Position numbers and translations under genes: made by a program
Assembly (NCBI GenBank): GCA_021373255.1
Contig: JAJFTD010000041.1
Span: 1 to 64,000, forward strand
Length of the DNA: 64,000 nucleotides
Source of the DNA: a bacterium
Lineage (GTDB): Bacteria > Armatimonadota > UBA5829
Direction of reading: 5' to 3'
Notes under the pieces: generated by a model
Database searches by the model: none
What the model was told of the DNA's origin: nothing
The model's input: the letters and a program-made list of their open reading frames with translations, nothing else
Shown: positions 1 through 64,000 of the stretch, one piece after another
How the letters are laid out: each line of letters starts with the position of its first letter
How positions within the stretch are numbered: the stretch's first letter is position 1

Positions 1-447
1 GGCTTTCTCATGCTCACCTAAATTCAAATAAGCGCTTCCAAGGCTGCTCTGCGCGTCAACCCAGTTCTTGCGCAGTTTCAGAGCATACTCAAACTCGGTA
101 ACAGCCTGCTTGTAATCTCCCGTTCCTGCGTAAGCAGTGCCAAGGTTAAACCTGAGATCCGGGCCGTCCATTTTGAGGGCGCGGGCTTCCAGAAGAGTTT
201 TAACAGCCTCGGCATGTCTGCCTTTATCAACTAGCAGGAATCCGAGCCAGCGCCTGCTGGCTGCATCATTAGGATCAGACTGTGCAGTCTCACTTAAGAC
301 CGCGATAGCCTCATCGATTTTGCCATCCTTGTAGAGCTTGATTCCATCCTGAACGCTGGAGAACGCCGTGGACGCTGCTACTAAAAGGCACAATCCAGTA
401 GCAACAAAAGGGGATATACGGCGCAGCAAGTGGTAGTTTCGGTTCAT
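1..447 (-). CDS. TPR-repeat secreted protein, 3' end cut off
   Basis: 149 codons are visible; the gene runs off the left edge, so the C-terminus is missing. It starts with a positively charged and hydrophobic signal-like segment (about residues 1-30, ending near AFS). Helix pairs typical of tetratricopeptide repeats follow: LYKDGKIDEAIAVL, LVDKGRHAEAVKTL, AYAGTGDYKQAVTEFEYAL and AYLNLGEHEKA. TPR proteins act as protein-protein scaffolds, here probably outside the cytoplasmic membrane. The start is the first ATG of the frame. The gene is divergent to the small gene at 590. No enzymatic domain is seen, so the specific role is unknown. Confidence 0.85.
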   Translation of the reverse strand, partial: MNRNYHLLRRISPFVATGLCLLVAASTAFSSVQDGIKLYKDGKIDEAIAVLSETAQSDPNDAASRRWLGFLLVDKGRHAEAVKTLLEARALKMDGPDLRFNLGTAYAGTGDYKQAVTEFEYALKLRKNWVDAQSSLGSAYLNLGEHEKA

Positions 448-589
448 AATGCTTCGCTCCGTCTATAGGTGATCGTGCGAATCAGAAACTCGGCCCGCAC
501 CGCCCATATTATACCAGCGCAGCCGATGCAAAACAAGGTCGCAACAAGGCGGTTTGGGAAGGGTAAACCATATATAGAGGTGGCTCAAA

Positions 590-802
590 ATGATAATCGA
601 GCTAAACGCTGCCAGTGCAGGCAAACTTGAGGATATCCTTGAGCAACTGGCGACTAGTTATGATCTTGATGAACTACAACCCGATGAGCTGATAGACGCG
701 TTATTAGACCTCGGACTTGATCTCCTATCCGATGATGCTGCCCAGCCCACTCAGAAGATGAAGCTGGTCAACTACTGCGGACGCAAGATAGCCTTGCGTT
801 GA
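590..802 (+). CDS. small acidic hypothetical protein
   Basis: 70 codons with a clear Shine-Dalgarno-like AGAGGTGG about 8 bases before the ATG. The product is acidic and rich in Leu and Asp (EDILEQLATSYDLDELQPDELIDALLDLG), probably all helical, ending in a basic tail with one Cys. There is no signal peptide. I do not recognise the family. A strong hairpin just downstream (823-857) closes the unit, which supports a real gene rather than a chance frame. Confidence 0.6.
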   Translation: MIIELNAASAGKLEDILEQLATSYDLDELQPDELIDALLDLGLDLLSDDAAQPTQKMKLVNYCGRKIALR

Positions 803-822
803 CGCAATCATGCGATAAAACG

Positions 823-857
823 ATGGGCCGCAGTTGATAATATAAAGTGCGGCCCAT
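823..857. terminator. bidirectional hairpin between convergent genes
   Basis: A perfect 10-bp stem (ATGGGCCGCA with TGCGGCCCAT) has a loop of about 15 bases. It sits in the 67-bp gap between the ends of the convergent genes at 590 and 870. There is no long T-run on either side, so it may only be a weak or Rho-assisted terminator. Confidence 0.6.
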
Positions 858-869
858 TACTACAATTCT

Positions 870-1157
870 TTATGCGGTTCCAGGTGAGTCGTAGTCGTCG
901 TAGAGGGATTCTTTAGCCTCCGCTGCACAGCTTGCACAAAGGATTTCGTCACGCAGGTAGTCTTCGCTGGTGATCTTCACCGGCTTTCCACAGTGTTCAC
1001 ACAGAGGCTGGTCTTTCAGTCCGCCCCCTGGTTTTCTTACTGACGACTTATCTCTATACAGTCGCTCCACGATCAGCACCTCCTGGCACAAGTCAAATAC
1101 GCAGATTAACCTCGGCCGATTTGGCGGCACACAGATGCTGTATACCCCAGATTTCAT
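870..1157 (-). CDS. small zinc-ribbon protein
   Basis: 95 residues. The C-terminal half holds two CxxC pairs (CEHCGKPV near residue 53 and CASC near residue 75), spaced as in a treble-clef or zinc-ribbon fold that binds one zinc. The basic N-terminal half contains VFDLCQEVLIVERLYRDK. Such small proteins are often nucleic-acid or protein adaptors, but no specific function can be assigned. The ATG lacks an obvious Shine-Dalgarno site, so a shorter form is possible. It converges on the small gene at 590. Confidence 0.6.
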   Translation of the reverse strand: MKSGVYSICVPPNRPRLICVFDLCQEVLIVERLYRDKSSVRKPGGGLKDQPLCEHCGKPVKITSEDYLRDEILCASCAAEAKESLYDDYDSPGTA

Positions 1158-1305
1158 GAGAATTCAAGGGCGTGTTACATTCTTTGTCCCAGTTTTTTGT
1201 GGCTGTTGAGCATCAACAAATACTGCACGGATGTAGGTGAGTCAATGGCGTCAACTTCGGGAATATAGGAACCAGCAATATACGTTTACGGCAAGGAGAA
1301 TTTTT

Positions 1306-1902
1306 ATGTCTGATGCCGGCACGCTGGACGAATATCGTGAAAAGCGTGATTTCAATTCTACTCCCGAGCCGTCGCCGGAGTCTCCCGGAGGGCAGCCGAA
1401 GGAGGAGCCTATATTCGTCATCCAGAAGCACTCCGCCACGCGGCTCCATTATGACTTCAGGCTTGAAGTGGATGGCGTGCTCAAGTCCTGGGCCGTACCA
1501 AAGGGGCCTTCCACCAATCCTCGTGATAAACGACTCGCTGCCCCCACTGAAGACCATCCGTTAAGTTATGCAAATTTCGAGGGAGTCATTCCCAAGGGTC
1601 ACTATGGCGCTGGGCAGGTTATCGTCTGGGACACGGGTACTTATCGAAATGTGACAGAGCACGACGGAAAGCCTGTCCCAATGGATCGCGCACTTCGCGA
1701 GGGTCACATCACAATTTGCCTTGATGGACACAAGCTAAAAGGCGGTTATGCGCTCACGCGCTTCAAGACCGGCGAGGATGAGAGCTGGCTTTTGATCAAG
1801 ACAGCGGACCAATGGGCGGATGCGCAGTCCGACATTGTGCGCAACCAGCCCAAATCAGCAATCAGCGGCCGAACCATCGAAGACCTATCTAAGGAGAGCT
1901 AG
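1306..1902 (+). CDS. LigD-type 3'-phosphoesterase (stand-alone)
   Basis: 198 residues matching the phosphoesterase module of bacterial LigD, which trims 3'-phosphate or 3'-ribonucleotide ends during non-homologous end joining. Visible metal and substrate motifs are HSATRLHYDFRLE (two His, Asp and Arg), then EDHPLSYANFEG and IPKGHYGAG. The ATG at 1306 follows AAGGAGAA at a good distance; an in-frame upstream start at 1237 lacks that site. The polymerase module is the next gene, 3 bases away, so the two form an operon. No ligase domain or Ku gene is visible in the window. Confidence 0.9.
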   Translation: MSDAGTLDEYREKRDFNSTPEPSPESPGGQPKEEPIFVIQKHSATRLHYDFRLEVDGVLKSWAVPKGPSTNPRDKRLAAPTEDHPLSYANFEGVIPKGHYGAGQVIVWDTGTYRNVTEHDGKPVPMDRALREGHITICLDGHKLKGGYALTRFKTGEDESWLLIKTADQWADAQSDIVRNQPKSAISGRTIEDLSKES

Positions 1903-1905
1903 ATT

Positions 1906-2850
1906 ATGGATAACATAACTATAGACAAATATACAATCGAGCCTACCAATGCTGATAAGCTGTTCTTTCCCGAAAGTGGTGTTACCAAGGGCGACTTAAT
2001 TAACTACTATGCCAAAATTGCCGATGTAATGCTCCCACATGTGCAAGGCCGTCCCATTACAATGCACCGCTTTCCAGATGGACTGGAGGATGAAGGGTTC
2101 TTTCAAAAATCAGTTCCAGACTACTTCCCTGATTGGATTGATCGGGTGACTGTCGACACGCGCACCGATGGTGAGCAGACTATGGCAGTATGTAATAATG
2201 CCGCCGCACTGGTCTACTTGGCAAACCAGGCCTGCATTACACCGCATATATGGCTTAGCCGTGTGGATAGAATCGACTTCCCGGACAAAATGGTATTCGA
2301 TCTAGACCCCACCAGGGACGATTTTCTACCCATTCGTGCTGCTGCTACGGAACTTCGTACAATTCTTGATGACGAACTGGGGCTGACTTCATTCCTTATG
2401 ACCACTGGTTCCAAGGGGCTGCACATTGTAGTTCCGCTAGACAGGAGCGCCGATTTCGAAGATGTGATGTCCTTCGCTCAGAGTGTGGCTGCGGTGGCGA
2501 CTGATCGGCATCCTGAGTTGTTCACCACCGAGCAACGTATCGAGAACCGCAATGCGCCTATCTACCTGGACATTGCTCGCAACGCTTATGGTCAAACCTC
2601 CGTTTCGCCTTATGCAGTCCGAGCGCTGAGTGCTGCGCCCATTGCCACACCTGTAAACTGGGATGAACTCGGAGACATCATATCCGCACAGACATTTACT
2701 ATTTGGAATATCGAGAGCCGGCTGAATGAGGTCGGTGATCCATGGGAAGGCATTTGGAACCAGGTCTGTTCTCTTGACGAAGCGCAGGACATGCTCGACG
2801 TACTCTTCTCCGAAGTTGCCACAGGAGATGATATGACGGGTATAAGTTAA
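1906..2850 (+). CDS. LigD-type primase-polymerase domain protein
   Basis: 314 residues, the AEP-type polymerase module of LigD that fills gaps at DNA double-strand breaks with dNTPs or rNTPs. Catalytic motif I is VFDLDP (two Asp). Motif II appears as TTGSKGLHIVVPL, and SVSPYAVRA is the usual SPY segment. The N-terminus PTNADKLFFPESGVTKGDLINYY is typical. AAGGAGAG overlapping the end of the upstream gene serves as ribosome site. In many bacteria this module is fused to ligase and phosphoesterase; here the modules are separate genes in one operon. Confidence 0.92.
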   Translation: MDNITIDKYTIEPTNADKLFFPESGVTKGDLINYYAKIADVMLPHVQGRPITMHRFPDGLEDEGFFQKSVPDYFPDWIDRVTVDTRTDGEQTMAVCNNAAALVYLANQACITPHIWLSRVDRIDFPDKMVFDLDPTRDDFLPIRAAATELRTILDDELGLTSFLMTTGSKGLHIVVPLDRSADFEDVMSFAQSVAAVATDRHPELFTTEQRIENRNAPIYLDIARNAYGQTSVSPYAVRALSAAPIATPVNWDELGDIISAQTFTIWNIESRLNEVGDPWEGIWNQVCSLDEAQDMLDVLFSEVATGDDMTGIS

Positions 2851-2862
2851 CCCGCACTTATC

Positions 2863-3744
2863 ATGAGCAATGACCAGTCGGACAATGGATCGCATAAACT
2901 TACGCTCTTTGATGCCTGCGCAATGTCCATTGGTGGGATGTTGGGTGGCGGGATATTCTCAGTCGTGGGAGAGTCATCGGCGCTTATCGGGTATTCGGCG
3001 TGGATATGCCTGTTTCTTGCAGGATTGCTCGGGCTGATCACCGGCATCTCCTACAGTGAACTTACACTCAAATACGATGAGCCCGGTGGCAGTTATACGT
3101 TTGTGCTAAACCTCGCTGGACGCCGAATAGCCGGGAGCCTGACGTGGTTTCTGCTGCTCGGCTATGTGTTCACAAATGCACTTTATTCCTACACGTTCGG
3201 AGCCTACGCGGCATCTCTTCTGGGGCTGGGTGATGGCGCGAGGGGATATTTGGGAAGTGCCGCCGTACTATTACTGGCTGTGTTGAACCTGATCGGCATT
3301 CATGAGGCTGCACACACGCAAAATTTACTTGTATACGGGAAAATCTTGATCCTGATCGTGGTAATAGGGGCTGGTGCGTGGACAATGAGGTCCGGCGTGC
3401 CTGTTGTGTTTGTTGTGGTATTGAGCCTGGGTGCGGCATTCTTGCAGTTCTTCAGTAACCTCCGCGAAGTCATAAGCTATTCCAGCCTGGTCTTCTTTTT
3501 CATCTTCGGGATAGTGAATCTATGCGCATTTGTGGCCTGCGATTACTCATTGCTTCGCCGCGTTCTCCCCGGTGTCGGCTTTCTGGGTTGTTTTGCAGCA
3601 GCAATAATTCTGATCCAGGACTTATACGAGTTCAGACCGGCAAGCCTTTGGGTGATCGTTGGGGTATCGGGTATGGTTCTTGTGCTGCGTCTTATATATT
3701 TGTATTGGTATAACTGCTGTGTGGCTGAGTATCGCAACTCTTGA
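2863..3744 (+). CDS. APC-family amino acid permease, internally shortened
   Basis: 293 residues, whereas the family normally has about 430-480 with 12 helices. The first part is canonical: SIGGMLGGGIFSVVG is the helix-1 substrate site, followed by helices 2-5 up to YGKILILIVVIGAG. The sequence then jumps directly to RSGVPVVFVVVLSLGAAF, which resembles helix 9, and continues to helix 12. Helices 6-8, including the substrate-gating helix 6, appear to be missing in one in-frame block of about 130-150 residues. The frame is otherwise intact. It may be a dead or altered transporter. It follows the LigD genes by 12 bp. Confidence 0.75.
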   Translation: MSNDQSDNGSHKLTLFDACAMSIGGMLGGGIFSVVGESSALIGYSAWICLFLAGLLGLITGISYSELTLKYDEPGGSYTFVLNLAGRRIAGSLTWFLLLGYVFTNALYSYTFGAYAASLLGLGDGARGYLGSAAVLLLAVLNLIGIHEAAHTQNLLVYGKILILIVVIGAGAWTMRSGVPVVFVVVLSLGAAFLQFFSNLREVISYSSLVFFFIFGIVNLCAFVACDYSLLRRVLPGVGFLGCFAAAIILIQDLYEFRPASLWVIVGVSGMVLVLRLIYLYWYNCCVAEYRNS

Positions 3745-3768
3745 TATTCTGACCCCTCATAACGTAAC

Positions 3769-4365
3769 ATGAAGGCAATGCTAAACTTGAATTCTCCCAA
3801 ATCAATATGCGTCTACTGCGCTTCCAGTGACGCCATATCGCAAGACTTTTTCGCAGTGGCTAACGAACTCGGCGCGGCGATAGCGCGAGCTGATTATACC
3901 CTCATCTACGGCGGTGGTGAGATCGGCCTGATGGGTGAACTTGCCCGAAGCGTACACAGCCGCGATGGCCGGGTAGTTGGAGTGATTCCTGAGTTCCTCC
4001 GCCGCCCGGGTATCTCATACGAAAGCGCCGATGAACTCATAGTGACTGTCGACATGCGCGAGCGCAAAGCCATAATGGAAAGCCGCGCCGACGCATTTAT
4101 AGCTCTTCCCGGTGGGTTCGGCACCCTTGAGGAAATGCTTGAGATTATCACCTTGAAGCAACTGGGCATTATCAACAAGCCCATGGTCTTCCTGAACACC
4201 GGCGGGTTCTACAACGGCCTAAACCAGGTCTTCGAGCATATCTTCGACCACAACTTCGCCAAACCCCGCTACCGCGAACTCTACCACTTCGCCCAGGATG
4301 TGACCGAAGCTATGGAGCATATCGAAAGTTATGAGGCTCCGATGCTTGGCGAAAAATGGTTGTGA
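3769..4365 (+). CDS. LOG-family nucleoside 5'-monophosphate phosphoribohydrolase
   Basis: 198 residues. The family signature PGGFGTLEEMLE (PGGxGTxxE) is at about residues 108-119, and YGGGEIGLMG is the phosphate-binding loop of the Rossmann-like fold. LOG enzymes cleave cytokinin-type or other nucleoside 5'-monophosphates to the free base and ribose 5-phosphate; many bacterial members have uncertain physiological substrates. The start at 3769 (MKAMLNLNSPK) is the first ATG, and an internal ATG at 3778 is possible. It is a cytosolic enzyme, 24 bp after the permease. Confidence 0.9.
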   Translation: MKAMLNLNSPKSICVYCASSDAISQDFFAVANELGAAIARADYTLIYGGGEIGLMGELARSVHSRDGRVVGVIPEFLRRPGISYESADELIVTVDMRERKAIMESRADAFIALPGGFGTLEEMLEIITLKQLGIINKPMVFLNTGGFYNGLNQVFEHIFDHNFAKPRYRELYHFAQDVTEAMEHIESYEAPMLGEKWL

Positions 4366-4416
4366 AGGGAAGTAGAGAGTGGAGAGAAGAGAGCAGAGAC
4401 CGTCCGCTCAAGGTAA

Positions 4417-4917
4417 TCAAACTTTTTCCGCTTTCTCCCGCCACTCTGCTATAATCCCCTTTACCTGCTCCGGCTCTACTCGGCCGTAGACTTTATCGTC
4501 AACAGTCATAATAGGTGCAAGGCCGCATGCGCCTATGCAGCGGGTTTCACTGAGGGTGAAGAGCATGTCTTCGGTGGTTTCGCCTGGCTTGATGTCGAGC
4601 ATATCTTCGAGCGCCTCGAGTATCTTCGCTCCACCCCGGATGTAACACGCGGTTCCCATGCACACAGAGATGCGGTGTTTGCCCTGGGGTTTGGTTTTGA
4701 ACAAGCTGTAGAACGTGACAACGCCATATATCTCCGCCGCCGGCACTTCTGTAACCTGGGCGATGTGTTCGATTACGTCCTTGCTTAAGTAGCCGTAGCG
4801 CTCCTGGGCGTGGTGGAGTATGGATATCAACGATGATTGCGGGTGCTCCGGGTCGAACACCCCGCTGATGTATTGTGTCAGGTCATCGAACTGGTTCTCA
4901 CAGCAACTGCATGCCAT
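4417..4917 (-). CDS. hydC: hydrogenase set I HydC / NuoE-like [2Fe-2S] subunit
   Basis: 166 residues from the ATG at 4917, which has GAAAGGAAA upstream; a longer in-frame start exists without such a site. It has the thioredoxin-like NuoE fold: helical N-terminus (SLISILHHAQERYGYLS), IYGVVTFYSLF, then the four [2Fe-2S] cysteines in VCMGTACYIRGG and TRCIGACGLAP. The extra MACSCCEN cysteines at the N-terminus are unusual. Known HydC subunits form an electron outlet of HydABC complexes. This is the last gene of the minus-strand set, separated from HydA by the TRIC gene. Confidence 0.9.
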   Translation of the reverse strand: MACSCCENQFDDLTQYISGVFDPEHPQSSLISILHHAQERYGYLSKDVIEHIAQVTEVPAAEIYGVVTFYSLFKTKPQGKHRISVCMGTACYIRGGAKILEALEDMLDIKPGETTEDMLFTLSETRCIGACGLAPIMTVDDKVYGRVEPEQVKGIIAEWREKAEKV

Positions 4918-4933
4918 TGTAAATAATTTCCTT

Positions 4934-5548
4934 TCAGGTTTCGTCTCCATTGGGAAAGGTGGGGAGTGACAACTGCCAACGGATTGCAACAAGCCGAATG
5001 ATCAGCACAAGGGCCACCGATGCTATTATCGTAACGCTGCTGGGCATCTTGAATTCATAAAGAAGCACAAACAGCACCCCTCCGGCTAGCGACGCTGTTG
5101 CGTAGACTTCTCTTCGCAACACCAGCGGAATCTCACTGCTGAGTATATCTCGAAGTATGCCACCCGCCACGCCCGTTATAATTCCCATCGCCACGGCAAT
5201 AATGTATGACGGCTGCACTTCCAGCGCCCTCTGGCATCCGATCACTGTAAACATTGCAAGCCCGAATGCGTCAAACACCAGCAGTGCCCGCATTGGAAAC
5301 TTCACATACGGTGCCACGAAAAACGTCCCCAACGCTGCCGCAACAGCCACTATTACGTACATCGGGTTAGCTATCCAAAGCACCGGCCTGATCCCGAGCA
5401 CCAGATCACGAACAGTCCCGCCCCCCAGCGCCGTAACCCCAGCCACAACTACCGTGCCGAACAAGTCCATCCGCTTCTGCCCCGCCGCAAGCGCGCCAGT
5501 AACAGCAAACACCACCACTCCAAACAGATCCAATATATAAATAACCAT
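4934..5548 (-). CDS. TRIC/UPF0126 family cation channel (YadS-like)
   Basis: 204 residues, about seven membrane helices built from an internal duplication. The repeated signature is DLFGVVVFAVTGALAAG ... GGGTVRDLVLG in the first half and DAFGLAMFTVIG ... GVAGGILRDIL in the second. Family members are trimeric K+/Na+ channels. It lies between hydA and hydC of set I in the same direction, 16 bp before hydC, so it is probably co-transcribed. Its link to the hydrogenase is inference; it might balance charge. Confidence 0.88.
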   Translation of the reverse strand: MVIYILDLFGVVVFAVTGALAAGQKRMDLFGTVVVAGVTALGGGTVRDLVLGIRPVLWIANPMYVIVAVAAALGTFFVAPYVKFPMRALLVFDAFGLAMFTVIGCQRALEVQPSYIIAVAMGIITGVAGGILRDILSSEIPLVLRREVYATASLAGGVLFVLLYEFKMPSSVTIIASVALVLIIRLVAIRWQLSLPTFPNGDET

Positions 5549-5603
5549 TCAATCCAACAGCTTACCAGCTATCCCTTCCCAAATTCATAACTCTTAATTA
5601 TCG

Positions 5604-7394
5604 TCAGTCCGTTCTCATCACATCGCGGTTCCACACCCCATGCGGCAGGCGCGGCTTATAGTGCGTATGGAGGAGTTTATGAGCTTTATCAGATAAAGGT
5701 TTGTGTAAATATTCCTTGTAAATTCTATTCACATCCGGGTTCTCATAAGAGCATTTGAGTTTTTTGCCGGAGTCGATAGAGCGCAGCGCCTCCGCGCGCT
5801 TTCGCAAATTGTCCATATCCAACGGCACCCCTTCACCCGCCCGCGCGTAGGGCTGGCCGCCACCGCCGATGCATCCGCCCGGACATCCCATAATCTCGAT
5901 GAAGTGGAACTTCTCCTCGCCACTTCGCACCATCCGCAGCAGTTGATGAGCGTTTCCCAGCCCGTGGGCCACGGCGAAGTGGAGTTTAATGTCACCAATC
6001 TTTGCGGTCCATCGCTTGATTCCCTGTGCCACGCTTCTCACGTCCTCCACTACAACCTGTTCCAAGTCTTCCCCGGTGAGCATCCAGTATGCGGTGCGGT
6101 AAACAGCCTCGGCAAGCCCGCCCGTCGCTCCAAACAACGCGCCCGCGCCCGTGGATATTCCCAGCACGGGATCAAAATCCTCATCCGGCAGGTTGGCGAA
6201 CTGCAGCCCCGCGTTCTTAATCAGCCACACCAACTCACGGGTGGTGATTACCCTGTCGATAGACGGCATCATTCCAGCACTTGTTTCAATCTGTTGCTCC
6301 GGCCGCGCCGCTTCGAACTTCTTGGCAGTGCAGCACATAGCTCCGACGTTGAATATTTTGCTTGGGTCAATGCCCTTCTTTTCTGCGTAATAGGTCTTAA
6401 CCATGGAGCCCAGCATGCTCATTGGCGACTTCGCAGTGGAGATATTTGGTATGAGATCGGGGTAGAAGTGTTCAGCGAACTTCATCCATGCCGATGAGCA
6501 ACTTGTAATCAATGGCAGTGGACCCCCCTCTTTGAACCGCTGCACAAACTCAGCAGTCTCTTCCATAATGGTGAGGTCCGCACCCATCTGTGTATCGAAC
6601 ACTTCATCAAACCCCAGCCGCCTCAACGCCGCCACAGCCTTTCCAGTGAGCGGAGTCCCAGGCGCAATATTAAACCCTTCCCCAATAGCCGCCCGCACAC
6701 TTGGAGCGATCTGCACAACCACGTGCTTGTCGGGGTCTTCAATTGCCTTGACCACATCAGCGGTGTAATCCTTCTCAAGAAACGCCGCCACCGGGCAGAC
6801 ATTTATGCACTGCCCGCACGTTACGCACACGCTTTCGCTGAACGGTGCATCATATGCAGGCGTGACCACGGTCTTGAACCCCCGGTTAATATAACCCAGC
6901 GCCGACACTCCCTGCACCTCCGCGCAGATCCTAACGCAACGCCCACAGAGGATGCACTTGTCAGGGTCGCGAATCACCGACGGTGTACTCAGATCCTTCT
7001 CATAATGCTTCTTCTCACCTTCATAATGCCGCTCACGAACACCGGTCGAATAAGCCAGATACTGTAACTCGCAGTTCCCATCACGCTCGCAAGTCTGGCA
7101 GTCTTCAGGATGATTATCCAACAGCAATTCCACTATAGTCTTCCGCGTATCCCGTATCTCAGGGGTACTGGTGTGCACCACCATCCCCTCGTACACCGGA
7201 AACGTGCAAGAAGCCATCGGCCGACTCATCCCCTCGATCTCCACCAAACAAACCCGGCAAGACCCTTCCAAATGCAGCCTGGGATGATAACACAACCGAG
7301 GAATCCGTATAGCCAACTTCTCAGCGGCCTGCATTACGGTCGTCCCCTCGGGCACGGTGACTTGCTGGTTATCTATGGTCAGAGTTATGCTCAT
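5604..7394 (-). CDS. hydA: [FeFe]-hydrogenase HydA-like catalytic subunit I (divergent H-cluster motifs)
   Basis: 596 residues with full HydA layout. An N-terminal [2Fe-2S] domain has Cys 35, 46, 49 and 63. The His-Cys [4Fe-4S] segment is at about 95-108, two [4Fe-4S] motifs follow (CILCGRC at 147 and CVTCGQC at 190), and the H domain comes last. The three H-cluster loops are SCSSAW (298-303), AMCCTAKK (352-359) and IMGCPGGC (501-508). Usual forms are TSC(C/S)PGW, MPCTAKK and M(A/C)CPGGC, so loop 1 and loop 2 both deviate. It also lacks the Cys found in CKSPQQ of the two paralogues here (AKSP instead). It may be a poor hydrogenase or another flavin-linked oxidoreductase. Confidence 0.88.
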   Translation of the reverse strand: MSITLTIDNQQVTVPEGTTVMQAAEKLAIRIPRLCYHPRLHLEGSCRVCLVEIEGMSRPMASCTFPVYEGMVVHTSTPEIRDTRKTIVELLLDNHPEDCQTCERDGNCELQYLAYSTGVRERHYEGEKKHYEKDLSTPSVIRDPDKCILCGRCVRICAEVQGVSALGYINRGFKTVVTPAYDAPFSESVCVTCGQCINVCPVAAFLEKDYTADVVKAIEDPDKHVVVQIAPSVRAAIGEGFNIAPGTPLTGKAVAALRRLGFDEVFDTQMGADLTIMEETAEFVQRFKEGGPLPLITSCSSAWMKFAEHFYPDLIPNISTAKSPMSMLGSMVKTYYAEKKGIDPSKIFNVGAMCCTAKKFEAARPEQQIETSAGMMPSIDRVITTRELVWLIKNAGLQFANLPDEDFDPVLGISTGAGALFGATGGLAEAVYRTAYWMLTGEDLEQVVVEDVRSVAQGIKRWTAKIGDIKLHFAVAHGLGNAHQLLRMVRSGEEKFHFIEIMGCPGGCIGGGGQPYARAGEGVPLDMDNLRKRAEALRSIDSGKKLKCSYENPDVNRIYKEYLHKPLSDKAHKLLHTHYKPRLPHGVWNRDVMRTD

Positions 7395-7483
7395 GTTTAA
7401 TGCCTTTTCGTTAATGCGTTACGCGTTGGAGCGTTATGCGTCGGGAGTCATGTGTCTTCTAAATCCATCAGTTCAGTAAGTTG

Positions 7484-7984
7484 CTATCTCTTCCTAAAGA
7501 TATAGATTAGTGCTATTGCAAGCGCAATGTCTCCGATTCCACTCAACATAACTCGCGCTGGGGCAGGTATACGAGTCGGTGCGCACATCCAAAACAATGT
7601 AATGAAAGACGCTGTAAGAAACGCGGTAGCCATCATGAATATGTCTTTGCTTGTTGTGGCAATCGCATATTCTGCTTTCTTGCGGGTGGCCAATGTGATA
7701 CCCAGGAATACAAGTGCCACAGGTATGACGCCGAATGCCAAACCACCAAATGAGCTGAACAGGCCGACCAACAAGGCCCAGTTTTCTGATCGTGATAATG
7801 AGACTGATGCGTCACATAAGTCTGGAATACTGCCAGTTCGCAGAAGCACAAATGACAGGCAGACTTGGCATACAATAAACCATATTATGCCGATGATGGC
7901 AGTTGACCACTTCAAGACTTTCAAAGGCTTATGTGCCCACTTACCTTTGCTTGAGTTTCCGAACTCTCCACTCTCCACTCTCAA
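7484..7984 (-). CDS. hypothetical four-helix membrane protein
   Basis: 166 residues with about four hydrophobic helices: STAIIGIIWFIVCQVCL, LFSSFGGLAFGVIPVALVFLGI, IFMMATAFLTASFITLFW and IALAIALIYIF. The first residues (MRVESGEFGNS) come from a purine-rich intergenic repeat, so the real start may lie slightly further in. It sits between hydB and hydA of set I in the same direction, which suggests co-transcription. I do not recognise a family, and a membrane-anchoring role for the complex is only a guess. Confidence 0.6.
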   Translation of the reverse strand: MRVESGEFGNSSKGKWAHKPLKVLKWSTAIIGIIWFIVCQVCLSFVLLRTGSIPDLCDASVSLSRSENWALLVGLFSSFGGLAFGVIPVALVFLGITLATRKKAEYAIATTSKDIFMMATAFLTASFITLFWMCAPTRIPAPARVMLSGIGDIALAIALIYIFRKR

Positions 7985-7991
7985 CCCTCCA

Positions 7992-9776
7992 CTACTTCCG
8001 ATAAATCGCCTTCACCGGACACTTCTTCTTACACTCCCCGCACTTGATGCAGATACTGGTGTCAATCACGTGGGTCTTCTTCGGCTCGCCGGAGATGCAT
8101 TTTACCGGGCAGACTTTCGCGCACAGGGTGCAGCCTACGCACTTGTCCGGGTCCACGTAGTAGTTCAGTAGTGCGGAGCAGACACCGGCGGGGCAGCGCT
8201 TTTCATTGATGTGCGCTTCGTATTCTTCTCGGAAGTTCTGCAGGGTGGACAGGATCGGGTTGGGGGCGGATTGCCCCAGGCCGCAGAGCGACGCCCGCTT
8301 CACTGTCTTGCCCAGGTGCTCCAGTTTCTGTAAATCTTCCGGCACGCCTTTGCCCTCGGTGATGCGGGTGAGGATTTCCAACAGGCGCTTGGTTCCCTCG
8401 CGGCACGGGGTGCATTTTCCGCAGGACTCATCCTGGGTGAACGTCAGGAAGAACTTGGCTACGTCCACCATGCAGGTGTCCTCGTCCATCACTATCATCC
8501 CACCCGAGCCCATTATGGAGCCCGCCTTCATAAGTGACTCATAATCCACAGGCGTGTCCAGGAACTGCTCCGGTATGCACCCGCCGGATGGCCCGCCGGT
8601 CTGCACGGCTTTGAACTTCTTGTCGTTTTTAATCCCGCCGCCGATATCGTATATTATCTCCCGCAGGGTGGTTCCCATCGGCACTTCCACCAGGCCTGTG
8701 TTTTTGATCTTGCCCGCAAGCGCAAAGACCTTGGTCCCCTTACTCTTCTCAGTGCCGATCCCCGCGAACCAGTCCGCGCCATTAAGGAATATAGCAGGCA
8801 CATTCGCCCACGTCTCGACGTTGTTGATCAGCGTCGGATAGCCCCACAAACCGGACTGCGCAGGGTAGGGTGGTCGTGGTCTCGGCATTCCGCGGCGGCC
8901 CTCGATCGAAGCAATCAGCGCCGTCTCCTCGCCACACACGAACGCGCCCGCGCCCAGCCGGATGTCGATATCAAAGTTGAAATTAGTGCCGAATATGCTC
9001 TTTCCCAGTAGCCCACGCTTGCGTGCCTCGTCGATGGCATAGCGAAGTCGCTTGATAGCCAGCGGATACTCTGCGCGCACATAAACATAGCCCTGAGTCG
9101 CCCCTATTGCATATCCGCCGATGGTCATCCCTTCGAGGATACAGAATGGATCGCCCTCAATTGCGCTGCGGTCCATAAACGCTCCGGGGTCACCTTCATC
9201 AGCGTTGCAAATAACGAAGCTCTTCTCCTCATCATGTCCGGTAGACTGCCGCCATTTCAGCCCCGTGGGGTAGCCGCCGCCGCCGCGCCCTCTCATACCC
9301 GACTTTTCCACTTCGGATATCACCTGTTCAGGCGTCATTTGCTCCAACACCTTCGCCAGCGCCTCGTAGCCGCGCATCTGCAGGTAGTCATCAAATGACT
9401 CGGGGTCAATAATGCCACAATTGCGCAGGGTAATTCTGAGCTGCTTTCCGAAAAAGTCTGCGCTGCCCAGCATACGAATACGCGAAGTGTCCATGGGTTG
9501 TGTTGCAAGTAGTGCCTCTACGGGCTGCCCACCAATAATATGCTCGTCAATAATCCGTGCGAGCTTTTCGGAGTTCAGTTCACCATAAAATGTCCCCTCA
9601 GGCTCAACGACTATCATCGGGCAACTGCCGCAGTGACCATAACATACCGCCTCTTCGATCTCTACCAGATCAAAAGCGTTTTTATCCCCGAGAATCCGCC
9701 TCAACTCCGGCTCCAGCCTCTTCCCGCCGGGATCAATGCAAGCACTCCCCGAGCACACAATTATCTTACGCTTCAT
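7992..9776 (-). CDS. hydB: hydrogenase set I HydB / NuoF-like flavoprotein subunit
   Basis: About 594 residues from the ATG at 9776. The N-terminal thioredoxin-like [2Fe-2S] domain shows VCSGSAC and VCYGHCG. The NuoF core has FMN-binding GRGGGGYPTGLKW, NADEGDPGAFMDR and the [4Fe-4S] motif ESCGKCTPCREGT. The C-terminus carries two ferredoxin-type clusters (CVGCTLCAKVCP and CIKCGECKKKCP). In known HydABC enzymes this subunit holds FMN, binds NAD(H), and is proposed to be where electrons bifurcate between NADH and ferredoxin. It is 39 bp downstream of the small ferredoxin gene of the same strand. Confidence 0.93.
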   Translation of the reverse strand: MKRKIIVCSGSACIDPGGKRLEPELRRILGDKNAFDLVEIEEAVCYGHCGSCPMIVVEPEGTFYGELNSEKLARIIDEHIIGGQPVEALLATQPMDTSRIRMLGSADFFGKQLRITLRNCGIIDPESFDDYLQMRGYEALAKVLEQMTPEQVISEVEKSGMRGRGGGGYPTGLKWRQSTGHDEEKSFVICNADEGDPGAFMDRSAIEGDPFCILEGMTIGGYAIGATQGYVYVRAEYPLAIKRLRYAIDEARKRGLLGKSIFGTNFNFDIDIRLGAGAFVCGEETALIASIEGRRGMPRPRPPYPAQSGLWGYPTLINNVETWANVPAIFLNGADWFAGIGTEKSKGTKVFALAGKIKNTGLVEVPMGTTLREIIYDIGGGIKNDKKFKAVQTGGPSGGCIPEQFLDTPVDYESLMKAGSIMGSGGMIVMDEDTCMVDVAKFFLTFTQDESCGKCTPCREGTKRLLEILTRITEGKGVPEDLQKLEHLGKTVKRASLCGLGQSAPNPILSTLQNFREEYEAHINEKRCPAGVCSALLNYYVDPDKCVGCTLCAKVCPVKCISGEPKKTHVIDTSICIKCGECKKKCPVKAIYRK

Positions 9777-9814
9777 ACCAACTCCCAACTCTCAACGCAT
9801 TAACGCACAACCGA

Positions 9815-10150
9815 TTAAGCCGTATAATCTTCCACCACTTGCCCCTTCGATAAGTGCTCATCGACTATCTTCCTGACCTTATCTTTATCTAATAGTATGT
9901 AGAGCACCGGAGGCTCATTGCCTCGGGTAACTTCTGCCATAGGTTCAAGATCACAGCGACCCACGCAGCCCGTGGGGATAATGTCCACATTATCAAGCCC
10001 TGCGTCTTTCACGCTGCTAACAAACGCGTCATGCACCACATCCGCTCCGGCAGATATTCCGCAAGTAGCCATGCCCACGCGCACTCTATAACGTCCCTTC
10101 TCAAGCGCAGTATTATGTTTCATCTCGGCGAGCATCGCCGTAGGTTTCAT
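9815..10150 (-). CDS. thioredoxin-like [2Fe-2S] ferredoxin
   Basis: 111 residues from the ATG at 10150, preceded by AAAAGGGATGATAAG. It has a thioredoxin-like ferredoxin fold with Cys in MATCGISAGA and PTGCVGRCDLEP and the C-terminal KIVDEHLSKGQVVEDY seen in HydB N-termini and in the homologue at 16969. It is probably a small electron carrier or extra subunit and is the first gene of hydrogenase set I. Two further in-frame starts upstream give a longer, Met-rich N-terminus that looks non-coding. Confidence 0.85.
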   Translation of the reverse strand: MKPTAMLAEMKHNTALEKGRYRVRVGMATCGISAGADVVHDAFVSSVKDAGLDNVDIIPTGCVGRCDLEPMAEVTRGNEPPVLYILLDKDKVRKIVDEHLSKGQVVEDYTA

Positions 10151-10355
10151 CTTATCATCCCTTTTCATCATATTGTTCTGCATTATTATAACCGCAATAG
10201 ATGAGCTTAAAACATTAAGGCAGCATTTCATATACATATATTTCATCCTCATTATCTAAAGCAGTATTGGCAGGTATTGTGAATGGGGGATATACTCATG
10301 CGGACTTGAATATTACCGCGCCTATCTGTTGTATAGCGAAACCGGGTGAGTATCA

Positions 10356-10562
10356 ATGTGCTTTTTCTTCGTTTTTGGAATTGCGCCAAGAGAGACCTAT
10401 ATAGGAACCGAAAATCGCTTCTGCAGCTATTGCGGTCGTGAGACCCCCCACACCATTTACGCACGCCGGATGTGGTTTTCGTTATTCTTCATTCCGTTGT
10501 TTCCTGTAAGTAGGAAACAGATCATAATGCGTTGCAACTCCTGTGGTTTTGATCATTATTGA
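10356..10562 (+). CDS. small zinc-ribbon protein
   Basis: 68 residues with an N-terminal hydrophobic patch (MCFFFVFGIAP), a CSYCGRETPH pair, a FFIPLFPVSRK segment and a closing CNSCGFDHY pair. This matches the zinc-ribbon family found in many bacteria as stand-alone small proteins of unknown role. GGGTGAG precedes the ATG. It is divergent from hydrogenase set I. Confidence 0.75.
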   Translation: MCFFFVFGIAPRETYIGTENRFCSYCGRETPHTIYARRMWFSLFFIPLFPVSRKQIIMRCNSCGFDHY

Positions 10563-10702
10563 TCTCCTCAAGCATTTTGCTTTATTGCTGGCGTTTCTAA
10601 ATCTGTGGATGCAGGGTAGAGAACTTGCAGCCATGCACCAGACAAACTGGTGCTCAGTTCCGGCAAATACCAGGTAAAGTCAGATCGCACTGGAGGGGAT
10701 TC

Positions 10703-11383
10703 ATGATGAAGATTGGTGTACTTTTAGGATGTGTATTGCTAGCAGTAGCCATGCTTGCGGGCTGCGGTAGTGATGGTGGAGGAGGCAGTTCGACTCTTGC
10801 AACGAGTGCCGTCACGCGACAACTTACATCTGGGGATCAACTTACCTACAATGTTAATGATGCCACAAAGGCAGGAGTCACGGGCACAATGACCGTGAAG
10901 ACCACTGATGCTCCCTTACAGCCGTATGAGGACAAGCACCTCTGGATGATCGAAACCACCCAAGATTTTACGGTGAGCGGAGAGAAAGTTACCGAGACAA
11001 GCACTGAATACGTCGCGCAAGGTTCTGACGGGATTATCAATGTTGGGTATATTCGCGACGGTAAAACCTACATCGGCCAAAAGTATGAAGGCATCGCTCT
11101 TCGCTATGCCAGCCCGATTGAAGTAGGCACCAACTGGACCTGCACTACGACCTATAACGAGGGTGTTCAAAGCACATGCAGCTATGAAGTTTTAGGCATG
11201 GAAGCTGCTAACGGCAGAATGGCCTACAAGATAAAGATAGACAAGACCGAAGATGGCGCCACGCAGACTTTCTATGAGTGGTATGTGCCGGATCTCGGCT
11301 ATCCGGTTAAAGTAGCCTGGACCGAGTCGACCGATGATGGCGATCTAAATGTCGAGGCAAACCTGAAGAACAAGAATTTCTAG
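10703..11383 (+). CDS. secreted lipoprotein of unknown function
   Basis: 226 residues. A type II signal peptide (MKIGVLLGCVLLAVAMLAGC) ends in the lipobox LAGC, followed by a Gly/Ser linker. The mature part is beta-rich with many Thr (TGTMTVKTTDAPLQPYED, IEVGTNWTCTT) and resembles a lipid-anchored beta-sandwich. Start ATG-ATG at 10703 follows GGAGGGGATTC. No enzyme motif is seen. It may be an extracytoplasmic solute- or polymer-contacting protein. Confidence 0.8.
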   Translation: MMKIGVLLGCVLLAVAMLAGCGSDGGGGSSTLATSAVTRQLTSGDQLTYNVNDATKAGVTGTMTVKTTDAPLQPYEDKHLWMIETTQDFTVSGEKVTETSTEYVAQGSDGIINVGYIRDGKTYIGQKYEGIALRYASPIEVGTNWTCTTTYNEGVQSTCSYEVLGMEAANGRMAYKIKIDKTEDGATQTFYEWYVPDLGYPVKVAWTESTDDGDLNVEANLKNKNF

Positions 11384-11404
11384 GTAACATCTGTTTGCTC
11401 ATTC

Positions 11405-11613
11405 ATCACGAAAGCACGAAAAAACGAGAACACGAAAAGGGACAGAGAGAACGGTGTTGGGTTTCGGTTGCTAGGTGCCGGTCGAGAAAACCACGCCAGT
11501 TGTTTCGGGAAACCCTTTTCCCGAAACCGCCGAGCACTCAACATACCTGACATAAATAGTCTCAGATCTCAAATTCTCATTTTCGTGTTTTCTAAATTTC
11601 GTGCTTTCGTGAT
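11405..11613. repeat. long inverted-repeat element with inner hairpin
   Basis: Two 33-base arms, 11405-11437 and 11581-11613, are inverted copies (ATCACGAAAGCACGAAA at the outer end) with about five mismatches. Inside lies a second, perfect hairpin (11-bp stem, GTTTCGGGAAA with TTTCCCGAAAC) at 11502-11527. The roughly 209-bp unit has no open frame and fills the gap between the lipoprotein and the helix-turn-helix gene. A non-autonomous mobile element or a nested terminator are both possible. Confidence 0.6.
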
Positions 11614-11625
11614 TAAAAGCTCTTG

Positions 11626-12249
11626 CTAACGCCGTTTCTTACCAAATGTATTTTTTAACTCTTCCGCGAGTTCATAGACAAATGAAGTCAGGTCACGCTC
11701 TTGTTCTTTGAGGTTTCGGACTTCCAGCAGAAGAATGTCTTTCATCTGCTGCAGGACCTTCCCCTGCGTGTTCCTGAGTTCCTCTATCTCGGCTTGGAGA
11801 TCGCGGATAGATTCGGCGACGGTTGAGTCAGCCATTGCCTTTGCCGCGCGGGTAAGGGCGTCAGGGTCGATTGCTGAATCTTCCTGGAAGCGGTTCACGG
11901 AGGACTCGCTCAAGAGCCGGCGCGGTCGCCCGTCCGGCCCCTGCACCAGTATTGAGTCTATCTCGCCACTGGATATCAGGCGGTCCATAGCTTCGTGTGA
12001 CAGTGCAAGATGGTTTAGAGTGGTCTCGCAATCGAGCGTATAATCACCCACACCGGCACCGCCGTCAATTTCCGGAAATACAACCGGTCCGTCATCGGCG
12101 TGGGGTGGGGGGATTTTTTGCTCGGTGAGTCCGGCTGCGCGCCATTCCTCCCTGATTCGCGCTATGCCAATCGGGACCGTCTCTTCCCCATTCTGTATAT
12201 TCTGCTCCGCTTCTGGAGTGTTTTGTTCGTTGAGTTCATCTTCAGTCAT
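11626..12249 (-). CDS. putative helix-turn-helix / coiled-coil protein
   Basis: 207 residues from the ATG at 12249 (MTEDELNEQ). An upstream in-frame ATG (MRAYISK) would also work and has AGAAGGA next to it. The central part LALSHEAMDRLISSGEIDSIL ... GRPRRLLSESSVNRF resembles an excisionase- or MerR-like winged helix with the loop reading the PDGRPRRL turn. The C-terminal third is a long coiled coil (ESIRDLQAEIEELRNTQGKVL...) ending in a basic tail. It may be a DNA-binding regulator or structural protein. The next strong promoter on the other strand lies 330 bp away. Confidence 0.6.
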   Translation of the reverse strand: MTEDELNEQNTPEAEQNIQNGEETVPIGIARIREEWRAAGLTEQKIPPPHADDGPVVFPEIDGGAGVGDYTLDCETTLNHLALSHEAMDRLISSGEIDSILVQGPDGRPRRLLSESSVNRFQEDSAIDPDALTRAAKAMADSTVAESIRDLQAEIEELRNTQGKVLQQMKDILLLEVRNLKEQERDLTSFVYELAEELKNTFGKKRR

Positions 12250-12577
12250 TTCAGTATATACCACTTTACTAATATAGGCTCGCATTCCTTCTATGTTCAG
12301 AGTCAGGTTCAGAAAGGAAAGCAACTTATGCCTCGAAAAGCCTAAAAATAATGGGAAATGATAGGAACATAACGAATTCCGGGCCTTGAAACGACCCGAA
12401 TTTGCTGTCAAAGGCAGTTTTAGAGGTGATGACGCTTTTGACAAGGCTTCTGGCCCACTTTTTGCCAGTTGAGGGCTTCTGTGACAGGGTTAAACCGTTA
12501 AATGTGTAACAATTGTAGCATCTGTGGCGCTCACCTATTCCAAGCGTGAATTATTGCTCAATACAACGAAGATTTCG

Positions 12578-12606
12578 TTGACAGTGCTCGGCTTGGATCA
12601 TATAAT
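12578..12606 (+). promoter_or_regulatory. consensus sigma-70 type promoter
   Basis: TTGACA (12578-12583), a 17-base spacer and TATAAT (12601-12606): a perfect housekeeping promoter. It would drive the sensory-hydrogenase and hydrogenase set II genes after a leader of about 235 bases. Confidence 0.85.
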
Positions 12607-12612
12607 GAATAC

Positions 12613-12849
12613 AGGTAGCGACATTGTATGGCGTGATAGCTTTTCTTGCTGCGAAGACAAGTGTTGGGCGTAAGCTCATGCCAGGCTAACATCACGTTAT
12701 GGACGCCCAACACCTGAATACAGGTAGAGGGGCTGCCGGAGCGTATACCCTGCAGCCGAAGACCTATGCAAGGGGATTTGTTTTGCGTAACGGGTCTTTG
12801 TGAAAAATATCACGAGCCCTTTATCCCTTGAAGTTGGAGTTTGTAAGGC
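12613..12849 (+). ncRNA. long structured 5' leader, class unknown
   Basis: About 235 transcribed bases precede the DRTGG gene. They include a perfect 10-bp stem (GTGTTGGGCG at 12661-12670 with CGCCCAACAC at 12704-12713). A GGCTGC/GCAGCC hairpin lies near 12732-12757, and a GGG...GTGA/TCAC...CCC hairpin near 12797-12826. A 13-base direct repeat, TGAATACAGGTAG, occurs at the promoter edge (12606) and again at 12715. I do not recognise a known riboswitch core. It could be a new regulatory RNA or attenuator, or a separate short RNA. Confidence 0.45.
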
Positions 12850-13275
12850 GTGGAAGACAGCTTTGTTTCTAAAAATACCGATCATGGCGTGACACTGCGC
12901 CGAATCTGCGAGATTCTGGACGGGCACTTTGTCTGCGGAGAAGAACGTGCAGACCAGATCATCTCCAACGCATGCGGTTGCGACCTGATGAGCGATGTCC
13001 TTGCATTTACTCGCCCAGGTTCGGTTCTCCTCACAGGCCTGACCAACTCCCAAGTAGTCCGAACCGCTGAAATGCTCGATCTCAAGGGGGTAGTCTTTGT
13101 TCGCGATAAACACCCCGATGAGCATACGCTGCAGATGGCCAAGTCCATCCATCTTGTGGTGATACTCTCGCCTTACCCGCTCTATGAAAGCTGCGGTAGG
13201 CTGTATGCAGCCGGTATCCCAGGCTGCCTGGAACAATCTTGTGATGAACGACACAGTGGCATCGCTTCATTTTAA
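12850..13275 (+). CDS. DRTGG-domain protein 1
   Basis: 141 residues beginning at a GTG. It shows the DRTGG-type pattern: LRRICEILDGHFVCGEE, then NACGCDLMSDVLAF, GSVLLTGLTNSQVVRTAEMLDLKGVVFV and a final Tyr/Leu-rich segment. DRTGG domains occur next to hydrogenase and kinase genes and may bind a nucleotide-like ligand; the exact role is unknown. A shorter homologue is at 15034 in the same operon. Its end overlaps the next gene by 32 bp, indicating translational coupling. Confidence 0.75.
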   Translation: MEDSFVSKNTDHGVTLRRICEILDGHFVCGEERADQIISNACGCDLMSDVLAFTRPGSVLLTGLTNSQVVRTAEMLDLKGVVFVRDKHPDEHTLQMAKSIHLVVILSPYPLYESCGRLYAAGIPGCLEQSCDERHSGIASF

Positions 13276-13678
13276 GTTTGAGGTCAATGGGGGCGACTTC
13301 GCCAAGGCGGGGGACGCTTCCAGTCGTGTCAAGAAGATCCTGCAGCAGATTGGGGCTGACCAGGCCATCATCAGGCGCGTCGCTATCGCCTGTTATGAGG
13401 CCGAAATGAACGTAGTGATTCACGCACGCCACGGCTTTGTTGTTTTAGATGCCGATCTTGAGAAGATCATTATCGTGGTTGATGATGAGGGACCGGGTAT
13501 CGAAGATATCGAACTGGCGATGACCCCCGGCTACTCAACCGCTCCGGATTCCGTAAGAGAGATGGGATTCGGCGCTGGAATGGGACTCCCAAACATGAAG
13601 AGTTGCTCCAACGAGATGGAGATACACTCACGAAGAGATGTTGGAACGACCATCCGGATGGTGTTTGAGAATGCTTGA
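13244..13678 (+). CDS. anti-sigma-factor-like HATPase
   Basis: 144 residues from the ATG at 13244. It is a GHKL ATP-binding domain of the RsbW/SpoIIAB type: IACYEAEMNVVIHA carries the N-box (Glu and Asn), DDEGPGIED the G1 box, and GFGAGMGLPNMK the G2 box. Such proteins are Ser/Thr kinases or partner-binding switches. Its place directly before the sensory-type hydrogenase suggests it passes on the redox signal. It starts 32 bp inside the previous gene. Confidence 0.85.
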   Translation: MNDTVASLHFKFEVNGGDFAKAGDASSRVKKILQQIGADQAIIRRVAIACYEAEMNVVIHARHGFVVLDADLEKIIIVVDDEGPGIEDIELAMTPGYSTAPDSVREMGFGAGMGLPNMKSCSNEMEIHSRRDVGTTIRMVFENA

Positions 13679-15083
13679 TGCGGTAGACAAGGGGTATTTT
13701 CACTCCGTTCATCTTCTGGAGGACAAGTGCAAGGGATGCGTGAACTGCATCAAGCGCTGTCCCACGGAAGCTATTCGCGTGCGCGACGGCAAGGCCCACA
13801 TAATCGAAGTTCGGTGCATCGACTGCGGAGAATGCGTGCGTAACTGTCCTAATAAGGCCAAAACGGTCTTGGCGGACAGCATGACGCGCCTCAAGGATTA
13901 TAAGATTAATGTAGCATTGCCGGCTCCGGCAGTCTACGGGCAGTTCAGGGAGGGTACCGATCCACGCAAGGTACTTGCGGCACTACTTTCGATTGGTTTT
14001 GACCACGTAATTGATGTGGCATTTGCCGCCGACATGGTTGCAAGAAAAGTGCGTGAGGTGTTGGAGCGCCCGATGGAGGTGCGCCCGCTGATATCATCGG
14101 CGTGTCCTGCGGTGATAAGGCTGATACAGGTAAGGTTTCCTAATCTCATCGAGCACATAATCCCAATGCTTTCACCCATGCGTGCGGCTGCAAACATTGC
14201 AAAACACGAATTTTTGGACAAACCCGGCGCGCAGGCTGACCAGGTGGGGATATGGTTTATCACCCCGTGCCCGGGTAAAGTGAGTGCCATCAATGACCCC
14301 GAGGGGATCGAGGAGAGCACGATTACCGGCGCTATTCCCATAGCGGAAGTATATCCGCTTATACGGGAAAAGCTCAGGGATGATACAGCTATCTCGGCAA
14401 TGGTAGATAAGCTCAAGGTCGGCAGCGGACTGGGTGTCGGTTGGGCGCGGTCTGGTGGTGAAAACCAGGCCATCGGCGGCTCTCGGCAGATTGCTGTAGA
14501 CGGCATTCACAATGTGATTCAAATCCTTGAGGAAGTTGAACGGGGCAAGTTATCCGATATCGACTACATCGAGGCGCAAGCATGTGTTGGCGGGTGTGTC
14601 GGCGGGGTGCTTACTGTGGAGAACTCATTCATCACCCGCCGCAGAATCCGGCTGTTGGCCAGTGAAAACGCAGATGATGTGCAACACGATGATTTGATCA
14701 GTAGCGCGCTGGAGTGCGAAGACTGGTTCCGGCATGACAAGCCCATCGAACCTCGGCCCACTCTGAAGCTCGACGACGACATGGCCGTGGCCATCCGCAA
14801 GATGGAGCAGATGGAACGCATAGTCGAAGATTTGCCCGGTCTGGACTGCGGCAGTTGCGGTGCGCCAAACTGCCAGGCTCTCGCGGAGGATGTGGTTCGT
14901 GGACTGGCCACTGAAATGGACTGCATGTTCAAACTCAGGGAAAGGGTAACTGAACTGGCGGGCGAGATGATGTTGCTGGCTGAAAAGGTCCCTCCGGCGA
15001 TGGGACACGTGGAGAAAAAGGCGGAAGAGAAGCATGCTGTTGGCGAACATAGCACAAAACCTGAACCTGAACCCGATAAATGA
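13671..15083 (+). CDS. sensory-type [FeFe]-hydrogenase (HydS/group D-like)
   Basis: 470 residues. Two [4Fe-4S] motifs (CKGCVNCIKRCP, Cys 20-30; CIDCGECVRNCP, Cys 49-59) precede an H domain with divergent loops: SSACPAV (143-148), ITPCPGK (197-203) and QACVGGCVGG (303-312). After that comes an extra iron-sulfur motif, LDCGSCGAPNC (Cys 393, 396, 401; probably 418). Known relatives are putative H2 sensors near bifurcating hydrogenase genes. The ATG overlaps the HATPase stop by 8 bases. The missing TSC(C/S)P motif argues against fast turnover. Function as sensor is inference. Confidence 0.85.
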   Translation: MLDAVDKGYFHSVHLLEDKCKGCVNCIKRCPTEAIRVRDGKAHIIEVRCIDCGECVRNCPNKAKTVLADSMTRLKDYKINVALPAPAVYGQFREGTDPRKVLAALLSIGFDHVIDVAFAADMVARKVREVLERPMEVRPLISSACPAVIRLIQVRFPNLIEHIIPMLSPMRAAANIAKHEFLDKPGAQADQVGIWFITPCPGKVSAINDPEGIEESTITGAIPIAEVYPLIREKLRDDTAISAMVDKLKVGSGLGVGWARSGGENQAIGGSRQIAVDGIHNVIQILEEVERGKLSDIDYIEAQACVGGCVGGVLTVENSFITRRRIRLLASENADDVQHDDLISSALECEDWFRHDKPIEPRPTLKLDDDMAVAIRKMEQMERIVEDLPGLDCGSCGAPNCQALAEDVVRGLATEMDCMFKLRERVTELAGEMMLLAEKVPPAMGHVEKKAEEKHAVGEHSTKPEPEPDK

Positions 15084-15372
15084 GCCGAGTGCGGACGTGG
15101 AGGTCACATCCGGTTACGCATCCGATCTGCTGAGCGATGTGCTCGCGAAGGCAAAGAACGGTGCGATATGGGCGACTAATCAGAAGCACATAAACATTAT
15201 CGGCGTGGCTGTTATGTTGAACCTGGCAGGGGTAATAATAGCAGGCGGAATTGAGCCTGACGAAAACACCGTCGCGAAAGCCCGGGAGGAAAACATACCT
15301 TTATATATAACAGAAACATCTCTGTTCGACGTCGCCGGCAAGCTCTACGAATTGGGCCTGCGCAGCACATAG
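15034..15372 (+). CDS. DRTGG-domain protein 2
   Basis: 112 residues, shorter than its homologue at 12850. Recognisable are VEVTSGYASDLLSDVLAKAK, GAIWATNQKHINIIGVAVMLNLAGVIIAGG and a C-terminal LFDVAGKLYELGL. The ATG has GCGGAAGAGA upstream and lies 50 bp inside the end of the sensory hydrogenase gene. The pair of DRTGG proteins around that gene points to a shared signalling function, possibly sensing a ligand. Confidence 0.75.
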   Translation: MLLANIAQNLNLNPINEPSADVEVTSGYASDLLSDVLAKAKNGAIWATNQKHINIIGVAVMLNLAGVIIAGGIEPDENTVAKAREENIPLYITETSLFDVAGKLYELGLRST

Positions 15373-15383
15373 GACGCCGACGC

Positions 15384-16169
15384 GTGACTCCCGATTCCCG
15401 ACGCAAGACGCAAGACGCCGGACGCACGACGCCTTATAACGCCGACCTTCACATCCATACATTGCTCTCGCCATGTGGTGAGATTGAAATGATCCCGCCG
15501 CTTATAGTCGAGGCGGCAAAGGTGGCTGGGCTGGATGTTATAGCGATTGCGGATCACAACTCTTGCGAGAATGCCGCAGCGGTGATGCGGGCAGCGGAGG
15601 GAAGTGGGATAAGAGTCCTGCCGGGGATGGAGGTGCAGTCGGTTGAGGGTATTCACCTGCTGTGCCTGTTCGATGAGATTGAACAAGCGGAGGCGCTGCA
15701 GGAAGCTGTATACGGGAGTCTGATCTCCCTGCCCGGCGGCGCATACAGATATTCGGAAGAGCAGTTTGTGGTGGATTGGGAAGGCGAGTTTGTGAAGTAT
15801 TGCGAGAAGCGTATAGCGCTCCCGACTTCGATGGATATTGACGAGGTCTTCGAGCGCGTTGCAAAAATTGGCGGGATTATGATCCCATCGCACATTGACA
15901 GACAGGGAACCGGTATCATAGACATCCTGGGAATGATCCCCGAGACTCCCGACATAAACGGCCTTGAGATCAGCCGCAACATCACACCTGATGAGGCGCG
16001 GGTGCGCTTCCCGAGCGTGGGCAACCGGCCGATCTTTCAAAACTCCGACGCACACTGGCTGAGCGCGATAGGTGAGCGGCATACGATATTGCACATGGCT
16101 CACCGGAATGTAAGCGAGATCAAGCTGGCGTGCAGGGGTGTCGGTGGCAGGAGGGTCGAGAATGCGTGA
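15384..16169 (+). CDS. PHP-domain metal-dependent phosphoesterase
   Basis: 261 residues. PHP motifs are visible: ADLHIHTLLSPCGE (motif 1), IAIADHNSCENA (motif 2), GMEVQSVEGIHLLCLF (motif 3) and PIFQNSDAHWL (motif 4), giving the His/Asp/Glu metal ligands. It probably hydrolyses a phosphate ester or nucleotide. The GTG start and first 16 residues are encoded by a tandem ACGC-type repeat (15373-15432), so the true protein may begin close to YNADLH. PHP genes are commonly found beside sensory hydrogenase genes. Confidence 0.85.
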   Translation: MTPDSRRKTQDAGRTTPYNADLHIHTLLSPCGEIEMIPPLIVEAAKVAGLDVIAIADHNSCENAAAVMRAAEGSGIRVLPGMEVQSVEGIHLLCLFDEIEQAEALQEAVYGSLISLPGGAYRYSEEQFVVDWEGEFVKYCEKRIALPTSMDIDEVFERVAKIGGIMIPSHIDRQGTGIIDILGMIPETPDINGLEISRNITPDEARVRFPSVGNRPIFQNSDAHWLSAIGERHTILHMAHRNVSEIKLACRGVGGRRVENA

Positions 16170-16710
16170 GCTTTCAATGCACATCCTCGACCTCGCGCAG
16201 AACTCCATAGCCGCAGGAGCGAGCAGACTGGAGATAGAAGTCGCTGCCGACACAAACGCTGACCGGCTGGTAATTTCGCTGCAGGACAATGGACGTGGCA
16301 TGGCCCCCGATTTCGTTTCGAGAGTGAAGGACCCGTTCGTAACCACCCGCACCACCAGACGAGTAGGGCTCGGGATTCCCATGTTCGATGCAGCCGCGAG
16401 GGCATGTGACGGCAGGCTGGCGATTCAATCATCACCCGGAAAGGGCACTTATCTTGCTGCAACATTCAAGCTAAGTCACATAGACCGAGCCCCCCTGGGC
16501 GACATAGCATCGACCATAGTCACAATTATAGCCGTAAACCCAGACCTGCACCTGCGCTACACGCAGCGCGTAGACGACAAAGCATTCATATTCGATACCG
16601 ACGAACTCAAAACCCAGCTAGACGGCGTCCCCCTAAACGAGGGCCCAGTGCTCAAATGGATAGGCGAATACGTAAAACAAGGCACAAGCGAAGAAACGGA
16701 AATCAATTAG
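16162..16710 (+). CDS. HATPase (histidine-kinase-like ATP-binding protein)
   Basis: 182 residues from the ATG at 16162, which overlaps the PHP stop by 8 bases; GGAGGG lies upstream. The GHKL motifs are MHILDLAQNSIAAGA (N-box), LQDNGRGMAP (G1) and TTRRVGLGIPMFDAAAR (G2). There is no phospho-acceptor His domain, so it is a stand-alone ATPase or regulator. The C-terminal 60 residues are not familiar. It is the last gene of the regulatory block before the ferredoxin and HydC-HydB-HydA genes. Confidence 0.82.
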   Translation: MRELSMHILDLAQNSIAAGASRLEIEVAADTNADRLVISLQDNGRGMAPDFVSRVKDPFVTTRTTRRVGLGIPMFDAAARACDGRLAIQSSPGKGTYLAATFKLSHIDRAPLGDIASTIVTIIAVNPDLHLRYTQRVDDKAFIFDTDELKTQLDGVPLNEGPVLKWIGEYVKQGTSEETEIN

Positions 16711-16743
16711 GAGTTATGAATTGAGAAGGGACAGGCCTAACAG

Positions 16744-16784
16744 CTAACAAATTCCCTCTCCCCTGGCGGGAGAGGGTTAGGGTG
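16744..16784. repeat. CCCTCTCCC...GGGAGAGGG dispersed palindrome
   Basis: CCCTCTCCCCTGGCGGGAGAGGG followed by TTAGGGTGAGGG is an inverted repeat with a second partial copy. A near-identical unit is at 22973-23012 and a truncated one at about 29370. Similar units are widespread in bacterial intergenic DNA; origin unknown here. Confidence 0.7.
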
Positions 16785-16828
16785 AGGGGGCAACGTAAGG
16801 CTTATATGCTTTTTATGCTGTCAGAGAA

Positions 16829-16888
16829 GCGGATCACAGATCCGCAATATATGGGTCCAGGATGAGACACATCCTGGACCATCAGGAA
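16829..16888. repeat. palindromic hairpin cluster
   Basis: Two neighbouring perfect hairpins: GCGGATC-ACA-GATCCGC, then GGTCCAGGATG-AGACA-CATCCTGGACC. The first is identical to hairpins in the repeats at 29437 and 31135. No gene lies between 16711 and 16968. Confidence 0.6.
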
Positions 16889-16968
16889 TCCTGGCCCAGG
16901 TAAAAGACCCAGGTAAGACTGACAACCGTAAACCAACAACCGTTACACAAACCGAGAGGTGATTACAC

Positions 16969-17328
16969 ATGAAAACGCTCGAAGATCTGAAAAAAGTCCG
17001 CGAACAGGCCTTGGAGCAGATGAAGCTCCGCGAGGGCAAGTTCTCGGCGAAGGTAGTTGTGGCTATGGGCACCTGCGGAATTGCTGCTGGTGCGCGCGAG
17101 GTTATGGCTGCCATCCTTGATGAGCTGGACAAGCGGGGCATCAGCGATGTCGCCGTCACCCAGACAGGCTGCAAGGGCCTGTGCGAGCAGGAACCGACTG
17201 TGGACATCATCAAGAACGGCCAGAGCGTGACCTATGGCTATGTCGATGCCGACAAAGCCCGCCAGATAATCGCTCAGCACGTAGTAAACGGTAACGTAAT
17301 AGGAGACTGGGTAGTCTCCGCGAGCTAG
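16969..17328 (+). CDS. thioredoxin-like [2Fe-2S] ferredoxin (set II)
   Basis: 119 residues, homologous to the protein at 9815. The [2Fe-2S] cysteines lie in MGTCGIAAGA and QTGCKGLCEQEP, with a C-terminal ARQIIAQHVVNGNVIGDW. GAGAGGTG precedes the ATG. It is probably an electron carrier co-expressed with HydC-HydB-HydA of set II. Confidence 0.87.
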   Translation: MKTLEDLKKVREQALEQMKLREGKFSAKVVVAMGTCGIAAGAREVMAAILDELDKRGISDVAVTQTGCKGLCEQEPTVDIIKNGQSVTYGYVDADKARQIIAQHVVNGNVIGDWVVSAS

Positions 17329-17331
17329 TGC

Positions 17332-17425
17332 AATTGAGAGTTAAGAATGAAGAGTGAAGAATTGGCCCGGATGAACAGCGTTTCTTCCCCATTCTCAACT
17401 CTTAATTCTCAATTCTTAACTCTCT
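17332..17425. repeat. imperfect purine/pyrimidine inverted repeat
   Basis: The left arm (ATTGAGAGTTAAGAATGAAG...) and the right arm (...CAATTCTTAACTCTC) form an imperfect long inverted repeat in the 160-bp gap before hydC. Related GAGAGTTAAGAATT-like tracts occur at 4370, 5585, 7967 and 29340. Confidence 0.5.
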
Positions 17426-17488
17426 TCCAACCTCGGGTGTATGACGCTCTGAGGGGGCTTCAGAAGCCCGGTTAGGAGGTAAGGAATC

Positions 17489-18007
17489 TTGTCATCTCAT
17501 ACTTGCGAATGCGAAGCAAAAGCCAAGGCGGCTCAGGAAGAAGAGGCCAGGCTGTACGAAGAGCTGGATGTAATTATCCAAAAGCACAAGGAAGTAAAGG
17601 GACCCCTTATCCAGGTGTTGCATGCTGCGCAAGAGCTGTTCGGCTGGCTGCCGGAAAAGGCGCAGGCCAGGATTGCCAAGGGGTTGGATGTGCCGCTGAG
17701 CGAGGTCCATGGCGTGCTCAGCTTCTACTCCTTCTTTACTACAGTGCCACGGGGCAAGCACACCATAAGGGTCTGCCTCGGCACGGCGTGCTACGTCCGT
17801 GGGGGCAAGCAGGTGCTCGAGAAGTTCCAACAGGAACTGGGCATCAACGTGAACAACACCACTGAGGACCGGGAGTTTTCCCTTGAGGTGAATAGATGCG
17901 TGGGGGCGTGTGGTTTGGCTCCGGTCGTGACCGTTGGCCCTGATATCTATCGTCGCGTCAAAGTGGACAAAATCCCGGAAATCATTAAAAAGTACAGGGG
18001 GAGCTAG
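17489..18007 (+). CDS. hydC: hydrogenase set II HydC / NuoE-like subunit
   Basis: 172 residues beginning at a TTG with a very good TAGGAGGTAAGGA site. After an acidic helical N-terminus rich in Glu/Lys come VHGVLSFYSFF, VCLGTACYVRGG and NRCVGACGLAP, the four Cys of the [2Fe-2S] cluster. The partner HydB-GltD gene begins 5 bases after the stop. Confidence 0.92.
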   Translation: MSSHTCECEAKAKAAQEEEARLYEELDVIIQKHKEVKGPLIQVLHAAQELFGWLPEKAQARIAKGLDVPLSEVHGVLSFYSFFTTVPRGKHTIRVCLGTACYVRGGKQVLEKFQQELGINVNNTTEDREFSLEVNRCVGACGLAPVVTVGPDIYRRVKVDKIPEIIKKYRGS

Positions 18008-18012
18008 AGGCA

Positions 18013-21000
18013 ATGGCTGACAAGTTCTATAGAACCCACGTGCTTGTCTGCGCGGGCGCGGGGTGCGTCTCGTGCGGCTGTCAGGATGTGGCAAACGCAT
18101 TTAGCCGTGAGATCGAGCTGCACGGCCTCGGTGACGAGGTCAAGCTGGTTATGACCGGGTGCATGGGCTCGTGCAACCTCGGCCCTGTCGCAGCCGTCCT
18201 GCCCGATGGCACGTTTTACGAAAAGCTGACCGCTGAGGGCGCGCATCGTATAGTAGAAGAGCATCTTCTCAAGGGCCGCCCTGTTGAAGACTTTATGCAT
18301 AGAGAAGGCGACAACATCGTTCTCCCCAAAATGGAGGAGTTGCCGTTCTTCAAGATGCAGAAAAAGATCGTGCTGCGCAACTGCGGCGTGATCGATCCCG
18401 GCAACATAGAAGAGTATATCGCCCGCGACGGCTACTCTGCGCTTGCGAAGGCGCTTGGTGAGATGACCCGGGAGGAGGTGATCGATGAGATCAAGCGTTC
18501 CGGTCTCAGAGGTCGTGGCGGCGGCGGATTTTCCACAGGTATGAAGTGGGAGTTCACTGCCAAAGCACAGGGCGATCAGAAATATGTTTTGTGCAACGCG
18601 GACGAGGGCGACCCCGGCGCGTTTATGGACAGATCAGTGCTGGAGGGTGATCCGCACTCTGTCATAGAAGCGATGACCATCGCGGGCTACGCCATCGGCT
18701 CGAACCAAGGCTATGTATATGTCCGAGCTGAGTATCCCCTTGCCATCGAGAGGCTTTCAACTGCTATCAGGCAGGCGAGGGAGTGGGGCTTCTTGAGCAG
18801 TGATATACTCGGAACCGGCTTTGGTTTCGACTTGGATATACGCATAGGCGCAGGCGCGTTTGTCTGCGGCGAAGAAACTGCACTTATGGCGAGTATTGAG
18901 GGCAAACGCGGTGAGCCCAGGCCCAGACCTCCGTTTCCGGCTATCTCCGGCTTGTGGGAGTGCCCGACCCTCCTTAATAATGTAGAGACCTACGCCAATA
19001 TCACCTGGATCATAATCAATGGGGCTGACGAGTTCGCGAAGATCGGCACCGAGGGGAGCAAGGGGACCAAGGTCTTCGCTCTCGCGGGCGCCATCAACAA
19101 TTCGGGCCTTGTGGAAGTTCCCATGGGCACCAGCCTAGGCGACATTATCTTCGACATCGGTGGAGGCGTCCGCAACGGCAAGGCGTTCAAAGCCGCGCAG
19201 GCCGGTGGGCCTTCCGGTGGATGCATCCCCAAGGAGTTCCTGAACGTCCCTATGGACTATGACTCGTTAAAGGAACTCGGCGCAATGATGGGCTCCGGTG
19301 GACTTATTATCATGGACGAGGGCACATGTATGGTGGACCTCGCGAGGTACTTCCTGGACTTCATTCAGGACGAGTCCTGTGGCAAGTGCACACCGTGTAG
19401 AATCGGGACTAAGCGAATGCTCGAAATTCTCGATCGCATTTGCCATGGTTTGGGTCAGGAGGGGGATATCGAACTGTTGATCAACCTCGGCAACCAGATC
19501 AAAGACTCCGCCCTCTGCGGGCTCGGCCAGACTGCCCCGAACCCTGTCCTCTCCACCATCCGCTATTTCCGACATGAGTATGAAGCCCACATCCGGGACA
19601 AGCGATGCCCCGCGTGTGTGTGCAACTCGCTCTTCGATGCTCCGTGCTCGCACACGTGCCCGGCAGGGACGCAGGTCCCGCAGTATGTGGCGCTGGTCGC
19701 CAACCGCCGGTTCACTGACGCTCTGCGGCTGATTCGGGACAAGAACCCATTCACATCAGCGTGTGGCCGCGTCTGCAACGCCCCGTGTGAGGACAAGTGC
19801 CGCAGAGCTCAGATTGATGAGCCGCTGTCCATCAGGGCATTAAAGAGATTTGCCGCTGATTCCGCTGAGATTGGCAGTCTGCCGCTTCCGGGTAAACGAA
19901 TCAGCAGAGCCGCAGGAAAGCGCGTCGCCATCATCGGCGGCGGCCCCTCAGGTCTTACGGCTGCATACCACCTCGCCAGGCTGGGACATCTGCCGACGGT
20001 CTTCGAGGCTGAATCGGTGGCTGGTGGAATGCTGGCAACGTGCATTCCTCCATACAGGCTCCCGCGCACAGTCATCCAGGGCGAGATCGATATGATCAAG
20101 GCCACCGGTGTTGAGATCAAGCTGAACACCAGAGTCGGTAAGGACATCTCGTTCGAGAAGATCCGCAAAGACTATGACGCCATCTACCTCGCCACCGGTG
20201 CCGACAAGGGTTGGACCCTTGGTATACCCGGTGAAGACCTGCAGGGTGTGTTCGATTCCATCACATTCCTCAAGGATGTGAACTTGGGCAAGAACACCAT
20301 CAAGGTCGGTGAGAGTGTGGCAGTGATTGGTGGTGGAAATGCCGCTATCGATGCCGCCCGCACCGCCAAGAGGCTGGGCGCAAAGAATGTCACCATCGTT
20401 TATCGACGTCTAAAGGAAGACATGCCCGCTGCGTCTGAGGAGATTCACGAGGCTGAGCTGGAGGGTATTGAGATCAAACTCCTTGCCCTTCCGATAGAAG
20501 CTATTGGCCAAGGTGGAAAGCTAACTTCGTTGAAGTGCCAGAGGCTTGAGTTAGCCCAGTTCGACAAATCAGGCCGACGTTCTCCCAAGCCAGTCGAGGG
20601 AGCCACATTCGACCTGCCTGTGGATACGGTCATCACAGCGATCAGCCAAGAACCGGATATCCAGTTCCTCGGTGGTGAGATCAAGACCCGTAGAGGCGGC
20701 ACGGTCGATGTTCAGGCATCTACCATGGGCACTAACGTTGACGGCATATTCGCCGGTGGTGATGTAGTTAGCGGTCCGTGGACGGTGATCGGAGCAATCG
20801 GAGATGGTATCAAAGCTGCAATCTCAATCGATCGCTACCTCGGTGGCGACGGTGAGCTTGCATCCGATGCCGCTGAGATCACGATACCCGCCGCGCCTGA
20901 AGACGTAGACGATATAGTTGAAACCCCGCGCGTCTGCTGCAATACGCTTGCGGTCGAGAAGCGCACTGGAATGACCGAAGTCGACCTCGGTTACTCCCGT

Positions 21001-21054
21001 GAGCAGGCGCTGCGCGAGGCGGCTCGCTGCCTGCGCTGCGATGCTGGGACGTAA
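18013..21054 (+). CDS. hydB: HydB-GltD fusion: NuoF-like subunit fused to an NADPH-type flavin oxidoreductase
   Basis: 1013 residues. Residues 1-115 are a thioredoxin-like [2Fe-2S] domain (VCAGAGCVSCG and MTGCMGSCNLGP). Residues about 120-545 are the NuoF core (GRGGGGFSTGMKW, NADEGDPGAFMDR and ESCGKCTPCRIGT). From about 545 a GltD-like module follows, with a Cys-rich [4Fe-4S] part (CSHTCPAGTQVPQYV, CGRVCNAPCEDKCRRA), FAD motif AIIGGGPSGLTAAYHLARLG and NAD(P) motif AVIGGGNAAIDAARTAKRLG. The set I HydB instead ends in two ferredoxin motifs. The fusion suggests that NADPH and NADH are both linked to ferredoxin and H2, as proposed for Stn-like enzymes. Start follows GAGGCA. Confidence 0.92.
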   Translation: MADKFYRTHVLVCAGAGCVSCGCQDVANAFSREIELHGLGDEVKLVMTGCMGSCNLGPVAAVLPDGTFYEKLTAEGAHRIVEEHLLKGRPVEDFMHREGDNIVLPKMEELPFFKMQKKIVLRNCGVIDPGNIEEYIARDGYSALAKALGEMTREEVIDEIKRSGLRGRGGGGFSTGMKWEFTAKAQGDQKYVLCNADEGDPGAFMDRSVLEGDPHSVIEAMTIAGYAIGSNQGYVYVRAEYPLAIERLSTAIRQAREWGFLSSDILGTGFGFDLDIRIGAGAFVCGEETALMASIEGKRGEPRPRPPFPAISGLWECPTLLNNVETYANITWIIINGADEFAKIGTEGSKGTKVFALAGAINNSGLVEVPMGTSLGDIIFDIGGGVRNGKAFKAAQAGGPSGGCIPKEFLNVPMDYDSLKELGAMMGSGGLIIMDEGTCMVDLARYFLDFIQDESCGKCTPCRIGTKRMLEILDRICHGLGQEGDIELLINLGNQIKDSALCGLGQTAPNPVLSTIRYFRHEYEAHIRDKRCPACVCNSLFDAPCSHTCPAGTQVPQYVALVANRRFTDALRLIRDKNPFTSACGRVCNAPCEDKCRRAQIDEPLSIRALKRFAADSAEIGSLPLPGKRISRAAGKRVAIIGGGPSGLTAAYHLARLGHLPTVFEAESVAGGMLATCIPPYRLPRTVIQGEIDMIKATGVEIKLNTRVGKDISFEKIRKDYDAIYLATGADKGWTLGIPGEDLQGVFDSITFLKDVNLGKNTIKVGESVAVIGGGNAAIDAARTAKRLGAKNVTIVYRRLKEDMPAASEEIHEAELEGIEIKLLALPIEAIGQGGKLTSLKCQRLELAQFDKSGRRSPKPVEGATFDLPVDTVITAISQEPDIQFLGGEIKTRRGGTVDVQASTMGTNVDGIFAGGDVVSGPWTVIGAIGDGIKAAISIDRYLGGDGELASDAAEITIPAAPEDVDDIVETPRVCCNTLAVEKRTGMTEVDLGYSREQALREAARCLRCDAGT

Positions 21055-21145
21055 CCCGCATTATTCACGAAAACGCAGATACGGCAAGCACTAATGACGT
21101 ATCTGCAATCTAATCAGGAATAATGCGGGCTAGAGGGAGATAAAA

Positions 21146-22930
21146 ATGGATAACATCAAAGTTACCGTTGATAATATAACTGTTGAAGTTCCGAAAGGCA
21201 GCACCGTTCTCGATGCGGCTCGCGCGGCTGGGATATATGTCCCAACGCTCTGCCACATGGACGGCCACAAGTCGCTTGGTGCGTGCCGGGTGTGCTTGGC
21301 TGAAGTGGAAGGTGGGCGCGGGTTGGTCGCAAGTTGCGCATTCCCTGCTACTGATGGCATGAAAGTACGTACCAACACCAAGCGGGTGCACGATGCCCGC
21401 AAGACCGTGGTGGAACTGATGCTTTCGGCCCACAGGCAGGAGTGCCTGACCTGCGTGCGCAGTCTCAACTGCGAACTGCAGGCTCTCGCCAAGATGATGG
21501 GCATTCAGGAGAACCGTTTTCAGGGCGCAATGCCGCCGGAACTGGTGGACACCAGTTCGCCCAGCGTGGTCCGCGACTCCAGCAAGTGCATTCTCTGCAG
21601 GCGCTGCGTCACGGTGTGCCGCGACGTCCAGAGCGTGGGTCAGCTCTTCCCTGTAGATCGTGGATTCGGGACAGTCATCGCCCCTGCCGCGAAGAAGAAC
21701 CTCGCCGATGTAGCGTGCGTGGCCTGCGGGCAATGTATCACTGCCTGCCCTGTTGGCGCGCTTAAAGAGAAGAGCCACAAAGAGCGTGTCTGGGCTGCTC
21801 TTAATGACCCTGAGAAGTATGTTGTGGTGCAGACAGCTCCGGCTGTTCGCGCGGCGATAGGTGAGGAGTTTGGCATGCCTGCTGGGAGCTTGGTTACCAA
21901 GAAGATGGTCGCCGGACTCAGGCGCCTGGGCTTTGACAAGGTCTTTGATACCGACTTCACCGCCGACCTTACCATCCTCGAAGAGGGCAACGAGCTTCTG
22001 CAGCGCCTGAAGACCGGCGGAGTGCTCCCGATGATCACATCCTGCTCACCGGGCTGGATCAACTTCATCGAACACTTCTACCCCGAGCTTCTCCCGCACC
22101 TGTCGAGCTGCAAGAGCCCACAGCAGATGTTCGGTGCACTCGCGAAAACATACTACGCGGATAAAATCGGCGTAAAGCCGGAGAATATGTTCTGCGTCTC
22201 CATAATGCCCTGCACCGCTAAGAAGCTCGAAGCGGGCCGAGATGAGATGTGCAGCGTTGAGGACATCCCCGATGTCGACGCCGTGCTGACCACTCGCGAA
22301 GCCGCCCAGATGATGCGAGAGATGGGTGTCGACTTCCAGCGTCTGCCCGATGAGACTTTCGACGAGCCACTGGGTATCTCCACCGGCGCCGCCGTCATCT
22401 TCGGCGCTACAGGTGGTGTTATGGAAGCTGCCCTGCGAACGGTCTACGAAGTGGTTACAGGCGATGATCTGAAAGATGTCAACTTCACCGCTGTCCGCGG
22501 CCTTGAAGGCATTAAAGAAGCAACGGTTAAGATGGTATGTGTTGAAGGAAAAGGCGAGTTGGACGTAAAAGTAGCAGTAGCCAGCGGCCTATCCAATGCA
22601 CGCAAGTTGATGGATTTGATCATGGAAGGCAAAGCCGATTACCATTTCATCGAGATCATGTGCTGCCCCGGCGGCTGCATAGGTGGTGGTGGCCAGCCTA
22701 TCCCAACCACGGATGAGATCCGCCAAAAGCGAATCGAAGCGATCTACCAGGAGGACGAGGGCCTGCCAGTGCGCAAGTCCCACGAAAATCCTGCAGTAAT
22801 GGCGCTCTACAAGGAGTTTCTTGGCGAACCCCTGGGCCACCAAAGCCACAAACTGCTTCACACCAAGTACACGCCAAGGTCCATGTGGCCGACCGACGTA
22901 CCCTTGGACGAAGAAGCGAAAGTGAAGTAG
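21146..22930 (+). CDS. hydA: [FeFe]-hydrogenase catalytic subunit HydA II
   Basis: 594 residues. N-terminal [2Fe-2S] domain (Cys 36, 47, 50, 64), His-Cys [4Fe-4S] region near 96-109, CILCRRC (148) and CVACGQC (191). H-cluster loops are TSCSPGW (298-304), SIMPCTAKK (352-360) and IMCCPGGC. The Ser in TSCS and the Cys in SCKSPQQ (322) are shared with set III. This is probably the active H2-producing or H2-consuming subunit. GAGGGAG lies before the ATG, and 91 bp separate it from the HydB-GltD gene. Confidence 0.94.
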   Translation: MDNIKVTVDNITVEVPKGSTVLDAARAAGIYVPTLCHMDGHKSLGACRVCLAEVEGGRGLVASCAFPATDGMKVRTNTKRVHDARKTVVELMLSAHRQECLTCVRSLNCELQALAKMMGIQENRFQGAMPPELVDTSSPSVVRDSSKCILCRRCVTVCRDVQSVGQLFPVDRGFGTVIAPAAKKNLADVACVACGQCITACPVGALKEKSHKERVWAALNDPEKYVVVQTAPAVRAAIGEEFGMPAGSLVTKKMVAGLRRLGFDKVFDTDFTADLTILEEGNELLQRLKTGGVLPMITSCSPGWINFIEHFYPELLPHLSSCKSPQQMFGALAKTYYADKIGVKPENMFCVSIMPCTAKKLEAGRDEMCSVEDIPDVDAVLTTREAAQMMREMGVDFQRLPDETFDEPLGISTGAAVIFGATGGVMEAALRTVYEVVTGDDLKDVNFTAVRGLEGIKEATVKMVCVEGKGELDVKVAVASGLSNARKLMDLIMEGKADYHFIEIMCCPGGCIGGGGQPIPTTDEIRQKRIEAIYQEDEGLPVRKSHENPAVMALYKEFLGEPLGHQSHKLLHTKYTPRSMWPTDVPLDEEAKVK

Positions 22931-22972
22931 CCAAATAGCTTGATGGCTAGATAGTGTAATGGTCTGATAGTC

Positions 22973-23012
22973 TCCCTCTCCCCACGGCGGGAGAGGGTCG
23001 GGGTGAGGGGGA
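22973..23012. repeat. CCCTCTCCC...GGGAGAGGG dispersed palindrome, copy 2
   Basis: CCCTCTCCCCACGGCGGGAG forms a palindrome with AGGGTCGGGGTGAGGGG, as in the copy at 16744. It lies just after hydA II and might act as a weak terminator or processing site. Confidence 0.7.
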
Positions 23013-23073
23013 GACGCTTAAATCATTGAGATGGTAAACCCGTTGAATGGGCGCAGGCGCTTATTGATACGAT

Positions 23074-23730
23074 GTGCTGCGGAATTTGCGTTGTCGGATT
23101 GTGTCCTTTCTATATACAGGTAGGGCTATTGTGGAAAACCTCTGGAATACTGGCAAGAAAAGACAGTTCCTCATGGCGTTTATATCGCTTATGGTGGTTA
23201 TTGCATATAGCTTTCTGCATTCTCTTGTAGTAATGCTCGTAGGCATTAGTGTAGTTGCCAGTTTATTTGCCGGATTCCAAGAGCCAAGTAGGTTGTCGCT
23301 GAGAGATTTAGGCACAAGAATAAGTTACGCCATCCTATTCTCTGTTATACAGATAGGCGTGATGGCAGTGCTTGCGGTATTTATAAGCGGGGTTGCAAAG
23401 AATGTGATTATCAGTGCAATTTCGATACTTTTCATATTCGCCGTTCCGCTGGCTGCCATAGGGAAGATGTCACCGTTCAAGGCTGGCTTTGCATCCATGC
23501 AATACTGGATTCCAAACGGTTTTATTGTGCTGTTCAAGACTCTTGTAGTTGCCTCATTCGCCACGATTGTTGCGGGACTGCTAACGAGTGCAATTATACC
23601 TTGGGTTGGGCTTTCGGAAGGCTCTGTAGGTGTGATCACAGGTGTCGTTGGTATGTGGGTAGCGTTGCTTTACTCATGTTTCCTGATCTGCCTTGACTAT
23701 TACTTCGAAGGCAACGCTTTGTTAGAATAA
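23074..23730 (+). CDS. hypothetical multi-helix membrane protein
   Basis: 218 residues, five to six hydrophobic helices: FLMAFISLMVVIAYSFLHSLVVMLVGISVVASLFAGF, ILFSVIQIGVMAVLAVFISG, NVIISAISILFIFAVPLAAIG, FIVLFKTLVVASFATIVAGLL and VGVITGVVGMWVALLYSCFLI. The GTG start lacks a good ribosome site; MAFISLMVV could also be the start. The family is not recognised. It is 10 bp upstream of the T2SF-like fragment. Confidence 0.6.
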   Translation: MLRNLRCRIVSFLYTGRAIVENLWNTGKKRQFLMAFISLMVVIAYSFLHSLVVMLVGISVVASLFAGFQEPSRLSLRDLGTRISYAILFSVIQIGVMAVLAVFISGVAKNVIISAISILFIFAVPLAAIGKMSPFKAGFASMQYWIPNGFIVLFKTLVVASFATIVAGLLTSAIIPWVGLSEGSVGVITGVVGMWVALLYSCFLICLDYYFEGNALLE

Positions 23731-23739
23731 GGATCATAT

Positions 23740-24063
23740 ATGTATTCGCAGCAAGACTTGCTCACTTTCTGGGAGATACTGGCAAAACGCACTTGCGCAG
23801 GCCAGAATTTGGTTTCTTCTTTAGAAATAATAAGTAATCGGTTAGCTGATTCACCATTGGCTGAGGTTGCTAGAAGTTTAGGCAATGATTTGAGAAATGG
23901 TCTCACCCTTACAGAAGCTATGAGCAAGCATCCTGATGCATTCAAAAAGCATGTTTTATGTTGGGTCGAAGGTGGCGAAATGGCTGGGATTTTGGATCGG
24001 ATGTTTGTATTCATCTTAGAATCCGCATGGCGATGTCCAGATTGCATTTTGGGAACATCATGA
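23740..24063 (+). CDS. truncated T2SF (PilC/GspF-like) domain protein
   Basis: 107 residues resembling the first half of a type II secretion system F domain: FWEILAKRTCAGQNLVSSLEIIS, LRNGLTLTEAMSKHPDAFKK and WVEGGEMAGILDRMFVFILE (the GExxGxLD signature). The usual membrane helices that follow are missing; it ends in ESAWRCPDC. It could be a remnant of a pilus platform protein or a stand-alone half domain. No partner pilus gene is adjacent. Confidence 0.55.
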   Translation: MYSQQDLLTFWEILAKRTCAGQNLVSSLEIISNRLADSPLAEVARSLGNDLRNGLTLTEAMSKHPDAFKKHVLCWVEGGEMAGILDRMFVFILESAWRCPDCILGTS

Positions 24064-24189
24064 AGTATATAGAGCTTGGTATTCCTGATACACCAAGGCT
24101 ATGTTGCCCTTCGTAGATGGCCGGAGTGAGTCGTTTAATCCTGGCGCTACCACCATACCGTAAGCCGAGGAGAATGGAGGATTTGGATA

Positions 24190-25404
24190 TTGGTTGATAT
24201 TGTGGACACAGGACAGCGTTCCCGTGTCGCAATGGTAGGTGATTGGTTATATAGTAAACTTTCGCGAGTTACATCAAGTGGACAACTGATAAGAGAGATA
24301 GATGGCCTGCGGTTCATAGCGATCACGGCTGTTGTGGTGTGCCACATTAACACAGACCTGATTAAAGCGACATATGGTCACTATCCGGCGACTGTCGCGG
24401 CTAACGGCTTTTTTAACTGGCTTTTTAGCAATGGCTCTATCGGCGTGCATTTGTTCTTTGTAATAAGTGGTTTCGTATTAGCTCTACCATTTGCGCAGCA
24501 TTATCTCTGTAAGAAGACCAAGCCAAAACTCGGACGTTATTTCCTGCGTAGAGTCACTCGCCTGGAGCCGCCTTATATCTTGAACTTATTGTTTCTCGCT
24601 GTTATGCGAGTTGCGATTATGGGTGATTCACCCGGGGCTGTATTGCCGCACCTGGCTGCCAGCATAGGCTATGTGCATAACATCATCTATCAATCGATGA
24701 GCACGATTAATCAAGTTGCGTGGTCGCTGGAGATAGAGGTTCAATTCTATGTGCTTGCACCATTAATCGCGAAAATGTTTCTTATAAGAGGCACCGCAGC
24801 GAGACGGCTTGCCATCGTTGGTATGGCGGCAGTTTTTACAATCGCGCAGAATCTCATACCGGTAGACAGTTGGTTCTTCAACCATTTCAACATGAGCATA
24901 ATCTATAAGATGCAGTATTTCCTTATGGGCTTTCTGCTGGTTGATATTTATCTCTTGAATTGGAAGAGCCAGCCTGAAAAGTGCAGGGCTTGGGATGTGG
25001 TTTCGGCGTTGTGTTGGCTTGGGATCATTCCTGTGTTGAGATTTGGAGCCTTTGTCGAATACCTGGTTCCGGCGCTGATTGTAATTGCCTATATCGGAGC
25101 TTTTCGCGGTAGGCTGATGAGCCGGTTGCTCTCGAGCAGGTTCTTTGTGGTATGTGGAGGGATGTGTTATACGCTGTATCTCTACCATGGCAAGATTGCA
25201 TACGCACTGATGCCGAAGCTGCTGCACTTGCCGCATACCGGATTACTGATGTTCGATGTACCGATGTTAGTAATACTGGCCTATGTGCCGATACTGGCGA
25301 TTTGTGCCTTATTGTTCGCTTTAATCGAAAAGCCCTGCATGAGGCCTGATTGGCCAACAAGACTCAAGGGAGCTGTACTGCGCTGTTTATCAGCCAACCG
25401 CTGA
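24190..25404 (+). CDS. acyltransferase 3 family membrane protein
   Basis: 404 residues beginning at a TTG with GGAGG upstream. Acyltransferase 3 motifs are present: IDGLRFIAITAVVVCHIN (the His follows the family pattern), GSIGVHLFFVISGFVLA, and LGRYFLRRVTRLEPPYI. It has about ten membrane helices. Such enzymes acylate surface sugars or lipids on the membrane. It sits between hydrogenase sets II and III and appears unrelated to them. Confidence 0.85.
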   Translation: MVDIVDTGQRSRVAMVGDWLYSKLSRVTSSGQLIREIDGLRFIAITAVVVCHINTDLIKATYGHYPATVAANGFFNWLFSNGSIGVHLFFVISGFVLALPFAQHYLCKKTKPKLGRYFLRRVTRLEPPYILNLLFLAVMRVAIMGDSPGAVLPHLAASIGYVHNIIYQSMSTINQVAWSLEIEVQFYVLAPLIAKMFLIRGTAARRLAIVGMAAVFTIAQNLIPVDSWFFNHFNMSIIYKMQYFLMGFLLVDIYLLNWKSQPEKCRAWDVVSALCWLGIIPVLRFGAFVEYLVPALIVIAYIGAFRGRLMSRLLSSRFFVVCGGMCYTLYLYHGKIAYALMPKLLHLPHTGLLMFDVPMLVILAYVPILAICALLFALIEKPCMRPDWPTRLKGAVLRCLSANR

Positions 25405-25487
25405 ATGAACGAATAGCACAACACATAGCTTATAGCGCGCAACTCAGAATGTAAAATAATCTCAAACAAACCCGGAGGTAGAGAACA

Positions 25488-25967
25488 TTGTGCAGTGAAT
25501 CCTGCGGATGCTCGTCGGATATCGTGGGGATCATCGAGAAATACGATTCCGACAAGCGAAATCTTATACCGCTTCTCCACGAGCTTCAGGACGAGCTGGG
25601 TTACATCTCGCCTGAGGTAATGGAGACTATTGCTGAAAAACTGGGCACGACTGTTGGCCAGGTCCACGGCGTCGCCACGTTCTACACGCTCTTCTACACG
25701 AAACCGCGCGGCAAGAACATCGTGCGGATGTGTAACAGCACAGCCTGTCACATCGAGGGCGGCCGAAAGATCCGCGAGGCGGTGTCTGCGGCGTTGGGTA
25801 TCGCTCCCGGTGAAACCACACAGGATGGCGGTTTTACCCTTGAAGTGGTGAGCTGTATGGGCCTGTGCGGAGTCGCCCCGGCAATTATGGTGAACGACGA
25901 TGTCTACGGCAACCTCACGCCGGAGATGGTTCCCAATATCCTGGGCAAGTATAGGGAGGCCAGTTAA
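25488..25967 (+). CDS. hydC: hydrogenase set III HydC / NuoE-like subunit
   Basis: 159 residues from a TTG with CCGGAGGTAGAG upstream. The N-terminus (MCSESCGCSSD) has an extra Cys cluster. The [2Fe-2S] ligands are in RMCNSTACHIEGG and VVSCMGLCGVAP. VHGVATFYTLF is the conserved helix. The HydB gene starts 2 bases after its stop. Confidence 0.92.
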   Translation: MCSESCGCSSDIVGIIEKYDSDKRNLIPLLHELQDELGYISPEVMETIAEKLGTTVGQVHGVATFYTLFYTKPRGKNIVRMCNSTACHIEGGRKIREAVSAALGIAPGETTQDGGFTLEVVSCMGLCGVAPAIMVNDDVYGNLTPEMVPNILGKYREAS

Positions 25968-25969
25968 CG

Positions 25970-27586
25970 ATGGCATTCTATAGAGCACATATCCTCGTCG
26001 ACACCGGCACCCCAGCCGTCCTCAAGGGCGCGATGGGTATGAAGTCGGCACTGGTCGATGAGATCAAGAAGCGGGGTCTGGACAAGGAGATCAAGGTCGT
26101 GGAGACTGGCGACCTTGGCTTGCATGGCGTGGGACTGGCGCTGATTGTCTATCCCGAAGGCGTAATTTATGCCAATATCACTGCGCAGGACGTTCCCGAA
26201 ATCGTCGAAGAGCACCTGCTCAAGGGCCGCCAGGTCAAGCGCCTGGTTTACACAGGCCCGTCGTCCGCTGTTGTCGATGGTGCCGCTAAGCCACGTTCAC
26301 GGGAGATGCGAGTTATCCTTGAGCATATCGGCGTAATCGACCCTACCAGCATCGATGAATACATCGCGCATGGCGGCTACGAGGCCATTGCAAAGGCGCT
26401 CACTCAGATGACCCCCGAAGATGTCGTTGCCGAGGTTAAGGCCTCCCAGCTAAAGGGCAGGGGTGGGGCGGGGTTCCCTACCGGGCTCAAGTGGGAGTTT
26501 ACCGCCAAGGCTGATGGTGAAAACAAGGCCGTGGTCTGCAACGCCGACGAAGGCGAACCGGGCAACTTCAAGGACCGCCTCATAATGGAGGGCGACCCGC
26601 ATCAGATAATCGAAGGCATGATCATCGCCGGTTACGCAGTGGGTGCGCACGAGGGCTACATTTATATACGTGGTGAGTATCACCAGTCGGTGTCACACAC
26701 TGAAAAGGCCATTGCCGATGCGCGCGAAGCCGGGCTCCTGGGCAAAGACATACTCGGCTCCGGTTTCGACTTTGACATCACCATATTCAAAGGCGCAGGC
26801 GCATATATCTGCGGCGAAGAGACAGCTCTGCTGGAATCGCTGGAGGGCAGGCGTGGCGAGAGCCGCATGAAGCCTCCATTCCCGCCAACCAGTGGTCTTA
26901 TGGCTGCTCCGACGGTTATCAACAATGTCGAAACTCTGGCTTCTGTTCCGCGCATAATTGACAGAGGCGCTGACTGGTATGCTGGCATCGGGACGGAAAA
27001 GAGCAAGGGCACTAAGATATTCTCACCCTGCGGAGACGTGCTGTATCCGGGCGTTTATGAGGTGCCATTCGGGGTTACCCTGCGCGACATTATCTACAAT
27101 ATGGCTGGGGGTATCAAGGGAGGCAAACGGTTTAAGGCGTGCCTGATGGGCGGACCGTCGGGCGTGCTGGTCGGTGAAGACGCTCTGGACCGCCGTCTCT
27201 GCGCTGAAGACCTCGCTCCGGGCGCTGGTGCGCTCATTGTATTGGATGAGGACAAGTGCATCGTCGATCTTATGCAGAACTGTGCTGAATTCTTTCATCA
27301 CGAGAGCTGCGGGCAGTGCGTGCCGTGCCGCGAGGGCACAAAGCGCATACTCGAAGTCTTGAACTGGTGGACTACCGGCGCTGGCAGCGAGGACGACTTG
27401 CGGCTATTGGAGGCGTTGGGTGAAACTATGTCGCTCACGTCCAAGTGCGGCCTCGGTCAGTTCGCTGCTGTCGCGTTCAAGAGCAGCCTTCCGCTGTTCA
27501 GGGACGAGTATCTGGCTCACGTTAAGGACAAGGTCTGCCCTGCCGGGGTTTGCGCGATGGACAAAGTCCTTGAGGAGGTAAAGTAA
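25970..27586 (+). CDS. hydB: hydrogenase set III HydB / NuoF-like subunit, N-terminal domain without cysteines
   Basis: 538 residues. The NuoF core is intact: GRGGAGFPTGLKW (FMN), NADEGEPGNFKDR (the form typical of complex-I NuoF), ESCGQCVPCREGT and SKCGLGQ for the [4Fe-4S] cluster. The N-terminal thioredoxin-like domain (AHILVDTGTPAVLKG and VVETGDLGLHGVG) aligns with those of sets I and II but has lost all four [2Fe-2S] Cys. It also lacks the C-terminal ferredoxin or GltD modules. The gene is 1 bp from hydA. This subunit may work with fewer cofactors. Confidence 0.92.
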   Translation: MAFYRAHILVDTGTPAVLKGAMGMKSALVDEIKKRGLDKEIKVVETGDLGLHGVGLALIVYPEGVIYANITAQDVPEIVEEHLLKGRQVKRLVYTGPSSAVVDGAAKPRSREMRVILEHIGVIDPTSIDEYIAHGGYEAIAKALTQMTPEDVVAEVKASQLKGRGGAGFPTGLKWEFTAKADGENKAVVCNADEGEPGNFKDRLIMEGDPHQIIEGMIIAGYAVGAHEGYIYIRGEYHQSVSHTEKAIADAREAGLLGKDILGSGFDFDITIFKGAGAYICGEETALLESLEGRRGESRMKPPFPPTSGLMAAPTVINNVETLASVPRIIDRGADWYAGIGTEKSKGTKIFSPCGDVLYPGVYEVPFGVTLRDIIYNMAGGIKGGKRFKACLMGGPSGVLVGEDALDRRLCAEDLAPGAGALIVLDEDKCIVDLMQNCAEFFHHESCGQCVPCREGTKRILEVLNWWTTGAGSEDDLRLLEALGETMSLTSKCGLGQFAAVAFKSSLPLFRDEYLAHVKDKVCPAGVCAMDKVLEEVK

Positions 27587-27587
27587 C

Positions 27588-29345
27588 ATGGCAATCAACC
27601 TCACGATAAATGGACAAGCCGTTGCCGCCGAGGCAGGTGACACAATCCTCACCGCCGCCAGGCGCGCCGGCGTATATATACCGACTCTGTGCTACCACTC
27701 CGACCTGATGCCGGATGGCGTCTGCCGGGTATGCTCGGTGGAGGTAAAGGGCCAGCGGACGCTGTGCGCGGCGTGCTGCTATCCAGTTGCCGAGGGAATG
27801 GAAGTGCTTACCCATTCGCCAAGAGTGCGCGAGTCGCGGCGGATGATCGTGGAGCTGATGCTCGCGAATCATCCGCAGGAGTGCCTCACGTGCTCCCGCA
27901 ACAGCAAGTGCGAGTTGCAGGCGCTGGCAAGGGAATTCGGTATTCAGGAAGTTCATTTCAAAGGCGAGCGGAAGATGGCTGATGTGGACACCTCCAGCCT
28001 GTCTGTGTTCCGCAATCCTGAGAAGTGCATCCTCTGCAACCGCTGCGTGCGGACGTGTGAGGACATCCAGAGCGTCGCGGCGCTTCACGCATCCAAGCGT
28101 GGATGGGATACCACTATCGTGCCGGGGATGGGCGATGAGCTTGCATCGGTGGTCTGCGTGAACTGCGGCCAGTGCATCAATCGCTGCCCCACCGGTGCTC
28201 TCACGGCTAATGACCCGTCAAGCAAGGTGTGGGACGCCATTCATGACTCCACCAAGCACGTGGTAGTCCAGACCGCCCCTGCGGTGCGCGCGGCTATTGG
28301 CGAAGAGTTCGGAATGCCCGCTGGGAGCAGGGTCACAGGCAAGATGGTGACTGCGCTCAAGATGATGGGCTTCGACCGCGTGATGGATACCGACTTCACC
28401 GCCGACCTCACGATTATGGAAGAGGGCAGTGAGCTTATCCAGCGCGTGACCGAGGGCGGGGTGCTCCCGCAGCTCACATCGTGCTCGCCGGGTTGGATCA
28501 AGTTCATCGAGTACTACTATCCTGAGTTGCTCCCGCACCTCTCCACATGTAAGAGCCCACAGCAGATGTTCGGTGCGCTGGCGAAGACTTATTATGCGGA
28601 GAAGACCGGCATCGATCCCAAGGATATCATCTCCGTCTCCATAATGCCGTGCACCGCGAAGAAATTCGAGTGCGACCGGCCCGAGATGACCGACAGCGGC
28701 TACAAAGACGTGGACTACGTCCTCACCACCCGCGAAGCCGCGCAGATGATGCGTGAAGCGGGTATCGACCTGCCGAATCTGCCCGAAAGCGAGTATGACG
28801 ATCCGCTGGGTATGTCCACTGGTGCAGCCGTAATCTTCGGCAACACCGGCGGCGTCATGGAAGCCGCCCTGCGGACCGCCTACGCCATCATCACCGGTAC
28901 CGAGCTGGATAATGTCAACATCGAAGCTGTAAGAGGCATGGAGGGTGTGCGCGAAGCAACCGTAATGGTAGGCGAACTCCCCGTAAAAGCCGCCGTAGCC
29001 CACGGCCTCGCCAACGCGCGCCAGGTGCTTGAGGGAATCAAAAACGGCCGCTTCAAAGACTATCACTTCATCGAGATCATGTGCTGCCCCGGCGGCTGCA
29101 TCGGCGGTGGCGGTCAGCCTCAACCGACATCCGAAGAAATCCGCAAAGCCCGCATCAAAGCGATCTACGATGAAGACGAAGCCATGACCCTGCGCAAGTC
29201 ACACACGAACCCAGCCGTACAGAAGCTCTACGAAGAGTTCTTGGGCAAGCCCCTAAGCCACAAGTCCCACGAACTCCTTCACACCGACTACACCCCCCGC
29301 GACCGCAAAACGGTTAAGGCGGTGAAGGTGAAAGTAGAGAGCTGA
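27588..29345 (+). CDS. hydA: [FeFe]-hydrogenase catalytic subunit HydA III
   Basis: 585 residues with HydA layout: [2Fe-2S] (LCYHSDLMPDGVCRVC), His-Cys region (NHPQECLTCSRNSKC), CILCNRC and CVNCGQC ferredoxin motifs, then the H domain with TSCSPGW, SIMPCTAKK and IMCCPGGC. STCKSPQQ contains the Cys that HydA I lacks. AGGAGGTAAAG before the ATG is an excellent ribosome site. It is very similar to HydA II and probably arose by duplication with its HydC and HydB. Confidence 0.94.
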   Translation: MAINLTINGQAVAAEAGDTILTAARRAGVYIPTLCYHSDLMPDGVCRVCSVEVKGQRTLCAACCYPVAEGMEVLTHSPRVRESRRMIVELMLANHPQECLTCSRNSKCELQALAREFGIQEVHFKGERKMADVDTSSLSVFRNPEKCILCNRCVRTCEDIQSVAALHASKRGWDTTIVPGMGDELASVVCVNCGQCINRCPTGALTANDPSSKVWDAIHDSTKHVVVQTAPAVRAAIGEEFGMPAGSRVTGKMVTALKMMGFDRVMDTDFTADLTIMEEGSELIQRVTEGGVLPQLTSCSPGWIKFIEYYYPELLPHLSTCKSPQQMFGALAKTYYAEKTGIDPKDIISVSIMPCTAKKFECDRPEMTDSGYKDVDYVLTTREAAQMMREAGIDLPNLPESEYDDPLGMSTGAAVIFGNTGGVMEAALRTAYAIITGTELDNVNIEAVRGMEGVREATVMVGELPVKAAVAHGLANARQVLEGIKNGRFKDYHFIEIMCCPGGCIGGGGQPQPTSEEIRKARIKAIYDEDEAMTLRKSHTNPAVQKLYEEFLGKPLSHKSHELLHTDYTPRDRKTVKAVKVKVES

Positions 29346-29403
29346 GAGTGGAGAGCAGAGAGCCCAGACTCCCTCTCCCCTGGCGGGCTTTCTTGATCTT
29401 GAT

Positions 29404-29428
29404 CGTCCGGGATTTGCAATCCCGGACG
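29404..29428. repeat. perfect palindromic hairpin
   Basis: CGTCCGGGATT-TGC-AATCCCGGACG is an 11-bp perfect stem with a 3-base loop, just before the larger repeat at 29437. It may belong to the same family. Confidence 0.7.
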
Positions 29429-29436
29429 CACCTCTT

Positions 29437-29570
29437 CCGGGTCTGTGACCCGGTATATATGATCTGACCGGTCAGTCAGTCTAGTCGTAATAACGATCAG
29501 ATAACCACAAAGCAGTGTTTAGCGGATCACAGATCCGCAGAATCTCGGTCCTGGATCTGCGATCCAAGAT
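29437..29570. repeat. hairpin-rich repeat, copy A (flanks CBASS operon)
   Basis: 134 bp containing CCGGGTC-TGT-GACCCGG, GCGGATC-ACA-GATCCGC and a GGATC-TGC-GATCC hairpin. Copy B (31135-31260) has the same order and orientation, differing by a 9-10 base insertion and a few substitutions. It encodes the last 14 codons including the stop of the SLATT gene. Confidence 0.85.
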
Positions 29571-30132
29571 CATCTCCGAGTCGTAGATTATTGGGAAGCA
29601 TTATGTCTATCTCCTTATCTGAGAATGTCAATTCTTCATTGTCCTTCAATCCCACACTTGTCATCGCATATGCTTCTGGTGATGTATCTGGAGCGCTCTC
29701 ATAAATCAGCGAGGTTTCAGTCTGGAGCGCTTCCAGACCTCGCTGTAGCTCTATTACAGGTGTTGATGCCGTCGATGCTTTTAGTATAAATAGCAGATAC
29801 CGGTCGCGCAGTGCGACGAGCTTTTTTGCAGCAATGCGGTGCTGAGACTCAATGCCACAGGCGTCAAAACTAACCTGATAGATCACAAATGCTGTGCTGG
29901 CAGCTCCAACAATACTGGTCACTACAAACATTGTTTTGCTGGCTACAATAGCACCAATAACTGCAAGGGCGGTTGTCAAGCCCACGAGCAGCACATTCAG
30001 CCATCTCTCACATCGGACTTTACGGCTCCATCTCTCTCTTTCTTTCTCGTGCGTTTTGTGCGTCCAAGCAACTCGGGCAAAGAGCTCTCTTGCCACACTA
30101 AGGATTTTTACCCTATCTTGATTCTCAGTCAT
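29527..30132 (-). CDS. SLATT-domain 2TM protein, putative CBASS effector
   Basis: 201 residues from the ATG at 30132, which has AGGAGA upstream; a TTG further upstream is less likely. A charged N-terminus with a coiled region is followed by two membrane helices (about 44-64 and 68-88) and the helical SLATT segment (ALRDRYLLFILKASTA). SLATT proteins are two-helix effectors that are thought to form pores in the membrane when activated by a cyclic nucleotide. It lies just after the CD-NTase gene, 17 bp apart. The last residues (DLGSQIQDRDSADL) come from the repeat copy A, so the end may be foreign to the family. Confidence 0.8.
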   Translation of the reverse strand: MTENQDRVKILSVARELFARVAWTHKTHEKERERWSRKVRCERWLNVLLVGLTTALAVIGAIVASKTMFVVTSIVGAASTAFVIYQVSFDACGIESQHRIAAKKLVALRDRYLLFILKASTASTPVIELQRGLEALQTETSLIYESAPDTSPEAYAMTSVGLKDNEELTFSDKEIDIMLPNNLRLGDDLGSQIQDRDSADL

Positions 30133-30149
30133 AGGTCGATCTCCTGTGA

Positions 30150-31034
30150 TCAAAGTGCCCTGACGAATTGGTCACCGAATATCTTCTTCCACTCATCTTC
30201 GGATAAGATCGGTAGGTCATTATACTCAAACTCGCACGCCTTAAGCGCACGGTTATAGGCTGACATACATTTCGACAACCAATCATCCCCCAGATCGAGT
30301 GTCTCATTAATGCCCGGTATCTGTGCGGTGCCATTTCCGTATCTCGAAAAGAACTCGAAGAAATCACGGACCATCCAGTCGTAATAGAAGATAGTTTCAG
30401 CGCGATACTCCCACTGGCTTACGAATGCGCAAACTGCTATTTCCAGCACAATCGACTTTAGGTCGACATTACAGTTTCGTTTCCATGCTTTAAGCATTTT
30501 GATCAGATGAGTAGCTTTGCCACATGATGCTGTATCCATTCTCGCAATCGCCTGAAACTCTGCCATTGGATTCGTGCTGCGCCACGAACCACCATCTGTC
30601 GTGTTACATGTAATATACGAACCATTATTGCACACGAACGCTGGTACCACTTCAACCATGCACGATGTGAACGGTGCAACAACAACTTGTCCGTCGGCAC
30701 TCAAGTCTGTTTTGGAAAATGTACTCAGCATTTCTCGCCTGATCTCTTGCAATAAGTATGATTGCCCGTTGCTTTGCATTCCATTGACCCTGTAGTAATG
30801 CTCTACTGGCATGATAAAGAGCACATCTATATCAGATACTGGACGTATCGCAGTACTCTTACCATGGGAACCAACTACTAGTGCCTTAGCAGAATCATAC
30901 AAACCATCATAATAACGGCTATACAGGCACCGCCCAACGCTCTCGACTTTTGTTGCGATGTCGCTCTGCTGGTTGGGCGTAAGCGTCAGATTTGCCAAAA
31001 AGGCATTGAAGTGTGGTATAACATAGTTCCACAT
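30150..31034 (-). CDS. CD-NTase (cGAS/DncV-like nucleotidyltransferase)
   Basis: 294 residues. Core motif: VVGSHGKSTAIRPVSDIDVLF with GS at 55-56 and the two metal-binding Asp at 68 and 70; the third acidic residue is probably Glu 128 in MVEVVPAF. GGSWRSTNP follows, as in other CD-NTases. Such enzymes make cyclic di- or trinucleotides after phage infection. The ATG has GAAGGTG upstream. It is the first gene of a two-gene operon with the SLATT effector; no E1/E2 or HORMA genes are adjacent, so this would be a minimal CBASS. Confidence 0.85.
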   Translation of the reverse strand: MWNYVIPHFNAFLANLTLTPNQQSDIATKVESVGRCLYSRYYDGLYDSAKALVVGSHGKSTAIRPVSDIDVLFIMPVEHYYRVNGMQSNGQSYLLQEIRREMLSTFSKTDLSADGQVVVAPFTSCMVEVVPAFVCNNGSYITCNTTDGGSWRSTNPMAEFQAIARMDTASCGKATHLIKMLKAWKRNCNVDLKSIVLEIAVCAFVSQWEYRAETIFYYDWMVRDFFEFFSRYGNGTAQIPGINETLDLGDDWLSKCMSAYNRALKACEFEYNDLPILSEDEWKKIFGDQFVRAL

Positions 31035-31134
31035 GCTGACACCTTCTATTGAGTTACAATGATCGAAACTAAATCCTCATCATTATAGTGTTTGATCACA
31101 AAGTAATCAATCCATGATGAGATTTCCTGATCGA

Positions 31135-31260
31135 CCGGGTCTGTGACCCGGTATATATGATCTGACCAATCAGTCAGTGTAACGATCAGATAACCGCAAA
31201 GCAGTGTTTAGCGGATCACAGATCCGCAGAATCTTGGTCCTGGATCGCAGATCCGGGACC
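31135..31260. repeat. hairpin-rich repeat, copy B (flanks CBASS operon)
   Basis: 126 bp, same orientation as copy A at 29437, with the same hairpins (CCGGGTC-TGT-GACCCGG, GCGGATC-ACA-GATCCGC and GGTCCTGGATC-GCA-GATCCGGGACC). It lies upstream of the CD-NTase start. Otherwise the gap 31035-31367 holds only the tRNA promoter. Confidence 0.85.
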
Positions 31261-31320
31261 AGCTCTTGGCGTTTCACTTTTTTGGCTTGTAACCCAATAT
31301 GCAACACCAAAAATTCTATA

Positions 31321-31349
31321 TTGCCAACAAACCGCAATAGTGCTATAAT
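31321..31349 (+). promoter_or_regulatory. promoter of tRNA-Ala
   Basis: TTGCCA (31321-31326), 17-base spacer, TATAAT (31344-31349), 18 bases before the tRNA. Close to sigma-70 consensus. Confidence 0.75.
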
Positions 31350-31367
31350 ATCCCAGTTGAACCGTGT

Positions 31368-31443
31368 GGGGCTGTAGTTCAGCTGGGAGAACACTACACT
31401 GGCAGTGTAGATGTCAGGGGTTCGAGTCCCCTCAGCTCCACCA
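31368..31443 (+). tRNA. tRNA-Ala (anticodon GGC)
   Basis: The acceptor stem GGGGCTG pairs with CAGCTCC (one G-T pair), followed by discriminator A and encoded CCA. The anticodon loop CTGGCAG gives GGC, for alanine. T-arm GGGGTTCGAGTCCCC. Confidence 0.95.
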
Positions 31444-31476
31444 CCTTCCCATTCTTCCACTTGCAGGCGATATATT

Positions 31477-32196
31477 TTGATTTATCTGCCATTGTTCCGC
31501 ACTAATCACTTCACATCACTCACTAAACGCGTCTTTTTGCTCAGCTTACTTTTTGTTCTCATTGTTGGGGGCAAGTGTGCGTGGGCTGTGGACTCGCCGA
31601 GCGCTTCACCGGACGTATTGGTGCTGGTGTTGAATGGTATGGGCGCGTATGATCAAGTCTCCATAAACTATACCGGCGAAATACCCGATAAACAGGTTAA
31701 GGCCGATCTTGCCGAATGGGTGCGCTTGAGCGGATTGCCGGTGCACGGCGGTGAGATTGCGTCGGATACCAACGGTCCTGGGGCAAAGCCGACCACGTCC
31801 GTCAGCTTTCAGACCACGAACGTCGTTAATGCCGCCAACGGCACGCTGTCGCTGGACCCGTTTGTTACTGCGCTGCGGCGGTTCAAGAATATTCAGGTCA
31901 ACTTCCTGGTGGCCTCGCAGTTTCAGTTCAAGGGGATCGGCAATTTCGAGAATGACTATGTGGATGTGAAGCTGAATCAGTCCGGCAATTCTTATCAATA
32001 TAAAATCAAGATCAAGAATTCAGACTTCAAACGGGCGGGGCTTCCGCTCAAGATTGAGACTGCTGGAGAGTCAAGGCGTGGAGGAATGCCGCTGGGAGCG
32101 CGGGTGTTGTTGGTTTTGGGCATTGCTGTGCTGGGAGCGCTGGTCGCGTATGTTGCGACTGCCGCGCTCACTAGGCGCCGCAAGCTCAGCGAGTGA
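31477..32196 (+). CDS. hypothetical secreted, C-terminally membrane-anchored protein
   Basis: About 239 residues. The frame is open from within the tRNA, so the start must be later; a TTG near 31477 gives MIYLPLF..., then a signal peptide (KRVFLLSLLFVLIVGGKCAWA). The mature part is beta-rich (DVLVLVLNGMGAYDQVSINYTG). A single helix close to the C-terminus (GARVLLVLGIAVLGALVAYVATAAL) is followed by a short RRRK tail. It is not recognised as a known family. The pilT genes begin 12 bp downstream, so it may belong to the same unit. Confidence 0.6.
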   Translation: MIYLPLFRTNHFTSLTKRVFLLSLLFVLIVGGKCAWAVDSPSASPDVLVLVLNGMGAYDQVSINYTGEIPDKQVKADLAEWVRLSGLPVHGGEIASDTNGPGAKPTTSVSFQTTNVVNAANGTLSLDPFVTALRRFKNIQVNFLVASQFQFKGIGNFENDYVDVKLNQSGNSYQYKIKIKNSDFKRAGLPLKIETAGESRRGGMPLGARVLLVLGIAVLGALVAYVATAALTRRRKLSE

Positions 32197-32208
32197 GGTA
32201 ATACCGGT

Positions 32209-33270
32209 ATGGATCTAAAGGAAATTGCGGCGAAAGCGGCTGAAGTAAGGGCTTCGGATATTTTTCTGAAAGTCGGCTCGCCGCCGATGATGCGCCTTAA
32301 CGGCACGGTAACCACAATTGAGGGGTATTCCGTGCTCACTCAAAATGATACTCAGGATCTCGCTTATGATAGCATGACGCACGAGCAGATCGGCAGGTTC
32401 GAGCGCAAGCATGAGCTTGATCTCGCGTTTGAAATCGGGGGTGTAGCGCGGTTTCGTGCCAATATTTACCAGCAGCGCGGCACCATAGGAATGGTGTTGC
32501 GTATTATTCCGCTGGAAATTCTCGGCCTTGAGCAGCTCAGCATGCCTCCGGGTATTGCGAGCCTCGCCGAACAGAGGCAGGGCCTTGTGCTGGTGACCGG
32601 CCCGACCGGTTGCGGCAAGTCTACTACCCTTGCGGCGCTGATAGACGTGATCAACTCCACCCGGCGGTGTAATATCGTTACTGTGGAGGATCCTATCGAG
32701 TTTGTCCACCAGGATAAGATGTCTATTATCAATCAGCGTGAACTAGGGATTGATACGGACTCATTTACCGATGCGTTGAAGTATGCAGTGCGCCAGAGCC
32801 CGGATGTGATCCTTATCGGTGAGATGCGCGATGTGGAGACTATGAATGTCGCATTGGCGGCGTCAGAGACTGGTCACCTGGTCTTTTCAACAGTCCACAC
32901 CTGCAGTGCCGCTGAAACACTGGACCGCATTATGAATATGTTCCCTCCGCACGACAAGCCGATGGTTTGTATGCGGCTTTCGGTGTCGCTCAAGGGTGTA
33001 ATATCGCAGAAACTGATCCCGAGAGTGGACGGTAAGGGTAGGGCGGCGGCGGTTGAGGTTATGATCGCAAACCCGACCATTGGTAAACTTTTGGAAGAAG
33101 GGCGCTCGAGCCAGATATATCAGGCTATCGCTGAGGGTGAATACTGGGGAATGCAAACTATGAACCAGTGCCTTGCGAGATATTATAAAGAAGGTATAAT
33201 CTCCGAGGAAGAAGCCCTGGCCAATGCTGGTAATTATACTGAGTTAAAGCAAATGCTCAGGCGTCAATAG
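32209..33270 (+). CDS. PilT-like ATPase 1
   Basis: 353 residues of the PilT/TadA secretion ATPase family, hexameric motors that retract type IV pili. Walker A GPTGCGKSTTL, Asp box TVEDPIEFVHQ, Walker B DVILIGEMRD, His box TGHLVFSTVHTC. The C-terminal PilT signature (usually AIRNLIRE) is here TIGKLLEEG, so it deviates the most of the three copies. It is the first of three tandem paralogues; no pilB or pilin gene is next to it. Confidence 0.88.
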   Translation: MDLKEIAAKAAEVRASDIFLKVGSPPMMRLNGTVTTIEGYSVLTQNDTQDLAYDSMTHEQIGRFERKHELDLAFEIGGVARFRANIYQQRGTIGMVLRIIPLEILGLEQLSMPPGIASLAEQRQGLVLVTGPTGCGKSTTLAALIDVINSTRRCNIVTVEDPIEFVHQDKMSIINQRELGIDTDSFTDALKYAVRQSPDVILIGEMRDVETMNVALAASETGHLVFSTVHTCSAAETLDRIMNMFPPHDKPMVCMRLSVSLKGVISQKLIPRVDGKGRAAAVEVMIANPTIGKLLEEGRSSQIYQAIAEGEYWGMQTMNQCLARYYKEGIISEEEALANAGNYTELKQMLRRQ

Positions 33271-33308
33271 GGAACCCCTGAACGTATATAGAAGTCAAAC
33301 AATCGAGG

Positions 33309-33335
33309 GGTCGCGGCATACTATGTGCCGCGACC
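33309..33335. other. intercistronic hairpin between two pilT genes
   Basis: GGTCGCGGCA (33309-33318) pairs with TGCCGCGACC (33326-33335), with no T-run. It could be a processing or attenuation structure inside the pilT operon. A tandem ACGCATG-type repeat follows at about 33354-33391. Confidence 0.5.
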
Positions 33336-33424
33336 TCGTGACGTGAACATATAACGCACGACGCATGACGCCAAGACGCATGACGCATGACTGAAATTAA
33401 AACGCATCCCCGAGGTGACGTGAA

Positions 33425-34510
33425 TTGGCTGGTTTATACATAGAGGAACTGCTTACGCAGTTAGTACAGCGTGAGGGCTCTGACCTTCACCTGAGGGCGG
33501 GTCAGCCGCCTATAATGCGTTTACACGGCAAGCTCACTCGCACCGATTACCCGGTCATCGAACGCGTGGAAGATATTATCTATCCAATCCTGAACGATGA
33601 ACGGCGCAAACGGCTTGAAGAGTATATGGAGCTTGACCTCTCATATGAGATTAAGGGTGTATCCCGCTACCGCGTTAACTGCTTTAAGCAGCGCGGCTAC
33701 ATGGGGGCTGTGCTGCGCGCTATCCCGATCAAGATTAAGACTATCGACGATCTGGGGCTGCCGCAAGTCACCAAGCAGATATGTCTCAAGCCCAGAGGGC
33801 TGATATTGGTAACGGGTCCGACCGGTTCCGGTAAGTCCACAAGCCTGGCGGCTATGATAAACCATATCAATGTTAACGAAAAAGCGCACATAATCACTAT
33901 CGAGGACCCTATCGAGTTTGTGCATGATGACATACAATGTTCGGTAAACCAGCGCGAACTTGAGTTGGACACGCATTCATTTGCGGCGGCTCTGAAGCAC
34001 GTTTTGAGGCAAGACCCGGACGTGATCCTGGTCGGTGAGATGCGCGACCTTGAAACCATCTCGCTGGCGATCACTGCTGCTGAAACCGGCCACCTCGTGT
34101 TCGGAACTCTGCACACGACAGATGCTCCGCAGACCATCGACCGCGTTATCGACGTTTTCCCGCCTGAACAGCAGAGCCAGATCAGAATGCAGCTTTCAGT
34201 TGTTATACAGGCGGTTATTTCTCAGCAGCTTCTTCCGAGGATTGATGCCAAGGGAGGACGAATCGCCTCTTTTGAAGTTATGGTTGCCACTCCCGCCATC
34301 CGGTCACTTATCCGCGAGGGCAAAACCCACCAGATTTACTCGGATATCCAGGCGGGTGGCGAGCATGGAATGATCTCGCTCGATCAGTATCTCATTGGTC
34401 TGCTGCGCAGGCGCCTTGTTAATTACCAGGACGCGCTGTCCAAGTCTTCGAGCCCGCGCGAGTTTGAGCGGATGGCAGCCAAAGCTCTACAGGGAGTGAT
34501 AGCGAAATGA
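33425..34510 (+). CDS. pilT: PilT-like ATPase 2
   Basis: 361 residues from a TTG with GAGGTGAC upstream. Walker A GPTGSGKSTSL, Asp box TIEDPIEFVHD, Walker B DVILVGEMRD, His box TGHLVFGTLHTT and the PilT-type AIRSLIREGKTHQ at the C-terminus. Cytosolic motor that would act at the base of a type IV pilus. The next copy starts inside its stop codon. Confidence 0.92.
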   Translation: MAGLYIEELLTQLVQREGSDLHLRAGQPPIMRLHGKLTRTDYPVIERVEDIIYPILNDERRKRLEEYMELDLSYEIKGVSRYRVNCFKQRGYMGAVLRAIPIKIKTIDDLGLPQVTKQICLKPRGLILVTGPTGSGKSTSLAAMINHINVNEKAHIITIEDPIEFVHDDIQCSVNQRELELDTHSFAAALKHVLRQDPDVILVGEMRDLETISLAITAAETGHLVFGTLHTTDAPQTIDRVIDVFPPEQQSQIRMQLSVVIQAVISQQLLPRIDAKGGRIASFEVMVATPAIRSLIREGKTHQIYSDIQAGGEHGMISLDQYLIGLLRRRLVNYQDALSKSSSPREFERMAAKALQGVIAK

Positions 34511-35586
34511 GTCAGATGAATCTTCAGGTGCTTGATGACTTGCTGAGAATATTGGTGACCAGAGATGGGTCGGACCTGCATGTCAAGGCGCACAACTACC
34601 CATTGATCAGGGTGCATGGCGACTTGGTTCCGCTTAAAGAGTATCCTGTACTGACGCCGGAAGACACCAAAGCGTTGGCTTATAGCGTGATGAATGAGAA
34701 ACGGCAGCAGCAGTTTGAAGAAGAACTGGAAATGGACCTTGCTTACGAAATTCCAGAGCTCAGCCGATTCCGAACCAACATCATGCAGCAGCGGGGTATG
34801 ATAAGCATTGTAATGAGAGCCATTCCGACCAAGGTCAAGACAATGGATGAACTTGGTCTACCGGCTGTCTGTCGTTACTTTGCCGAAAGACCGAGAGGAA
34901 TGGTATTGGTTACCGGCCCTACCGGTTCGGGTAAGTCCACGACTCTGGCTGCGATGATCGACTATATCAACTCCACTCGCTCAGAACACATAATGACGGT
35001 TGAGGACCCTGTTGAGTTTGTGCACGAGTGCAAGTTGTCTCTTATCAACCAGCGCGAACTTGGAGCTGATACACTTTCGTTTAACAACGCTCTGAAGTAT
35101 GTTTTGAGGCAGGACCCGGACGTGATTCTGGTCGGTGAAATGCGCGACCTTGAAACTATCCACCTTGCTATCACCGCCGCTGAAACAGGCCACCTTGTTT
35201 TCGCGACCTTGCACACTCAAGACTCCACCCAGACTGTTGACCGTATTATCGACGTCTTTCCAAACTACCAGCAGGCGCAGATCAGGATGCAGCTTGCCAA
35301 CAACCTTATTGGTATCTGCTCCCAGACCCTGCTCAAACGCTGCGATAATAATGGACGAGTCGCGGCATTCGAAACCCTGGTGAATACCTCGGCTATCAGA
35401 AATCTTATTCGTGAGTCAAAGACATTCCAGATCGGCTCGATGATCCAGACCGGTGGCAAACAGGGAATGATGACCTTGGACCAATACCTTGCCGCACTTG
35501 TGAAAAAAGGAATGGTTACCAGGGACGAGGCGTTCTCAAGATCGTCCAACCCACGGGAGTTCAGTGCGCTGTTGGAAGTAAGCTAA
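34507..35586 (+). CDS. pilT: PilT-like ATPase 3
   Basis: 359 residues. Walker A GPTGSGKSTTL, TVEDPVEFVHE, DVILVGEMRD, TGHLVFATLHTQ, and the classical PilT signature AIRNLIRESKTFQ. It starts with ATGA overlapping the stop of the previous gene, so translation is coupled. Very close to copy 2, which suggests recent duplication. Confidence 0.93.
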   Translation: MSQMNLQVLDDLLRILVTRDGSDLHVKAHNYPLIRVHGDLVPLKEYPVLTPEDTKALAYSVMNEKRQQQFEEELEMDLAYEIPELSRFRTNIMQQRGMISIVMRAIPTKVKTMDELGLPAVCRYFAERPRGMVLVTGPTGSGKSTTLAAMIDYINSTRSEHIMTVEDPVEFVHECKLSLINQRELGADTLSFNNALKYVLRQDPDVILVGEMRDLETIHLAITAAETGHLVFATLHTQDSTQTVDRIIDVFPNYQQAQIRMQLANNLIGICSQTLLKRCDNNGRVAAFETLVNTSAIRNLIRESKTFQIGSMIQTGGKQGMMTLDQYLAALVKKGMVTRDEAFSRSSNPREFSALLEVS

Positions 35587-35635
35587 TTCGAGCTACGGAA
35601 TTCACGAGTATTTCAGAGCTATTCAGCGCGCTTCC

Positions 35636-35664
35636 TTGACACGGCCCTCCGGGTCTTGTAACAT
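35636..35664 (+). promoter_or_regulatory. promoter of the SurA-like gene
   Basis: TTGACA (35636-35641), 17-base spacer, TAACAT (35659-35664). The start codon lies 47 bases downstream. Confidence 0.7.
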
Positions 35665-35710
35665 TAAAGATATAACTGTGTTTACCACTCTTTTGGAGGA
35701 GTTTTCCTGA

Positions 35711-37312
35711 ATGGGCATTTATGCATTGCGAACGAATTTTGGCCACCACTTCAAGTGGGGATTGCTATTCATCGCCCTGATATTCTTTGTTGGTGCTATT
35801 TGGCAGTTCGGTGTTGCCCCGTCCGGTAAGAATGGGGGCAGCCCTGGGGGCAACGTTGTGGTAGCCACCGTCAACGGTCAGGATATCACACGTAGTGATT
35901 TCGATGCTGCGTGGGAGCAGGCGTCGGCTCAGGCAAGGGAACGAGGCATTCGCTCACCCCTGCAATATGCCGAACTGAGAGCTGCGATCTTCCAGCAGAT
36001 GATTCAAGGCAAGCTTATTTTGAGCGCCGCTGAGCGTGAGGGTGTTGATGTCAGTGATCGCGCGGTTAGAGATGAAGTTGAAAAGTTCGTAGTCGAAAGT
36101 CTCAAAGCTCAGCGCCAAGGTATAATGGGCAGCAGTCTCACCAAGAAGCAGGCAAAGCTGGATCCAAGAAAGGATTCTGAGTATAAGAAGCAGCTTGGCA
36201 GCATTGGTAGATCAATCTCCGATGCCGAGCAAGCAGCCCGCGCTCAGATTCCTGAAGACCAGGTAAGAGCGAAGATTGCCTACGAGGGAATCTCCAGGAA
36301 GATGAAGGAGAGCATCGGCTCGGTTACGGACAAGAATGTCCAGGACAGCTATAACGCATACAAGATTCGCCAGATTTTGCTGACAGGTCTTCCCAAGGGT
36401 CAGATGAAGACCCGCGCACAGAAGATTTTGAGCGAGGCTAGAGGCGGGGCGGACTTCACCGCACTTGCGAAAGCTAATGCTATGGGCCCGTTCAAGGCCA
36501 ATGGCGGCCAGATGGAGTATACATTCGATAGCCGCTTTATGCTGCCGACCGAGGTCAGAAACACCATCGAAAAGATGAAGCCGGGTGGCCTCAGCCCTGC
36601 GATTGAAACCAGCTTCGGCACTTATATTGTGAAGCTTGAGGCAGTCACGCCCAAACTTCCTGCCAAGTTGGACAAGAAGACCATGGACGAGCGCCGCAAG
36701 CAGATCGCGCAGGACCGTGAGATGGCTGCCGGGATGGAGTTCGAGAACAGGATGCGGAAGAACCAGGATGTGAAGGTTACTGATCCTGAGCTTCGCGCAT
36801 ACTGGGACTACAGCCAGGCTATGCAATCCTATGGCGATCAGGCGAAGATGAAGAAGCTTATGGAAGACGCAACATCTTCCTTGATTTCTGCTCATGCTAA
36901 GCGACCGAGCGACTCTATCGTCAGCGCGAAGCTCGCTCAACTGCTTTACCAGCAAGGCAAAGTCAGTGATAGTATTACTATCCTTTATCCGATGCTTGAG
37001 GGCAAGAGTGCCAGTGTTGAGGGTGCTGATCTCAGGGTGTTGTTAGGTGACATGCTGGTTGCAAAGAGCCAGAAAGATAAGCCTGCTGACAAGGCCGCCA
37101 CTTTGGGCAAGGCTATAAAGCAGTATGAGATCGCCAGCGAGATCGAGAAGCGCGATGTTAATATCCACCAGCAGCTCATCGGCAAGTTCAAGCAATTGGG
37201 CATGGCTGACAAAGCCGCCGCCGAGCAGCAGTGGGTTAGCGATTATCAAAAGAAGATGGATGCTATGAAAGCAGAGCAGCAGCCGGCTGGTAGGCCTGCA
37301 CCGAAGAAGTAA
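35711..37312 (+). CDS. membrane-anchored SurA/PrsA-like peptidyl-prolyl isomerase
   Basis: 533 residues. An N-terminal anchor helix (KWGLLFIALIFFVGAIWQF) is followed by SurA-type N-domain helices (VNGQDITRSDFDAAWEQ), then a parvulin domain from about residue 215 (IRQILLTG, GGADFTALAKANA, ETSFGTYIVKLEAV). The C-terminal 150 residues have TPR-like helices. It is probably an extracytoplasmic foldase. GGAGGAG precedes the ATG. A separate promoter and terminator make it a single-gene unit. Confidence 0.85.
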   Translation: MGIYALRTNFGHHFKWGLLFIALIFFVGAIWQFGVAPSGKNGGSPGGNVVVATVNGQDITRSDFDAAWEQASAQARERGIRSPLQYAELRAAIFQQMIQGKLILSAAEREGVDVSDRAVRDEVEKFVVESLKAQRQGIMGSSLTKKQAKLDPRKDSEYKKQLGSIGRSISDAEQAARAQIPEDQVRAKIAYEGISRKMKESIGSVTDKNVQDSYNAYKIRQILLTGLPKGQMKTRAQKILSEARGGADFTALAKANAMGPFKANGGQMEYTFDSRFMLPTEVRNTIEKMKPGGLSPAIETSFGTYIVKLEAVTPKLPAKLDKKTMDERRKQIAQDREMAAGMEFENRMRKNQDVKVTDPELRAYWDYSQAMQSYGDQAKMKKLMEDATSSLISAHAKRPSDSIVSAKLAQLLYQQGKVSDSITILYPMLEGKSASVEGADLRVLLGDMLVAKSQKDKPADKAATLGKAIKQYEIASEIEKRDVNIHQQLIGKFKQLGMADKAAAEQQWVSDYQKKMDAMKAEQQPAGRPAPKK

Positions 37313-37351
37313 GTTACAGAAGTAAAGCTATCTGTTGAATGCTGATTATGT

Positions 37352-37381
37352 GGGGGAACTATACTCGGTTCCCCCATTTTT
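37352..37381 (+). terminator. intrinsic terminator of the SurA-like gene
   Basis: GGGGGAAC (37352-37359) pairs with GTTCCCCC (37368-37375), loop of 8 bases, then ATTTTT. Typical Rho-independent form. It ends only 10 bases before the rsmI start. Confidence 0.85.
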
Positions 37382-37391
37382 GGTTGTATAT

Positions 37392-38249
37392 ATGCCTGGA
37401 ACTCTCTACATAGTCGCTACGCCTATAGGTAACCTCGAAGATATCAGTTTCCGTGCTCTTCGCACGCTCAAGGAATCGGATATCATCGCGGCTGAGGATA
37501 CACGCGTCACGCGCAAGCTCCTTAGCCATTTCGACATTCACACTCCCATGATCTCCTACCAGCAACACAGTGGAGCAAGACGTGCTGAAGAAATTGCGCA
37601 GATGCTTCTGGATGGCAAGAACGTAGCCCTGGTCTCAGATGCAGGCACGCCCGGCATATCCGATCCGGGTCACGAGCTTATTGCCCTGTGCATCGCCGAT
37701 GGCATACCGGTGCTCTCAGTGCCCGGACCTACGGCGATCATCACCGCACTGGTAGTATCCGGCTTGCCGACAGCGCACTTTGCATTCGATGGCTTTCCAC
37801 CTCGCAAAGGGAGCGAGAGAGTAGCATTTTTTGAGAGCCTCAAGCGTGAGATGCGAACTATCTGCCTGTACGAATCTCCACAGCGGATGATTAGCACTCT
37901 TGAGACCATTCGCGATGTACTGGAAGACCGGCCTATAGCGATAATACGCGAGGCCACCAAGATGTTCGAAGAAGTCTTTAGGGGAAATGCGGTAGGCGCT
38001 ATTGAATATTTTTCGCAAAAGAGACCACGTGGTGAGTTCGTGATCATAATCGGTGGAGCATCACCCGGCCTGGATAGTGAACAAGAGCTGCCTGAGTTGA
38101 GTCTGGAGGCGCGTCTGATAGAACTGATGGATTCAGGAATGTCGGAGCGTGATGCGGTTCGGCAGGGGATGATCGAATTCAAATTGCCAAGGCGGCAGGT
38201 CTACACAGCGGCGCTCAAGATCAAAGCTGATCGGGAGCCTCAAGCCTGA
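37392..38249 (+). CDS. rsmI: 16S rRNA (cytidine-2'-O)-methyltransferase RsmI
   Basis: 285 residues. RsmI motifs: MPGTLYIVATPIGNLEDIS, RALRTLKESDIIAAEDTRVTRKLL, HSGARRAEEIAQML, VSDAGTPGISDPGHEL and VPGPTAIITALVVSGLP. It methylates the ribose of C1402 in 16S rRNA. The ATG at 37392 lies right after the terminator hairpin and has no evident ribosome site, so it may be leaderless or start elsewhere. It converges on and overlaps the SpoIID-like gene by 29 bp. Confidence 0.93.
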   Translation: MPGTLYIVATPIGNLEDISFRALRTLKESDIIAAEDTRVTRKLLSHFDIHTPMISYQQHSGARRAEEIAQMLLDGKNVALVSDAGTPGISDPGHELIALCIADGIPVLSVPGPTAIITALVVSGLPTAHFAFDGFPPRKGSERVAFFESLKREMRTICLYESPQRMISTLETIRDVLEDRPIAIIREATKMFEEVFRGNAVGAIEYFSQKRPRGEFVIIIGGASPGLDSEQELPELSLEARLIELMDSGMSERDAVRQGMIEFKLPRRQVYTAALKIKADREPQA

Positions 38250-39510
38250 TATCCAGAAGAACGGGCAAAGGCTGTTCCTTGGCCATGTCTTTGCCTGCAC
38301 CCTTTGAAGCCGCTTTGTGGATATCCTGATGTGTGGTTTGAGCCGTTGTCTGTGATGCCGCCGGAGTAATTGCAGTGCCGGGGAAATAATGCGCTAGAAT
38401 CTGCTCGCAGGTAAGGCTGTGTGGAGGCAGCGCAAGGCCCTTTGCCCCGGTCTGGCACATCCCCACGCCGTGTCCGAATCCTTTACCCTTAATGGCAACT
38501 CCACCGTCCGTCGTTGATTCGATAGAAAATAGTGTACTCTTGAGCCCCAGAGCGGACCTGATTTTTTCCCCGCTTATCTGGTTTTTGCCGGTCGAACTGG
38601 TGATCTCCACTTCCAAAGCTCTCCCCGATGCCTCGGTTTTGGAGATAACAACACTGAGCAGTCCATCAGCCCCTTTTACACCAGCTTTTATGAGCTTAAC
38701 CGCCAAGTCGTGCAGGGTATAGTTCTGCTCCCAGCAAATGTGAGGAATATCATCAGGGTCCACCACGCCGCACAGATATGGGAATGAGCGGGTGGGGTTT
38801 TCGCTGGAGTAGTTTCGAGTGGCTCCGCCGCAATCGGTGGAATACATGACATCCGCGATTTGTCCGTCGAATGTCAGCACCATCCCCTTCGTATCAAGCA
38901 CAGCCTGAGTGCTCTTAGGCTTCTCAGCCAATACGCCGCCGTAGGTTTGACAATGACTTGTGTCGCATATCCTGAACCCTTGCGCCGCGTGCTTACGCGA
39001 GTTTCTAAGGGCATAGGTCCGCGCAGAAATCGCCTGTGCCTTGATCGCCTCCTCAGGATAGCTATCCGGCATTTCGGATGGCAACACACCAAGCAGGTAA
39101 TCATCCACATCCACCACGTTTACCACCCGCAGCGCACCGTTCTTTGCAGACACCTCAACCGATCCGCGATACTTCCGCGTTCGGCCGTTAGACACCAGGC
39201 TGAGAATAGCAGATGGATCATTAGGAGCCGCCAACACCGCGCCATCACTCAAGACAGCCTCGCCAGCGCCGCTCTTTACAGAAACCTTTGAACCCTGCAC
39301 GCTCAGGATAAGATCAGTCCCCTCAGCCACCAGGCTCTCCCCGGTATCCACCCGTGAAACGCTCAGACTCGGAGAAGCGCTCAATGTTAACTGAGCCGCG
39401 CTATTATAGCCCGTAAGCCCCACGCGAATGCTCTCAGCAAACGCCGACCCGTGCGCAAGGGCAGCCATCCAAACCATCGCTAACCCTGCCATCCAAGCGC
39501 GCCTCAACAT
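38221..39510 (-). CDS. SpoIID/LytB-domain secreted protein
   Basis: 429 residues. Signal peptide MLRRAWMAGLAMVWMAALA ending near AFA. The SpoIID domain spans about 130-380: VDDYLLGVLPSEMP with the catalytic Glu, AIKAQAISARTYAL, STDCGGATRNYSSENP and KGFGHGVGMCQTGAKGLA. SpoIID-type proteins are lytic transglycosylases acting on peptidoglycan, found also in non-sporulating bacteria. A TTG three codons upstream is an alternative start. Confidence 0.87.
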   Translation of the reverse strand: MLRRAWMAGLAMVWMAALAHGSAFAESIRVGLTGYNSAAQLTLSASPSLSVSRVDTGESLVAEGTDLILSVQGSKVSVKSGAGEAVLSDGAVLAAPNDPSAILSLVSNGRTRKYRGSVEVSAKNGALRVVNVVDVDDYLLGVLPSEMPDSYPEEAIKAQAISARTYALRNSRKHAAQGFRICDTSHCQTYGGVLAEKPKSTQAVLDTKGMVLTFDGQIADVMYSTDCGGATRNYSSENPTRSFPYLCGVVDPDDIPHICWEQNYTLHDLAVKLIKAGVKGADGLLSVVISKTEASGRALEVEITSSTGKNQISGEKIRSALGLKSTLFSIESTTDGGVAIKGKGFGHGVGMCQTGAKGLALPPHSLTCEQILAHYFPGTAITPAASQTTAQTTHQDIHKAASKGAGKDMAKEQPLPVLLDIRLEAPDQL

Positions 39511-39618
39511 CCTGTCCAAAGGCCCTCCACGTCCTGATCAACTTGCCTCCAAGGGTAACACTCCTCCCAAGCTGTGTCAAGACTTAGGATAAGACGGTTT
39601 AGGTGGTTTTATGTGCTA

Positions 39619-40485
39619 TTAAGGCTGACTTGCAGGCGCATTTGATGTTCGCCTTGATACCACCCAGCGTCCGATCACCCACGGAATGAGCATAACCCCG
39701 ACGATCTCTACTGAAAATTTGATGGCTCGGATAAGGTGAATTGCATCATGGGTCCTGCTTCCAGAATAATAACCTACAAACGCCGCAACAGGACTGATAA
39801 TGAAAATCAATCGTATGAACCGTCTGCGGTGGTTTGCTGCTTGTACCCATGTTGCGCCTATGAACATAGAGGCTAGGCAGATACCTGATAATGCGGTCAG
39901 TATGAACGTTTTCGTTGCATGATGTGGAAACAGTCGCATCCCGCCAAGCCCACAAGCGAAGATGATTAATATGCTAGCCTGCAATATTAGATATCGGCGT
40001 TTATTAGTGGGTGCCATTTCTACGCATGGTTCTTCTTGCATAGTAGGTTCAATAGCCTTATCAGGGTAGATGCGACGGAATAGGAGCATGCCCGCCATAT
40101 AACCTACGGCATTTGCTATGATGAATAATAGCAATGGAAGCAGATAATGCATCTTGAGCATCATCGTATATCTATGATCTGGCGGTATACGGTAGATACC
40201 AGTCATCTGGTTAGTTGCACCAATGAATAGTGCACATGGCCCGATAATTACACCTAATGCCGCGTATATTCGCTGCGTGCGATCTTCGGGTTGGGACCGG
40301 TAGCCTAGGACAAAGCCGAAGACCATCATGCATATACAAGCAAAGGCAGTTCTCAGGGAATAGGATGTAGTAAGCAGTTTAGTATATGTGGCTAGGATAA
40401 ATAATGCTAAAAGAATGATTAATAAAGTTACTTGGGCCTTCCAATTAGGCAATAGGGCGCTTTGCGACGTCTGTTGATCCTCCAA
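39619..40485 (-). CDS. hypothetical polytopic membrane protein
   Basis: 288 residues from a TTG with AGGAGGGTC upstream. Eight or so hydrophobic helices (QVTLLIILLALFILATYT, ILQASILIIFACGLGGMRL, FIISPVAAFVGYYSG). A cytosolic loop in the middle carries EPTMQEEPCVEMAPTNKRR. I cannot assign a family. Confidence 0.65.
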   Translation of the reverse strand: MEDQQTSQSALLPNWKAQVTLLIILLALFILATYTKLLTTSYSLRTAFACICMMVFGFVLGYRSQPEDRTQRIYAALGVIIGPCALFIGATNQMTGIYRIPPDHRYTMMLKMHYLLPLLLFIIANAVGYMAGMLLFRRIYPDKAIEPTMQEEPCVEMAPTNKRRYLILQASILIIFACGLGGMRLFPHHATKTFILTALSGICLASMFIGATWVQAANHRRRFIRLIFIISPVAAFVGYYSGSRTHDAIHLIRAIKFSVEIVGVMLIPWVIGRWVVSRRTSNAPASQP

Positions 40486-40722
40486 GGGACCCTCCTGCTT
40501 TACTGATTTCTTGGTGCACGTGCTTGAGTATGTCGCATATTTGAATGAATGTCAATACTCATGTTCAACGTGGTCTTTAAGGCGGCTCGGTTGGGGTGAT
40601 GTGCCAGCTCAACTCATTCCCCACCATCTAGCTATCAATCATCCAACTCTCCTTGACATTCAATCCCAAAGTCTAGGACAATGGTGCGTGGGAATAAAAG
40701 TATAAAAACGCACGAGGAACGA

Positions 40723-41574
40723 ATGAAAGGTTTATGCGAGTGCGAGATAATCGCGCAGAGTGAGATATCACCGGGGGTGGTTCGGACGCTGCTCACGGGG
40801 CCTGAGATAGCCAATGAGGCTAAACCGGGGCAGTTTGTGAATGTTCAGGTGGCCAGAACAACCACCGATCCCCTGCTTCGCCGTCCGTTTTCAGTCCACG
40901 CGGTATACCCGGACCAGGGGGTGTATTCGCTGCTGTATGTGATGGTGGGGCGTGGGACGGCGTTGTTGAATAAAATCCAGCCCGGCGATTATGTGAGTGT
41001 GGTCGGGCCGCTGGGGCGGGGGTTTGACCTGGGCGATTCGCCGGATGCCGAGCACATAGTGATTGCGGGAGGCTGCGGCGCGGCACCTCTGCACTTTCTG
41101 TGCGATGATTTATGCAACAAGTGGGGCTGTGAGAAAGTAAAAGTGCTCACCGGCGGCCGGAGTAAAAATGCAGTCCTGTGTGAAGCCGAGTTCAGGTCGC
41201 ACGGAGTAGACGTTGCAGTCTCTACCGATGACGGCACCTACGGCCACCACGGCGTAGTCACCGAACTCCTACAACGCTACCTAGACAATGACGCACAACG
41301 CACAACGCACAACGCGCAACGTCCCTTCCGCATCTACTCCTGCGGTCCCCATGCTATGATGCGCGAGGTCGCAAGGATATGTGCAGAGGCTGGGGTGCAC
41401 GACGTGCAGTTATCACTCGAAAACAATATGGCCTGTGGAATCGGCGTGTGCACCGGCTGTGTGCAGAAGATCAAAGGCCCGATGAAGAATGACAAATCCG
41501 GTCAGAACTGGCATTACGAGCGCGTGTGCAAGGACGGCCCTGTGTTCAACGCGGAGGATATAATATGGGAATAG
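40723..41574 (+). CDS. pyrK: dihydroorotate dehydrogenase electron-transfer subunit PyrK, with repeat-encoded insertion
   Basis: 283 residues from the ATG at 40723, which has GAGGAAC upstream. FAD-binding motif [14 protein letters not shown]-binding [15 protein letters not shown], and the [2Fe-2S] ligands [11 protein letters not shown] ... RVCKDGPVF. With PyrD it transfers electrons to NAD+. The segment [14 protein letters not shown], between VTELLQRYL and FRIYSCGP, is encoded by four 7-bp ACGCACA-type repeats (41291-41318) that also occur between genes. Confidence 0.92.
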
Positions 41575-42485
41575 CATCACCTGACCTCAGCGTGAAGATC
41601 GGCAAGATTGAGATGAAGAACCCGGTGACGGTTGCCTCCGGCACATTCGGGTTCGGCCAGGAAATGGCTGATTTTTATGACCTCAGCCGCTTGGGCGCGA
41701 TCGTAGTGAAAGGCACATCCCTCGATCCCTGGTTCGGCAATCCATACCCGCGAACGGTAGAAACACCGTCGGGTATGCTGAATGCCATCGGCCTGCAAAA
41801 CGACGGCTTGGAGTCGTTCCTGAGTGAGAAGCTGCCGTTCCTGAGGCAGTTCGACGTGCCAGTGATAGTGAATGTGGTTGGCCAGAGTGTGGAGGAATAC
41901 GCCGAAGTCGCCGCCGCGCTGGACAAGGCTGAGGGAGTCGCGGGGTTGGAACTCAATCTGTCCTGCCCTAATGTGAAGAAAGGCTGCATGATCTTCGGAA
42001 GCACCCCCGAGGGCATCGCAGAAGTAATCCGCGCGGTTCGCAAACGCACTGGGCTCACCCTGATAACTAAGCTCTCCCCCAATGTTACGGACATTGTATC
42101 AATAGCCCAAGCAGCCGTCGAAGCAGGCAGCGACGCACTCTCGTTGATCAACACCCTCCTGGGAACCGCCATTGACCCGTGGAAGCGTAAGTTTAGGTTA
42201 GCCAACATCACCGGCGGCCTCTCCGGCCCCGCAGTCAAGCCTGTAGCTTTGAGGATGGTCTGGCAGGTGGCGAGCGCGGTCGATGTCCCAATTATAGGTA
42301 TGGGCGGCATAATGAACGCAATGGATGCTGTGGAGTTCATGCTGGCCGGTGCCGATGCGATAGCAGTAGGTACCGGAAATTTCGTGAACCCAATGGCTGC
42401 CGTTGAGATCGTTACCGGCATCGAAGAATATCTGAAAGCCACCAACATAAGCGATGTGAAGAAGATTGTTGGCGCGGTGAATTAG
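41565..42485 (+). CDS. pyrD: dihydroorotate dehydrogenase, NAD+-linked catalytic subunit PyrD (class 1B)
   Basis: 306 residues. FMN-binding TIM barrel with [34 protein letters not shown] (contains the class 1 catalytic Cys), [11 protein letters not shown] and [11 protein letters not shown]. It oxidises dihydroorotate to orotate in pyrimidine synthesis. GCGGAGGATA lies before the ATG, which sits inside the pyrK end (10-bp overlap), typical of the pyrK-pyrD operon. Confidence 0.94.
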
Positions 42486-42522
42486 ACGTGGCTTGAAGCC
42501 TATTACGGCACATATATAATAA

Positions 42523-42550
42523 AGCCCCGGCGATGATTCTCGCTGGGGCT
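42523..42550 (-). terminator. terminator of the GlsB-like gene
   Basis: On the minus strand AGCCCCAGCGA pairs with TCGCCGGGGCT (one G-T pair), 6-base loop, followed by TTATTATAT. It also lies after pyrD and may act in both directions. Confidence 0.75.
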
Positions 42551-42610
42551 CCATACAGGCACGATGAAGTTCTTGATCTCATCGCTCTGTTGTGTTGTCC
42601 AAAGAAACAG

Positions 42611-42892
42611 TTATACCTGCCGAACTCCTCGGCGACCATGCCCGGCTATTGCGCGCCAGATCAGCAGAAAGACTACGGCACCGATAAACGCAACAAGTAT
42701 GCTGCCGATGTTTATGCCCGTAACGCCTCCCATTCCGAGAGCGCGGAATATCCAGCCGCCCACCAAGGCGCCTACTATTCCCGCTATCAAGTCGCCCAAT
42801 ATGCCGCCTGGCCCGGGTTCTGGACCCGGTAGTGCAAGTCTTGCGAGAAAGCCAGCTATCAGCCCGACTACGATCCAAGCTAGTATGCTCAT
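42611..42892 (-). CDS. GlsB/YeaQ/YmgE family small membrane protein
   Basis: 93 residues. Three helices: ILAWIVVGLIAGFLARLAL, GGILGDLIAGIVGALVGGWIF and IGSILVAFIGAVVFLLIW, with the LPGPEPGPGG loop typical of this stress-related family (transglycosylase-associated). GGGGAGGTAAAGAGA before the ATG is an excellent ribosome site. The function in the family is not well defined. Confidence 0.92.
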   Translation of the reverse strand: MSILAWIVVGLIAGFLARLALPGPEPGPGGILGDLIAGIVGALVGGWIFRALGMGGVTGINIGSILVAFIGAVVFLLIWRAIAGHGRRGVRQV

Positions 42893-43050
42893 TCTCTTTA
42901 CCTCCCCGTATGCCTAGCGATCAGGGCATGCGGCTATGCTACCAAACACGTTAGCTATCTACATGTTACCCCAAGGATGCAGGTTGATATGCCGTGCAGA
43001 AGACTGTTGTGTTATTCATCTTCCGGGTTGGGTGTTTTGCCTTTATCTCT

Positions 43051-43695
43051 TCACCAACTCGATACCTTCGCCAATACCATCAAGTCAACCAAATCCTGAG
43101 GTGATGCGCCCGAGGTCCACGCCCACGACGACTCTATCCCAATGCCCGCGCCGTTTTGCTGGCCGGGATCATTAATTATGTAGTGCCCATCCACTTTAGC
43201 AGCAATTAGAATCCAATGCCCACAAGGGCTTTCGGGGATGATGTAATGCACTATCACTGGTAATCCATTAACCAGGCTCTTATCTATGCTGGCCCAGTCA
43301 GGTGAACTCGGCCCAATAAACCGGACTCTTCCCTGAGTAGCATTACCGGCATAGCTCCACTTGATCTGCCCATACGAATTAAACGCAGTTGGTCCTAGTA
43401 CGTTCATAAGCTGGGGCGGGCTCATTTCAGTGCCTGTGTATGTTATCAACATTGCGGTGCAGGTCAATGCGCAGCCAGCCTGAGCAATTGTGCGGCCATA
43501 TATGTCATTGGGCAGTGCGTCTTGATAGTTCCCCTGGCAGTAAAAATATTCCGAATACTCTGGTGGTGTAATAATTGGTTGCTCACGAGTCGATGTTCCC
43601 CCTCCACCTCCGCAACCCGCCACAAATGCACTTATGCAGAATATGACAGCGAGTAAGGCGGCAACAAACCACGGGGATGTGTCAGCGGATTGCAT
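43051..43695 (-). CDS. C39-like cysteine peptidase lipoprotein
   Basis: 214 residues. A hydrophobic lipoprotein signal ends in FVAGC followed by GGGGG. The enzymatic domain has the Cys in IAQAGCALTCTAML (Cys about residue 75), His in SPCGHWILIAAK and Asp in YIINDPG, as in C39-like peptidases. It would act outside the cytoplasmic membrane. AAGGAGAA precedes the ATG. No ABC exporter is adjacent. Confidence 0.82.
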   Translation of the reverse strand: MQSADTSPWFVAALLAVIFCISAFVAGCGGGGGTSTREQPIITPPEYSEYFYCQGNYQDALPNDIYGRTIAQAGCALTCTAMLITYTGTEMSPPQLMNVLGPTAFNSYGQIKWSYAGNATQGRVRFIGPSSPDWASIDKSLVNGLPVIVHYIIPESPCGHWILIAAKVDGHYIINDPGQQNGAGIGIESSWAWTSGASPQDLVDLMVLAKVSSW

Positions 43696-43787
43696 GCATA
43701 CTTCTCCTTAAAGCCTGGCAAGATTCTATGCGGTTGATTAATGCCGGATAAGCAATTCTTACCAATATCAAGGACACACAAAACTCG

Positions 43788-43840
43788 GTGCTGCCTATAA
43801 AACACGTGGTGTATGTTTGGCACAAGCGTGTGGGCAGCAC
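43788..43840 (-). promoter_or_regulatory. possible structured leader of the C39-like peptidase
   Basis: On the minus strand GTGCTGCC (43833-43840) pairs with GGCAGCAC (43788-43795) and inside it ACACG pairs with CGTGT. It sits about 95 bases upstream of the ATG at 43695. No known riboswitch class recognised. Confidence 0.35.
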
Positions 43841-43910
43841 TCTTCTTCGAAGTAGCCTATCTGCTATTACGCAATGGATGGGCACTGCCCAAAACTCACT
43901 TGGCACACAA

Positions 43911-43938
43911 AGGCGCCCCGGGTCTCCCCGAGGCGCCT
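43911..43938 (-). terminator. GNRA-loop hairpin after the papain-like gene
   Basis: A 12-bp stem (AGGCGCCTCGGG with CCCGGGGCGCCT, one G-T pair) capped by a GAGA loop, followed on the minus strand by TTTG. It lies 33 bp after the stop at 43972. Confidence 0.7.
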
Positions 43939-43971
43939 CTTCTTCTCCTTGTCTCCATGTAGACAATCAGC

Positions 43972-46734
43972 CTACCACCTGGATCTCCAGGTCCCATTCC
44001 CACCGACTGTGGGCAGAGTAGTGAATCTGATTGCCTGACCATTCTTTACAGCACCAGCGGTATTATACGAGTACTTGCATGCTATCTTACCGGTCTCGTT
44101 CTCAATACCGATAGTGGCGCTTCTGCCTCCGCCGTAGTATGTGCTGCTCGCGGCGACTTCGAGGTACTGGAACGTTATGTCGTTCGAGCCCTCGGAGAGT
44201 ATCGCCTGGAACGTGAACTTGGCGGCTGTGGAGGATCGATGAGGAACGCCGACCCAGCTTACAACCAGCTTTCTGCTGGGAGCGGTTCCTACTAAGCCAA
44301 TATACACACTACCGCCTGCTCCCGGGTTGAGATCGTCCCAGTAGGGGCAGATTGTAGCGTTTGGCGCGTATGCATATGGCATGTTGGCGTTATATGGTGA
44401 GGTCACACCACTGGTCCCAAAGGTAATAAGCCCGTTTGAGCTGACATATATCCTCGAATAGGCCTTGCCGAAGAACGTAAATGCGAATGGCATGCCCACG
44501 CCATAAGCGGAGTTATCGATCATTGACATCCTGCTGAATGAGGATGGATTAATCCAACTATACGTAGCAGGCAATATCTGGTATGTGCCGGTGCCACCAC
44601 CACCGCCACCGCTGGTCACCGTGAGCCCAACATTTCTGGATGTGTTACCGGTGCCGTTGGTTGAGTTGGTAAACGCTACGGTATCGGTGTAACTACCTGC
44701 GGCAAGGCTTGCAGCAGAGGAGTTAATCGACACTGTAACCGTGGTGCTGGTCCCTGACGCCAGGGTGCCACTGGTAGCTGATAGCGTAACCCACGATTGT
44801 GTGGCTGACGCTGTCCAGGCTACACTGCTTCCACCGGTGTTGGTGAGCGTATAAGACACACTCGATGGACTGAACGGACCTCCAACAGCACCTGTGGATG
44901 TGAGTCCTGTGCTGGGGCTGACGGACAGTGTGCCAGGGGTGGGAGTGTTCTTGTCCGCAGCTTGGAGGGTGATCGTTCTGGTGGTATTGCCGGTACCGTT
45001 CGTGGTGTTGGTGAACGAGACGGTATCGCTGTAGGTTCCTACGGTAAGGGCATTGGCGCTGGAGTTAACCATTACTGAAACGCTGGCGGTTGCCCCGGCG
45101 GCGAGGGTGCCACTCGTGGAAGAAAGGCTTGTCCAATCCTGGGTCTTGCTCGCGGTCCAGTTGATGCTGGTTCCACCGGTGTTAGTGAGCGTGTAGGTCA
45201 CGCTGGAGGGGCTAAACGGTCCACCAACAACCCCCGATACTGCAAGGCCGGATGCAGGCGATACCGACATAGCACCAGCGGTCGGCTGAGGTGGTGTGCT
45301 TGAACCCGAGGTAAGAGCCTTCAAGCAAACATTGGTGTTGCTGTAACTCGACGCAACGTCGGTCCACGATGTCCCGCTGCTGCTCATATAGCTCTGGCCG
45401 GTGCTTGCTGTGGCGGCGCTGCAATAACCGCTGTAGGGCCGCTCGATGGGGATGGGGTAGCTATACCCAGGGGTGTTCAGCTTCACAACCACTGAGAACT
45501 TATGCCCGGATGTAATCTGGACCGGTGTTGTAAGTTTGATGGTGTGATAACCGGCGGTATCGATCGTGCCCGACTGTGTGGCTGCGGGACTCGAAGAAAG
45601 CGGGCCGCTGGTGGGGTCGAGGTATACATAGAGAGTATAGGTCGATCCCGCTGAAGCCGAATACCAGGCAGCAGCAGCCAGGTTTTCTGTGGCGGCCGAG
45701 GTGAATACATTGGCAAACCACGCGGTGTTGCTGCCATATCCTGTGCTGGATATCCAGCCATAAGGATCGTGCTGATACATCCTGCTATAGTTTGATGCGG
45801 GTTCCGCTCGGAACACTGCATTCTCGGTGTATCCGAGTCGAGAATCATAATAGGACATATAGAAGTAGCCCGCATTGCCCCAATATGTTCCCCAACTGTT
45901 TCGGATCAGGAATGCGCCATTACCGGGGGGTGCGGTGAGGAAGTTGCTGGCAGAGTAGTTATCGTCCCAGCCGACTATACAAACAGCATGGTTTGCGCTG
46001 CTGCCGCCGTTGTAATAATAGCCTGTGGTAGAGGACTTGTAATAAGAGTTGCTGTGATAGTAAGTCGTATAAACGGCGCCGTAGGTCATCACGGCGTCCT
46101 TAATTGCGGCATTGTCCAGCGCATTTGTCCTGTTGGGCAAATAAATGACCTCGTTAGCATACTTCTGTGGAGCTAGTCCTGCAGGCGAGGTGCAACTGGA
46201 TGCATTGTAGGGATCGCTGGCTTCGGCAATTGGGCCGGCCCATCTCGTGAGGTAGGCGGTGGACATGGTTCGGTTCCCGCCTGAGCAGCAGGAGATATCG
46301 AACCCGTGGCGGTTCTTGAGGTTGTTTTCCGAGAAGTTCAATGACTCGCCGGGCATCAACGATGACTCAAGAGATCCATAGGTGGCAAATGACCAACAGC
46401 TTCCGCACGAACCCTGGTCTCTCACTGGAGTGAGTTTACTAAGGGATCTGAGGTCATAGGTGGCTGGTGCGGCGGCGGCTGTTACAATGTCCGGCGCTGC
46501 GATGAAGCTGAGGTCGATAGGTTCCGGAACGAGTCCGGACGGGATGCCTGCCTCTGCGGACTGGAGGATGCTGACCTCAGGTGACTGGAAATACTCCAAG
46601 AACGCCGGGTTCTCCGGCGCTAGGGAGGGAGTGCTGGTGCTCTGTGCAATAGCGCACGATCCACCGAACACGACCAGGGCGGCCGCTGATAAGAGAATAA
46701 GCGGGATACTGGTCATTCTTTTCCTGATTATCAT
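43972..46734 (-). CDS. secreted papain-like (C1A) cysteine protease with beta-sandwich repeats
   Basis: 920 residues. Signal segment [17 protein letters not shown]. Catalytic triad: [14 protein letters not shown] (oxyanion Gln and Cys), [11 protein letters not shown] (His), LIRNSWG (Asn). After the protease (to about 310) comes a beta-rich part, then two tandem copies of a roughly 100-residue BACON-like module ([22 protein letters not shown] and [20 protein letters not shown]). A C-terminal domain starting [14 protein letters not shown] follows. It probably degrades extracellular proteins. Own promoter at 46773. Confidence 0.9.
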
Positions 46735-46772
46735 ACTACCCTATCCTTTCTTTGGCAGATGCCATATTGTAG

Positions 46773-46801
46773 AGTGTAGTTCTAGCTCTGCAATATGTCA
46801 A
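46773..46801 (-). promoter_or_regulatory. promoter of the papain-like protease gene
   Basis: On the minus strand TTGACA (46796-46801), 17-base spacer, TACACT (46773-46778), about 39 bases before the start. Confidence 0.7.
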
Positions 46802-46925
46802 GTAGATATTACTAATTGTCGCACAGGTGTAACAGACTGCCTGCTACAATTTGCTGATGTGGCTAGCAAGCGAGCGTAAAGTGGTGAATAGTGAATATAT
46901 CGTTGTGCTGTGTGAATATTATGGG

Positions 46926-48434
46926 TTAATGAACAGCCTTGGATGAGGGTAATGAAGAGGTTTTTATGGGGGCTTTTGAGACCTTATTTCCATCCCCGAA
47001 CTCCAGCCCATGCCACCCCGTCTGATCTACCGTCATTTTCATCAATTTGGTAGTAACCTGCACAAACAAGTCCTCATGCAGGTTCAAGGCGTCGAGTGGA
47101 ATCTCGGTTTCAAGCACATTGTTTCTATATGCCCAAGGTGTGAATACGGACGATGTCTTTGTTTTTGGTTTAATTGAGATAGTATACCATTGGCTCGAAT
47201 CGGTATCGCTGATTCCGCGCAGGTTCAAGGTGTAGCTGATCCGCTTGGAGAGATGCCCTACATAGTCTATCCTTGCGTATAAGTGCTTGTCGTCTCTGCA
47301 CAGATAGATAGTCCTGACATCTCCACCTTTATTAAACCCAGCCATCACATAGTCATCCACAGGGTCGACAATTGATGGTGGTATTGAAGACCAATCGCTC
47401 GGGTTACCGTCCACTGTGATTTTGCTATGACTTACCAACGGTATAGTGCGGTCCGGTAAACTGCCGAATATCTCGTTTCCCCTGGCAAAACTCATTAGGA
47501 AGCCCTTTTCCACAGCCGTTTGAGTCCGGTATTGCTTGATCGCGCGGCGTTTACGCTCGGCTATCTCTGGTGTCAGGCTCATTGAGAACCACTTTGTATC
47601 TCCACCCGTGAGGGCATATGGTGGGGAAAGAGGTTCATTTGAATGGTCACCCTTTGGAACAGGCCAGTCGCCTCTGTGAACAAGATAGGTGTGAACTCTG
47701 ATCTTGGTGGCGAAGTCGTGATGTTCAGCCATCAACTGTTCCACGGCTGCGGTGACAAAACAATATGTCGCGTAATGGTCCTGGTGATTATCGAGTGGGT
47801 GGGGCAAATATATATCTGTCGGCCTGCACTCTTCAATCAGCCTCACAACATCCCTGAGGAGGCTGTCGCCGCAGTAGGGAGCTCGCCAGGTGAATGCGTT
47901 AGTATAAGGAGAGTGGTTGGAGCCGGTGGCGCGGGAGAGATACAGTGAATCGCGAGTCCAATACTGGTCCCACAACTTGGCGATGCCTCTGTCAGGATAA
48001 CCAAAGAACGTCACCCGCTCCGGCCCGACACCCATAATCGACAGGGCCCTTAATGTCTCTTTCTGCCGCTTATATGCAAACTCAATACAACGCTGCGGAG
48101 TAATTTTAATTGTCTTATAAGCACGCCCAACCGCCACCCTGAAACCGTCGCCATTAGTGATCAGCGCAACATGCACATTCGCTCCTGCCTTTTCAGCAGT
48201 CCCGATCATCCCCGCACAGCCCAGGGTCTCGTCATCGGAATGTGGTGCGAACACCAGAATGGAGTCCCCCTTTTTGGGAAGTTGCGCGGATGTTACAGGA
48301 TTATACTGCTGCCATTCATTTGCCAGGTGTATCTTAAACTGAATAGCGAGCGCCATGAGCAGCGTACCCGTAGCTACAATGCTCATCACAGTCAAAGCCA
48401 ATCTCAGCAGTCTACGAAATCTGAGTCTTTTCAT
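46926..48434 (-). CDS. PIG-L family de-N-acetylase with C-terminal extension
   Basis: 502 residues. N-terminal anchor helix (LRLALTVMSIVATGTLLMALAIQF), then the PIG-L metal site ILVFAPHSDDETLGCAG (HxDD), and HPLDNHQDHYATY, probably another ligand His pair. Such enzymes remove acetyl groups from GlcNAc-type sugars or conjugates. The C-terminal 180 residues look like a sugar-binding beta-sandwich (ITVDGNPSDWSSIPP, as in CBM9-like domains). It probably acts outside the membrane. Confidence 0.87.
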   Translation of the reverse strand: MKRLRFRRLLRLALTVMSIVATGTLLMALAIQFKIHLANEWQQYNPVTSAQLPKKGDSILVFAPHSDDETLGCAGMIGTAEKAGANVHVALITNGDGFRVAVGRAYKTIKITPQRCIEFAYKRQKETLRALSIMGVGPERVTFFGYPDRGIAKLWDQYWTRDSLYLSRATGSNHSPYTNAFTWRAPYCGDSLLRDVVRLIEECRPTDIYLPHPLDNHQDHYATYCFVTAAVEQLMAEHHDFATKIRVHTYLVHRGDWPVPKGDHSNEPLSPPYALTGGDTKWFSMSLTPEIAERKRRAIKQYRTQTAVEKGFLMSFARGNEIFGSLPDRTIPLVSHSKITVDGNPSDWSSIPPSIVDPVDDYVMAGFNKGGDVRTIYLCRDDKHLYARIDYVGHLSKRISYTLNLRGISDTDSSQWYTISIKPKTKTSSVFTPWAYRNNVLETEIPLDALNLHEDLFVQVTTKLMKMTVDQTGWHGLEFGDGNKVSKAPIKTSSLPSSKAVH

Positions 48435-48506
48435 ATAGTGGTTGCAGGTTAATGGTGCACATCATGTGCAGACAGCCCGTTTTTGAGGTAGTGTGTGAGG
48501 TAAATA

Positions 48507-48597
48507 TGGCGGAGTGGCTGGGATTCGAACCCAGGAGGGAGTTGCCCCCCTACAGCATTTCCAGTGCTGCTCCTTCGACCAACTCGGACACCACTCC
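48507..48597 (-). tRNA. tRNA-Ser (anticodon GGA)
   Basis: Minus-strand GGAGTGG ... CCACTCC acceptor stem, discriminator G and encoded CCA. The anticodon loop CTGGAAA gives GGA, serine. A long variable arm (TAGGGGGGCAACTCCCTCC) confirms a class II tRNA. Confidence 0.95.
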
Positions 48598-48607
48598 ATA
48601 CGCAAAA

Positions 48608-48637
48608 ATGATACCATAACCAGTTCACCACAGTCAA
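48608..48637 (-). promoter_or_regulatory. promoter of tRNA-Ser
   Basis: Minus-strand TTGACT (48632-48637), 18-base spacer, TATCAT (48608-48613), 10 bases before the tRNA. Confidence 0.65.
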
Positions 48638-48790
48638 TCACTTTGCGCACATGATTCTGCAAAGTGCTTGACCGGCGGGTTGCCAGAGGATATCATGATT
48701 GCACTTGGATCAGTTAGATGTATGGAGGCGGATATAGGGCGTTTTGTGACCAGCCATCAACATCGGTGAAAACTTCCGTGGATATCTTAC

Positions 48791-49513
48791 ATGATTCTTC
48801 TTGGATTAGTGATAGCCTTCTGTTTCTTAATGCTGGCATTTTATTGGTGGTCCGAGGGGATCATCGAAGCGTCTGATGCCGTCGTCCTCACTGCTGTGCT
48901 GGGTGGGTCAGCAGTCGGCGTCTGTGTGGCGTCCGGGTTCTGGCAGTTTCTGCTGGCATTTCTTCCTCTGGTTGGTATGCTTGGTTATGTCATCTACTCC
49001 TTCAAAATCGGCGGGATGTATGCGATTTACAAACAGCAATGCCAAACTTATGCCTCCGCGATACAATTCGACCCAAGCAATCTAGGTGCACGTGAATACC
49101 TGGGCGATACACTCTACAAAATGGGCAACTTGGACCAAGCCATTGATGAGATGCAGGCTGCGGTGCAGATGGGCGCCGGCATAGAGTGCCAATACAAGCT
49201 CAACAAATGGACCAAGGAGCGCGCCATCCGAGACTGTGTGAACCCCGTGTGCAGGCGCTGCGAAACCGAAAACCCCAAGGGTTCACACCGCTGCACACAC
49301 TGCGGTACCGACCTGCCATATATCAGTCCATTGGGCCGCTGGCTGATGGGCGGAAGCAGGTCTGGTCTGCGCTTCTACCTCATAATCCTCTCCGGCGTGG
49401 CACTGATGGCCATTTCCATAATGCTCCTACCAATTGCCTATGTACTTATCCCCTTCGCGCTTATTCTAATAGTGTTAATCGGCTGGTCGTTCCTCAACTC
49501 CGCACGTTGGTAA
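48791..49513 (+). CDS. membrane protein with TPR-like and zinc-ribbon segments
   Basis: 240 residues. Two N-terminal helices (ILLGLVIAFCFLMLAFYWW and FLLAFLPLVGMLGYVIYS), a TPR-like part (REYLGDTLYKMGNLDQAIDEMQAAVQMG), a zinc ribbon CRRCETENPKGSHRCTHCGTD and two more helices at the end. No enzyme motif. Membrane-bound scaffold of unknown partner. Confidence 0.75.
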   Translation: MILLGLVIAFCFLMLAFYWWSEGIIEASDAVVLTAVLGGSAVGVCVASGFWQFLLAFLPLVGMLGYVIYSFKIGGMYAIYKQQCQTYASAIQFDPSNLGAREYLGDTLYKMGNLDQAIDEMQAAVQMGAGIECQYKLNKWTKERAIRDCVNPVCRRCETENPKGSHRCTHCGTDLPYISPLGRWLMGGSRSGLRFYLIILSGVALMAISIMLLPIAYVLIPFALILIVLIGWSFLNSARW

Positions 49514-49887
49514 GCAGTGTGTGCTAAAGATACACAAGAGAGACTGAATCGCTGAGATGCTGAATGGATATGAAGACGCTGAATAAGAAAGTAAAAGCGT
49601 CCGGCGTTAGTCCCTTCTGCGTTTCATTTCATTCATCCCTTCAGCGATTCTGGGGACACGACATAGTGTGTTCGGCGGCTTCGGCATCAGGATGCCGAAG
49701 TAACTTGCGTTATCTCTTCGTCCCTTTTCGTGTTTTCGCCCTTCCGCGCTGTCGCAATTAAGAAACCTTTCGTATGCGCTATGTAAACAGCGCAGTGGTT
49801 AGCTCTTCTCAATGTTGGGGTAACCTAATATGGGAGCCCCGTTTCTGGCTACTTCATTGCTGCCCTCACGAAAGGAGGTATCGAGCA
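49514..49887. other. gene-free stretch with repeats
   Basis: No convincing gene. It has inverted pieces CTGAATCGCTGAGATGC near 49542 and TTCAGCGATTC near 49640. A perfect palindrome, CTTCGGCATC-AG-GATGCCGAAG, is at 49679-49700, and a TTTTCGTGTTTTCG tract like the repeat at 11581 lies near 49726. Confidence 0.5.
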
Positions 49888-50394
49888 TTGAGTAAGATAC
49901 GACCTGCCAAAATCAGGAATAACGTGCAAGATTTCGACGATCCCTACATAGAAGATGAAGCTCTTGAAGAGAATACCATTTGCAGTCATTGTGGAGCTAT
50001 ATTTGCAGCTGGGCGCTGGTATCTAGAAGGAGAAGTGCCGAAGCACGAAATTGAGGGCGCTGAGCCTCACGCAACCTTATGTCCGGCGTGCCGGAAGCAG
50101 CGTGACAGGATGCCCGGCGGTGTGCTGACATTGACCGGTACATTTGTTGATGAGCATTCCGATGAGATCCTGAATTTAATCCGCAACGAGAGCCGTAAAG
50201 CGCTCAGCGATAATCCATTGGAACGCATAATGGATTTGAACTCTTCACCGGAAGAGATTGTCATAAATACAACTAATGAAAAACTTGCCCAAAGACTTGG
50301 CAAGGCAATCAACAAAGCATATAGTGGTCATATAGAATATAAGTGGTCGGGAGATAATAAACTGGTCCGCGTGAACTGGCACAGGGATGATTAA
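49888..50394 (+). CDS. BCAM0308-like zinc-binding protein
   Basis: 168 residues from a TTG preceded by AAAGGAGGTA, the best ribosome site of this region; earlier starts in the frame lie in repeat-like DNA. DPYIEDEALEENTICSHCGAIF and HATLCPACRKQRDRMPGGV carry two CxxC pairs. The rest is helical (EILNLIRNESRKALSDNPLERIMDL), with a C-terminal basic and polar part. The resemblance to the BCAM0308 family is from memory. Molecular role unknown. Confidence 0.75.
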   Translation: MSKIRPAKIRNNVQDFDDPYIEDEALEENTICSHCGAIFAAGRWYLEGEVPKHEIEGAEPHATLCPACRKQRDRMPGGVLTLTGTFVDEHSDEILNLIRNESRKALSDNPLERIMDLNSSPEEIVINTTNEKLAQRLGKAINKAYSGHIEYKWSGDNKLVRVNWHRDD

Positions 50395-50439
50395 TTCCTG
50401 GCGTTCGAGTAAGACATCCTGCCAAAGGGGGAAACTGAA

Positions 50440-50829
50440 TTGGACATGATGGATTTCCTGAAGAAGTCATTAAACTTCGGCCTGGGCGCAGTCGCATTGA
50501 GCGCCGAGAAGATTAAGCAGATGACGGATGAAGCCGTCTCGCGTGGTGAGATGAGCACCGATGAGGCCAGGCAGTTTGTTGATGATGTCTCCAAAAAAGC
50601 AGAGGAAGAAAAGAAAAACTTCCAGGATTGGATGCGAGAACAAGCCTCCAAGATGATGCAGCAGGCTGGTATGGCTGAGGCAAACCGGGTGACTCAGCTC
50701 GAACAGGAGCTTGTCGCGATGGAACGCCGCGTGACTCATCTTGAAAGTGAACTAGCTGAACTGAAGTTAATCCAGGGCACACCAACATGCACGGTGGACC
50801 CATCCACAGGCGAATGTAAGCCGGAGTAG
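50440..50829 (+). CDS. phasin-like coiled-coil protein
   Basis: About 129 residues from a TTG (or ATG six bases on) after GGGGGAAAC. Strong helical and coiled-coil pattern (LKKSLNFGLGAVALSAEKIK, KKAEEEKKNFQDWMREQ and VTQLEQELVAMERRVTHLES). This resembles small phasin-type or membrane-associated proteins that coat granules or regulate a partner. It is 9 bp before the UbiB-like kinase gene and may be its partner; that is inference. Confidence 0.65.
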   Translation: MDMMDFLKKSLNFGLGAVALSAEKIKQMTDEAVSRGEMSTDEARQFVDDVSKKAEEEKKNFQDWMREQASKMMQQAGMAEANRVTQLEQELVAMERRVTHLESELAELKLIQGTPTCTVDPSTGECKPE

Positions 50830-50838
50830 GGGTATCGG

Positions 50839-52497
50839 TTGTTACTGGACAGGAGTCGCCGGCACCTGCAGAGATACAGGCAGATCGCCAGGATACTTGC
50901 AAGACATGGTTGGGGATGGATGGTCAGCAGGCTTGGCTTTGCTGAGCATTTGAGAAGATACAGGGACCTGGGTCCGAAAGAAGAAGCGCCTGCACACGTC
51001 AGGATGGTGCTTGAAGAACTCGGGCCCACGTTCGTAAAACTGGGCCAGATCCTCTCCACACGCCCCGACGTGGTGCCGGAGGCATACCAATTAGAGCTTT
51101 CCAAGCTTCAGGATACAGCGCCCACTGTGCCGTTTTCCGATATACGCGATGTCATAGAGTCGGAATTCGGGACATCTCTTGCTAATCTTTACCAGACATT
51201 TAACCATGAGCCCCTTGCGGCCGCGTCCCTGGCGCAGGTGCATCGGGCTACGTTGTTTGATGGCACGTCGGTAATAGTCAAAGTGCAGCGTCCGCATATA
51301 GAGGAACTGATTGAGACTGATATCGAAATTCTTTTCAAGCGTGCAAGGTCCGTGGAGCAGCACTGGGAAAAGGCCAAGACCATTGGCTTGCTGGATGTGG
51401 TGGATGAGTTCGCGATGACGCTTCGTGAAGAACTCGATTACACCCGCGAGGGCAGAAATACCGACCGTCTTCGTGACAACCTTTCGGACGAGCGATGTGT
51501 GGACGTGCCGCTGGTATACTGGCATCTCACCACCAGAAGGGTCCTCACGCTTCAGGAGATCACAGGGACAAAGATCACCGATGTGGCCGCAAACCCACCT
51601 GAGGGAGTTGATCTCAAGGTTCTCGCGGATCGTCTGGCAAAGGCATTTCTGGAGCAAGTTTTTGTTGATGGGTTCTTTCACGCCGACCCGCACCCTGGCA
51701 ATATCCTTGTTACTTCAGATTCAAAGATCGCCCTGCTCGATGCGGGACAAGTAGGCAGGCTGGATTCGGAAAACAGGGCAGGGGCCATACGTATGCTGAT
51801 GGCTTTCGAGCAGCAGGATGCCAGAGTCCTTGCGGACGAGGTCATGAATCTGGGGATTAGCCAGGAAGATGTGGATGTTCGAAGGCTTACCACTGACCTG
51901 GGCAAAGTCTTGAGGAGTTATTACGATGCCCCTTCGCGCTCGGTCAATATGGGCAGGGTTCTCGGCCGGGTGTTGAATGTATCCGCCAAGCATAAAGTCC
52001 GTCTTCCTGCCAGCTTCGCAGTGTTGGGCAAAGTCTTTACGGACATAGAGGGAATATGCAGGCGTCTGGACCCTGATTTTAATTTTACCGAGGTTGCTCG
52101 TGGTTATGTCGGTAAAGCCGTAAGGAGCGAGTTGCGGTCCCAGGACATGCTTACTGAACTTTACAGATCGATGGTAGCCAGTCGTGATTTTCTTCTCAAC
52201 CTGCCCGAACACCTCGACCGGTTGATACGCAAGGCAGTCGATGGCACGCTGAGAGTAGAATTCAAACACCAGGGGCTGGAGCAAGTCTCCGAAACATTCC
52301 GCGCTTCCGCCAACAAAATATCCATAGCCCTCATCGTCGCTGGAGCTATTGTTGGCTCATCACTGGTAGTGACAGCGGGTAGGGGGCCAATCCGCTGGTT
52401 CGGCCTCCCCGCCCTGGGCGTATTAGGTTATATTGTTGCCACGTTCTTCGGCACCTGGCTGATAGTGTCTATCATCCGCTCCGGCAAGCACCGGTAA
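50839..52497 (+). CDS. UbiB/ABC1 family atypical kinase
   Basis: 552 residues. Motifs: ELGPTFVKLGQILSTRPDVVPEAY (KxGQ extension), AAASLAQVHRA (alanine-rich loop), VIVKVQRP (the Lys), EELDYTREGRN, FFHADPHPGNIL and ALLDAGQVG (the Asp). Two C-terminal helices (ISIALIVAGAIVGSSLVV and WFGLPALGVLGYIVATFF) anchor it in the membrane. In other bacteria it supports quinone synthesis; no quinone gene is next to it here. Operon with the phasin-like gene. Confidence 0.92.
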   Translation: MLLDRSRRHLQRYRQIARILARHGWGWMVSRLGFAEHLRRYRDLGPKEEAPAHVRMVLEELGPTFVKLGQILSTRPDVVPEAYQLELSKLQDTAPTVPFSDIRDVIESEFGTSLANLYQTFNHEPLAAASLAQVHRATLFDGTSVIVKVQRPHIEELIETDIEILFKRARSVEQHWEKAKTIGLLDVVDEFAMTLREELDYTREGRNTDRLRDNLSDERCVDVPLVYWHLTTRRVLTLQEITGTKITDVAANPPEGVDLKVLADRLAKAFLEQVFVDGFFHADPHPGNILVTSDSKIALLDAGQVGRLDSENRAGAIRMLMAFEQQDARVLADEVMNLGISQEDVDVRRLTTDLGKVLRSYYDAPSRSVNMGRVLGRVLNVSAKHKVRLPASFAVLGKVFTDIEGICRRLDPDFNFTEVARGYVGKAVRSELRSQDMLTELYRSMVASRDFLLNLPEHLDRLIRKAVDGTLRVEFKHQGLEQVSETFRASANKISIALIVAGAIVGSSLVVTAGRGPIRWFGLPALGVLGYIVATFFGTWLIVSIIRSGKHR

Positions 52498-52678
52498 GTA
52501 TCTACGCGCTGAGACACCAAGTGCAAGGTTATGCTTTTATCCGAATGCCAGATAGGAGCATGCAGAAGGATTTTCATCAGTAATGGAGAACTATCAACCA
52601 GGCAACCATCCCATAAACGCGTAACATATTAACGCATTACGCGCAACGTATTAACTCAACCGCTCCGAGGTACCAACC

Positions 52679-54013
52679 GTGGCCGATCTCTTGAAACAAC
52701 CGATATCGCCCGATCAGCCGCTTGCGGCTCGGATGCGGTCGCGCACAATGGATGAGTTTGTTGGCCAAGAGCAGATTATCGGGCCTGGCACACTACTGCG
52801 TAGGGCTATTGAGCGGGATGAACTTCCATCGATGATCTTCTGGGGCCCTGCGGGATGCGGCAAAAGCACGCTTGCGAGCGTTATCGCCAATACTACACGG
52901 GCTCATTTTGAAAACTTCAGCGCGGTTACATCAGGCGTGCCCGAGCTGCGCAAGGTGATCCAGCGGGCCAAAGAGCAGCGCCAGGTCAATGACCGACGGA
53001 CCATACTCTTCGTTGATGAAATCCACCGATTCAACAAAGCCCAGCAGGACGCTCTCCTGCCGCATGTGGAGAACGGCACGGTGGTCCTCATCGGCGCAAC
53101 AACGGAGAACCCCTACTTTGAAGTGAACTCTCCACTGCTCTCTCGCGCTCGAATACTTCGCTTTGAACCGCTTACCGATGAGCAGATTACAGGCATTCTC
53201 AAACGCACATTAGATGACAAGGAGCGCGGGCTTGGTAATGAAAACGTGGCGGTTGAAGATGACGCTCTGGCTCATGTGGTTAATGTGGCTGAGGGAGATG
53301 CGCGCAACGCTCTGAATGCTCTTGAAGCCGCCGTCGCAACTGCTGTGCCCGACCCCGAAACCGGTGCAAAACAGGTTTCGGTTGAAATTGCTGAACAAGC
53401 AGTGCAAAAACGGGTGTTGAGATACGACAAAAATGGGGATAACCACTACGATACAATCTCGGCTTATATCAAATCCATGCGAGGCTCCGACCCTGACGCG
53501 GCTGTATACTGGCTGGCGCGGATGCTGGCGGCGGGGGAGGACCCGAAATTTGTGGCGCGCAGATTGGTCATAGCTGCTGCGGAGGATGTCGGCAACGCAG
53601 ACCCCATGGCGTTAGTTGTTGCCAATGCCGCGGCACAGGCGGTGCAATTTGTCGGGATGCCGGAGGCGCAGATACCTCTGGCGCAGGCTACCATATATCT
53701 GGCATGTGCTCCAAAAAGCAATGCGAGCTATGTGGCTATCAATCGAGCTAATAAGGATATCACGGAGAGAAAGGGTCCACCAATCCCCAGGCACTTGAGG
53801 GATGCAGGCTATCCAGGTGCCAAGGCGCTTGGGCACGGCAAGAACTACAAGTATCCACACGATTTCCCGGGGCATTATATAGACCAGGAATACTTGCCGC
53901 CCGGCGCTGCCAGTGGTCCTTACTATGAGCCTACCGAACATGGCCATGAAGCCAAGTTCAAGCAGCGTTTGGAGCGGCTTAAGGGTGTTGATACTGACAA
54001 GAGCGATAGCTGA
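52679..54013 (+). CDS. rarA: replication-associated recombination ATPase RarA/MgsA
   Basis: 444 residues from a GTG after CCGAGGTACC. Clamp-loader AAA+ protein: [18 protein letters not shown], Walker [10 protein letters not shown], Walker [24 protein letters not shown] and sensor 1 [13 protein letters not shown]. The C-terminal MgsA domain ends [29 protein letters not shown]. It acts at stalled replication forks. The gene stands alone. Confidence 0.95.
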
Positions 54014-54175
54014 GTCAGTAGTGAGGTGATGGCGGCTCGGTGAGATATAGATGCCGCTGGGGTATCATATTATGACAGAACTTTGCACAGGACACGTATG
54101 CGTAGAGTGCAAAGCAAACGGATGTGGTTATAAAAGATGTTAAAATGATACCTGGCGAGAACTTGGCGAAATCCA

Positions 54176-54204
54176 TTGCTGTTTTAGCGAAGATAAGGTA
54201 TAAT
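54176..54204 (+). promoter_or_regulatory. promoter of the DUF948-YtxH operon
   Basis: TTGCTG (54176-54181), 17-base spacer, TATAAT (54199-54204), about 118 bases before the first ATG. Confidence 0.65.
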
Positions 54205-54321
54205 GCGCAATATTCTCCGGCCGCTCTGAGTTAGAACGAGTTCCCGAAACACAGTGGCGGCGTTGAATAAGATATTGGAAAGGTCTGGGTTTATCTCACC
54301 TTTCCGGAGGCAATATCGGGT

Positions 54322-54729
54322 ATGACTGCATTGCTGGTCACGGTAGTGGTTTTGTTGAGCGTGACCCTGATTACGTTGGTTGTCGGGTTGGCACTTTACT
54401 TCAGGCGGTTGAGTAACGCGACCCGTGAGATCGAAGATACACTCAGAACGATCAGGGAGAATCTGATACCGATCACTGAAGATGCGAGGCGTGTGCTGCG
54501 GCATACGGATAGCCTCATAGTCGATGCTCGTGCGCAGGTGGACAAGATAGGCCGGGCGACGCAGTCCTTGCAGAACATTCTGGATGGCAGGACAATAACC
54601 AACGTAGCCGAACGGGCTGTCTCGACATCGCGGACAACATTGGCATCGGTGGTGCAGAGCCTTAGGGAAGGCTTGCGATCTTTTAAACGAACAGGATATC
54701 AATCTAAGGAGGATGCTGGCGATGAATGA
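54322..54729 (+). CDS. DUF948-domain membrane protein
   Basis: 135 residues. One N-terminal helix (ALLVTVVVLLSVTLITLVVGLAL) and a long amphipathic helical tail (DTLRTIRENLIPITEDARRVLRHTDSLIVDA). Matches the DUF948 stress- or general-membrane family. It overlaps the YtxH gene by 8 bp and is likely co-translated with it. Confidence 0.88.
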   Translation: MTALLVTVVVLLSVTLITLVVGLALYFRRLSNATREIEDTLRTIRENLIPITEDARRVLRHTDSLIVDARAQVDKIGRATQSLQNILDGRTITNVAERAVSTSRTTLASVVQSLREGLRSFKRTGYQSKEDAGDE

Positions 54730-55096
54730 AAATCGAGAAGAAAAAAGCGTAGTCCTGAATTTCCTTGCGGGTATGGGACTTGGTGCGCTTATAGGAGCAG
54801 CGGCCGCGCTTTTAACGGCCCCGAAATCTGGAAACGAAACTCGCGAAGACCTGAAACATGTGGCAGGCGATATACGGGATAAAGCTAGTAAAGTAGCTCA
54901 TGATCTTTCTGAATCCAGTGATGATCTGGTAAAGAAGAGCAAGGATCTGCTCGAGTCTACAAGAGAGAAAGTTCAGAGCGCTGTGCAGAGTGGTAAGCAG
55001 GTAGTAGCTTCAAAAATATGCGAGACTACTGAGCAACCAATTACGCCGATGGAAGAAGCCACACCAATTGAACCGACCGAGGAGTCCCAGATATAG
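54722..55096 (+). CDS. YtxH-like membrane protein
   Basis: 124 residues from the ATG at 54722, which has AAGGAGG nine bases upstream. FLAGMGLGALIGAAAALLTAPKSGNETRE is the YtxH signature (helix plus APKSG). The tail is helical (VAHDLSESSDDLVKKSKDLLESTREKV) and acidic at the end. Often seen with DUF948 in the general stress regulon; the sigB-type genes follow 155 bp later. Confidence 0.9.
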   Translation: MNENREEKSVVLNFLAGMGLGALIGAAAALLTAPKSGNETREDLKHVAGDIRDKASKVAHDLSESSDDLVKKSKDLLESTREKVQSAVQSGKQVVASKICETTEQPITPMEEATPIEPTEESQI

Positions 55097-55251
55097 GCTA
55101 TTATCGTTGATAAGTTGTGGGGCTCATATAAAGCGCCTTTTGCTGTGATGTGTATACCAACACGGGTAAATATTGACGGTGATCCGGCAGAGCTTTGATT
55201 ATGAAAGACTCTGCTCACGAGGGACACTAGATCAAACGAGGTGATGGTGAC

Positions 55252-55608
55252 GTGAATTTCAAAATGGATGTCAGGACAATGGAAACGGATCTTCCAATAA
55301 TCGAACTCGAAGGCGAGGTTGACGTATATACGGCTCCTCAACTTAAGCAGCAGATTATAGGCATTTTGGAGAGCGGCGCAAAAGAACTCGTGGTTGACTT
55401 GACCAAGGTCGATTATCTTGACAGCACCGCGCTCGGAGTACTTATTGGTGGGCTTAAGCGGATGCGTGAAGTTGATGGCAATATGGTCTTGATATGCCCG
55501 AGTCCTAGAATACGGCGGGTATTCGAGATCACGGGGTTGGATAAGATATTTGACATCTACAATTCCGAAGAGGAGGCCCGGGAAGTGATCGGAAAGGAGA
55601 CAGTGTAA
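55252..55608 (+). CDS. rsbV: STAS-domain anti-anti-sigma factor (RsbV/SpoIIAA-like)
   Basis: 118 residues. LEGEVDVYTAPQLKQQI, LVVDLTKVDYLDSTALGVLIGGLKRM with the phosphorylatable Ser in LDST. It sequesters the RsbW kinase when unphosphorylated and frees the sigma factor. GTG start with GAGGTGATGG upstream. First gene of a three-gene partner-switching operon. Confidence 0.92.
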   Translation: MNFKMDVRTMETDLPIIELEGEVDVYTAPQLKQQIIGILESGAKELVVDLTKVDYLDSTALGVLIGGLKRMREVDGNMVLICPSPRIRRVFEITGLDKIFDIYNSEEEAREVIGKETV

Positions 55609-55610
55609 AC

Positions 55611-56033
55611 GTGCCGAATAACGAAAACCCCGCTGTTGTGGAACTTCGCATTCCATGCAAGCCGGAGTATGTTGGGGTCGCGAGGTTGGCTATTCTCGGT
55701 GTGGCGAGCCGGATGAAGTTTTCTTATGATGAGGTCGAGGATGTCAGGCTGGCAGTTGGTGAGGCATGCACGACTTCAGTGGAGTGGGCCGAGCGGAACG
55801 GGAAAGCTGATTCGGACATTCTCTTGCGGAGCGAGATCGATACTGAGAAGCTGACCGTGGATGTTATTGATGAAGCTGGAGGGAGAAGCGAAACGAACGC
55901 AGGCGGCGACGGTGATCAGGAACCTGAGAATCTCGGAGCGCTGCTGATAACCTTGCTGGTCGATGATGTCAAGGTAGAAGCTAAAGAGCAGGGCACAACC
56001 GTTCGGATGGTCAAGTATGCTGGACAACGATAA
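55611..56033 (+). CDS. rsbW: anti-sigma factor kinase (RsbW-like)
   Basis: 140 residues. GHKL fold: VEDVRLAVGEACTTSVEWA (N-box with Glu), LTVDVIDEAGG (G1 in shortened form) and ENLGALLITLLVDDVKVE. It binds and inhibits the sigma factor encoded next door. Starts 2 bp after the rsbV-like stop and overlaps the sigma gene. Confidence 0.88.
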   Translation: MPNNENPAVVELRIPCKPEYVGVARLAILGVASRMKFSYDEVEDVRLAVGEACTTSVEWAERNGKADSDILLRSEIDTEKLTVDVIDEAGGRSETNAGGDGDQEPENLGALLITLLVDDVKVEAKEQGTTVRMVKYAGQR

Positions 56034-56808
56034 GACGCTGGTACGGAAGAAAATCAGCGTTTCAGACTGGACCGACGAAGAGACCGAGCAGCTTTTCCGC
56101 AGTTATACTCTGACTCGGAATCGCAGGATACGAGACCAGTTGGTCATTATGCATCAAAACTTGGTTCGGTTTCTGGCCGGCAAGTTTGCAAACAGGGGAG
56201 AGCCTCTGGAAGATTTGGTGCAGGTCGGTGTCATTGGGCTGATCAACGCTATTGATCGGTTCGATCCCGAGAGGGGAACCAAGTTTTCTACTTATGCAAC
56301 GCCCACTATTGTGGGAGAGATAAGACGGCACTTTAGAGATAAGGCGTGGAGCCTGAAGGTGCCGAGGAGGTTGCAGGAGCTTAACCTTGCGGCAAACAAG
56401 GCTGCGGAAGAATTGAGCCAGCGGTTGGGGCATCCTCCCACCATTCAGGAGATTGCTGTTGAAGTCGGCGCCAGTGAAGAAGAAACGCTGGAAGCTATTG
56501 AACTTGGCAATGCTTACGATACAGTGTCGTTGGACAGTAAGCTGCCTTATGAGGGCGAGTCGGCGCCCCTGACTCTTGCGGAGTTTGTGGGCGACCTGGA
56601 TTCTTCTCTTCAGAGCATAGAAACCTATGGTGATCTGAAGCAGGCTGTAGATTGTTTGGAGCCGCGCGAAAAGGCGATCATATATTATCGGTTCTTTAAG
56701 GACATGTCGCAGACGGAGGTTGCCAAGAGGCTAAACATCTCTCAAATGCACGTGTCGCGGCTGCAACAAAAAGCGCTTAAGCGGTTGAAAGAACTGCTGA
56801 GTGCATAA
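56017..56808 (+). CDS. sigB: sigma-70 family factor of the SigB/SigF type
   Basis: 263 residues. Region 2: IMHQNLVRFLAGKFANRGEPLEDLVQVGVIGLINAIDRFDPERGTKFSTYATPTIVGEIRRHFRDK; region 3 with LSQRLGHPPTIQEIAVEVG; region 4 ending ISQMHVSRLQQKALKRLKELL. In relatives it directs general stress or developmental genes. It overlaps the RsbW-like gene by 17 bp and is followed by a terminator. Confidence 0.93.
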   Translation: MLDNDKTLVRKKISVSDWTDEETEQLFRSYTLTRNRRIRDQLVIMHQNLVRFLAGKFANRGEPLEDLVQVGVIGLINAIDRFDPERGTKFSTYATPTIVGEIRRHFRDKAWSLKVPRRLQELNLAANKAAEELSQRLGHPPTIQEIAVEVGASEEETLEAIELGNAYDTVSLDSKLPYEGESAPLTLAEFVGDLDSSLQSIETYGDLKQAVDCLEPREKAIIYYRFFKDMSQTEVAKRLNISQMHVSRLQQKALKRLKELLSA

Positions 56809-56822
56809 TTCGGAGCATGTAA

Positions 56823-56850
56823 GGGCTGAGGCGAAAACCTCGGCCCTTTT
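56823..56850 (+). terminator. terminator of the sigB-type operon
   Basis: GGGCTGAGG (56823-56831) pairs with CCTCGGCCC (56838-56846), one G-T pair, CGAAAA loop, followed by TTTT. Confidence 0.88.
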
Positions 56851-56880
56851 GATTAACCATCCAACCATCACACCATCAAA

Positions 56881-57981
56881 CTATTGAACATATACCCGTG
56901 GTATCAGCGGGCTTGTAGGAATCCGCATCGCCGGAACTGTGACCTCATCTCCCACGCGCACCCCGTCAATGCCTGTGACATCAACGACTATCATCTGCAT
57001 CGCCACGCGCCCAAGCACAGGGGCCTTCCGCCCATTTATCTCTACGGCAAGTGAACGCCTCGCCCTCTTGAGAGCAAAACGAACGGCGCTCTGCCTATAC
57101 AACGGGCCTTCGGGTGTCAGGGTGAAACCATCCGACCAACCGATGGGGATTACCGCAGTTCGTGAGGCGCGCCTGGTTGTGAACTCGCGGCCGTAGCCGA
57201 CTGCCGATCCGCTCTTCAGATCCTTTACCTCGCACACCCGCGCCTTGAGTCTCCATGTGGGTTTCAAGTCCAGGGAGTGGGGAACGGATGCCGATGGATA
57301 TTGGCCATAGAGCAGAGTCCCCGGACGGACCATATCTAATCGCGATTCCGGCATTCGTAAAGTTGCTGCACTATTCGCAGCATGCGCAAGGCCATAGCCT
57401 ATCCCCGCATTTTTAAGCTCATTAATCAACGAAGTTAACTTCCTGAGCTGCGCGCGTGCATGTGATATGCCCTGTTCGGCTGATGTCGCAAAGTGAGTAT
57501 AGATACCGGCAATGCTGAGGTTAGGCAGGTCATGCATCTCAGCCAGGGCACCCGCCACATCCTCCGGCTGCATTCCCAGCCTGCTCATCCCTGTATCTAC
57601 TTTGACGTGCACCCCAGCGGTCTTTCCCAACTCCGAGGCAGCGTTTGAAATGCTTCTGGCAAGTTCGATGCTGGTAACAGTCATCTCCAGCCCGGCATCC
57701 ACTGCGTCCCGGGCGTTATCCGGCTGGATAGGGGCAAAGAGTAGAATGGGGGCATTGATCCCGCCTGAGCGGAGGATAAGCGCCTCGTCGAGCCTGGTTA
57801 CGGCAACAGCATCAGCTCCGGCTTCTACAAATGCCCTCGCGGGCTCAACATAACCGTGGCCGAACCCATTACCCTTCACCACGGCCATAATCTTAACGCC
57901 ATCACCGACAAGCCCGCGCACCTGCTGCAGATTATGCTTGAGCGCCGACAGATCGACCTCTACCCACACATCGTGGACCAT
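56881..57981 (-). CDS. alr: alanine racemase
   Basis: 366 residues from the ATG at 57981. PLP-binding Lys in AVVKGNGFGHGYV, Tyr in AVGYGREF, VKVDTGMSRLGM and AHAANSAATL. It interconverts L- and D-alanine for peptidoglycan. The start lies 1 bp from the stop of the FemAB-like gene, so both are translated from one mRNA. The more distant in-frame start at 58059 is inside that gene. Confidence 0.93.
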   Translation of the reverse strand: MVHDVWVEVDLSALKHNLQQVRGLVGDGVKIMAVVKGNGFGHGYVEPARAFVEAGADAVAVTRLDEALILRSGGINAPILLFAPIQPDNARDAVDAGLEMTVTSIELARSISNAASELGKTAGVHVKVDTGMSRLGMQPEDVAGALAEMHDLPNLSIAGIYTHFATSAEQGISHARAQLRKLTSLINELKNAGIGYGLAHAANSAATLRMPESRLDMVRPGTLLYGQYPSASVPHSLDLKPTWRLKARVCEVKDLKSGSAVGYGREFTTRRASRTAVIPIGWSDGFTLTPEGPLYRQSAVRFALKRARRSLAVEINGRKAPVLGRVAMQMIVVDVTGIDGVRVGDEVTVPAMRIPTSPLIPRVYVQ

Positions 57982-57982
57982 G

Positions 57983-59068
57983 TTAATCGACCGCCTGCGA
58001 TTTTGTTTCAGCTCGCCGCCTTGCCTTGAGTATACTCTGAATCCTCGGCCGCGCGACATTCCACAGCCAGTAAAACCCCGGCGAGAGCACGAGGTCGTAT
58101 TCGCCTATATACTCCACGAACCTGGGTGAAAAGCCTTCTTTGAACCTGTTGAGTCCCTGCAGGTGGTCGTCACCGTTGCCCTTTTTAGGGCTCACCCCAC
58201 GGAAGTCATACCACTTGCACCCGGCTTCCCTGGCCCACTTGATCATAGTCCACTGCATCAAGTGGTTAGGCATAACGTTGCGATGCTCATTAGAAGATGC
58301 GCCGTATGTATACATCGCCTTGTCACCGAATATATAAGCAATAGCGCCCGCCACGGGCTTGCCCTCGAAGTAAGTGAGCACCAGCCGCATATACCCCGCC
58401 GGAACCAATGCGTCCCACATGTCCTCAAAATACTTGATGTCGCGGACCAGGAACCCGTCGCGCTGGCAGGTCTCCTTGAGCAGTTCGTAGAACACCGGCA
58501 GTTCGGAGCGTGGGCAGTCAATATTCACTGTGACCCCCTTGCGCGCCGCCAGCCTGATGTTATACCGCCACTTCTCTTTGAAAGACGCCATCAACTCGTC
58601 TTCGGTCTTGCCCTCCAGATCGAGCTGCATCACGCACTTGGGCTGCGTCCCACCAAATCCCTGAGCGGCTATCGGCACAAACCCCGCCGCGCGCAAGTTG
58701 GCTTTGCTAGTAGTGTCTTCAATGGGCACAGGTGGGTCGATCTTCAGTAGAATAGCCTTATGCTGACGCGCGACATCCCTCAGGTAGTTCGAGAATGTCA
58801 TCACCAATTCGCCGTCCTGGGTATCAAGCACCGGCCCACGAGGCGCATACATAATGCACCGCCCGATCTTGGGAATAGAACGCTTGAGCAATGACGCCGC
58901 CGCAACTATCTCCCCATCACGCTCGGCAAACACGCGCACAGGTCTCCAGCCGCTGCGAGACTTGAGGTCACCCCACTCGAACGACTGAAGCAAATCGCCC
59001 GTGTAGAAACGGGCGACGAAGTTATCAAACCGCTTACGGTCTTGTTCTGTAGCAACTTTGAATTCCAT
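57983..59068 (-). CDS. FemAB-like aminoacyltransferase
   Basis: 361 residues from the ATG at 59068 (MEFKVATEQD). FemX/FemAB-type GNAT-fold signs: FLQSFEWGDLKSRSGWRPVRV style start, MYAPRGPVLD, MASFKEKWRYNIRLAARKGV and YTYGASSNEHRNVMPNHLMQWTMI, then KWYDFRGVSP. Family members add amino acids to the lipid II cross-bridge from aminoacyl-tRNA. Pairing with alr points to cell-wall synthesis. A longer in-frame start would use repeat DNA. Confidence 0.87.
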   Translation of the reverse strand: MEFKVATEQDRKRFDNFVARFYTGDLLQSFEWGDLKSRSGWRPVRVFAERDGEIVAAASLLKRSIPKIGRCIMYAPRGPVLDTQDGELVMTFSNYLRDVARQHKAILLKIDPPVPIEDTTSKANLRAAGFVPIAAQGFGGTQPKCVMQLDLEGKTEDELMASFKEKWRYNIRLAARKGVTVNIDCPRSELPVFYELLKETCQRDGFLVRDIKYFEDMWDALVPAGYMRLVLTYFEGKPVAGAIAYIFGDKAMYTYGASSNEHRNVMPNHLMQWTMIKWAREAGCKWYDFRGVSPKKGNGDDHLQGLNRFKEGFSPRFVEYIGEYDLVLSPGFYWLWNVARPRIQSILKARRRAETKSQAVD

Positions 59069-59285
59069 ATCCACGCGCGATTCTAACACCACCAATGCCC
59101 CTGTGTCAATTGCAGTAGGGTCATAAAGTCGTAAGGTCACAAGGTCAAAAGGTCTGATGGTTGGAAAGAGGCGAAGGGACAACGCATAACGCATCAACGC
59201 GAAATGCACCAACTTCTTACCGGGAACAATTAGCCGGCAGGCTATGTCTTAGCACTATATTCACAAAGATGGGAGGAACGGCATT

Positions 59286-60143
59286 ATGCATTCACAGCAA
59301 GTCGCAGTATCTCATCATCATCGCAACCATGGGTCATGGTTGGTTAATCTGCTCGTAATAGCTGGCATCGTCATAATTCTGGCCGCAGTGCTTCTCCCGA
59401 CATTCAAGCACAGTACCGGTTGCAACATGGGATCCAATTGCCAATCCAACCTCAAACAAATCGGCAACTCATTCAAGATGTACCTCTCGGATTGGAACGA
59501 CACATTCCCCACCAACAGGCGTTGGAACGGCAACGGGATAGTCTCCCACGTGCGTCTTACTACCCCCGATGCCCACGGCAATCCTCGAGTCAACGCCGAT
59601 GGCAAGCCAATAAGGTATGAGTTCGGTCCGAATTGGGTGGAGGCGCTGTATCCCTACGTAGAATCATTAACCAAGTCCACCGATGCAACCAGCGTGTGGA
59701 AATGCGTAGTTACCTGTGAGAAAAGCTATCCCGAGGACTCCAGAACAGCCGCCGTCACCTACGCATTCAACCGCAACCTGGTCGAGAAGAATGAGAAGAT
59801 CGTGAGGTCATCCGCCAACTTGATGATGGTCCGTGAGATGGACCGTATGGTTGACGCTGAACTGCGACCAACTAACAATTCCACCTGGACAAGCCGCAGA
59901 CCTCCGGTTTCGCCATTCCTCACCAGCCGAGACTGCCGGATCGGGCGCACCGAGGCCAATCTGCACGGCCACGGCTCGCATATACTCTTTGTCGATGGTC
60001 ATGTTAAGTTGATCTCGCTTAACTACACGTCGATGAAGCCGAAATATGACAATGTGCAGCGGCAGTGGTTCAATTTCTACAAAGTTAAACCTGCCAATAC
60101 TATCGAACGGACCCTCAACATGAGTATCGCTATCACTCCATAG
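59286..60143 (+). CDS. pilin-like secreted protein 1
   Basis: 285 residues. After a His-rich start (SHHHRNHGSWLV) comes one helix (NLLVIAGIVIILAAVLLPTF), then SNCQSNLKQIGNSFKMYLSDW, and near the end HGHGSHILFVDGHVKL. This copies the layout of DUF1559-like prepilins, but the GF(T/S)LIE cleavage motif is absent: the residue corresponding to Glu5 is not acidic. ATG follows GATGGGAGGAAC. It may be an anchored, uncleaved protein. The next gene is a paralogue. Confidence 0.75.
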   Translation: MHSQQVAVSHHHRNHGSWLVNLLVIAGIVIILAAVLLPTFKHSTGCNMGSNCQSNLKQIGNSFKMYLSDWNDTFPTNRRWNGNGIVSHVRLTTPDAHGNPRVNADGKPIRYEFGPNWVEALYPYVESLTKSTDATSVWKCVVTCEKSYPEDSRTAAVTYAFNRNLVEKNEKIVRSSANLMMVREMDRMVDAELRPTNNSTWTSRRPPVSPFLTSRDCRIGRTEANLHGHGSHILFVDGHVKLISLNYTSMKPKYDNVQRQWFNFYKVKPANTIERTLNMSIAITP

Positions 60144-60190
60144 TTCTTTATCTATCACTTATAACAACCAAAGATGGGAGGAACAGCAAT

Positions 60191-60970
60191 ATGTATACCA
60201 AACAAAATGCAGTATCTCATCACTCTCGCCAGCGAGGTTCGTGGCTTATCAATGTAATTATCATTGTTTGTATTGTATTAGTCGTTGCCGCGATATTGTT
60301 GCCGACATTTCAACGCACTCACTGTTCTGCAAGAATGAGTGATTGTCAGAGCAACCTAAAAGAAATAGCAATCGCTCTGCAGATCTACTGGGGTGACTAT
60401 GATGCTACCTTGCCTTCATCTGCGCTGGTGAGCCATTCCAAGACCTGGAATCGTAATGACTTCAAAAAGTTCGCAACGATGAGGGGTGATCTTTCGCCAG
60501 TGAATCGTCCGCAGACATATACCCAGGTCCTTTACTGTTATATGAAGAACAATGACATCTTGTATTGCCCCAGCGATCTATCAGATCATTCAAAAGCCTC
60601 GTCCCAGGTTTCCTACTGGTGGAAATGTGCGATTGACAAGGCCTGGTATGGAGGCAAAGGTCGCAAACCTTGCCACATAGAGAAAGACTTCATGTATAAC
60701 GCTGACGAGATTGTCTTCTACGAGCGCTCCAGCTTCCACGAAGGCAATACGAGTGGCCTTAGAAATGGTGATCAGATCAATGTTGCCTATCTGGATACTC
60801 ACGTGAAGAGTATTGCTATCAAGAACGGCCCATCCCGCACCACTCAAGACCCAACAGCCCCGGGCGAGCCGATGCATTTCAACTATGACTTTAACTCGAA
60901 CAAGCCCGTAGTGGACAGCAGAGGCCGGGCCATAGGCCAAACCCCGGCTACTCAGGGGGATAAGCTCTGA
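60191..60970 (+). CDS. pilin-like secreted protein 2
   Basis: 259 residues, paralogue of the gene at 59286: SHHSRQRGSWLINVIIIVCIVLVVAAILLPTFQ, then SDCQSNLKEIAIALQIYWGDY and a VAYLDTHVK ending. It is preceded by the same ribosome site, GATGGGAGGAAC. Again no GF(T/S)LIE motif. The two genes probably form a tandem duplicate and act together. Confidence 0.72.
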   Translation: MYTKQNAVSHHSRQRGSWLINVIIIVCIVLVVAAILLPTFQRTHCSARMSDCQSNLKEIAIALQIYWGDYDATLPSSALVSHSKTWNRNDFKKFATMRGDLSPVNRPQTYTQVLYCYMKNNDILYCPSDLSDHSKASSQVSYWWKCAIDKAWYGGKGRKPCHIEKDFMYNADEIVFYERSSFHEGNTSGLRNGDQINVAYLDTHVKSIAIKNGPSRTTQDPTAPGEPMHFNYDFNSNKPVVDSRGRAIGQTPATQGDKL

Positions 60971-61015
60971 GTAGGTCGGGCTGCGAATGGGTAATCCAGT
61001 TTGCAGCATACTTCA

Positions 61016-61024
61016 TGCTATAAT
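61016..61024 (+). promoter_or_regulatory. extended -10 promoter of the UGA-containing pair
   Basis: TGC immediately before TATAAT (61019-61024) is an extended -10 form; no clear -35 is seen. It lies 37 bases before the first ATG. Confidence 0.5.
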
Positions 61025-61060
61025 GAGTTACATTAAATAGCGCAACTGAGGTGGCTTATC

Positions 61061-61246
61061 ATGTGGTGGTGGATAGGCGGAGTCAGCGTTTGGGTTATCT
61101 CCGCTGTTTGAATATTCTCAGTGATGGCGGACGTGTTCCGCCGTAAGTGTTCCGCACTCAGCGGCCAGGCGATGTTTGGTTATCTGCTCCATGGCAGCAC
61201 AGCAGTCCTGTCGCTGTGGATGATTATGAGGGCATTAGGAGCGTGA
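61061..61246 (+). CDS. candidate small membrane selenoprotein 1 (in-frame UGA at 61109)
   Basis: ATG with GAGGTGG six bases upstream. The frame MWWWIGGVSVWVISAV-UGA-IFSVMADVF ... continues for 44 codons (CSALSGQAMFGYLLHGSTAV ... MRALGA) to a normal TGA stop. Two hydrophobic helices; UGA is codon 17, in the middle of helix 1. A hairpin 61126-61142 starts 14 bases after UGA with its loop 20 bases after it, fitting bacterial SECIS rules. Read as Sec it gives about 61 residues. Alternatives: UGA readthrough, UGA as Trp, or decay of a Trp codon. Reading across UGA is not certain. I know no matching family. Confidence 0.6.
61126..61142 (+). promoter_or_regulatory. candidate bacterial SECIS hairpin 1
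   Basis: GGCGGA pairs with TCCGCC, loop CGTGT; A24-T44 and T25-G43 extend the stem by two pairs. The loop begins 20 bases after the UGA at 61109-61111 and has G at its second position. Bacterial SECIS elements typically lie 16-37 bases from UGA to loop and have a G in the first two loop positions. Confidence 0.55.
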
Positions 61247-61250
61247 GGCT

Positions 61251-61445
61251 GTGAAAATACTTGGTGTCACACTTATTATATTCGGCATTATATGAGTGGT
61301 CTCGATCTTGGGAGGGGTCGCCTCCCATAAAGAGGGATTTACTACAATATCAGCGTTACTTCCCGGCTTTGCGTTCCACGCAGTCTGCATGGCCCTTGGT
61401 GCATTCTGTCTGGTAAAAGACCGCCAAAAGAGCAACTCCGACTAA
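61251..61445 (+). CDS. candidate small membrane selenoprotein 2 (in-frame UGA at 61293)
   Basis: GTG start with AGGAG nine bases upstream, 4 bases after the first gene's stop. The frame MKILGVTLIIFGII-UGA-VVSILGGVASHKE ... continues for 49 codons (ISALLPGFAFHAVCMALGAF ... NSD) to TAA. Two hydrophobic helices; UGA is codon 15, at the same position in helix 1 as in gene 1. A perfect 7-bp hairpin with loop GGTCG follows. Read as Sec it gives about 64 residues. Cys residues in helix 2 (HAVC and GAFC) could pair with a Sec. Family unknown. Confidence 0.6.
61309..61327 (+). promoter_or_regulatory. candidate bacterial SECIS hairpin 2
   Basis: TGGGAGG pairs perfectly with CCTCCCA; loop GGTCG. The loop begins 20 bases after the UGA at 61293-61295, exactly as in the first gene. 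GGTC resembles the GGUC loop of E. coli fdhF. Confidence 0.6.
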
Positions 61446-61458
61446 CCCCGTAAATACG

Positions 61459-61499
61459 CCGGAGACTTTAGGATCAACCATACCAAGGTCTCCGGTTTT
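61459..61499 (+). terminator. terminator of the UGA-containing pair
   Basis: CCGGAGAC (61459-61466) pairs with GTCTCCGG (61488-61495), loop of 21 bases, followed by TTTT. It ends the two-gene unit 13 bases after its last stop. Confidence 0.8.
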
Positions 61500-61695
61500 A
61501 CAATATTTATCGAAGCCATCGAGCTCGAAGATTCCTAACTATCAACCCATCCAACCATCAGACCATCAAACTGTCCCTTGCACTTGAAGCGAGATTGCGC
61601 TATGCTATCTGTATCATTGCAGAGCTTAAGAAATTGTGCCCATTCGCGTCAGTCACCTAAAGATTACACGAGGGCATTATTAAGATAGATCACTT

Positions 61696-62550
61696 ATGGG
61701 ACAATATCTCGGACTTTTCTTTGCAAACGGGGTGGTAATAGGGAGCATTTATGCCCTGATTGCGCTCAGTTTTAATGTAATATACTCAACCACGGGCATA
61801 ATCAACTTCGCCCAGGGTGAATTTGTGATGATAGGCGCGCTTACCACTGCGTGGCTGCATGTGGCTATGCATCTTGCAATGCCGCTTGCAATACTCGCAG
61901 GGGTATTCACCGCAGCCGTGGTGGGGCTGGCATGTTACCTCGTTGGCCTGCGACCCGCAAAGGGAGCCTCACCCGTTACCTATATCATCATCACAATCGC
62001 CATCTCAATTATCCTCAAATCACTGGCGTCATTCGTATGGGGCACCGATCCATACACACTTCCAAAACTGGTGCAGGGTGGCGTGAGGATCGGTGCGGGT
62101 GAGGTGGACAAACACTCGCTGCTGGTGATTCCCGTCGCGGGTATGTGCATGCTTCTGCTGGTGTTGTTTTTCAGATACACTCGCGTAGGGCTCAACATGC
62201 GCGCGTGTGCCGAGAATAAGGAAGGCGCCAGGCTCTGTGGTATAAGCGTGAACAACGCATCTGCGGCATCATTCGCTCTTGGAGCTGCGCTGGCTGGGGT
62301 GGGTGGAGTGATGATCACGCCTATCCTGAGCATGCAGTTCGATGCCGGAATGATGATGGGCATAAAAGGATTCTCCGGGGCAATTCTGGGTGGATTTGGC
62401 AATCCTATAGGTTGTGTTATCGGCGGGTTGATGGTCGGTGTGATCGAACAGTTCATCTGCTATTTTAGTTCTGGGTATAAGGATATACTTGCGCTGGTGA
62501 TCGTTGTTGTTCTGTTACTTTTACGGCCAAGGGGGATACTGTCAAGATGA
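61696..62550 (+). CDS. livH: branched-chain amino acid ABC transporter permease LivH
   Basis: 284 residues, about eight helices. LivH motifs: GVVIGSIYALIALSFNVIYSTTGIINFAQGEFVMIGAL (the NFAQGE segment) and the EAA-like region FALGAALAGVGGVMITPI and GGFGNPIGCVIGGLMVGVIE. It forms the membrane channel with LivM. No strong ribosome site before the ATG. The LivM gene overlaps its end by 4 bases. ATPase and binding-protein genes are not within the window. Confidence 0.93.
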   Translation: MGQYLGLFFANGVVIGSIYALIALSFNVIYSTTGIINFAQGEFVMIGALTTAWLHVAMHLAMPLAILAGVFTAAVVGLACYLVGLRPAKGASPVTYIIITIAISIILKSLASFVWGTDPYTLPKLVQGGVRIGAGEVDKHSLLVIPVAGMCMLLLVLFFRYTRVGLNMRACAENKEGARLCGISVNNASAASFALGAALAGVGGVMITPILSMQFDAGMMMGIKGFSGAILGGFGNPIGCVIGGLMVGVIEQFICYFSSGYKDILALVIVVVLLLLRPRGILSR

Positions 62551-63593
62551 TGGCGAAGTATCCTCGATCTAAGCCGCTGTGGAAGCTCTATATCGGCCCA
62601 ATGATTATGGCGCTGGCGGTTGCGGCGTTTCCTATGATCGCGAGAGGCGACTATTCGTATCTGCTCGACCTCGGCAGGCTGTGCGGGATATATGTAATTA
62701 TAGTATGCGGCCTCACGCTGCTAATGGGCTACACGGGCCAGATATCGCTGGGGCATGCAGGGTTCTACGCTTTAGGAGCTTATATCCCAGCGGTGCTCAT
62801 ATCTGCGTTCCACTGGCCGCTGTGGGCGGCTGTTATTGGTGGAATACTGGGGACCGCAGTGATATCGCTGCTGATCGGTTCGTCGATTTTGCGATTGCAG
62901 GGCAATCACCTCGCGCTTGCGACGCTGGCTGTGGGCATAATTATTGGAGAGGGTGTCTCCAAGCTCGCTATCACAGGAGGAGCAGACGGTTTATTCGGCC
63001 TGCCGCAGATAACCCTTTTCGGGCTGCTTACGCGACCTGAGGTGAGGGTGTTGGGCATCAAGATCAGCCAAGGAGTGCTGCAGCTTTACTTCATCTGGGC
63101 GGTAGTGGTGGCATGCATCGTGTGGGCGGTGCAGCTTATCGAGTCGCCCGGTGGCCGGAGTCTGAGGGCTATTCACGGTGATGAGCAGGCAGCGGAATCT
63201 TTGGGGATTAACACATTCGCATTAAAGGTAAAGGTGTTTGTGGCCTCATGCGTACTTGCGGCTATTGCGGGTGTGTTGTTCGCATTCGTTCATGCCGAGG
63301 GGAATTTGCTTCCCGAAGAGTTCGGCTTGATGATGAATGTGCAGCTTGTGATGATGGTCGTGATCGGCGGAATGGGGAGCATCTGGGGCAGCGTAGCCGG
63401 CGGGGTCATATTGACCGTGCTCCACGAGGTAATCGCATTGATCGGCAGCGCGGCGGGTGCAGCGGACACATCCCGCATAGAACACCTGATCTTCGGAGTA
63501 ATGCTGGCGTTGATCCTGATATTGTCGCCATCTGGCTTGATTCCAGGCCTAAAGCGTGCCACCACAAGGATAATTGAGTTGAGATCGAAATAG
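62547..63593 (+). CDS. livM: branched-chain amino acid ABC transporter permease LivM
   Basis: 348 residues. LivM features: LTLLMGYTGQISLGHAGFYALGAY (TGQISLGHAGF), GRSLRAIHGDEQAAESLGIN and KVFVASCVLAAIAGVLFAFVH, and VMMVVIGGMGSIWGSVAGGVIL. ATGA overlap with livH indicates translational coupling. Confidence 0.94.
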   Translation: MMAKYPRSKPLWKLYIGPMIMALAVAAFPMIARGDYSYLLDLGRLCGIYVIIVCGLTLLMGYTGQISLGHAGFYALGAYIPAVLISAFHWPLWAAVIGGILGTAVISLLIGSSILRLQGNHLALATLAVGIIIGEGVSKLAITGGADGLFGLPQITLFGLLTRPEVRVLGIKISQGVLQLYFIWAVVVACIVWAVQLIESPGGRSLRAIHGDEQAAESLGINTFALKVKVFVASCVLAAIAGVLFAFVHAEGNLLPEEFGLMMNVQLVMMVVIGGMGSIWGSVAGGVILTVLHEVIALIGSAAGAADTSRIEHLIFGVMLALILILSPSGLIPGLKRATTRIIELRSK

Positions 63594-63606
63594 GGGGAGC
63601 TGCGGA

Positions 63607-64000
63607 ATGTCTGATGGACCGTTCACGAGGGTACTTGATAGACCGTTGATAACCCCGGCTGACGTGCCGGTAAAAGCTAATGCAGTGTTTAATCCCGGCG
63701 TGGTGGAGCTGGATGGCGAGGTGCTCCTGCTGCTGCGGGTGGAGGTTAGGCGCGGCATCTCCGAAATTCGTGTGGCTCGGAGCAAGAATGGTGTGGACCG
63801 GTGGACGTTTGATGAACGTGCACTTCTGGAGCCCGATATGGAAGAATATCCCTACGAAGAATGGGGATGTGAGGACACCAGGGTTACCCAGGTGGGTCCC
63901 AGAGAATGGATCATTGCATACACGGCTTATTCGCGCTATGGTCCTGCGGTTGCGCTGGCTCGCACATCGGATTTCGTGACGGTTGAGAGGCTTGGCACCG
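63607..64000 (+). CDS. GH130-type glycoside phosphorylase/hydrolase, 5' part
   Basis: 131 codons seen; the frame is open at the right edge. GH130 marks: ANAVFNPGVVELDGEVLLLLRVE, RVARSKNGVDRWTFDE and WGCEDTRVTQVG (acidic catalytic region), then IAYTAYSRYGPAVAL. These enzymes usually cleave beta-mannosides by phosphorolysis. ATG follows GGGGAGCTGCGGA. A link to the LivH/LivM genes is not implied. Confidence 0.82.
   Translation, partial: MSDGPFTRVLDRPLITPADVPVKANAVFNPGVVELDGEVLLLLRVEVRRGISEIRVARSKNGVDRWTFDERALLEPDMEEYPYEEWGCEDTRVTQVGPREWIIAYTAYSRYGPAVALARTSDFVTVERLGT

Follow-up and report, generated by a model that had tools for sequence, protein, structure and literature searches.

The window, the whole stretch of 64,000 nucleotides that was analysed, contains two adjacent short reading frames (ORF1 and ORF2), each interrupted by a single in-frame UGA, which raises the question of whether these codons are lesions, functional stops, tryptophan codons or sites of selenocysteine (Sec, U) insertion. 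The preliminary description reported a single UGA as the only interruption of each frame, and the coordinates and translations agree with this statement (Table 1). When the UGA is read through, the ORF1 product is MWWWIGGVSVWVISAV-U-IFSVMADVFRRKCSALSGQAMFGYLLHGSTAVLSLWMIMRALGA and the ORF2 product, translated from its GTG start, is VKILGVTLIIFGII-U-VVSILGGVASHKEGFTTISALLPGFAFHAVCMALGAFCLVKDRQKSNSD. Neither frame contains a frameshift or any lesion other than its UGA. The gap of 4 bases between the frames and the ribosome binding sequences ahead of both starts are seen as described. The terminator that had been placed at the end of the unit was also confirmed, whereas the promoter stands only in its extended −10 element, for which the consensus promoter scan detected no good −35. 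The consensus scans missed the terminator on account of its loop, which exceeds 8 in length, and the promoter because its −35 is weak. Two tandem pseudopilin-like genes (59286–60143 and 60191–60970) are located just 5´ of the ORF pair, and their signal motif has diverged to GSWLVN / GSWLIN instead of GFTLIE. Where the window has other TGAs flanked on each side by coding-like sequence, these resembled gene junctions or shadow frames.

Table 1. Features of the ORF1–ORF2 unit; positions are those of the window.
Feature	Position	Strand	Description
Extended −10 promoter element	61016..61024	+	TGCTATAAT; perfect extended −10 in the sequence; putative promoter
ORF1 ribosome binding site	61048..61054	+	GAGGTGG in the sequence; Shine-Dalgarno-like
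ORF1	61061..61246	+	61 residues when UGA 17 is read through; predicted membrane protein of two helices
ORF1 in-frame UGA	61109..61111	+	codon 17; proposed selenocysteine
ORF1 SECIS-like hairpin	61124..61144	+	AUGGCGGA-CGUGU-UCCGCCGU; 8 bp; loop +21 to +25 after UGA
ORF2 ribosome binding region	61236..61248	+	AGGAGCGUGAGGC in the sequence, including AGGAG/GAGG
ORF2	61251..61445	+	GTG start; 64 residues when UGA 15 is read through; predicted membrane protein of two helices
ORF2 in-frame UGA	61293..61295	+	codon 15; proposed selenocysteine
ORF2 SECIS-like hairpin	61309..61327	+	UGGGAGG-GGUCG-CCUCCCA; 7 bp; loop +21 to +25 after UGA
Intrinsic terminator of the unit	61458..61499	+	11–12 bp stem, 10–15-nt loop, TTTT; −20.5 kcal/mol

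Either read-through product contains two hydrophobic segments. Single-sequence AlphaFold predicted helical hairpins with helices at residues 2–33 and 38–60 of ORF1 and residues 3–27 and 33–63 of ORF2 (pLDDT 74), which supports, as a prediction, the earlier view of the products as two-helix membrane proteins. The codon-usage scores of ORF1 (0.069 bits per codon) and ORF2 (0.125 bits per codon) are within 1 SD of those of real gene pieces (0.17 ± 0.12; wrong frames, −0.18 ± 0.18), and no other frame of their own region scores higher, with ORF2 tied with one minus-strand frame. Synonymous choice alone carries nil coding signal (0.045 for ORF1 and −0.046 for ORF2). Codon usage backs the coding status of the two ORFs moderately at best. 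When the UGA residue is scored neutral, the highest-scoring local alignment between the ORF1 and ORF2 products extends almost end to end with U opposite U (shuffle p ~0.02), which suggests that ORF1 and ORF2 are probably tandem duplicates (paralogues). The UGA common to both would therefore be weak evidence of conservation, and the hairpins that follow the two UGAs may, for the same reason, not be fully independent.

To search for homologues, the two products were used as queries, with Trp or Cys substituted at the UGA. No homologue was detected in 60 relatives or in 291 genomes of the phylum, and none that is credible in GTDB contigs (close relatives only), viral contigs, or plasmid or phage collections. 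Pfam, NCBIfam, PHROGs and PDB also returned nothing credible, which is consistent with the earlier remark that no known family matches. Since no homologue at all was found in these collections, neither with Trp nor with Cys or Sec at the UGA position, the usual Cys/Sec pair is lacking. The best match of a profile of both ORFs (E 4e-4) was located inside larger open frames and was taken as chance, and a likeness of ORF1 to PLDc_N that was noted by eye has no Pfam support. The LivH of the window shares 78–80% identity with the LivH of four congeners, which places the window in the same genus. In G001 and G004, the orthologous livH is preceded by other genes (G003 is partly visible). Judged from these comparisons, ORF1 and ORF2 may be restricted to the species or to very close relatives.

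Two such frames could be decaying pseudogenes or chance open frames, in which Trp codons have changed to UGA and the hairpins are coincidental. This explanation is favored by the lack of homologues that would show conservation and by the modest codon signal, and Trp chemically suits both positions (AVWIFSV and IIWVVSI). Against decay, each frame carries exactly one lesion, which is in both cases a UGA and never a frameshift, and the Shine-Dalgarno sites, the start spacing and the terminator are intact. The hairpins bear on the same question. The geometry at both UGAs is identical, with a 14-nt spacer, a perfect 6-bp core and a 5-nt loop, and this exact geometry is found at only 4 of the 2,264 TGAs of the window. 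The published bSECIS model comprises a small loop on a stem of 4 bp or more, a 20-nt spacing and an MFE below −7.5 kcal/mol, with a G within the first two nucleotides of the loop followed by U (PMC13188914). Both hairpins satisfy all of these constraints (spacing 20; −13.9 kcal/mol for ORF1 and −17.2 kcal/mol for ORF2). The model alone is passed by 12% of random TGAs, and a sharper yardstick is therefore needed. When the proteins were held fixed, the hairpin was kept in 8.6% (ORF1) and 2.2% (ORF2) of synonymous recodings, and an MFE as low as observed was reached in 1.35% and 0.65%, respectively, which indicates that the hairpin signal is partly, but not wholly, written in the peptide. That the amino-acid sequences ease hairpin formation to this extent is a further point in favor of the pseudogene explanation.

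The genome contains selA, selB, selC and selD, the presence of which the preliminary description had left to be established. selA scores 561 bits, two selB-like genes exceed the family cut-off, selD is fused to an AhpD-like domain, and the tRNA-Sec has the anticodon UCA. Contig C121 carries selA, selD and one selB together, with the tRNA-Sec nearby. Of 28 genomes in the class, 15 have a selA above the cut-off, among them three of the four congeners. The AhpD/CMD domain of the SelD fusion (L002:8303-9901) is C-terminal and has a CEPC motif. The second full-length SelB-like gene (L024:3282-5192, on G000:C194; 380 bits) is located on a small contig without selA or tRNA-Sec and may be a paralogue or bin contamination. 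A formate dehydrogenase selenoprotein was looked for in the genome and none was found. UGA might instead specify tryptophan in this organism or in an element that it carries, and Trp would suit the helix context of both codons. However, TGA ends more of the window's 49 long genes than either other stop codon does (21 TGA, 14 TAA and 14 TAG), which makes a Trp code unlikely; in addition, UGA is served by tRNA-Sec with selA, selB and selD, and decoding as Trp needs no downstream hairpin. We regard this explanation as extremely improbable.

A sharper yardstick is provided by the lineage itself. The window and neighbouring contigs of the same genome were scanned for in-frame TGAs with a hairpin, which revealed a third gene of this kind beside selA-selD-selB (L027:2549-5221, corresponding to G000:C121:54549-57221). 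This gene also adjoins a double-cubane-cluster reductase. Homologues of its C-terminal domain occur in G002, G005, G015, G016, G018 and G259. The TGA is at the same place in the homologues of G005, G015, G016, G018 and G259, and G280 has Cys (FGCGGVC). The family motif G[YF][TG]-U-GG-x-C, which has a few variants, lies within a C-terminal Ig-like domain. The L027 gene and its relatives thus constitute a conserved selenoprotein family. The Sec domain of the family lies outside all NCBIfam and Pfam models, and automated annotation would probably terminate the L027 gene at its UGA. All 12 family hairpins comprise 6 bp or more and carry G as the second of five loop nucleotides, and their loops start at +18, +21 or +24, that is, with whole-codon shifts. 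Across ten distinct sequences, pairing holds in 60 of 60 pair cells, and at three pairs both partners have changed; sliding the partners abolishes pairing. The ORF2 loop is identical to the loop of the G016 family member, and the ORF1 loop fits CGUGN, which is the commonest form in the family.

The SECIS scan covered 925 kb of the 4.19 Mb genome, where a geometry filter derived from the L027 family passes 30 of 32,462 TGAs (9.2e-4, 0.09%). Nine of 3,307 in-frame TGAs pass; of these nine, ORF1, ORF2 and the L027 gene alone are gene-like. Three others of the nine are copies of one repeat (L123:14012, L123:13235 and L133:4313), in which a TGA precedes a SECIS-like hairpin with the loop UGUUC in a frame that is not gene-like. 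The chance that two adjacent UGAs both pass is ~1e-6 if they are independent, for a geometry that was noticed in ORF1 and ORF2 first. This result weighs against coincidental hairpins, and we consider decaying or chance frames unlikely. The covariance model R2, a model of the family SECIS trained without ORF1 and ORF2, missed both ORF hairpins, and the covariance model R1 returned only its own training sequences over the whole genome. R2 probably missed them because a conserved Tyr is also encoded in the family stems, which are sequence-rich; the miss is a property of the coding sequence of the L027 family, not a defining feature of selenoproteins. The family and the two ORFs share SECIS geometry, loop sequences and genome. 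In contrast to the membrane ORFs, to which they have no sequence relation, the family members are large carboxypeptidase-regulatory/Ig-like proteins that look secreted and contain a UxxxC motif.

In general, a hairpin just 3´ of a stop codon can promote read-through. The hairpins might accordingly slow the ribosome for regulated read-through or attenuation that involves no Sec, with the peptides of 16 and 14 residues encoded ahead of the UGAs as the main products. The match of hairpin geometry and loop sequences to the SECIS of the lineage, together with the Sec machinery in the genome, argues against such a regulatory stop, and for two tandem genes arranged alike no further mechanism has to be assumed. 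We therefore consider it very unlikely.

We conclude that ORF1 and ORF2 most probably form a bicistronic operon of two predicted tandem, orphan, lineage-restricted small membrane selenoproteins. The proposal of a pair of new small membrane selenoproteins is thereby supported, as a prediction, by the Sec machinery and by the SECIS geometry of a conserved family of the lineage. The related proposal that the pattern exceeds chance decay is borne out by the hairpin statistics (the family-derived filter and the recoding draws) and by the single UGA lesion in each frame. According to established knowledge of Sec insertion, SelB carrying Sec-tRNA(Sec) would bind the hairpin loop (G22-U23), and Sec would then be inserted at each UGA. 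Each product would be a two-helix hairpin that carries Sec midway along helix 1; there, Sec could take part in intramembrane redox chemistry or bind a soft metal. The two proteins possibly act as a pair, and the expression of each would be selenium-dependent. A heteromeric membrane complex, in which the selenocysteines of the two first helices lie face to face and form an intramembrane diselenide or a soft-metal site, is a speculative and rather unlikely extension. No description of a paired-Sec membrane module was found in the literature examined.

MerT and MerF have thiols in transmembrane helix 1. A Sec-containing MerT-like mercuric transport protein (PF02411) with a C/SxxU motif is listed among selenoproteins (PMC9312934 and PMC13188914), and it resembles the ORF products as a small membrane protein with Sec. 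The resemblance is one of analogy, not of membership, since the MerT-like protein has three helices instead of two, the ORFs lack the C/SxxU motif, and neither product, with Trp read at the UGA, matches PF02411 in Pfam or shows sequence similarity to it. Likening the suggested redox or soft-metal function to that of Sec-containing MerT-like proteins is, in the same way, a matter of resemblance only. ORF1 and ORF2 share the in-frame UGA, the bSECIS-type hairpin and the Sec machinery of the genome with known bSECIS selenoproteins (PMC13188914). Unlike these, they yielded no Cys/Sec homologue in the searches, their proposed Sec is located inside a predicted transmembrane helix of a protein of 60 residues, and they are two tandem genes.

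ORF1 and ORF2 resemble no protein found in the searches and look like a new type of membrane selenoprotein, which, if the prediction is correct, would carry Sec within a membrane helix. It would also follow that the SECIS geometry of a given lineage can reveal small selenoproteins that have no homologues. Selenoproteins are usually predicted by Cys/Sec homology, and orphan small selenoproteins are therefore systematically missed.
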